Shown one piece after another: positions 1 through 34,355 of a stretch of 34,355 nt of DNA. The DNA is taken from NCBI GenBank assembly GCA_012799975.1, contig JAAZKF010000038.1, forward strand, positions 1 to 34,355, in the 5' to 3' direction. Position numbers and translations under genes: made by a program. The notes under the pieces were generated by a model. It made no database searches. It saw only the letters and a program-made list of their open reading frames with translations, and was not told where the DNA came from. This DNA is from Burkholderiales bacterium (GTDB lineage: Bacteria; Vulcanimicrobiota; Xenobia; Xenobiales; Xenobiaceae). Numbering within the stretch: position 1 is the first letter of the stretch; each line of letters opens with the position of its first letter.

Positions 1-2
1 AG

Positions 3-497
3 ATCGTCGGAGGCGGCATGCCGATCGGCGCCTACGGCGGACGTCGGGAAATCATGGAGCACGTAGCTCCGCTGGGTCCGGTGTACCAGGCGGGAACGCT
101 TGCGGGCAATCCCCTCTCGGTGGCTGCTGGCCTGACCACCCTGCGCCTCCTGCGGCAGAGTCCAGAAATCTATCGCCACCTGGAAGAAGTCGGGGCCAGA
201 CTGGAGGCCGGTCTGCAGCATAGTGCCCGGCGGCACGGCGTGCCCGTCCGGATGCAGCGGGTCGGTTCGATGCTGACCTGGTTCTTCAGCGACAAACCGG
301 TCCGCAACCTCTCCGAAGCCCGAAACTGTGACACCCGAGCCTTCGGCCGCTTCTTCCGGGGGATGCTGGATCGGGGAGTCTATCTTCCCCCCTCGCAGTT
401 CGAGGCCGCCTTCCTGTCTACGGCCCTGGGCGAGGCCGAAATCGAAAGACTGCTCAAGGCCGTCGATGAGACCTTGGCGGAAATAGCCAGCTCGTGA
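3..497 (+). CDS. hemL: Glutamate-1-semialdehyde 2,1-aminomutase, C-terminal part (truncated by window start)
   Basis: Frame is open from the window edge; translation ..IVGGGMPIGAYGGRREIMEHVAPLGPVYQAGTLAGNPLSVAAGL.. is characteristic of HemL (PLP aminotransferase class III). Confidence 0.93.
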   Translation: MVGGGMPIGAYGGRREIMEHVAPLGPVYQAGTLAGNPLSVAAGLTTLRLLRQSPEIYRHLEEVGARLEAGLQHSARRHGVPVRMQRVGSMLTWFFSDKPVRNLSEARNCDTRAFGRFFRGMLDRGVYLPPSQFEAAFLSTALGEAEIERLLKAVDETLAEIASS

Positions 498-1483
498 GCG
501 ACTCGTTGTCGTTGAACACCCTTTTCAAATCCCTGGAGGAGGACCTGCGCCAGGTCGAGACCTGCCTGCAGGAAATCCTGCGGAACAAGGGGGGCGCAAT
601 TCGTCCGGCCGGAGAAGCATTGTTCCGGGGGGGCGGCAAGAGGATCCGTCCGGCGCTGGTGCTGTGGTCATCGCAAATCCTGGGAGCCCGTCCCCCCCAG
701 ACGGTCTACCCCATAGCGGCGGCCATCGAAATGGTGCACGGAGCCTCGCTGTTGCACGACGACGTGATCGACCAGACGATGTTGCGACGCGGCCAGAAAA
801 CGCTGAACGCCCTGCACGGGAACCACTACACGGTGCTCCTGGCAGACTTCCTCCTGACCCAGGCCCTGGAGGCGATCTGCGAGCTGGACCAGGTCCGACT
901 GGTCCGAGTGGTCTCGAACGCCGTCGCCGAAATGACCTTGGGACAGATCCTGGAGCTTCAGCACCAGGGCGACCTGCAGACCCGCCCCGAGGACTACATG
1001 CGCATCATCGACGGCAAGACCGCCTCGCTGATGGCAGCCGGTTGCATGCTGGGTGGAGTGATGGCCGGAGCCGATAAGACCCAGGTCCAGGCCCTGGAGA
1101 AGTATGGGCGCCACGTGGGACTGGCCTTCCAGATCATCGACGATATCCTGGACTATTGGGGAGACCCGGCTACACTGGGAAAGCCCGTGGGTTCAGACCT
1201 TTCCGAGCGGAAGTTCACGCTTCCCTTCCTGCTGGCCCTGGAAGAAGCCGACTCCATCCAGAGGGGACGATTGGCCAGGCTTCTGGAAGGATCGCTTGGG
1301 GAAGGAGAGGCCTTCGCCGAGATCCTGGCGTTCATGGAGGGCATGGACTCCCGAACCCGCTCGCAGGAGATGGCTCAGGACCAGGCCCGGCAGGCCCTGG
1401 AGGCGTTGGACCACCTGCCCGCGGGGTGGGTCCGCGAGGACCTTGCCCTGCTGCCCGACGTCCTGACCCACAGGGATCACTGA
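494..1483 (+). CDS. trans-Polyprenyl diphosphate synthase (hepta/octaprenyl-type)
   Basis: GTG start overlapping hemL stop; aspartate-rich motifs LLHDDVID and IIDDILDY, GGGKRIRPAL motif. Confidence 0.93.
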   Translation: MSDSLSLNTLFKSLEEDLRQVETCLQEILRNKGGAIRPAGEALFRGGGKRIRPALVLWSSQILGARPPQTVYPIAAAIEMVHGASLLHDDVIDQTMLRRGQKTLNALHGNHYTVLLADFLLTQALEAICELDQVRLVRVVSNAVAEMTLGQILELQHQGDLQTRPEDYMRIIDGKTASLMAAGCMLGGVMAGADKTQVQALEKYGRHVGLAFQIIDDILDYWGDPATLGKPVGSDLSERKFTLPFLLALEEADSIQRGRLARLLEGSLGEGEAFAEILAFMEGMDSRTRSQEMAQDQARQALEALDHLPAGWVREDLALLPDVLTHRDH

Positions 1484-1621
1484 AGCGGTTCCTCCCGCTG
1501 ATGGCCCTCTGGGGGCCGGTACTCTGCGCGAGATCATACCTCGCGCTCGGGCAAACAAAGAGAATACTTGTTCAGACGAGGGGTCTCCGCTTGGCGGCGA
1601 CCCCAGGGAGCAGAACTGGAA

Positions 1622-1996
1622 ATGAACAACGACAACGGCGCATACATCGCCCTCTTCCTGGTGGCGGGAGTGCTCTTCGTCCTGAGCGTGGTCACCCTGT
1701 CCCAGTTGCTGGCACCATCTCGCCCCGGAGTGACCAAAATGCGGCCCTACGAGTGCGGCGAGGTCCCCACCTCCGGCGCCTGGGTCCAATACAACGTCCA
1801 CTACTACCTGTTCGCGATGCTCTTCCTCCTCTTCGACGTGGAGGCCGCCTTCCTGATCCCCTGGGCGGTGGCCTTTCGCACGATGATCATGGACGGGAAA
1901 CTGCTCCTGGCCGTGGCGGACGTAGTGGTCTTCCTCGGAGTGCTGGGCTCGGCCCTGGCCTACGCCTGGAGAAAGGGGGCCCTGAAATGGGTCTGA
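1622..1996 (+). CDS. nuoA: NADH-quinone oxidoreductase subunit A
   Basis: MNNDNGAYIALFLVAGVLF...PYECGEVPTSGAWVQYNVHYYLFAMLFLLFDVEAAFLIPWA; internal ATG of the 1568..1996 ORF, start of nuo operon. Confidence 0.95.
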   Translation: MNNDNGAYIALFLVAGVLFVLSVVTLSQLLAPSRPGVTKMRPYECGEVPTSGAWVQYNVHYYLFAMLFLLFDVEAAFLIPWAVAFRTMIMDGKLLLAVADVVVFLGVLGSALAYAWRKGALKWV

Positions 1997-2583
1997 TGGA
2001 TCGAATCCCGGCCTACGTCGACCGACTGCCTGGAGGCAGCGTGTTGATGGCCCCTATTGACTGGGCCATCAACGAGATCCAGGCCTCGTCGATGTGGTAC
2101 ATGCTTTTCGGACTGGCTTGTTGCGCCATCGAATTGATGGCCACGGGGGCAGCCCGCTACGACTTCGACCGCCTGGGGATGATCTACCGGGCCACTCCAC
2201 GTCAGTCGGACCTGATGATCATAGCGGGAACCCTGACCCTGAAGATGGCCCCGCGAGTGAAGCTCCTGCACGAACAGATGGCGGAGCCCCGCTACGTGAT
2301 CGCCATGGGCGGTTGCACCACCTACGGAGGCCCCTTCTATCACGACGGGTACTCAGTGCTGAAGGGCGTGGACAAGATCATCCCGGTGGACGTCTACATC
2401 GCCGGCTGCCCTCCCCGACCCGAGGCCCTGCTCAACGGCTGTCTGGCCATGCAGGACAAGATCCGCAGGAACAAGCTGGGACAGCCTCGTGGTGCCGCCA
2501 TCCACATCCCGCCCACGGCCAGACGATTCGCGTTGCCCACGGAAACAGCCGAAGCCGGCCACGACCCGCAGCCCCCCGTTTGA
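1987..2583 (+). CDS. nuoB: NADH-quinone oxidoreductase subunit B
   Basis: GLACCAIELMATGAARYDFDRLGM...IAMGGCTTYGGPF...AGCPPRPEALLNG, 4Fe-4S N2 cysteines; internal ATG at 1987 overlapping nuoA end. Confidence 0.96.
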   Translation: MGLMDRIPAYVDRLPGGSVLMAPIDWAINEIQASSMWYMLFGLACCAIELMATGAARYDFDRLGMIYRATPRQSDLMIIAGTLTLKMAPRVKLLHEQMAEPRYVIAMGGCTTYGGPFYHDGYSVLKGVDKIIPVDVYIAGCPPRPEALLNGCLAMQDKIRRNKLGQPRGAAIHIPPTARRFALPTETAEAGHDPQPPV

Positions 2584-2597
2584 GACAAGGAGCGGCG

Positions 2598-3062
2598 ATG
2601 AGCCCCGACGAATTCCTCCCCATCCTTCAGGCCAAATTTCCCCAGGTCGAGTTCCGGCTCGACCCGCTCAATCCCCAGGCCCTGATCATGTCGGCATCGG
2701 GGGTCCCGGAGGTCTTCAGTTGGTTGCGGGACGCCCCCGAGGCGGCCATGGAGTATCTGGAATTCAGTACGGCTGTAGACCGGCCCCCGGACCGCCTGTG
2801 CGTGGTGTATTCCCTGTATTCCTACACCCACCGTCACCGCCTGATGCTGAAGGTGGATCTGCCCCGCTATGCCCCCACTATCCCTACCGTCTCCCATCTG
2901 TGGGAGAACGCCGACTGGAATGAACGGGAGATCTATGACCTGTTCGGGGTCTTCTTCAGCGGACATGAGGACCTGCGCCGCTTGATGATGCCGGAGGACT
3001 GGGAAGGTCATCCGCTGCGCAAGGACTACAACCACCCGAACCTGACCCCCCGCCCTGATTGA
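2598..3062 (+). CDS. nuoC: NADH-quinone oxidoreductase subunit C
   Basis: Internal ATG 2598 of ORF 2094..3062; WNEREIYDLFGVFFSGHEDLRRLMMPEDWEGHPLRKDY is the 30-kDa subunit signature. Confidence 0.95.
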   Translation: MSPDEFLPILQAKFPQVEFRLDPLNPQALIMSASGVPEVFSWLRDAPEAAMEYLEFSTAVDRPPDRLCVVYSLYSYTHRHRLMLKVDLPRYAPTIPTVSHLWENADWNEREIYDLFGVFFSGHEDLRRLMMPEDWEGHPLRKDYNHPNLTPRPD

Positions 3063-3074
3063 CAGGATGATGCT

Positions 3075-4202
3075 ATGAAGAGACAGTTTCCAGCCAATCC
3101 CGACCTGACACTTGAAGAGTTCGAGCTGAACATGGGTCCCCAGCACCCATCCACCCACGGGGTGCTGCGTTTGAAACTGACCTTGGATGGCGAGAGGGTG
3201 GTCCGCTGCAAACCAGAGATCGGCTACCTGCACCGTTCGATCGAGAAGATAGCCGAAAACCGCACCTACACCCAGATCATCCCGATCACCGACCGCCTGG
3301 ACTACTGCACATCGATGACCTCCAACTATGTGTACGTCATGGCAGTCGAGACTCTGGCCGACATCACGGTGCCCCCCCGAGCAGAGTATATCCGGGTGAT
3401 CATGAGCGAGCTCAACCGCATCGCCTCCCACCTGCTGTGGTATGGCACCTTGGCCCTGGAACTCGGGGGCACTACCCCCTTCATCTACGGTTTCCGGGAC
3501 CGTGAGAAGGTGCTGGACCTCTTCGAGGCCACCTGCGGGGCCCGCTTGTTATACAACTATCTCCGCTTTGGCGGGGTTTCCAGGGATCTTCCCGAGGACT
3601 TCTGCGAACGGATGCTGGCCTTCCTGGACGAGTGGGAGCCCCTGATCCGGCGGGAATACGAGGACCTGCTGGACGAAAACCCGATCTTCTACAACCGGAC
3701 CAAGAAGGTCGGTTTCCTCTCGGCCGAGAAGGCCATGGCCTACGGGGTGAGTGGGCCCAACCTGCGCGCCTCGGGAATCGCCCGGGATGTCCGCCGCGAA
3801 CATCCCTACTCGGTCTACCCCGAGCTGGAGTTCGATATTCCCGTGCGCACCGAGGGAGACGTCTTCGCGCGCTATCGGGTCCGTATGGAGGAAATGCGCC
3901 AGAGCGCCCGGATCCTGCGGCAATGTGCCGAGAAGCTTCCGGGAGGCCCCTACCTGGAACCCCAACCGTTGCGCATGGTGATTCCCGAAGGCGAGACCTA
4001 CGTGCATCTGGAGTCTCCTCGAGGAGACATCGGCTGTTATCTGGTCTCGCAAGGCACCGACAAACCCTACCGGTGCAAGTTCCGGACCCCTTCATTCCAC
4101 CATATCGAGGTCTTCCAGCACCTGGTCCACGACTGCCTGATCCCCGACATCGTGTCAATCTGCGGCAGTTTCGACGTGGTGCTGCCAGAGACCGACCGTT
4201 AG
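3075..4202 (+). CDS. nuoD: NADH-quinone oxidoreductase subunit D
   Basis: NMGPQHPSTHGVLRLKLTLDGE...GYLHRSIEKIAENRTY...; 49-kDa subunit. Confidence 0.97.
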   Translation: MKRQFPANPDLTLEEFELNMGPQHPSTHGVLRLKLTLDGERVVRCKPEIGYLHRSIEKIAENRTYTQIIPITDRLDYCTSMTSNYVYVMAVETLADITVPPRAEYIRVIMSELNRIASHLLWYGTLALELGGTTPFIYGFRDREKVLDLFEATCGARLLYNYLRFGGVSRDLPEDFCERMLAFLDEWEPLIRREYEDLLDENPIFYNRTKKVGFLSAEKAMAYGVSGPNLRASGIARDVRREHPYSVYPELEFDIPVRTEGDVFARYRVRMEEMRQSARILRQCAEKLPGGPYLEPQPLRMVIPEGETYVHLESPRGDIGCYLVSQGTDKPYRCKFRTPSFHHIEVFQHLVHDCLIPDIVSICGSFDVVLPETDR

Positions 4203-4253
4203 GTTCAAGAGATTACGGGCCGCCCCGGGCGGCCGGGAACTGCAGGGACAAGC

Positions 4254-5420
4254 GTGGAGCCGATTTTTGAACAATTCGTCCGAGACCTGACCGGAGGCTT
4301 CCAGGTGCCTGTCTGGGTCACGATGCTGGTCAGCCTGGGTCTGGTCCTGGTCTTCATCGCCCTGAACGCGATGTTCATGATCTGGCTGGAACGGAAGATC
4401 TGCGGCCGGATCCAGCGGCGCATGGGACCGATGCTGACCGGGCCCAAGGCCTGGGGTCGTTTCTCGATGTGGACCGGCGGCTGGTTCCAGACGCCCTGCG
4501 ACTCGGGCAAGCTCCTGTTCAAGGAAGACATCGTCCCAGCCCAGGTCGACCGTTTCGGCTTCATGCTGGCGCCGGTCCTGGTCTTCATGGGCGCCCTGGC
4601 CGTGTACGTACCGCTGCCTATTTCCAGCACCTCCTACGCCCAGCCGGGGCCCACCGTGGTCTCCGTAGCCGACCTGGATATCGGCCTGCTGTACATAGTG
4701 GCCATAACCACCTTTACGGTTCTGGCAATCCTCACGGCCGGATGGTCCTCCAACAACAAATACAGCCTTCTGGGAGGGATGCGGGCCGGGGTCCAGCTCC
4801 TCTCCTACGAGCTCCCCATGCTCTTCGCCCTGATGGGACCGATGGTATTGGCAGGTTCGCTGTCCTTGGGCGATCTGGTCCAGGTCCAGCAAGCGGGGCT
4901 ATTCGGAATACCCCTCCTGGGCTGGTTCCTGGTGCCCAGCTTCCTGGGGGCCGTGGTCTACCTGATCTGCGCGGTGGCCGAGACCAACCGCCCGCCCTTC
5001 GACATGCCCGAGGCCGAGCAGGAGCTGGTATCCGGCTTCAACATCGAATACACGGCCATGCGCTTCGCCATGTTCTACCTGGCCGAATTCTCGAACACCT
5101 TCGTGGTGTGTATGATCTTCACAGCCGTATTTCTGGGGGGATGGACCCTGCCCGGATTCACCCCCCCCTCATCCTTGAACCTCGGCTTCTTCTCTCTGCC
5201 CTATTTCGACCTTCTGGCCGGCATGGCCATCTTCTTCGCCAAGGCCTATGCCATGGTGCTGTTGCTGATGTGGATCCGCTGGACCTTCCCCCGGCTGCGC
5301 CCCGACCACCTGATGACCTTCGGCTGGAAGTTCCTGCTGCCGCTCTCCTTCGTGAACCTCTTGGTCTGCATCGTCCTGGCGGCGATCCAGCAGATCTACT
5401 TTGGAGGCAACCCCGGATGA
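4254..5420 (+). CDS. nuoH: NADH-quinone oxidoreductase subunit H
   Basis: GTG start; WLERKICGRIQRRMGPMLTGPKAWGR...AETNRPPFDMPEAEQELVSGFNIEYTAMRFAMFYLAEF. Confidence 0.97.
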   Translation: MEPIFEQFVRDLTGGFQVPVWVTMLVSLGLVLVFIALNAMFMIWLERKICGRIQRRMGPMLTGPKAWGRFSMWTGGWFQTPCDSGKLLFKEDIVPAQVDRFGFMLAPVLVFMGALAVYVPLPISSTSYAQPGPTVVSVADLDIGLLYIVAITTFTVLAILTAGWSSNNKYSLLGGMRAGVQLLSYELPMLFALMGPMVLAGSLSLGDLVQVQQAGLFGIPLLGWFLVPSFLGAVVYLICAVAETNRPPFDMPEAEQELVSGFNIEYTAMRFAMFYLAEFSNTFVVCMIFTAVFLGGWTLPGFTPPSSLNLGFFSLPYFDLLAGMAIFFAKAYAMVLLLMWIRWTFPRLRPDHLMTFGWKFLLPLSFVNLLVCIVLAAIQQIYFGGNPG

Positions 5421-6004
5421 TCTACGACCCCAACCCCTGGGCCTTCTGGTTGCTGGCGGCCATGGCGGTCGGCTGCGCCCTGGCCGTGGTCCGGGCCCGA
5501 AAGCTCTTCCACGCCGCTCTGGCCCTGGTGGGCACGCTCTTCGCCGTGGCCGGCCTGTATGGGCTCCTACAGGCCTGGTTCCTGGCAGCCGTGCAGGTCC
5601 TGGTATATGTGGGGGCCATCGCGATAATGATCTTGTTCGCGATCATGCTGACCCACAACATGATGAAACCCGACCTGAAGACCCTGACCACCCAGCCCTG
5701 GACTGCTGCGGCCTTGTGCCTGATGCTGCTGGCCATCCTGCTGGGAGGCACGCTGAATTCCACCTGGCAGACCGCTCCGAACACCACGCTGAGCTCCACC
5801 TGGACACCGAAGTGCGGGTTCCAGGTCGCCGAGGCCATCCCCAGCGTCCAAGCCCTGGGCTTCCGCCTGCTGGACCCCTTCACGCTCCCCTTCGAAATGG
5901 TCTCGGTGCTGATCCTGGTGTCGCTGATCGGAGCCCTGGTTCTGGCGCACAGGAATCCGGCCCCGCTGGAAGCCTCTGAAGGACGCGAGGATAAGGCCCC
6001 ATGA
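5417..6004 (+). CDS. nuoJ: NADH-quinone oxidoreductase subunit J
   Basis: Overlaps nuoH by ATGA; FHAALALVGTLFAVAGLYGLLQAWFLAAVQVLVYVGAIAIMILFAIMLT. Confidence 0.94.
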   Translation: MIYDPNPWAFWLLAAMAVGCALAVVRARKLFHAALALVGTLFAVAGLYGLLQAWFLAAVQVLVYVGAIAIMILFAIMLTHNMMKPDLKTLTTQPWTAAALCLMLLAILLGGTLNSTWQTAPNTTLSSTWTPKCGFQVAEAIPSVQALGFRLLDPFTLPFEMVSVLILVSLIGALVLAHRNPAPLEASEGREDKAP

Positions 6005-6309
6005 ACGCCATCGGACTAAACCACTTCCTGACCCTGGGTGCCGTCCTCTTCTGCCTGGGTACCTACGGGGTGCTGACCCGGCGCAACGCCATAGCCGTCC
6101 TGTTGAGCCTGGAACTGATGTTCAACGCGGTCAACCTGAACCTGGTAGCCTTCGCCCGCTTCATGCCCAACCTCGACGGGGTGGTCCTGGCGGTCTTCGT
6201 AATCGCCGTGGCCGCCGCCGAGGCCGCCGTCGGCGTGGCCCTGATACTCTCGCTCTACCGCAACTTCCGCCACATCGACCTGGAACAGGTCGATACGATG
6301 AAAGGCTAG
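6001..6309 (+). CDS. nuoK: NADH-quinone oxidoreductase subunit K
   Basis: FCLGTYGVLTRRNAIAVLLSLELMFNAVNLNLVAF...VIAVAAAEAAVGVALILSLYR. Confidence 0.96.
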   Translation: MNAIGLNHFLTLGAVLFCLGTYGVLTRRNAIAVLLSLELMFNAVNLNLVAFARFMPNLDGVVLAVFVIAVAAAEAAVGVALILSLYRNFRHIDLEQVDTMKG

Positions 6310-6313
6310 CCCC

Positions 6314-8512
6314 GTGCACGAACAGGTCGCCGTTGCTGCCCTGGAGGGGGCCGCCGCCAATGTCTGGCTGGTCCCGCTGCTCCCCTTCCTGGCCTTCCTG
6401 ATCATCTCATTCCTGACCCGGCCCTGGGGACGGGTTTCGGCCGCCGTCTCGATCCTGGCCCTGACCGGCTCCCTGGGAATCTCGGCCCGGATCTTCTGGC
6501 AGCGCTTCACCCAGGACCTTCCGCCCATGCAGGTAGCCCTGCCCTGGATAACGCTGGTTCCGGATCACCCGCTGGGCACCATCGAAATCGGGCTGCTGGT
6601 CGATAACCTCTCGGCCCTGATGCTCTTGATGGTCTGTTTCGTGGGCCTGTGCATCCAGATCTACTCGACGGCCTACATCCAGACCGAGATCGCCCACTTC
6701 CCGACCCAGGGCTCGGCCTCGATGTCCCGCTTCTTCGGCTGGCTTTCCCTGTTCACGTTCTCGATGCTGGGCCTGGTCCTGTCCCATAACCTGCTGGAGA
6801 TGTACATCTTCTGGGAGCTGGTCGGCCTGTGCTCCTACCTGCTTATCGGCTTCTGGTATTTCAAACACAGCGCCGCCGAGGCGTGCAAGAAGGCCTTCGT
6901 GGTCACCCGCTTCGGCGACCTGGGCTTCCTGATGGGCATCCTGATGCTGGGTATAGCCCTGAAGGGCTTTGATTTCCCGGGCCTTACCGAGAAATTCGCC
7001 CAGGGGATCCCCCAGGGCCTTACCGCAGGCTTCGTGGCCCTGGCCTCCGTCCTGATCTTCTGCGGCGCCATCGGCAAGAGTGCCCAGTTCCCCCTGCAGA
7101 TCTGGTTACCGGACGCCATGGAGGGCCCCACTCCGGTTTCCGCGCTGATCCACGCCGCCACGATGGTGGCCGCCGGCGTGTACCTGGTCGCCCGGCTCTT
7201 CCCCATCTTCCACCCGGCCGGCCACGCCGGGGAAGCCGCCCTGGTCGTGGCCTGGATCGGCGGGTTCACGGCCTTCCTGGCCGCGACCATCGCCGTGGTC
7301 CAGAACGACATCAAACGCGTCCTGGCCTACTCGACCATCTCACAGTTGGGGTTCATGATGGCCGGATTGGGCATGGGCGCCTACACGGCCGGCAGCTTCC
7401 ACCTGATCACCCACGCCTTCTTCAAGTCGCTGCTCTTCCTAGGCTCGGGCGCCGTGATCGTGGCCTGCCATTCCAACGACCTGTGGCAGATGGGCGGCCT
7501 GCGCAGGCGCATGCCCTTCACCTGGTTCGCCTTCCTGATGGGCTGCCTGGCCCTGGCCGGGGTGCCCCCGCTGGCCGGCTTCTGGTCCAAGGACGAAATC
7601 CTGGGCTACGTGCACGCGGCCCCTGGAGGAATGGCCCTGTATCTGGTCCTGACCTTCTCCGCCTTCCTGACGGCCTTCTACGTCACCCGGATGTACTTCC
7701 TGGCTTTCGAGGGGCCCTTCCGGGGAGTCCAGAAGGCCCCCGCCGACCTGGCGGGCCCCGTGCCTCCCCCCTCGCTGCCAGCTCCCTTCCCCACCTCCCA
7801 GGCCCTGGGCGTGACGCCGGAATGGACCGAGGAGATGGTCGATTCAAGTCAGACCGAACTGCCGGCAGCCTGCCGGGGAGCCAGGATGGAGCAGCCCCCC
7901 CACGGCGAGCACCTCCCCCACGAGGTCAGTCCCTGGATGTGGGTTCCCCTGCTGGTCCTGGCCTTCTTTGCCGTCTTCCTGGGCTTCACTGGGGTCCCGA
8001 CGGGAGTCGGCCTGGGTCTTCCCAACTTCTTCGAAGAATTCATCCACCTTTCCGGTGCGGGCCACCCTCACGAGTTCCACTGGACCCCGATGATCCTCAG
8101 TGTGGTCGTAGCCCTGGCCGGCATCGCCCTGGGGGCCTGGTTCTTCGCCGGCGACCCCGAGCGCGGCGAGCGCCGTCTGCGTTCCGGGTTGGGGCGGGTC
8201 TGGCCCTTCCTGCAGCAGAAGTGGTACATGGACCACCTCTGGGCTCGAGCCTTGGCCGGAACCATGTACGCCGGAGCCCGGGCGATGGCCTGGGTGGAAG
8301 TCCATCTGGTGGATCACGTGGTCCTCGGAGTGGCCACCAGCTTCCGCAGTTGGGGGGACTGGCTGCGCGCGGAGCACTCCGGCAAGGTGCAGCACCATGC
8401 CCTGATGATCCTGCTGGCCCTGATCCTGCTGGCCGTGGGGATCGGCCTGGTCGAACCGGGCTTCTTCACCAGCCGCCACTTCTTCTTCAACCTGCTGGAG
8501 GGCGGACGGTGA
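6314..8512 (+). CDS. nuoL: NADH-quinone oxidoreductase subunit L
   Basis: WELVGLCSYLLIGFWYFKHSAAEACKKAFVVTRFGDLGF...KSAQFPLQIWLPDAMEGPTPVSALIHAATMVAAGVYLVAR. Confidence 0.96.
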   Translation: MHEQVAVAALEGAAANVWLVPLLPFLAFLIISFLTRPWGRVSAAVSILALTGSLGISARIFWQRFTQDLPPMQVALPWITLVPDHPLGTIEIGLLVDNLSALMLLMVCFVGLCIQIYSTAYIQTEIAHFPTQGSASMSRFFGWLSLFTFSMLGLVLSHNLLEMYIFWELVGLCSYLLIGFWYFKHSAAEACKKAFVVTRFGDLGFLMGILMLGIALKGFDFPGLTEKFAQGIPQGLTAGFVALASVLIFCGAIGKSAQFPLQIWLPDAMEGPTPVSALIHAATMVAAGVYLVARLFPIFHPAGHAGEAALVVAWIGGFTAFLAATIAVVQNDIKRVLAYSTISQLGFMMAGLGMGAYTAGSFHLITHAFFKSLLFLGSGAVIVACHSNDLWQMGGLRRRMPFTWFAFLMGCLALAGVPPLAGFWSKDEILGYVHAAPGGMALYLVLTFSAFLTAFYVTRMYFLAFEGPFRGVQKAPADLAGPVPPPSLPAPFPTSQALGVTPEWTEEMVDSSQTELPAACRGARMEQPPHGEHLPHEVSPWMWVPLLVLAFFAVFLGFTGVPTGVGLGLPNFFEEFIHLSGAGHPHEFHWTPMILSVVVALAGIALGAWFFAGDPERGERRLRSGLGRVWPFLQQKWYMDHLWARALAGTMYAGARAMAWVEVHLVDHVVLGVATSFRSWGDWLRAEHSGKVQHHALMILLALILLAVGIGLVEPGFFTSRHFFFNLLEGGR

Positions 8513-8573
8513 GCCGACGCCAGCCGACCTCGACGACTCCATCCGACCCCGTTCGACAAGGGACTTCGTATCC

Positions 8574-10115
8574 ATGGACACGCTCGTAACCCAACTCGAC
8601 CGGCTCCCCTTGCTGAGTCTGGTCACCCTGGCGCCCCTGGCCGGGGCCCTGATAATCCTGTTCCTTCCCGAGCGCTCGGTGCGCGCCATCCAGACCGTGG
8701 CGCTCCTGGCTACGGGCTTCTCGCTGGCCCTGGCCGGATGGCTCTACGCCCGGATGAGTGCCTTCCCCGACTCCACCGGCTTCCTCTGGCAGGAACTCCA
8801 TCCCTGGGTGCCAGAGCTCGGCATGCAATACCACCTGGGAGTAGACGGGTTGTCGATGCCGATGGTCCTGCTCTCTGGGATCATCTGTTTCACTGCAGCC
8901 TTCATCTCGCTGCAGATCGATTTCCGCCACAAGGAATACTTCGCCCTGGCCTTGACGGCGATGACCGGGGTCTTCGGGGTCTTCACCTCACTGGATCTCT
9001 TCTTGCTGATCCTGTTCTATGAGATGGCCAGCATCCCGATGTTCTTCCTGGTCGGGATCTGGGGTTCGGACAAAGCCGGGCTGGGCAAGCCCATCCGCCG
9101 CCAGGACGCGGCCATGAAACTCCTGCTCTATCTGCAGTTGGGCGGTGGCCTGGTCCTGCTGGGCATCTTCGGGCTGTACTTCCTGTCGGGTCTGAAGACC
9201 TTCGACTATCCCGAACTGCTGCGCGCCACCCTGGCCCGCGATCACCAGTACTGGCTCTTCCTGCTTATCTTCCTGGGCTTCGCCATCGAAGCGGGGCTGG
9301 TCCCCTTCCATACCTGGCTTCCCGACGGTCACTCCTCGGCACCCACGGCCTTGTCCATGCTGCTGGCCGGGGTGCTGCTGAAGATGGGTGGCTACGGCAT
9401 CCTGCGCGTGGCCGTGGGCCTGCTGCCCGAGGGAGCCCGGATCTGGCTTCCGTTGATCGGGGTCATGGCGGTCGTGAACATCCTGTACGGGGCCCTATGC
9501 GCCCTGAGACAGACCGACATCAAGCTGATGATCGCCTACTCGTCGGTAAGCCACATGGGCATCGTCTTCCTGGGCACCTCCAGCATGGCCTGGCCCGGGG
9601 TCGGCACCGGAGCCATCTTCGGCGCCACCGGAGCCGTCTTCCAGATGTTCTCGCACGGCGTGATCACCGCACTCCTCTTCGGCCTGGCCGGAACGGTCTA
9701 CCTGATCACCCACTCCCGCGACATGACCCGCTGGGGCGGACTGGCCAGCCGGATGCCTTGGCTGGCCACGGTCTACACCCTGGGCGCCCTGGGCTCGCTG
9801 GGCCTGCCCGGGATGTCGGGCTTCGTGGCGGAGTTGATGGTTTTCCTGGGGACCTGGCAGCAACGCCCGGTCCTGGCGGCCCTGGCCATCTGTGGGCTGG
9901 TGATCACCGCCACCTACCTGCTGCGCTCGGTACAGTTTGCTTTCTATGGACCGCTGAATCCCCGGTTCGCCGAGGTCCGCGACGCGCTCCCCACCGAGAA
10001 ACTGCCCCTGGGTCTGCTGGCCCTGACCACCCTGGTCCTGGGCCTGGCCCCCCGTCTGCTGACCGACGTCACGACGCCGGCCCTGCAGGCCCTCCTCGAG
10101 CGGCTGGCTTCCTGA
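8574..10115 (+). CDS. nuoM: NADH-quinone oxidoreductase subunit M
   Basis: LVPFHTWLPDGHSSAPTALSMLLAGVLLKMGGYGILR...KLMIAYSSVSHMGIVFLG. Confidence 0.96.
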   Translation: MDTLVTQLDRLPLLSLVTLAPLAGALIILFLPERSVRAIQTVALLATGFSLALAGWLYARMSAFPDSTGFLWQELHPWVPELGMQYHLGVDGLSMPMVLLSGIICFTAAFISLQIDFRHKEYFALALTAMTGVFGVFTSLDLFLLILFYEMASIPMFFLVGIWGSDKAGLGKPIRRQDAAMKLLLYLQLGGGLVLLGIFGLYFLSGLKTFDYPELLRATLARDHQYWLFLLIFLGFAIEAGLVPFHTWLPDGHSSAPTALSMLLAGVLLKMGGYGILRVAVGLLPEGARIWLPLIGVMAVVNILYGALCALRQTDIKLMIAYSSVSHMGIVFLGTSSMAWPGVGTGAIFGATGAVFQMFSHGVITALLFGLAGTVYLITHSRDMTRWGGLASRMPWLATVYTLGALGSLGLPGMSGFVAELMVFLGTWQQRPVLAALAICGLVITATYLLRSVQFAFYGPLNPRFAEVRDALPTEKLPLGLLALTTLVLGLAPRLLTDVTTPALQALLERLAS

Positions 10116-10161
10116 AACCGGCCATGCTCCGAATCGACACCGACCGAAAAGAGAGACCGTC

Positions 10162-11673
10162 GTGACAAACGCGCTGACGATGCTGCAGGCCCTGGCCCCG
10201 GAGGCGGTGGTGGCCACCACGGCCTTCCTGGTGCTGGGCCTGGACCTGCGCCGCAATCCGAACCCCCGGGCCCAGTCCACGGTGGCCATCCTGGGCCTTC
10301 TGGCCGGAGCCCTGGCCACCATCCCGGACTGGCTGGACACCACCGCCAGCGGCACCGCCTTGACCCTGTGGGGTGGTATCTTCCTGGCCGACCCCCTGTC
10401 GGTGGTCTTCCGGTCCCTGGCCTGCGTGACCGGGGCAGTGGTCCTGCTCTTCTCGATCGATCCGGTGGAAGCCGAACGGCGGAATCCCGGAGACTTCGTC
10501 ACCCTGGTCCCCTTCGTGGTCCTGGGGCTGATGCTCTCGGTCTCGGCCGGCGAACTCCTGACCTTCTTCGTGGCCTTCGAAATCATCTCTTTGCCCCTCT
10601 ACCTGATGGCTGCCTGGAACAAGGACGAAAGGGCCTCGGCAGAGGCCGGAATCAAATACTTCGTCACCGGTGCGGTCTCATCTGCGGTGATGTTGTACGG
10701 CATCAGCCTGGTCTTCGGGACCCTGGGGACCACCTTCTTCAGCCAGATCGCTACGCGCTATGAGGCCCTGGTCGACCCGCCCCAGGCCTTCGTCCTGGGA
10801 AGCCTGATGATCCTGGCCGCCCTGGGCTTCAAGATCGCCGCCGTTCCTTTCCACGTCTGGGCTCCAGACGTCTACCAGGGTGCCCCGCGACCCTCGGCGA
10901 TGTTCATCTCCACCGCCCCCAAGGCCGCCATGGTAGCCGTCATGCTGCGCCTCTTCTGGGGGGCTCTGGCCCTGCAAGGCCGCGACTTCCGGCTGGCCGA
11001 AACCTGGATGGTGCTCCTGGCGGTCATGGCCATCCTCTCGATGTTCTGGGGGAACCTGGTGGCCCTGGTCCAGAGCGATATCCGACGCCTGATGGCCTGC
11101 TCGGGAATCGCCCACATCGGCTACACCCTGCTGGGCGTACTGGCCGCCTCCCGAGCCGGAGCCGAGCTGGAAGGCGCCGCAGCAGCCATCTACTATGTGG
11201 TGGTCTACAGTTTCGCGAACCTGGCGGCCTGGGGCGTGATCGTGCTGGTCGGATGGCGCACCGGCAGCGACCGGATCGAGGATTATGCGGGCCTGGCCCG
11301 GCGCAGCCCGTTCCTGGCCTTCGCCTTGTTGATCTCGTTGCTGTCGCTGGCGGGGGTCCCGCCCCTGGCCGGGTTCCTGGGCAAGTTCTACCTGTTCCGC
11401 GCTCTCTGGGAAGCCCAGCCAGCCTGGTGGTGGATGGTCCTGATCGGCATCGTCAACTCTGTGATCTCGCTGTATTACTACTTCGGAATCCTCAAGCCCG
11501 TCTACTTCGGGGAACCCGGGGCAGAGGACTCTCCCCTGCCTGTACCCTGGCGGTTCCGGGCGGGTCTGCTGGTCTGCCTGGCCGTGATCATGGTCCTGGG
11601 GCTCTGTCCCGAGTTGACCCACATGACCATGGAAGCCGGTGCCGCCGTGCTGGCCCAGCCCGGGACTCACTGA
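10162..11673 (+). CDS. nuoN: NADH-quinone oxidoreductase subunit N
   Basis: FFVAFEIISLPLYLMAAWNKDERASAEAGIKYFVTGAVSSAVMLYGISL...AAVPFHVWAPDVYQGAPRPSAMFIST. Confidence 0.96.
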   Translation: MTNALTMLQALAPEAVVATTAFLVLGLDLRRNPNPRAQSTVAILGLLAGALATIPDWLDTTASGTALTLWGGIFLADPLSVVFRSLACVTGAVVLLFSIDPVEAERRNPGDFVTLVPFVVLGLMLSVSAGELLTFFVAFEIISLPLYLMAAWNKDERASAEAGIKYFVTGAVSSAVMLYGISLVFGTLGTTFFSQIATRYEALVDPPQAFVLGSLMILAALGFKIAAVPFHVWAPDVYQGAPRPSAMFISTAPKAAMVAVMLRLFWGALALQGRDFRLAETWMVLLAVMAILSMFWGNLVALVQSDIRRLMACSGIAHIGYTLLGVLAASRAGAELEGAAAAIYYVVVYSFANLAAWGVIVLVGWRTGSDRIEDYAGLARRSPFLAFALLISLLSLAGVPPLAGFLGKFYLFRALWEAQPAWWWMVLIGIVNSVISLYYYFGILKPVYFGEPGAEDSPLPVPWRFRAGLLVCLAVIMVLGLCPELTHMTMEAGAAVLAQPGTH

Positions 11674-11745
11674 ACTACCACCTCCCCCTGTGAGCTCCGG
11701 GCCCGGAAAGGGCTCCAGCCCACCACCGGAAGAAGCGGGGCCTCA

Positions 11746-12963
11746 ATGGCAGAGCAGAACGTCGCCATCGTGGGAGGCGGACCGGCCGGCCTGATGGCGG
11801 CCGAGGTCCTGAGTCAACGCGGGCTTGGAGTCGAGGTCTTCGACCGGATGCCCACGATGGGCCGGAAGTTCCTCATGGCTGGTCGAGGCGGTTTGAACCT
11901 GACCTCCGGCCAGCCACTGGACCTGTTCCTGGAACGATTCCACCCCCCTTGCAGGCAACTCCGGGATGCGCTGCGAGCCTTCGGTCCCGAGGCCGTGCGC
12001 CACTGGGCCAAAGGCCTCGGTATCGAGACCTTCGTAGGCACCTCGGGGCGGGTCTTCCCCCTCGACATGAAGGCGGCTCCCCTGCTGCGCGCCTGGGTGA
12101 ACCGCCTGCGGCGGGACGGCGTCCGGTTCCACACCCACCACCGATGGGTGGGCTGGAGCCCGGGGTTGGATCTGCACTTCGAGACGCCCGCGGGCCCCAG
12201 ACTCAGCAGACCGTCGGCAGCCATCCTGGCCACCGGGGGGGGCAGTTGGAGTCGGCTGGGTTCGGACGGTACCTGGGTCCCGTTGCTGGCCGACCAGGGC
12301 ATCGGGGTCTCTCCCCTGCGCCCCTCCAACTGCGGCTTCGAGGTTTCCTGGAGCCCGCACTTCTGCGAGCGCTTCGCCGGCGTCCCGGTCAAGTCGGTAA
12401 CGGCTCGAATCCCCGGAGGCAAACCTCGCCAGGGCGAATTCGTGGTCACGAAATTCGGGGTGGAGGGGAGCCTGATCTACTCGTTCTCAGCGGCCCTACG
12501 AGACGAAATCGAAAGGTCGGGCCAGGCCCGGCTACTGCTGGACCTCCTTCCTGGCCGCGACCTGCGCCGCCTGAAACAGGAGTTGTCGGTCCCGCGGGGC
12601 TCGCGTTCCTTCTCCGAGCACCTGCGCCGGCGTACGGGACTCCGGGGGGTCCAGGCGGGGCTGCTCCGTGAAGGGCTCTCCCCGGAGGAACTGAGCCATC
12701 CCGAGAGGCTGGCCCGAGGTCTCAAGGAACTGCCCCTGGTGCTGATCGCCCCCCGCCCCCTGGAGGAGGCGATCAGCACCGCCGGAGGGGTCCGCTTCGA
12801 AGAGTTGGACGAGCGCCTCATGCTGCGAGGGGTTCCCGGTCTCTTCTGCGCCGGGGAGATGCTGGACTGGGAGGCTCCGACCGGAGGCTATCTCCTGACC
12901 GGTTGCCTGGCCACGGGGCGCCGGGCCGGAGAGGGGGCGGCCGACTGGCTGGAAGGCCGGTAG
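11746..12963 (+). CDS. FAD/NAD(P)-binding flavoprotein, HI0933/TIGR03862-like
   Basis: N-terminal VAIVGGGPAGLMAAEVLSQRG dinucleotide-binding motif, GRKFLMAGRGGLNLTS family motif, C-terminal GLFCAGEMLDWEAPTGGYLLTGCLATGR. Confidence 0.9.
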   Translation: MAEQNVAIVGGGPAGLMAAEVLSQRGLGVEVFDRMPTMGRKFLMAGRGGLNLTSGQPLDLFLERFHPPCRQLRDALRAFGPEAVRHWAKGLGIETFVGTSGRVFPLDMKAAPLLRAWVNRLRRDGVRFHTHHRWVGWSPGLDLHFETPAGPRLSRPSAAILATGGGSWSRLGSDGTWVPLLADQGIGVSPLRPSNCGFEVSWSPHFCERFAGVPVKSVTARIPGGKPRQGEFVVTKFGVEGSLIYSFSAALRDEIERSGQARLLLDLLPGRDLRRLKQELSVPRGSRSFSEHLRRRTGLRGVQAGLLREGLSPEELSHPERLARGLKELPLVLIAPRPLEEAISTAGGVRFEELDERLMLRGVPGLFCAGEMLDWEAPTGGYLLTGCLATGRRAGEGAADWLEGR

Positions 12964-12994
12964 GTCCGTAGCCGAGGCCTCCCCCCCAAAGGCA

Positions 12995-13026
12995 GGCGGC
13001 CCCACCTCCGCAGAGGCAGGGCCGCC
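12995..13026. terminator. Terminator-like hairpin between convergent genes
   Basis: GGCGGCCC-CA-CCTC-CGCA-GAGG-CA-GGGCCGCC: 8-bp plus 4-bp stems with a symmetric CA/CA internal loop, in the gap between a + gene ending 12963 and a - gene ending 13061. No clear U tract. Confidence 0.5.
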
Positions 13027-13060
13027 GGGGGAGTCCCGGAATGGCCGATGGGCCTTCGGG

Positions 13061-14701
13061 CTACCAGCCGTAGAAGGACTCGGTCTGTCCGTCCCTCTCC
13101 AGCTTGCGCGACCAGGTATTGCTGTGTTCCTGACCGGCCTCGTTGCGCCAGGTGACCTTGATGTTGTAGGTCCGGCCCAAGATGGCGCCGCCCGCCGTCA
13201 ACTGGTTATAGGCGTTGCCGGTATCGCTGTACCAGGAGTTGGACCAGCGCTCCGAGTAATTGCCCTGCTCGAAGATCTCGATCCTGCTGACCCAGTAGCG
13301 GGTGTCCCCATAGTAGGGATAGCCGCGGACAATCAATTTCCCGGTGGCCTCCCCTCCGTCGCCGCCGCCGCCCGCGGTGGGAGCCAGTTCGACCAGGACC
13401 GAGCGGGTGGTTCCGGCCATGATGGTGACCTGTCCGACGGCGGTCTGGTGACCGATGAGGGTGACGTAGACCAGGTGGTCTCCAGCGGGGATACCATCGA
13501 TGCGGAACTCCCCGTTGGCGTCCGAAACCGCGTTATGACCGCTGTCTATCATGACCTGGGCCCCAGACAGGGGGACGCCTGAGGTATTCCGGACCAGGCC
13601 GGTCAGCGACCCGGTAGAGCCGTACCCGGCGTTGCCCACAGTGACGGGCATCCTATTGCTGGGGTAGCGGTTGACCATGACCACGAGGTTGCCGGCTGAA
13701 AGGCCTGCCGGAACGGTGAAGCGGATCCGGTTGGGCGCCCAGCTCAGGATGTTGTCGTTGGGGATGGCCACACCCCGGACCGACACGACCCCGGTAGCTG
13801 CATCACCCAGGCCCGTCCCGACGACTTCGATGGCATTCCCGGCCGTGAGCACCGTGGTGGAGAGTGAAGTGATGTTGGGCAGCGGGTTGGGCGGAACCAC
13901 GTTCATGTTGAGCTCCGCCTCGGTCCAGGCGAAGATCCAGCAGCCGACCTGGGGTTGGAGGACCACCGCAGGCCCCATCAGGTCCTGGAGGGCGTAATTG
14001 TCTCCCTGCCGGAAATACAGGTAACGGTAGATCCAGGCCGCGCCCGCCGTCAAGTCGTCCGTGGCGGCCTCTTCGAGAACCCGGGTGGAGCCGGCCTGAC
14101 GCGTCACGGTCATCGAGCGGGTCGCCAGGTTGTTGACCGAGGGGCAGCCCAGCAGGTTCCAGCCCGCCTGCAGATGGGCCGTGGTCACCGAACCGGTGTT
14201 GTCCGGTCCCTGCACCGACACGGCGATGGGCTGATCCGCATAGGCCCAGTAGGCGCGAGTGGTGTCCAAGGAACCCGGGTTGTTAACCGGGTCCACGTAG
14301 ACGTAGCCGGTTCCCTCGTAGGTGCACAACTGGTAGGTGAACCCGAAGGCCGAAGTCACCGATTCCAAGGGGAAGGAGATCAGACTCCAACCAGCGGGCA
14401 GGTTGTAGTTGACCTGGCGGCCCAGGACCTCTTCAGGCGACGCTTCCCGGGTCTGTCGGGTCATGGGAGGCGGGGCTGCAGGAGGTCCGGGAGCCACGGC
14501 CGGCGAGAGCGGATCGATCACTCCGCCGCCACCGTCGGGGAGTGGAATCTGGGGGATCTCGGCCATGCCGACGCCGCCTCCTCCTCCTCCACCGCAACCG
14601 GAGAGGAACAGTCCCGCTGCCAGGAAAAGCAGGACCGCCACAACACGAAATGCCAGATGCGTGAACCTCAAGGCCATACCTCCAAAGGATGAGCCGGTCA
14701 C
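13061..14701 (-). CDS. Secreted lipoprotein with TIG/IPT-like and carboxypeptidase-regulatory-like (CarboxypepD_reg) domains
   Basis: Lipobox-like VVAVLLFLAAGLFLSGCGGGGGGG; ITSLSTTVLTAGNAIEVVGTGLGDAATGVVSVRGV (TIG-like); GSLTGLVRNTSGVPLSGAQVMIDSGHNAVSDANGEFRIDGIPAGDHLVYVTLIGHQ (regulatory-like). Confidence 0.75.
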   Translation of the reverse strand: MTGSSFGGMALRFTHLAFRVVAVLLFLAAGLFLSGCGGGGGGGVGMAEIPQIPLPDGGGGVIDPLSPAVAPGPPAAPPPMTRQTREASPEEVLGRQVNYNLPAGWSLISFPLESVTSAFGFTYQLCTYEGTGYVYVDPVNNPGSLDTTRAYWAYADQPIAVSVQGPDNTGSVTTAHLQAGWNLLGCPSVNNLATRSMTVTRQAGSTRVLEEAATDDLTAGAAWIYRYLYFRQGDNYALQDLMGPAVVLQPQVGCWIFAWTEAELNMNVVPPNPLPNITSLSTTVLTAGNAIEVVGTGLGDAATGVVSVRGVAIPNDNILSWAPNRIRFTVPAGLSAGNLVVMVNRYPSNRMPVTVGNAGYGSTGSLTGLVRNTSGVPLSGAQVMIDSGHNAVSDANGEFRIDGIPAGDHLVYVTLIGHQTAVGQVTIMAGTTRSVLVELAPTAGGGGDGGEATGKLIVRGYPYYGDTRYWVSRIEIFEQGNYSERWSNSWYSDTGNAYNQLTAGGAILGRTYNIKVTWRNEAGQEHSNTWSRKLERDGQTESFYGW

Positions 14702-14857
14702 CGGTCGGCCAGGCGTGACTGTCCGGGTCCCGAGTCGGCGATTCCCCCCCAGGGAATTGTACGCATCCCCCGGGATTACCTGGTTTCCGGATCATGAACT
14801 CCCCGTCCCGAAGGAGCATCGGGCCTGCCCACAAGCGTCAAACCCCGGAGCATGGCA

Positions 14858-15073
14858 CCTGAATCCGCTGCCTGGCGTGAGAACCGAGGCCATCGAGGCG
14901 GGTCCGGATGCCAGGAAGGCGTGCGTTCTGAGGAGCGGAGCGTAGTTGGAAACTACGTGAGCACCGCAGAGGTGCGCCTGACGACGCAGACGGGCCCTTC
15001 CCACCCGCACCCAGGTGTGGGTGGGACCTCAAGGGATCGACGGCCGAATGCCACGCCAGGCGGCGGATTCAGG
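14858..15073. repeat. Dispersed ~215-bp element, copy 1, with terminal inverted repeats
   Basis: Left end cctgaatccgctgcctggcgtg vs reverse complement of right end cctgaatccgccgcctggcgtg; core nearly identical to copy 3; flanked by atggca on both sides (14852-14857 and 15074-15079). Confidence 0.9.
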
Positions 15074-15307
15074 ATGGCAGGAGGGTTCTCGTTGCCATGC
15101 TCTCCGAGCTTCTGCTAGACTGACCCCAGGCCCTGGGGGGGCCTCCAGCCTGGGACCAAGGCTGTACCCCCGGTGGCAGCCAGGGTCTGTGACAGGGATT
15201 CCTGGATGCGCAGTCACCAGATGCCCGCTGATCGGCGTGCCTGGTATGCGAAGCCTCTGGTTGCTGGAGTTGCTGACAACGTGAACATCGACAGGCCGAG
15301 GAGTTTG

Positions 15308-17395
15308 ATGGCCCGAGCCTTCCGGAACCAATCGCTGGCCAGGATGAGCATCGCACTTCTCGCCTTCGGAACCCTGGTCCTGATCCTGACCTTGGGAGAC
15401 CTGCCCTCCTCCACCAAGATGGAGGTAGGCAAGCCCGCTTCCCGCGATGTCAAGGCCACCAGCCGGGTCGAGGTCATCGACGAGGACAGCACCCGAGAGG
15501 CCCGCCTACGCGCCGCCGAACAGGTTCCGATCATCGAGGCCTATAACCCCTTCGCCTCGAACCTAAGCGAAGAGAAGGTGATCGAGACCTTCCGTATTGT
15601 CGCCGAGATGGCGCGCTTGCGGGCCTCCGCCCGACCCGACCTGCAAAAGCTGAAGAAGCTGGAGGATCGCCTGCCCCTGGATCTGGCGCCCAATACTTTG
15701 GCGACCCTTTCCAAAGCAGCGCCCCCGGCGCTCGAACAATTGCAGAACACGACCTTCCACCTCCTGCGGGTGGTCCAGAAGGATGGAGTCCGCGAGGATA
15801 CCCTGGACCACGCCCGCCAGAGGATCCGCGAGGAAGCGGACCAATTGACCTTCCTCTCGCCTGATTACCGCGAAGCCTCCGTCCAGATCGCCTCCAAGGC
15901 CCTGGTGCCCAACACCTTCCCCGATCTGGAAGCCACCAAACAGGCTCGTCGCGCGGCTGCCGAGAAGGTCGAACCCAGCAAGAGGGTGGTCCTGCCGGGC
16001 GAAATCGTCATTCGCGAAGGCGACATCGTAGGCGAGAAGGACCTTCCCATCCTCGAGGCCCTGGGCTTCTACAAGCCTCGCCTCACCTTGCGCGGCCTGG
16101 TCTCCTACGGACTGCTGGCTGCACTCCTGGTCACCCTGGTGGCCTCCTACGCGCGGGCCTACGTGCCTCGGGTCTACCAGTCCAACATGCTGCTCTTGTT
16201 GTTGGCCTTGGTGATCCTGACCATCCTGGGGATCTCGCGCTACCTGACCACCATCTCGGTCTATCTGGCTCCCATCGCCACGGCTGCCATGCTTATCGGG
16301 ATCCTGCTGGACGGCAGTCTGGCCCTCCTGGTCACGGCCCTCTTGTCGATGTTCATCGGCATCGACACCGGCAGCCTGCCCGCCGCGGTCGTGGCCCTTA
16401 TGACCGGGACGGTGGCGGTCATGGCCGTCAACAAGGTGTGCCGCCGTTGGGATCTGGTCAAAGCCTCCCTGCTGGTCTGGGCCACCAATATCCTGGCGGT
16501 CCTGGTCTTCAGCCTGCTGGGTCATGATGGCCTGGATGGGATCGTCCGTGACACCCTCTTCTTCGGCGGACTGAACGGCCTGACCGCAGCCCTGGTGGCC
16601 ATCGGAGCCTTGCCCTTCCTGGAGAGTTTCTTCGGCATCACAACGCACATCAAACTCCTGGAACTGTCCAACCCGTCGGAGCCCGTCCTGCACCGCCTGC
16701 TGACCGAGGCTCCGGGCACCTATCAACACTCGATCATGGTCGGGAACCTGGCCGAGGCCGCTGCCCAGGCCATCGGAGCTGACGCCCTGTTGTGCCGGGT
16801 TGGAGCCTACTACCACGACATCGGCAAGATCCGCCGACCCCGCTTCTTCGTCGAAAACCAGGTCGGCCAGGAGAACCCCCATGACCGCCTGGCTCCCTCG
16901 CTCTCCAGCCTGATCATCATCTCCCACGTGAAGGACGGGCTGGAACTGGCCCGCCAGTACCGCCTGCCCGAGATCCTGACCCGTTTCATCCCCGAGCATC
17001 ACGGAACCAACCTGGTCTCCTACTTCTACCACCAGGCCCGTTCCCGTTCGACCGAGCCGATCTTCGAAGAGGACTTCCGCTACCCCGGACCCAAACCTCA
17101 ATCAAGAGAGACCGCGGTGGTCATGCTCTGCGACGGGATCGAGGCTGCCTCCCGCACCCTGCCCTCGCCGACCTCCGAGAAACTCGAGGAACTGATCAAC
17201 AAGATGGTGGATCAGGCCGTGAAGGACGGGCATCTCGACGAATGCGACCTCTCCTTGAAGGACCTCACCAACGTCAAGGAAGCCCTGGCCCGAACCCTGG
17301 CCTCGCACTATCATGGCCGGATCGAGTATCCCGACGCCGCACAGTTGGCCCCAACGCGCAAGGCCAAGGTGACCAAATTGGTGAAGAACGCGTGA
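15308..17395 (+). CDS. 7TM-HD (PgpH/YqfF-like) membrane phosphodiesterase-type protein
   Basis: TM helix, extracellular 7TMR-HDED-like region, multiple TMs, then HD domain APGTYQHSIMVGNLAEAAAQAIGADALLCRVGAYYHDIGKIRRPRFF...IPEHHGTNLVSYFY. ATG at 15308 is preceded by AGGAG; the ORF track start (15173) is further upstream. Confidence 0.9.
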   Translation: MARAFRNQSLARMSIALLAFGTLVLILTLGDLPSSTKMEVGKPASRDVKATSRVEVIDEDSTREARLRAAEQVPIIEAYNPFASNLSEEKVIETFRIVAEMARLRASARPDLQKLKKLEDRLPLDLAPNTLATLSKAAPPALEQLQNTTFHLLRVVQKDGVREDTLDHARQRIREEADQLTFLSPDYREASVQIASKALVPNTFPDLEATKQARRAAAEKVEPSKRVVLPGEIVIREGDIVGEKDLPILEALGFYKPRLTLRGLVSYGLLAALLVTLVASYARAYVPRVYQSNMLLLLLALVILTILGISRYLTTISVYLAPIATAAMLIGILLDGSLALLVTALLSMFIGIDTGSLPAAVVALMTGTVAVMAVNKVCRRWDLVKASLLVWATNILAVLVFSLLGHDGLDGIVRDTLFFGGLNGLTAALVAIGALPFLESFFGITTHIKLLELSNPSEPVLHRLLTEAPGTYQHSIMVGNLAEAAAQAIGADALLCRVGAYYHDIGKIRRPRFFVENQVGQENPHDRLAPSLSSLIIISHVKDGLELARQYRLPEILTRFIPEHHGTNLVSYFYHQARSRSTEPIFEEDFRYPGPKPQSRETAVVMLCDGIEAASRTLPSPTSEKLEELINKMVDQAVKDGHLDECDLSLKDLTNVKEALARTLASHYHGRIEYPDAAQLAPTRKAKVTKLVKNA

Positions 17396-17907
17396 CCTCC
17401 CCCGAGCCGGAACCAGACGACGCCCCGAGGGTGCAGGTGCGGGTCAGTCAGAGCGATCTGCCAACCCAGAGCCGCCTCCCCCTGGGCTTCCTGCGCCGGG
17501 TGGCCCGCTTGGCAGTCAGCCAGGGGAACCCATCGGGCCAGACCGGCCCGGTCGAGATCAGCCTGATCCTGACTGGGGACCGCCGGGTCCAGGAGCTCAA
17601 CCGCGACTATCGTGGGCAAGACCGACCCACGGACGTGCTTTCCTTCTCGTTGTGGGAAGGGCAGGTCCCCCCACCTCCTCCCCCCGGCCAACCGCGCCTG
17701 TTGGGCGACGTGGTGATCAGCCTGGAAACCGCCCGACGCCAAGCCTCCGAGCAGGGGCACGACCTTCGGCGTGAGGTGGCCTGGCTCATCAGCCACGGCG
17801 TCCTGCACCTGCTGGGTTACGACCATCCCGATCCCAAGTCACGAAAAAGCATGCAGTCCATTGAGGAACGGGTCCTGGCCGCGCTGGAAAGGGATGGCGC
17901 CCTGTGA
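17392..17907 (+). CDS. ybeY: Endoribonuclease YbeY (rRNA maturation factor)
   Basis: NRDYRGQDRPTDVLSFS...LLGDVVISLETA...ISHGVLHLLGYDHPD zinc-binding HGxLHLxGYDH motif; GTG start overlapping upstream stop. Confidence 0.95.
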   Translation: MTSPEPEPDDAPRVQVRVSQSDLPTQSRLPLGFLRRVARLAVSQGNPSGQTGPVEISLILTGDRRVQELNRDYRGQDRPTDVLSFSLWEGQVPPPPPPGQPRLLGDVVISLETARRQASEQGHDLRREVAWLISHGVLHLLGYDHPDPKSRKSMQSIEERVLAALERDGAL

Positions 17908-18713
17908 GTTCGCGTTCCAGTCTGCTGGCCCGCCGACACAGCGGGGGAGCGGCGCGCCGCCCCCGGTCGGGGAACCCGCCGCCCTTGCCGGGGAAGAGTC
18001 GGAACCTTCTGGACAGCGTTCAGTTCGCTTTGGACGGGATCGTCTATGCCGTCCGACACGAACGCAACGTCAAGATCCACTTCGTGGCGGCGGTGGTCGT
18101 CCTGGTAGCCTGCCTGATCCTGCCCCTGGACCCGCTGGGAGTCCTGATGGTCTTGGGGGCCACCAGCCTGGTCCTGGTTGCCGAACTGATCAACACCGCC
18201 ATCGAATCGGTGGTGAACATGACCATCCAAGGGCACCATCCCCTGGCCCGAATCGCCAAAGACGTCGCCGCGGCCGCCGTCCTGGTCTCTGCCTTCTTCT
18301 CCTTGGGAGTCGCCTGGCAGATCCTGATTCCTGCCCTGTCTGCGGTGTACTGGGAACTTCAGGACTCGGGCTGGTCGCGGCTGGCCGGAGATCCCGTTCC
18401 CCTGCTCTGCTTTGGGGTAATCCTCCTGACCCTGGGGGTAGTGGTGGTCCTGGCCGTCTCGCATCGCGGCCCCTTCCCTCCGAGCCGGCTGGTCCTGGGC
18501 CACGCCGCCCTGGCCTTCGGGGTCTCGGCCGCGGTGCTCTCGGTCACCCGCGAGCCCCTGGCCAGTCTGCTGGCCATTCCCTTCGCAGCGATGGTATCGC
18601 GTCGCCATGTCCACACGGGGATCCACGGCTGGCCCCAGGTTCTGGGGGGGGCGACCCTGGGCGTCTTGCTGAGCCTCTGCCTGCTTATGGCGGCCCGAAA
18701 GGTGATCCCCTGA
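17904..18713 (+). CDS. dgkA: Diacylglycerol/undecaprenol kinase (DgkA-like) with C-terminal PAP2-like membrane domain
   Basis: AVRHERNVKIHFVAAVVVL...LVAELINTAIESVVNMTIQGHHPLARIAKDVAAAAVLVSA is the DAGK_prokar signature; C-terminus GHAALAFG...VSRRHVHTGIHGWPQVLGGATLG resembles PAP2 motifs. Confidence 0.85.
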   Translation: MSSRSSLLARRHSGGAARRPRSGNPPPLPGKSRNLLDSVQFALDGIVYAVRHERNVKIHFVAAVVVLVACLILPLDPLGVLMVLGATSLVLVAELINTAIESVVNMTIQGHHPLARIAKDVAAAAVLVSAFFSLGVAWQILIPALSAVYWELQDSGWSRLAGDPVPLLCFGVILLTLGVVVVLAVSHRGPFPPSRLVLGHAALAFGVSAAVLSVTREPLASLLAIPFAAMVSRRHVHTGIHGWPQVLGGATLGVLLSLCLLMAARKVIP

Positions 18714-19981
18714 TGAGTACCTGGAATCATTGCGGGGTCATCGAGGTCCAACTGCTCTGCGGGGTGACCGCTGCCATCCTGGTATCAGGGCTCTTGGAAG
18801 CCGCCAGCACGGCCATCTCACAGTTCAGCCAACTGCGCCTGGCGGCCTTGGTCGAGGAGGGGCGTGCGGACCTGCGCCCCCTCCAGGACCGTTGGGGGGT
18901 TCTGACCGCGGTGATGGGGGCCCAGGCGGTAGCCTTGATGCTGGTGGGCAGTCAGACCACCATCCTGGCCGGGCGCATCCACCAGGGGTTCTGGACTCTT
19001 CTGGCGGCCCTGGCCCTGGCCACGCTGCTGATCGCGCTGGCCAGCCTGCTGGGACGGCTGGCCGCCCTGCGCCACCCCGAATCGATGTTCCTGCGCATGG
19101 CCCTGCCGCTGCGCCTCCTCCATGCCGTATCCACCCCCCTGCTGGCCGTGCTGGTATGGACTGCCCGTCCCCTGGCCCAGGGTTCTCCGTCGGAAACCCC
19201 GGCCTCACCCCTGGTGACCGAAGGCGACGTCCTGCAAATGGTGGAGGCCAGCAAGGCCCAAGGAGTCCTGGAACAGGACGAGGCCGAGATGATCCACTCG
19301 ATCATCGAGTTCGGCGAAACCATCGCCCGGGAGGTCATGGTGCCGCGGGTGGACATCGCGGCTGTTCCGCTGGAGATGCCCCTGGAAGAGGTGGTGGACC
19401 GGATAATCGAAAAGGGTTTCTCACGCCTGCCCGTCTTCCGCGACAGCATCGACCATGTGGTCGGCCTGGTCTACAGCAAGGACCTTCTGGCCGCCGAACG
19501 CCAGAACCGCACAGACACCCCCCTCCAGGACCTGATCCGTCCCGCCAAGTTCGTTCCGGGAAGCAAGACGGTCGACCTGATCCTTCGCGAGCTGCAACAA
19601 GAGAAGGTGGCCATGGCCATCGTCGTCGATGAGTATGGAGGTACGGAAGGCCTTCTGACCATGGAGGATATCCTGGAGGAGATCGTCGGAGATATCGTCG
19701 ACGAGTATGATCCCGAGAATCCTCCAACCGTCATCCGCGAGCAGGACGGATCGACCCTGGTCGATGCCAAGATGATCCTGGAGGACGTGAACTCCACCCT
19801 TTCCCTGAACCTTCCCGTCGACGAATATGAGACCCTGGGCGGATACGTCTATGGCCTTCTGGGCCGGGTCCCGGCGCAGGGCGAATCGATCGAGGTGGAC
19901 GGCCTGCGCCTGGAGGTAGCCGGGGTAGACCGGCAGCGGATCACCAGCGTCCGGCTGAGCCGAATCCCCCCTCCGGCCTGA
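18713..19981 (+). CDS. CorC/HlyC-family protein (DUF21 + CBS pair + CorC_HlyC domain)
   Basis: EQDEAEMIHSIIEFGETIAREVMVPRVDIAAVP...RLPVFRDSIDHVVGLVYSKDLL...MAIVVDEYGGTEGLLTMEDILEEIVGDIVDEYD. Start ATG 18713 overlaps dgkA stop. Confidence 0.93.
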   Translation: MSTWNHCGVIEVQLLCGVTAAILVSGLLEAASTAISQFSQLRLAALVEEGRADLRPLQDRWGVLTAVMGAQAVALMLVGSQTTILAGRIHQGFWTLLAALALATLLIALASLLGRLAALRHPESMFLRMALPLRLLHAVSTPLLAVLVWTARPLAQGSPSETPASPLVTEGDVLQMVEASKAQGVLEQDEAEMIHSIIEFGETIAREVMVPRVDIAAVPLEMPLEEVVDRIIEKGFSRLPVFRDSIDHVVGLVYSKDLLAAERQNRTDTPLQDLIRPAKFVPGSKTVDLILRELQQEKVAMAIVVDEYGGTEGLLTMEDILEEIVGDIVDEYDPENPPTVIREQDGSTLVDAKMILEDVNSTLSLNLPVDEYETLGGYVYGLLGRVPAQGESIEVDGLRLEVAGVDRQRITSVRLSRIPPPA

Positions 19982-19984
19982 GGC

Positions 19985-20350
19985 TCACCCCCAGGAACCC
20001 ATCTCCCCTCCGTCGGCCCCCGGCAGCGGAAACTTGCGTAGGCCGTGGGAAGGCGTCACGATCGGTTCCTGTCCGCTCTGCAACTCGATGCGCAAATCGG
20101 AGCGGACCCCAGCCTGAAGTTCGCGCTCGGCATGAGGCCACCCCCCCTCGACCAGACGGTCGAAATCCGGGCCCATCCGGGGGATCAGACTGGTGGGGAT
20201 CGAGACCAGCATGGTGAACCTAGGGGAACCATCGTGGGGACGGAACATATAGAGCAAGGACTCGCCGATGAATCCCGGCACGTACTTGCGTTCGGATCGC
20301 CAGGTGAAGACTTCGCCTGAGGCGAGCGAAATTTGATGATTGCGCTGCAT
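19985..20350 (-). CDS. Hypothetical protein
   Basis: 121-aa ORF in the only region of this interval lacking a convincing + strand gene; no family recognised. Confidence 0.5.
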   Translation of the reverse strand: MQRNHQISLASGEVFTWRSERKYVPGFIGESLLYMFRPHDGSPRFTMLVSIPTSLIPRMGPDFDRLVEGGWPHAERELQAGVRSDLRIELQSGQEPIVTPSHGLRKFPLPGADGGEMGSWG

Positions 20351-20395
20351 GCCTGATTATTCGGCCAACAGAGGACGCCAGACCTGCCGGGAGAA

Positions 20396-21289
20396 GTGGC
20401 GGGGGTGCCTGGAATTCTGAACATCCACCTTGACGGCGCCTCCCTGGGGAATCCAGGGCCCGCTGGGATCGGTCTAGTGCTGCGCCCAGAAGGGGGGCCG
20501 GCCCAGGAGATCGCCGAGGCGATCGGCCAGGCCACGAGCCACCAGGCGGACTATCGGGCCCTGTTACGCGCCCTGCACCTGGCCCGCGATCTCGGCCACA
20601 CCCGGGTGCACATCTACTCCGATAACCCCCTGATGATGCGACAGATGCGTGGCGAATCCCGCGTGCGCGATCCCCTGTCGCGGCCCCTCTTCCGAGAGGC
20701 CATGAGACTGACCCGCGAGCTCGACGTCCGCTTCAACAAGGTGACCCGCGAGGCCAACCGCCAGGCTGACCAACTGGCCCGCAGGGCAGCACGTGGCCAA
20801 ACTCCGCCTCCCCCCCCGATTCAGGAGCCCCCCCCCGACCAGCCGAAAGAAGGTCGACTTGAAGCGGTCCAGCGCTCTGCGGGTGGGGTCGTCTACAAGA
20901 AGGAGGGGAGAGCCCTGAAGGTCTGCCTGATCGCCAAACGCGGCGGGCTGGTCTGGGCCCTGCCCAAGGGCCGGGTCAACCCAGGCGAGACCTCCGAAGA
21001 GGCCGCGGTCCGAGAAATCCTGGAGGAGACAGGCCACCTGGCAGCCATCGCTGAGCAGATCGACCATATCAACTACGACTTCTACTGGAAGGAAAACCGG
21101 ACCCTGTACCACAAAGTGGTCGTCTTCTATCTGATGCCCCTGGTGCAGGAGGCGGTTGGACCTCGAGATGATGAAGCCGACGCCGTGGGCTGGTTCACCT
21201 TGGGGGAGGCCTGCCGCAAGCTGTCCTACCTCAACGAAAAGAAGGTCCTGCACCAGGCCAGACGGATCCTGCAAATGACCAGGGCCTGA
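20396..21289 (+). CDS. RNase HI-like domain fused to Nudix hydrolase domain
   Basis: N-terminal LNIHLDGASLGNPGPAGIGLVL...HQADYRALLRALHLA...IYSDNPLMMRQM...TREANRQADQLARRA (RNase H); Pro-rich linker; Nudix box GRVNPGETSEEAAVREILEETGHL. Confidence 0.88.
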   Translation: MAGVPGILNIHLDGASLGNPGPAGIGLVLRPEGGPAQEIAEAIGQATSHQADYRALLRALHLARDLGHTRVHIYSDNPLMMRQMRGESRVRDPLSRPLFREAMRLTRELDVRFNKVTREANRQADQLARRAARGQTPPPPPIQEPPPDQPKEGRLEAVQRSAGGVVYKKEGRALKVCLIAKRGGLVWALPKGRVNPGETSEEAAVREILEETGHLAAIAEQIDHINYDFYWKENRTLYHKVVVFYLMPLVQEAVGPRDDEADAVGWFTLGEACRKLSYLNEKKVLHQARRILQMTRA

Positions 21290-21436
21290 TCGCCCGGTCT
21301 TTTCCCTCTTCCCGATGACCACCCTCCTCGGCATGCCCAGGATGTCGATTACTGGAATCCCCATGATGTCTGGGGCTGCCAGAACGGGAAGGACCGCTCG
21401 GCCCCGGGCGGAAGACTGGTCCCTTTCCGGAGGTCA

Positions 21437-23104
21437 TTGATGCCTGAATCCACTGTCTGGCATGAGAACCGAGGCCGTCGAGGCGGGTCTGGATGCAAGG
21501 AAGGCGTGCCTCGAGGAGCGGAGCGTGGTTGGAAACTACGTGAGCACCGCAGAGATGCGCCTGACGACGCAGACGAGCCCTTCCCACCCGCACCCGGGTG
21601 TGGGTGGGACCTCAATGGAGCGGCGGTCGAATGCCACGCCAGGCGGCGGATTCAGGCGATACGCCAAGCTTTGCTGTTCATCGTCTTCCTGCTTGCGCTC
21701 GCCATGTTACCAGCAAGCGTGAAGGCAGAGCCGGGAGGGGTCTCGGGGGTCTGGTTGTCTCCCGACTGGATCCTGCCGGGAACGAGATCCTATACCGAAA
21801 ACGAGGTGCGCCGGGTGGCCCGCCAGACCCTGGAGAGCCTGGCAGCCGAGGGCATCAACACTGTCTTCCTGGAGACCTGGCTGCGCGGCTACTCGATCGC
21901 ACCTGGAATCCAGACCAGGAACTACCGCGCCACTATCCAGCCTTTCCGTCCCGGGATCGAGGGTCTGCCGGTCTACCGGCACCTGCGCTGGGACTACCGC
22001 GTGCTGGCGGACGAGGTTCAGGACCCCCTGCAGATCTTCATCGACGAAGCCCGCCCCCTGGGGATTGAGATCCACGCCTGGTGCCACGCCTTCTACTGGA
22101 AGATGGACAACACGTCGGTGATGCTCCCCTGGCATTCAGGACCGAGCCTCTGGAACGACCTGCTGGCCACCTGGCTGCGAGAGGAGGCCACCCGCCTGCA
22201 GGACTCGCCGGTCGCGGCCCCGGCTACCCTGACTCTCATGTCCGAAGCCGCGGAACTCTTCGATCACACCGACGAGCCTCGGGAGTTGGAGAAGATCCTG
22301 GCCCGGCACGGTGTCCCCCATAGAGGGAATCCCCTGGGCGCCCTGGTGCGTCAGGTCCTGCGCGCCGGAGCCCGCGAACCGGGATTCCTCCTGATCTCTT
22401 CGAGCGAGGACCCCTTCCCTGCCCCCCGCAACAAGCAACTGCGCCCCGTCTTCCTAAACCCCGAAAACCCCGAGGTGGCCCGTCGCCTGGAAGCCGCCCT
22501 GCTGAACCTGGCTGCCGGGCACCCGGGTCTGGCCGGTCTACACCTGGACCATATCCGCTTCCCGGTGGATGGCCAGGGCCTGCCCGAAGAGTTGGGGATC
22601 CAGAGCGGAACGTACAGCTACTACAACCCAGCCGACCCAGCCCAGATGGAACGCTATCAGCGCTGCCGGGAGATCATCGAGCGCCGTCTGACGGCCCTGA
22701 CGACGCTGGTCAACCGGATCCGGGAAGGACTCGATCGGCGGATCGCCCTCTCGGCAGCCGTCCTGCCCCTGTACTACCGGGAGCGGGACAACGGCCGGCG
22801 CCGTCTCTCCGGCTATGATTTCTCCTGCCAGGACTGGTATGCCTGGAAGGTGGATTTCGTGGTCCCGATGATGTACGACTTCAACCCCTATGTCATCCGC
22901 AGTATCCTGAGGGAATTCGCCGAGGACCAGGAGCGCCTGCATGGGCGCCGGACCATCGCCGTCTACCCGGGAATCAGCCACCTGCAACTGGCCCGCTCGG
23001 GAGCCCTGGCGGCGAGCGACTGGGTCTTCTTCGACCTGACCCTGGCCCGGGATTTGAAATTCGAAAGACAGCCTGTCGAAGACCTGGACTTCGAGCCGGA
23101 ATAA
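21437..23104 (+). CDS. Secreted glycoside hydrolase-like protein (COG1649 / GHL10-type family)
   Basis: Signal-like LLFIVFLLALAMLPASVKA; GVWLSPDW...ESLAAEGINTVFLETWLRGYSI...EIHAWCHAFYW...HLDHIRFPVDGQ...WKVDFVVPMMYDFN. The N-terminal ~73 codons are encoded by repeat copy 2, so the true start is uncertain. Confidence 0.78.
   Translation: MMPESTVWHENRGRRGGSGCKEGVPRGAERGWKLREHRRDAPDDADEPFPPAPGCGWDLNGAAVECHARRRIQAIRQALLFIVFLLALAMLPASVKAEPGGVSGVWLSPDWILPGTRSYTENEVRRVARQTLESLAAEGINTVFLETWLRGYSIAPGIQTRNYRATIQPFRPGIEGLPVYRHLRWDYRVLADEVQDPLQIFIDEARPLGIEIHAWCHAFYWKMDNTSVMLPWHSGPSLWNDLLATWLREEATRLQDSPVAAPATLTLMSEAAELFDHTDEPRELEKILARHGVPHRGNPLGALVRQVLRAGAREPGFLLISSSEDPFPAPRNKQLRPVFLNPENPEVARRLEAALLNLAAGHPGLAGLHLDHIRFPVDGQGLPEELGIQSGTYSYYNPADPAQMERYQRCREIIERRLTALTTLVNRIREGLDRRIALSAAVLPLYYRERDNGRRRLSGYDFSCQDWYAWKVDFVVPMMYDFNPYVIRSILREFAEDQERLHGRRTIAVYPGISHLQLARSGALAASDWVFFDLTLARDLKFERQPVEDLDFEPE
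21443..21656. repeat. Dispersed ~215-bp element, copy 2 (more diverged left end)
   Basis: cctgaatccactgtctggcatga ... ccacgccaggcggcggattcagg; internal gagcggagcgtggttggaaactacgtgagcaccgcaga and cccacccgcacccgggtgtgggtggg match copies 1 and 3. Confidence 0.88.
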
Positions 23105-23210
23105 CCGGGCAGGCGGCGCGCCCGACCCTTCAGGACCACGGGGAGTAACAGGGAGGAACTCTCCCGGAGACTGCCAAACAAACGTTCTTCTCCAGGAATC
23201 CAGAAGCGAG

Positions 23211-23945
23211 GTGCGCCACGTGGACTCGACCATCTTCCTTTCTGAAGTCGTAGGAACGGCCCTGCTCATGTTGTTAGGCTGCGGAGTGGTGGCCAACGTA
23301 GTGCTCAAGGGCACCAAGGGGAGCGGGGGCGGCTTCCTGATGATCAACGTAGGCTGGGCCCTGGGAGTCTACTGTGGAGTCCTGACCGCCTACAAGTCGG
23401 GAGGACACCTTAACCCGGCGGTAACCTTGGGGCTGATTGCTGCGGGCGACCCCACGGCCAAGGCCCACCTGGGCACCTACCTGGTGGCCCAGATGCTGGG
23501 TGCGATGATCGGGGCCGGGTTGGCTTGGCTCTCCTACAAGGACCACCTCGATGCCGAGCCCGATCCCGTCAGCAAACTGGCCGTCTTCTCGACCTTCCCG
23601 GCCATCCGCAACCCATGGATGAACCTCATCACCGAGATCATCGGCACCTTCGTGTTGGTCTTCGTGGTGCTGGCCTTCGGCAAGCACGGCGACGCCAAGG
23701 GTCTGGCCTCCCTGGGTGCCCTGCCGGTGGCCTTGCTGATCCTGGCCATCGGCGCCTCGCTGGGAGGCCCCACGGGATACGCCATCAACCCAGCCCGTGA
23801 CCTGGGTCCGCGCCTGATGCACGCCATCCTGCCGATCCAGGGCAAGGGCAGCAGCGACTGGAGCTACGCCTGGGTCCCGATCGTCGGCCCGATCCTGGGA
23901 GGCATCCTGGCGGGTCTTCTGGCCGCCCCCCTCCTGCCGGTCTGA
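23211..23945 (+). CDS. MIP-family aquaporin / glycerol facilitator
   Basis: GGHLNPAVTLGLIA and GYAINPARDLGPRL double NPA boxes; Asp after the second NPAR is typical of aquaglyceroporins. Confidence 0.92.
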   Translation: MRHVDSTIFLSEVVGTALLMLLGCGVVANVVLKGTKGSGGGFLMINVGWALGVYCGVLTAYKSGGHLNPAVTLGLIAAGDPTAKAHLGTYLVAQMLGAMIGAGLAWLSYKDHLDAEPDPVSKLAVFSTFPAIRNPWMNLITEIIGTFVLVFVVLAFGKHGDAKGLASLGALPVALLILAIGASLGGPTGYAINPARDLGPRLMHAILPIQGKGSSDWSYAWVPIVGPILGGILAGLLAAPLLPV

Positions 23946-24313
23946 CCCCTCCACCCTGCTCGGCGATACTCGCCCGCCGGCCATCGGCTGCGGCTGGCTG
24001 CAGCCATGTCCGATATCGATCCGCATCTTCCGCCCTATGCGCTTCCGAGAATTCGCGGTGGAATCAGGCGGTGACCCGAGCGGAAAGCCAATGACCAGCC
24101 TGTCTACGGGAGAGGAAGGCCAGGAGATCAGCAGGTAAACTCGAGCGCCCCCTGACAAGTTTTGGCACCTCCCCCATCGTATACTCAACCTGCACTGCAG
24201 TTCCGCGGGAATCCTCAGGCGCAAGCGGGAGCCGCTGCACTGCGGCAGGAACCATAGACCTTCAGGGTTAGAGCCCAGGACATATTGAACAACAAACAGG
24301 GAGGCGCCCACGC

Positions 24314-25582
24314 ATGGCCAGCACCGTTATCAATCTGAGTCTCCTGGAAGACGCCGTGGCAGGACAGTATGCTGCGATCCGCAGCATCACGCGATTGCAG
24401 CCGGCCGGAGGCGCCGGCGACAAGGTCTTCCCGCCGACCTACGTCAAGGAGGGCCGCAGCACTACCAAATACGCAGTCGAGAATCGCAAGATCGATGGCC
24501 GCGAAGTGATGACAGTGCTCCTGGATTCTGTGCCTTCTCAAGCCAATCGGATGGAGGAGGCTTTGCTCGATGGTTGGCGCCGCGGGGAACTGAATGTCTT
24601 CCCGCTCATCGAGGTCGACTTCAGTGAGTACGAGGATCTGGCCGACCTGGACCGCCTCACCTCTCTGCAGACCCCCCATCGTATCGCGGATGCCCTGCTC
24701 CGAGACAGCGTCGACCACGATGGTGTCCCCTTCCGCCAGACCGACTACGGACGCGCCTTCAGCGAAAGCAGGACCAACCACGCCACGGGCATGTTCCGGA
24801 CATGTCCAACCGCCCTGATTTTCGGCTGCTGGGATTCAACGGGTCCCAAGGGCGGGCTGGGTTCGAAATTCCAACGGTGCGTGGTCTCCGAGATCGTCGG
24901 CTATGATGTGGTCTTCGGCGTGAAGACGGCAAGCCGCATCGACCCCACCGGCATCGAGCGCAAGGCCGGCACCGTTTATGAATCGAAGTCGGACCCGAAT
25001 GAGTGGACCACCATCATTGCAGAGGCTGCTGTGGACGCCAAGGGCAACCCGAAGCTCTTCAGCCGCAAGGGAGCCGGCGACAAGGGAACCCCCGCAGTCA
25101 TCAACCACGGGAATATCCCTCCGTCCATCGATGCGGAAGCCGGTGGCGTCACCATCGACCACGCCATCCAGACAACCGTGCTTTCCCTGCCAGGCTTGCG
25201 GCGGCTGCGCTTCCAGACCGACGTCAAAGGCCAACGACTGGACGATTCTGCACGTCCTGCCGCCGAACTGGCTGCCAGGACCGCGCTGGCCGCACTCGCC
25301 CTGGCCGCGATCGTGTATCTCCGTGAGAACGACTATGATCTCCGGTCACGTGCCCTCCTGGTGCCGACCGAGCCGCTCGTCTTCCAGTTCGTCGGGCGCG
25401 ATGGCTTGGTCGAGGAATACACCTTGGACCGCGAAGGAGCGGTTGCCTTGCTGCGCGAGGCGGCTCGGAAGGCTGAGGCGGCGGGTATGGGCTGGACCCC
25501 CGGGCCACTTTCCCTGAAGCCCTCACCGAAGTTGGCGAGACTGATCCAGGTCAGCCGGTCCACCGTCGCCGGGGCTGAGTAA
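24314..25582 (+). CDS. csb1: Type I-G (I-U) CRISPR-associated Csb1/Cas7 (GSU0053 family)
   Basis: LQPAGGAGDKVFPPTYVKEG..Y..E.R...VLLDSVPSQANRMEEALL...TPHRIADALLRDS...FGCWDSTGPKGGLGSKFQRCVVSEIVGYD, plus cas context. Confidence 0.9.
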   Translation: MASTVINLSLLEDAVAGQYAAIRSITRLQPAGGAGDKVFPPTYVKEGRSTTKYAVENRKIDGREVMTVLLDSVPSQANRMEEALLDGWRRGELNVFPLIEVDFSEYEDLADLDRLTSLQTPHRIADALLRDSVDHDGVPFRQTDYGRAFSESRTNHATGMFRTCPTALIFGCWDSTGPKGGLGSKFQRCVVSEIVGYDVVFGVKTASRIDPTGIERKAGTVYESKSDPNEWTTIIAEAAVDAKGNPKLFSRKGAGDKGTPAVINHGNIPPSIDAEAGGVTIDHAIQTTVLSLPGLRRLRFQTDVKGQRLDDSARPAAELAARTALAALALAAIVYLRENDYDLRSRALLVPTEPLVFQFVGRDGLVEEYTLDREGAVALLREAARKAEAAGMGWTPGPLSLKPSPKLARLIQVSRSTVAGAE

Positions 25583-25583
25583 A

Positions 25584-27245
25584 GTGTTCGCCATCGAAGT
25601 CTCGTTGCTGACAGGAAGATACGTCGCCACTGCCTACAACGATCGCCGTGCTTCAGAATGGCCACCACACCCCGCTCGGCTCTTCTCGGCCTTGGCCGCC
25701 ACCTGCCTGTCCAACGAAGAGGTCGACCCCTTCGAGAGCGAAGCACTCGAATGGCTGGAGTCCCTGCCCGCTCCGGAGATCGCGGCGAGCGAGGCTGCAG
25801 TGCGCGACGTGGTCACGGTCTTCGTGCCCGTGAACGACGCACACCAGACCGGGGATGTCGAGGCCGAGGTCCAGGCCCTGGACAATGCCCGCGAGGAGCT
25901 GGAGGCTGCCGACACGCCCAAAGCGCGGGCGGCAGCGCTCAAGAAGGTCGGCAAGGCCGAGAAAAAGCTGGCTGAGAGCATGGCGCGTGCTGTCGCGATT
26001 CCGGCCCGACCGCCCACCATCAAGGTAGCCCTGAACGGAGAACGAGTCCTCCCGGAGTTTCGTGTCCGCCAGCCCCGCACGTTCCCGTCCGTGAGTCCGG
26101 TGGATCCGGTAGTGACCTTCATCTGGAAGGGCAGCCGTCCGGCCGAGGTCCATCGGCGCGCCCTGGACCGCCTCCTGGCCCGGGTCGTCCGGCTGGGGCA
26201 CTCCTCGTCGCTGGTTTCGGCCCGGCTGGTGGACTCGGCACCTGCTTCTACCTGGTTCCCTTCCCAGACTGGAAGAACAGTTCTGCGCACCACCCGCGCC
26301 GGCCAGTTGGACGCCCTGATCGAGGCCTATTCGCGACACAAGGAGACCGAGCCCCGGGTCATGCCTGCTGGTTTTACCACCTACACCAATATCCGCGAAC
26401 CGGTCCCCAAACCAGCCCCCTCGACCTGCTTTGAGTCCGACGGGCTGGTGCTGCAACGCGTGGGCGGTCCCCGCCTGCCCATCACTGCGGCTGCGGGCCT
26501 GGCGGGAACCCTACGCCGCCTCATTTTGAGCACCGCGGCCGAACCGATTCCCGAGGTTATCTCCGGACATCTCCCGGATGGTTCTGCCAGCGGCCGAGAC
26601 CATCTGGCCATCGTCCCGCTCCCCTTCGTGGGGTCAAGCCACGCCACGGGTCACCTCCTGGGTGTCGCCCTCCTCCTCCCCAAAGATTCGACCCCCGAGG
26701 ATCGCCGGGCTCTCTATCTGGCCATCGATGCCTGGGAAAAGGAGGCCCGAACTCCCGGAGACGAAGAAGACACTCCAGCGGTCCCCATCCACCTGGGACG
26801 GCTGGGAAGTTGGCTTGTACGCCGACTGGAAGACCAGGAACGGCAGGCGACCTTGAAATCAGGGACCTGGACCCGCCCGTCCCGGGTCTGGTATTCGGTG
26901 ACGCCTGTCGCCTTGGACCGCCACCCGGGCGATCTGAGATCGAGAAATGCCAGGAAATACGCCACCGCCGTGGCCAAGGCCGAACGCAGCCTTGAAGCCG
27001 CCGTGCAACGGGTCGGACTCCCCCGCCCCGTCCGCATCCTCGTCGAGCCCAATCCGGTCCTGGCAGGATCCGTACCCGCACGAGCCTTCGGTAGATTCCC
27101 GGAAGACCTGAAGAAGAATCCCCGGGTACTCACACACGCAATACTCGAATTTCCAGAGCCGGTCCAAGGGCCCATCCTGATAGGCGCCGGCCGCTACCTG
27201 GGGCTAGGACTTTTCCGCCCCGGACCGTCCCCGGAGGGATGTTGA
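25584..27245 (+). CDS. csb2: Type I-G (I-U) CRISPR-associated Csb2 (Cas5-Cas6-type, GSU0054 family)
   Basis: MFAIEVSLLTGRYVATAYNDRRASEWPPHPARLFSALAA...EALEWLESLPAPEI; adjacent to csb1. Confidence 0.88.
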   Translation: MFAIEVSLLTGRYVATAYNDRRASEWPPHPARLFSALAATCLSNEEVDPFESEALEWLESLPAPEIAASEAAVRDVVTVFVPVNDAHQTGDVEAEVQALDNAREELEAADTPKARAAALKKVGKAEKKLAESMARAVAIPARPPTIKVALNGERVLPEFRVRQPRTFPSVSPVDPVVTFIWKGSRPAEVHRRALDRLLARVVRLGHSSSLVSARLVDSAPASTWFPSQTGRTVLRTTRAGQLDALIEAYSRHKETEPRVMPAGFTTYTNIREPVPKPAPSTCFESDGLVLQRVGGPRLPITAAAGLAGTLRRLILSTAAEPIPEVISGHLPDGSASGRDHLAIVPLPFVGSSHATGHLLGVALLLPKDSTPEDRRALYLAIDAWEKEARTPGDEEDTPAVPIHLGRLGSWLVRRLEDQERQATLKSGTWTRPSRVWYSVTPVALDRHPGDLRSRNARKYATAVAKAERSLEAAVQRVGLPRPVRILVEPNPVLAGSVPARAFGRFPEDLKKNPRVLTHAILEFPEPVQGPILIGAGRYLGLGLFRPGPSPEGC

Positions 27246-30112
27246 TGTCCACGCTGGATGCGCCACGCTTTGCCGAATTCTTCGCAGCCCTCCACGACTG
27301 CAGACCTTTCCCCTGGCAGACCCGGCTGGCCGAGCAGGTCTTCCGGGACGAGGCCTGGCCCGCGATCCTCGACCTCCCCACGGGATCGGGGAAGACCGCG
27401 ACGCTTGACGTCGCCGTCTATTACCTGGCCTCGCAGGCCTGCCGCCCCGACCGCAAGGCGGCACTCCGAATCGTGTACGTGGTCGACCGCCGTACCATCG
27501 TCGACCAGGCCTTCGAAAGAGCGCGGGCCATCGCCGGTCGCATCCAGAAAGCTTCGAACGGCATCCTGCGCGAGGTACGCGAGGCTCTCGGTCACCTTCC
27601 ATCGGTGGGAACCTGCCCTCTCGAGGTGGCCTTGCTCCGCGGCGGGATCCCACGCGGAGATGCCTGGGCCAAGCGCCCCGACCAGCCCTTGATCGCCGTC
27701 TCCACCGTCGACCAGGTCGGTTCAAGACTGCTCTTCCGTGGGTATGGTGTCTCCCCCTCGATGCGGCCGATTCACGCCGGCCTGCTCGGGAACGACGTGC
27801 TTTATCTCCTGGACGAGGTGCACCTCTCGGCTCCGTTCTGCGAGACCCTGGAGCAGATCGGTGGACGCTACCGTTCCTGGGGCTCGCACGCCCTGCGCAC
27901 CCCGTTCTCGGTGGTCCAGATGTCCGCCACTCCCGGCGCGACGGGCACCGATCCTTTCGCTCTGGACGAGGCCGACTGGTCCCATCCGCAACTACGCCGA
28001 CGCCTGGAATCATCCAAACCCACCCGTCTCATCTCGCTTCCGGCCTCAAAACTCGTCGCCGAACTGAAGAAAGAAGCCCTCGACTTCTGCGCCCGGGAAG
28101 GCTCCACGGTCCTGGTCGTGGTCAACCGCGTCGACACCGCACGCCGTCTGGCCTCCTCCCTACAGGCGGATTCGAAGGACCACTTCGATGTGCGTCTGTT
28201 GACGGGCCGTATGCGGCCACTGGACCGGGAGGTTGCCGAAGCCGAGATCCTGCCCCGCGTGCGGGCGGGCCGCGAACGAAAGCCAGACCGGCGTTCCCTG
28301 GTGGTGGTCTCTACCCAGTGCATCGAAGCCGGTGCCGATTTCGACTTCGACTCCCTGGTTACCGAGTGCGCCAGCCTGGACGCCCTGCGCCAACGCTTCG
28401 GGCGCCTGGACCGCCTGGGCACGCAGGGTAGCGCGCCGGCCGTGATCCTGGCCTCCACCGACAATTTGAAGGATGACCCCATCTACGGACCTGCCCTGGG
28501 ACAGACATGGGCCTGGCTGAACGAGCAGGACCCCCTGGACTTCGGTCACACCCACCTGCAGCTCCCGGAAGAGAGCATCCTGACCAACCTGGTCCCGCCA
28601 CGACCTCACGCCCCCATCCTGCTGCCCGCCCACCTGGACTCGTGGGTGCAGACCAACCCCGAACCCTGGCCCGACCCTGACGTGGCCCTCTGGCTGCACG
28701 GGCCGGGCCGCGGGACGGCGGACTGCCAGGTGGTGTGGCGAGCCGACCTGTCCGAAGACTTGCTTCGCGCGGCCGAAGATGCCGTGATGGCAGAAGCCGT
28801 GCTGGCCCTGGTCGGCAGCGTCCCTCCGTCTTCCGGCGAAGCGGTGGCCATTCCCCATGCAGCCGCCTCGCGATGGCTCCGCGGAATTCCCGAAGGGACT
28901 GTAGCGGACGTCGAAGGGACCAGGGAGACCGAGGACCAGAAACCAGACCAACCACCCCGGCCGTGCCTGGTCTGGCGCGGCGACGACTCGCTGGTGGTCC
29001 AAGGCGAAGACCTCGACCGAACCCTGCGGCCCGGAGACACGATCGTGGTGCCCGCCACCTACGGGGGGCTCCTTCAGGGTACCTGGGATCCCTCCAACCC
29101 TACCGCCGTGCGCGACCTGGGAGACCTGGCCGCCTTCCGCCTCCGGGGACGCCTCGCGCTGCGGCTGCACCGAGATGTCCTGCAGAGCCTGACCAGGGAT
29201 CCTCAGGCTTCTCCACCCGCCTTCCCGCCAGAAGAGGAGACACCTGTGGATGAGCGGGAGATCGTCGCAGCCTGGTTGCATGAAGCCGCCAGGCGTGACT
29301 GGCCGGCCGACATCGTCGCCCTGGTCAAAGCCCTCGCCAAAGAAGGCTCGCGCCTGGTCATCGACCGGGTCGAGGTTCCCGGCCAGGAACCCCATCGGGT
29401 CGTCCGGTCACGCCGTCGGTTGCGCTTTGATGGCGAGGAGGTCAACTCGGAGGATGATTCCTCCTCCTTCACGGGGGTACCCATCCCGCTCACCCACCAC
29501 TTGGAGGGAGTGGCGCAGCGGGCGGGGGAATTTGCCGCCCGGGTCGGCTTGGACCAGGAGTTGACCAAGGACCTCAGGCTGGCAGGCTTCTGGCACGACA
29601 TCGGCAAGGCAGACCCGCGCTTTCAATGCCTACTGCACGGAGGCAGCTCCTTCCGCGCCTCGGTAGCGCCCCAGCCGCTTGCCAAGTCGCAACGGATCAG
29701 CTTGCGACGAGATGAACGGATGCGTGCGGCCCGGCGCTCGGGTTATCCGTCCGGCGCACGGCACGAGCTTCAGTCCGTAGCCCTGCTGCAAGGGGCTGGA
29801 GCCCTGCTGGACCAGGCCCACGACGCCGATCTGGTATTGCATCTCGTGGCCTGCCACCACGGTCGATGCCGGCCCTTCGCTCCTTGGGTGCCTGACCCGC
29901 AACCACTAGAAGTGTGCTTCTCCCTGGATGGCACAACACTGACCTCGACCAGCGACCACGGCCTGGCCCGCCTCGACTCGGGCATCCCGGAACGCTTCTG
30001 GCGACTGGTGCGTCGCTACGGCTGGTGGGGGCTGGCCTGGATTGAAGCCCTCCTGAGGCTGGGCGACCACCTCCAAAGTGAAATTGAACAGAAAACGGAG
30101 CACCCCTCGTGA
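27239..30112 (+). CDS. cas3: CRISPR-associated helicase/nuclease Cas3 with C-terminal HD domain
   Basis: Walker A LDLPTGSGKTATLDVAVYY, DEVH box YLLDEVHLSAPF, motif III MSATPG, motif VI RQRFGRLDRLG; C-terminal HHLEGVAQRAGEFA...AGFWHDIGKADPRFQ...VACHHGR HD motifs. Confidence 0.94.
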   Translation: MLMSTLDAPRFAEFFAALHDCRPFPWQTRLAEQVFRDEAWPAILDLPTGSGKTATLDVAVYYLASQACRPDRKAALRIVYVVDRRTIVDQAFERARAIAGRIQKASNGILREVREALGHLPSVGTCPLEVALLRGGIPRGDAWAKRPDQPLIAVSTVDQVGSRLLFRGYGVSPSMRPIHAGLLGNDVLYLLDEVHLSAPFCETLEQIGGRYRSWGSHALRTPFSVVQMSATPGATGTDPFALDEADWSHPQLRRRLESSKPTRLISLPASKLVAELKKEALDFCAREGSTVLVVVNRVDTARRLASSLQADSKDHFDVRLLTGRMRPLDREVAEAEILPRVRAGRERKPDRRSLVVVSTQCIEAGADFDFDSLVTECASLDALRQRFGRLDRLGTQGSAPAVILASTDNLKDDPIYGPALGQTWAWLNEQDPLDFGHTHLQLPEESILTNLVPPRPHAPILLPAHLDSWVQTNPEPWPDPDVALWLHGPGRGTADCQVVWRADLSEDLLRAAEDAVMAEAVLALVGSVPPSSGEAVAIPHAAASRWLRGIPEGTVADVEGTRETEDQKPDQPPRPCLVWRGDDSLVVQGEDLDRTLRPGDTIVVPATYGGLLQGTWDPSNPTAVRDLGDLAAFRLRGRLALRLHRDVLQSLTRDPQASPPAFPPEEETPVDEREIVAAWLHEAARRDWPADIVALVKALAKEGSRLVIDRVEVPGQEPHRVVRSRRRLRFDGEEVNSEDDSSSFTGVPIPLTHHLEGVAQRAGEFAARVGLDQELTKDLRLAGFWHDIGKADPRFQCLLHGGSSFRASVAPQPLAKSQRISLRRDERMRAARRSGYPSGARHELQSVALLQGAGALLDQAHDADLVLHLVACHHGRCRPFAPWVPDPQPLEVCFSLDGTTLTSTSDHGLARLDSGIPERFWRLVRRYGWWGLAWIEALLRLGDHLQSEIEQKTEHPS

Positions 30113-31032
30113 GTGAACTCAAACTCGCCGGTCTGGATGGTTCCAATCCACTGGCTTTCCTCGCCGCACTGGGCGTGCTTCGCGCAGCCGACGACCAGGT
30201 CCGGGGAGTTCGCCTGTCGTGGCGGGAGGAAGGGATTTGGTTCCCCGTCCTGCACGATTTTGACGGAGACCTGGACGCCCTCCTCGACCTTCTTGAAGCG
30301 GATCTACAGGACTGTGCCGACGACCCCGCCCTGGCCTTGATCTATGCATCCAAAGAGGAAGAGGTCCCGACCGAGCGGGACCTCAAGCCACCGCCCGCCG
30401 TCTTTCGTCAGTACCTCGAGACCCTGGTCGAGGGGGCGACGGCGGACCACCGGCGTAGCGTCGACTGGGCGGCGGCCTTCGCGAGCGACGTGGTCACCGA
30501 CCTGGGGGGCAAGACCAAGCCGTCGGCCCTGCACTTCACGGCCGGCCAACAGAAATTCCTCGGCATGGTGCACCAGATCCTCGAGCAAGGGCAGCGCGAA
30601 GATCTCGAAGAGGCCATCTGCGGCCCCTGGCTATATGACCGGAACCTGCCTGTCCTGGGATGGGACAATACCGTGAGCAGAGACTACGCCCTTCGCGCCA
30701 GGGATCCGTCCACAGACCAAAAGTGTGGAGTCCCGGGCGCCGACTGGCTGGCCCTGCGAGGGCTCAGTTTCCTGGTCGTCGTACCGCGAGGCGACCGCCT
30801 TCTGACCACATGCTGCACGGGCGGATGGAAGTCGGGCCTTTTTCGTTGGCCTCTATGGACCCCACCGCTCCCCAGTGAGGTCATCGGCAGCCTGCTGCGG
30901 TGTGACATGACGAGGATGTCCATCCAAGAACGACTTGCCCGCGGGGTCGGGGTGACCTTCGAGTGCTCAATCCGCCGGTCCGACCAAGGGGGTTACGGCA
31001 GCTTCACTCCGTCCCGACCGCTGGTCGGCTGA
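30109..31032 (+). CDS. Putative compact Cas8-type subunit of type I-G system (Csx17/Csb3-like position)
   Basis: GTGA overlap with cas3; MSELKLAGLDGSNPLAFLAALGVLRAADD N-terminus and SIRRSDQGGYGSFTPSRPL C-terminus; identity inferred mainly from operon position. Confidence 0.6.
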   Translation: MSELKLAGLDGSNPLAFLAALGVLRAADDQVRGVRLSWREEGIWFPVLHDFDGDLDALLDLLEADLQDCADDPALALIYASKEEEVPTERDLKPPPAVFRQYLETLVEGATADHRRSVDWAAAFASDVVTDLGGKTKPSALHFTAGQQKFLGMVHQILEQGQREDLEEAICGPWLYDRNLPVLGWDNTVSRDYALRARDPSTDQKCGVPGADWLALRGLSFLVVVPRGDRLLTTCCTGGWKSGLFRWPLWTPPLPSEVIGSLLRCDMTRMSIQERLARGVGVTFECSIRRSDQGGYGSFTPSRPLVG

Positions 31033-31217
31033 GGGGGGCCGGTCACCGACACGTTTTGAACGGGACCCGGCGAGAGGCACCTGGTCAGCACGGCCGACAC
31101 CGCGTCGACCCGCCCATATTCCAGACCACGGTGACATATCCTGACACCGACAACCTTCACAATGAAGGGAATCCGTCCCGCATCCTGTTGACAATGCCGT
31201 CAACCGACTGCACCCGG

Positions 31218-31433
31218 CCTGAATCCGCCGCCTGGCGTGAGAACCGAGGCCATCGAGGCGGGTCTGGATGCCAGGAAGGCGTGCGTTCTGAGGAGCGGAG
31301 CGTAGTGGGAAACTACGTGAGCACAGCAGAGGTGCGCCTGACGACGCAGACGGGCCCCTCCCACCCACACCCTGGTGTGGGTGGGGTCTCAACGCCTCGA
31401 CGGCCGAATGCCGCGGTAGGCGGCGGATCCAGG
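31218..31433. repeat. Dispersed ~215-bp element, copy 3, inside the CRISPR-cas locus
   Basis: cctgaatccgccgcctggcgtgagaaccgaggccatcgaggcgggtctggatgccaggaaggcgtgcgttctgaggagcggagcg... near-identical to copy 1; right end more diverged (ccgcggtaggcggcggatccagg). Confidence 0.9.
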
Positions 31434-31513
31434 CCCGAGGCCGCGACTCCTGACGTGCGCCTTCCCAGCGCACTGAATGCGGGTTGGATTGATCGTGAAG
31501 GGAGGAACCGCCG

Positions 31514-33205
31514 ATGCAGACCCGCACCGCCCTGCCGGAACTGCTGCCGGCCCGCATGCTCAACGAATTTGTCTATTGCCCCCGCCTCGGATTTCTGGAG
31601 TGGGTCGAAGGCGAATTCGCAGACAACCAATACACCGAGGATGGTCGCTATCAACACCGCCGGGTGGACCGCAAGTCGGGGTTCCTGGAGGCGCCCCCAG
31701 AACCCGAGGATGCCGAGGCCCCCGAACGTCCCCAGGTTGCCCGCTCGGTCATGATGTCCGCCCCGGTGGAAGGACTCATCGCCCGTATGGACCTGGTGGA
31801 AGCCACCGGGGCTGAGGCGACCCCGGTGGACTACAAGCGCGGCAAGGTGCCAAATGTACCGGCCAATGCCTACGACCCCGAACGCGTCCAACTCTGCGCT
31901 CAGGGCTTGATCCTGCGTGAGAACGGTTTCGTCTGCCGGGGCGGTTGGCTGTATTTCGCAGCTTCCCGGCGCCGGGTCTGGGTGGAGTTCGAGCCGGAAC
32001 TGGTCGAAATGACCCGCCAGGCTGCGCGGGACTTCCGTCGCATGGCGGATGACGGTGTACGACCCCCTCCCTTGCACCACAGCCCTAAATGTGGAGGTTG
32101 CTCGCTTTCCGGTATCTGCCTGCCCGACGAGATCGAATTGCTGCGGGGAGATCCGCAGGCCCCCGAGTCCCCAGAAGAAGAGGTCCGCCGGCTGATGCCC
32201 GCTCGAAACGAGGCCCTTCCCCTCTACCTGCAGCGCCACGGCCTCTCGCTGGGGCTCAGCGGAGAGACCCTGCAGGTTCGCGAAAAGGGAGAACAGGTAG
32301 CCGAGATCCGACTGCTGGACCTCTCTCAAATCAACCTCATGGGGAATATCCAGATCACTACCCAGGCAGTCCGCGAACTCTGCAGCCGCGGTATTCCGGT
32401 CAGCTACTTCTCGTTCGGCGGATGGTTCTCTGGGATGACCCAGGGGCCGGGGCACAAGAACATCCTTCTGCGCCAGACCCAGTTCCGTGCTGCCTTCGAC
32501 CCCGACCGATGCTGCACCATCGCCCGAGAGTTGGTGGCGGCGAAGATCCTCAATTGCCGGACCATGCTGCGCCGGAACCTAGAAGAACCGGCTCCCGATC
32601 TGTTGGTCGAATTGAAGGAATTGGCAGGTCAGGCCCGCCGGACTAAAAACCTCGAGAGCCTCCTTGGCGTTGAAGGCTACGCTGGCCGCCTTTATTTTGG
32701 GGCATTCCCAGGCATGTTCAAGAAGCAGGGCCTATCCTTCGACTTCCAGGGCCGCAACCGCCGCCCTCCGCTGGACCCAGTCAATGCGATGCTTTCTTTT
32801 GCCTACTCCCTGTTGACCCGAGACCTGACCATCACTCTGCAAAGCGTGGGCTTCGATCCCTTCCAGGGTTATTACCATCAGCCCCGCTATGGACGGCCCG
32901 CGCTGGCCCTGGACCTGATGGAGCCCTTCCGTCCCCTGATCGCCGACTCCACCGTGCTGTGGTGCCTGAACAACGGCGTGATCGGCCCTGATGATTTCGT
33001 GACCGCGGCCAATGCCTGCAATCTCTCGCCTTCGGGCCGCAAGTCCTTCATCCAGGCCTATGAGCGCCGGATGGATGAACTTATCACCCATCCCACCTTC
33101 GGATACCGCCTCAGCTACCGCCAACTGCTGGAGGTACAGTCCCGCCTTTTCGGCCGCTACCTGGCGGGAGAGGTTCCCGAGGTCCCTACTATCCGGACCC
33201 GCTGA
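31514..33205 (+). CDS. cas4-cas1: Cas4-Cas1 fusion protein
   Basis: N-terminal Cas4: LNEFVYCPRLGFLEW, VDYKRGK, CGGCSLSGIC; C-terminal Cas1: LLGVEGYAGRLYFGAF, FDPFQGYYHQPRYGRPALALDLMEPFRPLIADS. Confidence 0.95.
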   Translation: MQTRTALPELLPARMLNEFVYCPRLGFLEWVEGEFADNQYTEDGRYQHRRVDRKSGFLEAPPEPEDAEAPERPQVARSVMMSAPVEGLIARMDLVEATGAEATPVDYKRGKVPNVPANAYDPERVQLCAQGLILRENGFVCRGGWLYFAASRRRVWVEFEPELVEMTRQAARDFRRMADDGVRPPPLHHSPKCGGCSLSGICLPDEIELLRGDPQAPESPEEEVRRLMPARNEALPLYLQRHGLSLGLSGETLQVREKGEQVAEIRLLDLSQINLMGNIQITTQAVRELCSRGIPVSYFSFGGWFSGMTQGPGHKNILLRQTQFRAAFDPDRCCTIARELVAAKILNCRTMLRRNLEEPAPDLLVELKELAGQARRTKNLESLLGVEGYAGRLYFGAFPGMFKKQGLSFDFQGRNRRPPLDPVNAMLSFAYSLLTRDLTITLQSVGFDPFQGYYHQPRYGRPALALDLMEPFRPLIADSTVLWCLNNGVIGPDDFVTAANACNLSPSGRKSFIQAYERRMDELITHPTFGYRLSYRQLLEVQSRLFGRYLAGEVPEVPTIRTR

Positions 33206-33217
33206 GAGGAGGCCAGG

Positions 33218-33508
33218 ATGCGACGCGATTATCTTGTGGCCTACGATATCTGCGAACCGGGACGCCTGCGCAAGGTCTTCCAGATCATGCGCGGTTTCGG
33301 AGACCATCTGCAGTATTCGGTATTCAGATGCGCCCTGACTGATCGGGAGAAGGTTCAACTCCTGGCGAAACTAAGCGAAGCGATCCACCACGGCGAGGAC
33401 CAGGTCATGCTGGTTGATCTGGGCGGAGTCAGCCCCCGCTCTCGCCGCCGGTTCCGCACTCTCGGCCTCCCCCTGACCAATACCGAGAGGAGCGTCCTGG
33501 TCTTCTGA
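33218..33508 (+). CDS. cas2: CRISPR-associated endoribonuclease Cas2
   Basis: MRRDYLVAYDICEPGRLRKVFQIMRGFGDHLQYSVFRCALT; 96 aa immediately after cas4-cas1. Confidence 0.96.
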   Translation: MRRDYLVAYDICEPGRLRKVFQIMRGFGDHLQYSVFRCALTDREKVQLLAKLSEAIHHGEDQVMLVDLGGVSPRSRRRFRTLGLPLTNTERSVLVF

Positions 33509-34225
33509 GTTCTTTGAAAATCGAAGACCCCATAAGTTGATCGGCTCAAACCAAAGCCAGGTGCCTGTTTGTCAGCTATCTGACACCCGGGCGACTGGCA
33601 GCGGCTCCAGTTTGTCGGCTGCAGGCGGGGGTCTGGGTGCCCTGGCATCCAGACCTGCCGCCTGCACCCTCTGATGTCGTGGTCCAGCAGGTATCCGAGC
33701 CTACCGTGGCACGGTCCCATAGAAACACGCACGCCCATCGCCATCTGCATCCGGCCAAGCCCACCAGACGCTGAGATGCGGGTTCTTGGGCTGGTTCAAC
33801 AGCTTACCCCTACCACCGACACGCGCGTGTCAGGAGCGTCCCTCGACCCAGCGACAACCACGGCGCCCCAGCGCCTACCCGGGCCAGCTCGACCTTCTCC
33901 TGGTCCTTTCACCGCTCCGGTCCCAGGGTGACGGCTTTAGCAATTCCTGCCTCGAGAGTTCCTTGACCCCAACCGATCAAGGCCCTAAAATCTCACCGTT
34001 GCGTGGTCTCCACCAGATACAGAGGCGAAGACCCCTCGCGAGCGCCTCGGTGGTCGCAACTTCCCGCGGTGTGCTCGCCTCCGCCCAATTCCCCACCAAA
34101 CCAAGCTTCAGCGCACCTCAGGATGCAGGGATCCAGACTCGATCAGCAGAATACGCTAAGATACCCGGCACCCCTCGCACGATGAAACCAAAGCACCGAG
34201 ATGACCGGCTTAAGAAAGCGAGGGA
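33509..34225 (+). promoter_or_regulatory. CRISPR leader region
   Basis: 717-bp region without convincing coding sequence between cas2 and first CRISPR repeat. Confidence 0.7.
33963..33991 (+). promoter_or_regulatory. Candidate sigma70-like leader promoter
   Basis: TTGACC (33963-33968) - 17 bp - TAAAAT (33986-33991), directed towards the array. Confidence 0.45.
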
Positions 34226-34355
34226 GTATCCACGCCAATCACGGCGTGGCCCCATTGAAGCATCCATCATCGTCCTGGACCAGCAGGCCGAGGCCCGTAT
34301 CCACGCCAATCACGGCGTGGCCCCATTGAAGCAACAACAACGAGAGGGGGGAGCC
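34226..34355 (+). CRISPR. Start of a CRISPR array (two 36-nt repeats visible, truncated by window end)
   Basis: GTATCCACGCCAATCACGGCGTGGCCCCATTGAAGC at 34226-34261 and 34297-34332, 100% identical; 35-nt spacer atccatcatcgtcctggaccagcaggccgaggccc; repeat contains CCACGCC/GGCGTGG 7-bp stem and 3' ATTGAAGC. Confidence 0.95.

Follow-up and report, generated by a model that had tools for sequence, protein, structure and literature searches.

A multicopy miniature element with IS1380-type ends from an uncultured bacterial phylum, carrying a folded core found in miniature elements of other phyla

Bacterial type II MITEs are short (about 30-300 bp), multicopy elements without a transposase gene. Among the better known families, RUP, ERIC and NEMIS are TA-type MITEs, i.e., they display a TA target-site duplication, while REP/RAYT elements occur without target-site duplications (TSDs), and insertion sequences (IS) of the IS1380 family generate TSDs of 4-5 bp. 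Several type II MITEs are mobilized by a co-resident IS, including MITEAba12 with ISAba12, RUP with IS630-Spn1, and MITEPye1 with an IS of the IS1182 family (PMC6382973, PMC2229807, PMC11578231). Other small folding repeats include the CIR repeats of alphaproteobacteria, which are built of two hairpin arms and a linker, with GANTC exposed in a loop (PMC2229807), and the REP/RAYT elements, in which a GTAG or CGTC foot lies next to the hairpin (PMC3733652). In this work, we characterize a miniature element present in three copies in the window, namely the whole stretch of 34,355 bp analyzed here, which belongs to a MAG of 3.65 Mb in 452 contigs.

Copy 1 spans 216 bp (14858-15073, forward strand) and is bounded by near-perfect terminal inverted repeats (TIRs) of 22 bp with one differing base between arms: the left TIR, CCTGAATCCGCTGCCTGGCGTG, at 14858-14879 on the forward strand, and the right TIR, the reverse complement CCTGAATCCGCCGCCTGGCGTG, at 15052-15073 on the reverse strand. 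The preliminary description of this DNA had reported this size and these ends, as well as further copies starting at 21443 and 31218, all of which were borne out: copy 2 (21443-21656, forward strand) has 214 bp and 92% identity to copy 1, and copy 3 (31218-31433, forward strand) has 216 bp and 93% identity. From the outside inwards, the element consists of the TIR, an imperfect palindrome and a 46-nt core, and copy 1 folds as one long hairpin with a folding z-score of -11. The core hairpin of copy 1, GAGGAGCGGAGCGTAGTTGGAAACTACGTGAGCACCGCAG, lies at 14927-14972 and those of copies 2 and 3 at 21510-21555 and 31287-31332, all on the forward strand; our covariance model R2 scored them with 47.2, 44.1 and 37.3 bits, respectively, and recovered exactly these three copies in the window, the next match having 14.8 bits. 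A nested palindrome of 36 bp, CCCACCCGCACCC..GGTGTGGGTGGG (14998-15033, forward strand), was delimited by comparison with copy 1; it is present in the window's genome and in part of the congeneric genome G001, and is missing from the compared copies of the congeners G002 and G003 (L032, L033, L035) and from one G001 copy (L037). Copy 3 lies within a CRISPR-Cas gene cluster (24215-34355) resembling type I-G (I-U), as named by eye from the sequence without HMM, with csb1-, csb2- and cas3-like genes, a csb3-like gene, a cas4-cas1 fusion, and 37-bp repeats near 34226 and 34297.

The preliminary description had interpreted the element as a MITE-like non-autonomous mobile element, a proposal that the TIRs, the TSDs, the empty sites and a transposase with matching ends now support. 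It had also pointed to a 6-bp flanking direct repeat, and the hexamer ATGGCA does abut both ends of copy 1 (14852-14857 and 15074-15079), being the longest exact repeat flanking this copy; the typical duplication, however, is 5 bp, which was the modal length and was exact in 12 of 30 copies vs 5 of about 1,930 shuffled flanks. Copy 2 retains a decayed CGATG duplication, and no clear TSD was found in the flanks of copy 3. When the flanks of copy 1 were joined, they aligned across the junction to G003, which has one ATGGCA, and the joined flanks of copy 2 aligned to G001 and G002, each with a single CGATG-like site; these congeneric sites are empty, and copies 1 and 2 were therefore inserted after the species split. 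Genome-wide, the copies display constant boundaries and TSDs, as looked for on the advice of the preliminary description.

Given the 5-bp duplication and the CCT... ends, the IS1380 family was considered as the source of the transposase. Transposases with the PF13701 domain were detected in G003 and G001 only, and both are NCBIfam NF033539 equivalogs (210 and 230 bits vs a cut-off of 180). They belong to intact IS1380 elements of about 2.2 kb, of 2,232 bp in G003 and 2,258 bp in G001, the latter adjoining dnaN and flanked by a GACC duplication, so that the modal 5 bp of the MITE and the GACC of the IS both agree with the family. The two IS are bounded by CCTGAATCCGCC-like ends, and the terminal CCTGAATCCGCC is common to IS and MITE; this common end comprises 18 bp only (the outer 18 bp of the left TIR of copy 1 matching the G001 IS ends), and no homology to the IS was found in the MITE interior. 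As the likeness is limited to the ends, the element is a type II MITE, differing from the IS1380 insertion sequences in its unrelated interior and in having no transposase gene, which its 216 bp are too short to encode. Transposases with the PF01609 domain were rejected as partners, their ends not matching those of the element.

An intact IS1380 transposase was not assembled in the window's own genome, possibly because of contig breaks at repeats. A protein search of this genome recovered two IS fragments with DNA 96-98% identical to the G001 IS, both running into contig ends and one of them (contig C29) fused to a MITE end, which indicates that the IS1380 partner is or was resident. Within this IS remnant, a chimera of 102 bp (L217, 1377-1478) joins an IS1380 left end to a MITE end, illustrating how new miniature elements might arise.

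The element shares with MITEAba12, RUP and MITEPye1 a small, non-coding, multicopy nature, TIRs matching those of an autonomous IS and a TSD length typical of that IS, and is distinguished from them by a partner of the IS1380 family and by its conserved hairpin core. It resembles NEMIS/Correia and ERIC in its MITE architecture and in the long stem-loop it would form once transcribed, with other TIRs, a duplication of 5 bp instead of TA, and no recognized sequence match; a TA-type MITE (RUP, ERIC, NEMIS) was rejected on the basis of the duplication length. CIR was likewise rejected, as the element is one long hairpin with GAATC/GATTC inside the TIR stem. With these ends, duplications and empty sites observed, a related IS1380 transposase, of the DDE type and supplied in trans, would recognize, cut and insert the element ends, generating the 5-bp duplications. 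We thus regard as very probable the overall reading of a non-autonomous type II MITE mobilized in trans by IS1380, with an interior not derived from the IS and formed by a long imperfect palindrome with a conserved, asymmetric folded-strand hairpin at its apex. In the open-access literature searched, neither an IS1380-derived MITE nor the core was described; the element is a further case of a known MITE type, and it is the shared core that looks new.

The element is abundant in its host. A 23-mer core pattern with up to 3 mismatches matched the genome 174 times, vs 0 for a reversed-pattern control, far more often than chance would allow, and a TIR pattern matched 173 times; since many copies are located at contig breaks, where one physical copy may enter the count two times, the number can reasonably be put at about 90-170 copies. 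Mean divergence of 32 full-length copies from their own consensus was 2.8%. Many contigs of the MAG terminate within the element, which is probably a main cause of assembly fragmentation. BLAST searches of the own genome and 37 relatives located it in the four genomes of its genus only, and an exact-pattern scan identified bacterium UBP9_UBA6111 and MAG JALHDH01 as the congeners; as judged from these searches, numerous copies are restricted to a single genus within this uncultured phylum (UBP9 MAGs).

The core, conversely, was not. What the preliminary description, although right about the element, had not noticed is that the same module, an asymmetric hairpin of about 36 nt (GGAGC-GNA-GCGTAS...STACGT-GA-GCACC), is also found at the apex of miniature elements from other bacterial phyla that have unrelated ends. 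When plasmid records were searched by distant BLAST, the whole element serving as query, core-only matches were retrieved in Paenibacillus and Phyllobacterium, intergenic wherever annotated, and the Paenibacillus loci are palindromic elements with the unrelated ends TGTTCAAAAAGTC. In Sphingobium/Shinella, the core elements have the ends GGNCCGATCGACATTCAG; the ends are CTTTTCAGCGTGATWGAAAACC for Bacillus subtilis and Stutzerimonas and TAGGCGTAATTG for E. coli, Yersinia and Aeromonas, with related copies in Klebsiella, Salmonella and Proteus. Rhizobiales/Sphingomonads are among the groups with the core at the center of palindromic intergenic repeats. Within the phylum itself, a search of 149 genomes with model R1 produced weak single hits, of which only L154 was clearly a palindromic element containing the core; it comes from another family and has the ends GTTTACCGCGGCTTATCGC. 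The element L181, on a plasmid recorded as 'Klebsiella variicola' (CP063894), has an 87% match to a plasmid of Bacillus subtilis, and the CP063894 record may be mislabelled or contaminated.

The enterobacterial repeats, found at cysP-ucpA and qseE-qseG in E. coli and also in Yersinia, Aeromonas, Klebsiella and Salmonella, share the central hairpin and the same internal-loop bases with our element, and differ from it in their unrelated TIRs (TAGGCGTAATTG../..AAGATAGCCTA), their length of about 118 bp and their few copies per genome. They may be the E. coli RSA repeats; of the two E. coli copies examined, neither has a feature named in RefSeq. In four enterobacterial copies (L186, L187, L188, L193), the outer arms are mutual inverted repeats that vary between copies (e.g., CCTATCCCA..TGGGATAGG), as if these copies had inserted into existing palindromes. 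YPAL/RU-2 and RU-3, also small folding enterobacterial repeats of similar size, the latter with REP-like ends, were rejected, as their printed sequences (PMC2759123) lack the core, their best matches having 10 and 12 mismatches over the 24 letters scored. No family of Rfam 15 reached its gathering cut-off, a comparison with known ncRNAs also proposed in the preliminary description.

The structure of the core was assessed in an alignment (A2) of 21 sequences, a small set gathered by sequence similarity, from which very different variants are missing and in which, as the covariation did not serve for the gathering, it was not built in. The fold comprises an outer helix, an A.A mismatch, a G-N-A/G-A internal loop with a conserved G.U pair, an inner helix and a variable loop. 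The two helices were paired in 93.9% of cells and 8 of 11 pairs had changed on both sides, these cells not being independent events owing to within-clade kinship, yet with the changes falling in different clades: outer G-C pairs became A-T and C-G in enterobacteria, G-C became T-A in P. cellulosilyticus and A-T in Proteus, and C-G became T-A in L154, while the inner stem appeared as GTAG/CTAC, GTAC/GTAC or AAT/ATT. The covariation score was 0.392, vs 0.143 +/- 0.022 after shuffling (0 of 500) and at most 0.111 with slid partners. The bases of the internal loop (G-N-A opposite G-A; A opposite A) and the G.U pair were nearly invariant. Furthermore, RNAalifold unaided predicted nearly the same structure, and in single-sequence folds of six elements the core was the apex in most. 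A kink-turn was rejected for the internal loop because its bulge is too short. That the helices covary while the internal loop stays fixed argues strongly for selection on the folded strand.

What reads this strand can be addressed only tentatively. In the few annotated examples, the core strand was sense in L187 and L077, more often antisense to both neighbors (L186, L193, L179, L180, L182, L078, L075), and located between convergent genes in L079, L080 and L082; with both orientations relative to the neighboring genes, a reader of DNA seems somewhat likelier than one of mRNA. Our best, if weak, guess is that the folded strand may be read by some widely conserved factor, either of the host or of a mobile element. 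The core would then be an unrecognized structural module spread over several phyla, defining a superfamily of miniature elements independent of transposase ends and retained through that conserved reader, a proposal that we hold to be nearly as probable as not.

The best surviving alternative, possible though rather improbable, is that the core acts as RNA, as a hairpin cotranscribed with neighboring genes and serving as a protein or nuclease site that sets mRNA stability, a role that has been proposed for NEMIS and ERIC. The covarying helices and conserved loop, the G.U pair, retained by 20 of the 21 sequences as would suit an RNA, and the intergenic position of the elements are all in keeping with it; an mRNA element, however, should favor one orientation, and mixed orientations were seen, albeit in a small sample. 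Less probable, and in our opinion unlikely, is a double-stranded operator, i.e., an inverted-repeat site for a dimeric DNA-binding protein such as a host regulator or the transposase. In its favor, the core is a palindrome, in which symmetric changes could pass for covariation; nevertheless, the conserved bases are precisely those that break the symmetry (GNA opposite GA, A opposite A), the reverse of what a dimer site predicts, and several symmetric stem bases vary while pairing (G-C to C-G, A-T, T-A), which favors folded-strand recognition over a double-stranded palindromic site.

That the cores resemble each other across phyla by chance, or by convergence toward a stable hairpin, is very unlikely. 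Individual BLAST E-values are in some cases weak (0.01 to 10), and the Cupriavidus match L081 and several other BLAST matches, all in coding genes, were rejected as plainly due to chance; independent matches, however, lie centrally in intergenic palindromes that are bounded by TIRs and share the internal loop and compensatory stems, the element is multicopy in P. cellulosilyticus (18 model matches), and of 5,426 E. coli genomes, 5,107 have matches to the Salmonella copy, at a median of four places. Finally, a REP/BIME-type element moved by a RAYT (HUH, IS200/IS605-like) transposase, suggested by the palindromic, intergenic and abundant nature of the element and by the presence of GTAG, is scarcely credible and was rejected, given the long TIRs, the 5-bp TSD, the ends matching IS1380, and a GTAG located inside the apical stem and not in an unpaired foot.

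MITEs are usually regarded as empty passengers defined by their ends alone. A core conserved by covariation across unrelated ends and hosts implies a job for the interior, whether it serves mobility, regulation or the tolerance of long palindromes, and likewise implies a conserved partner that can be sought. With about four copies per genome in E. coli, the question is directly testable in a laboratory strain.
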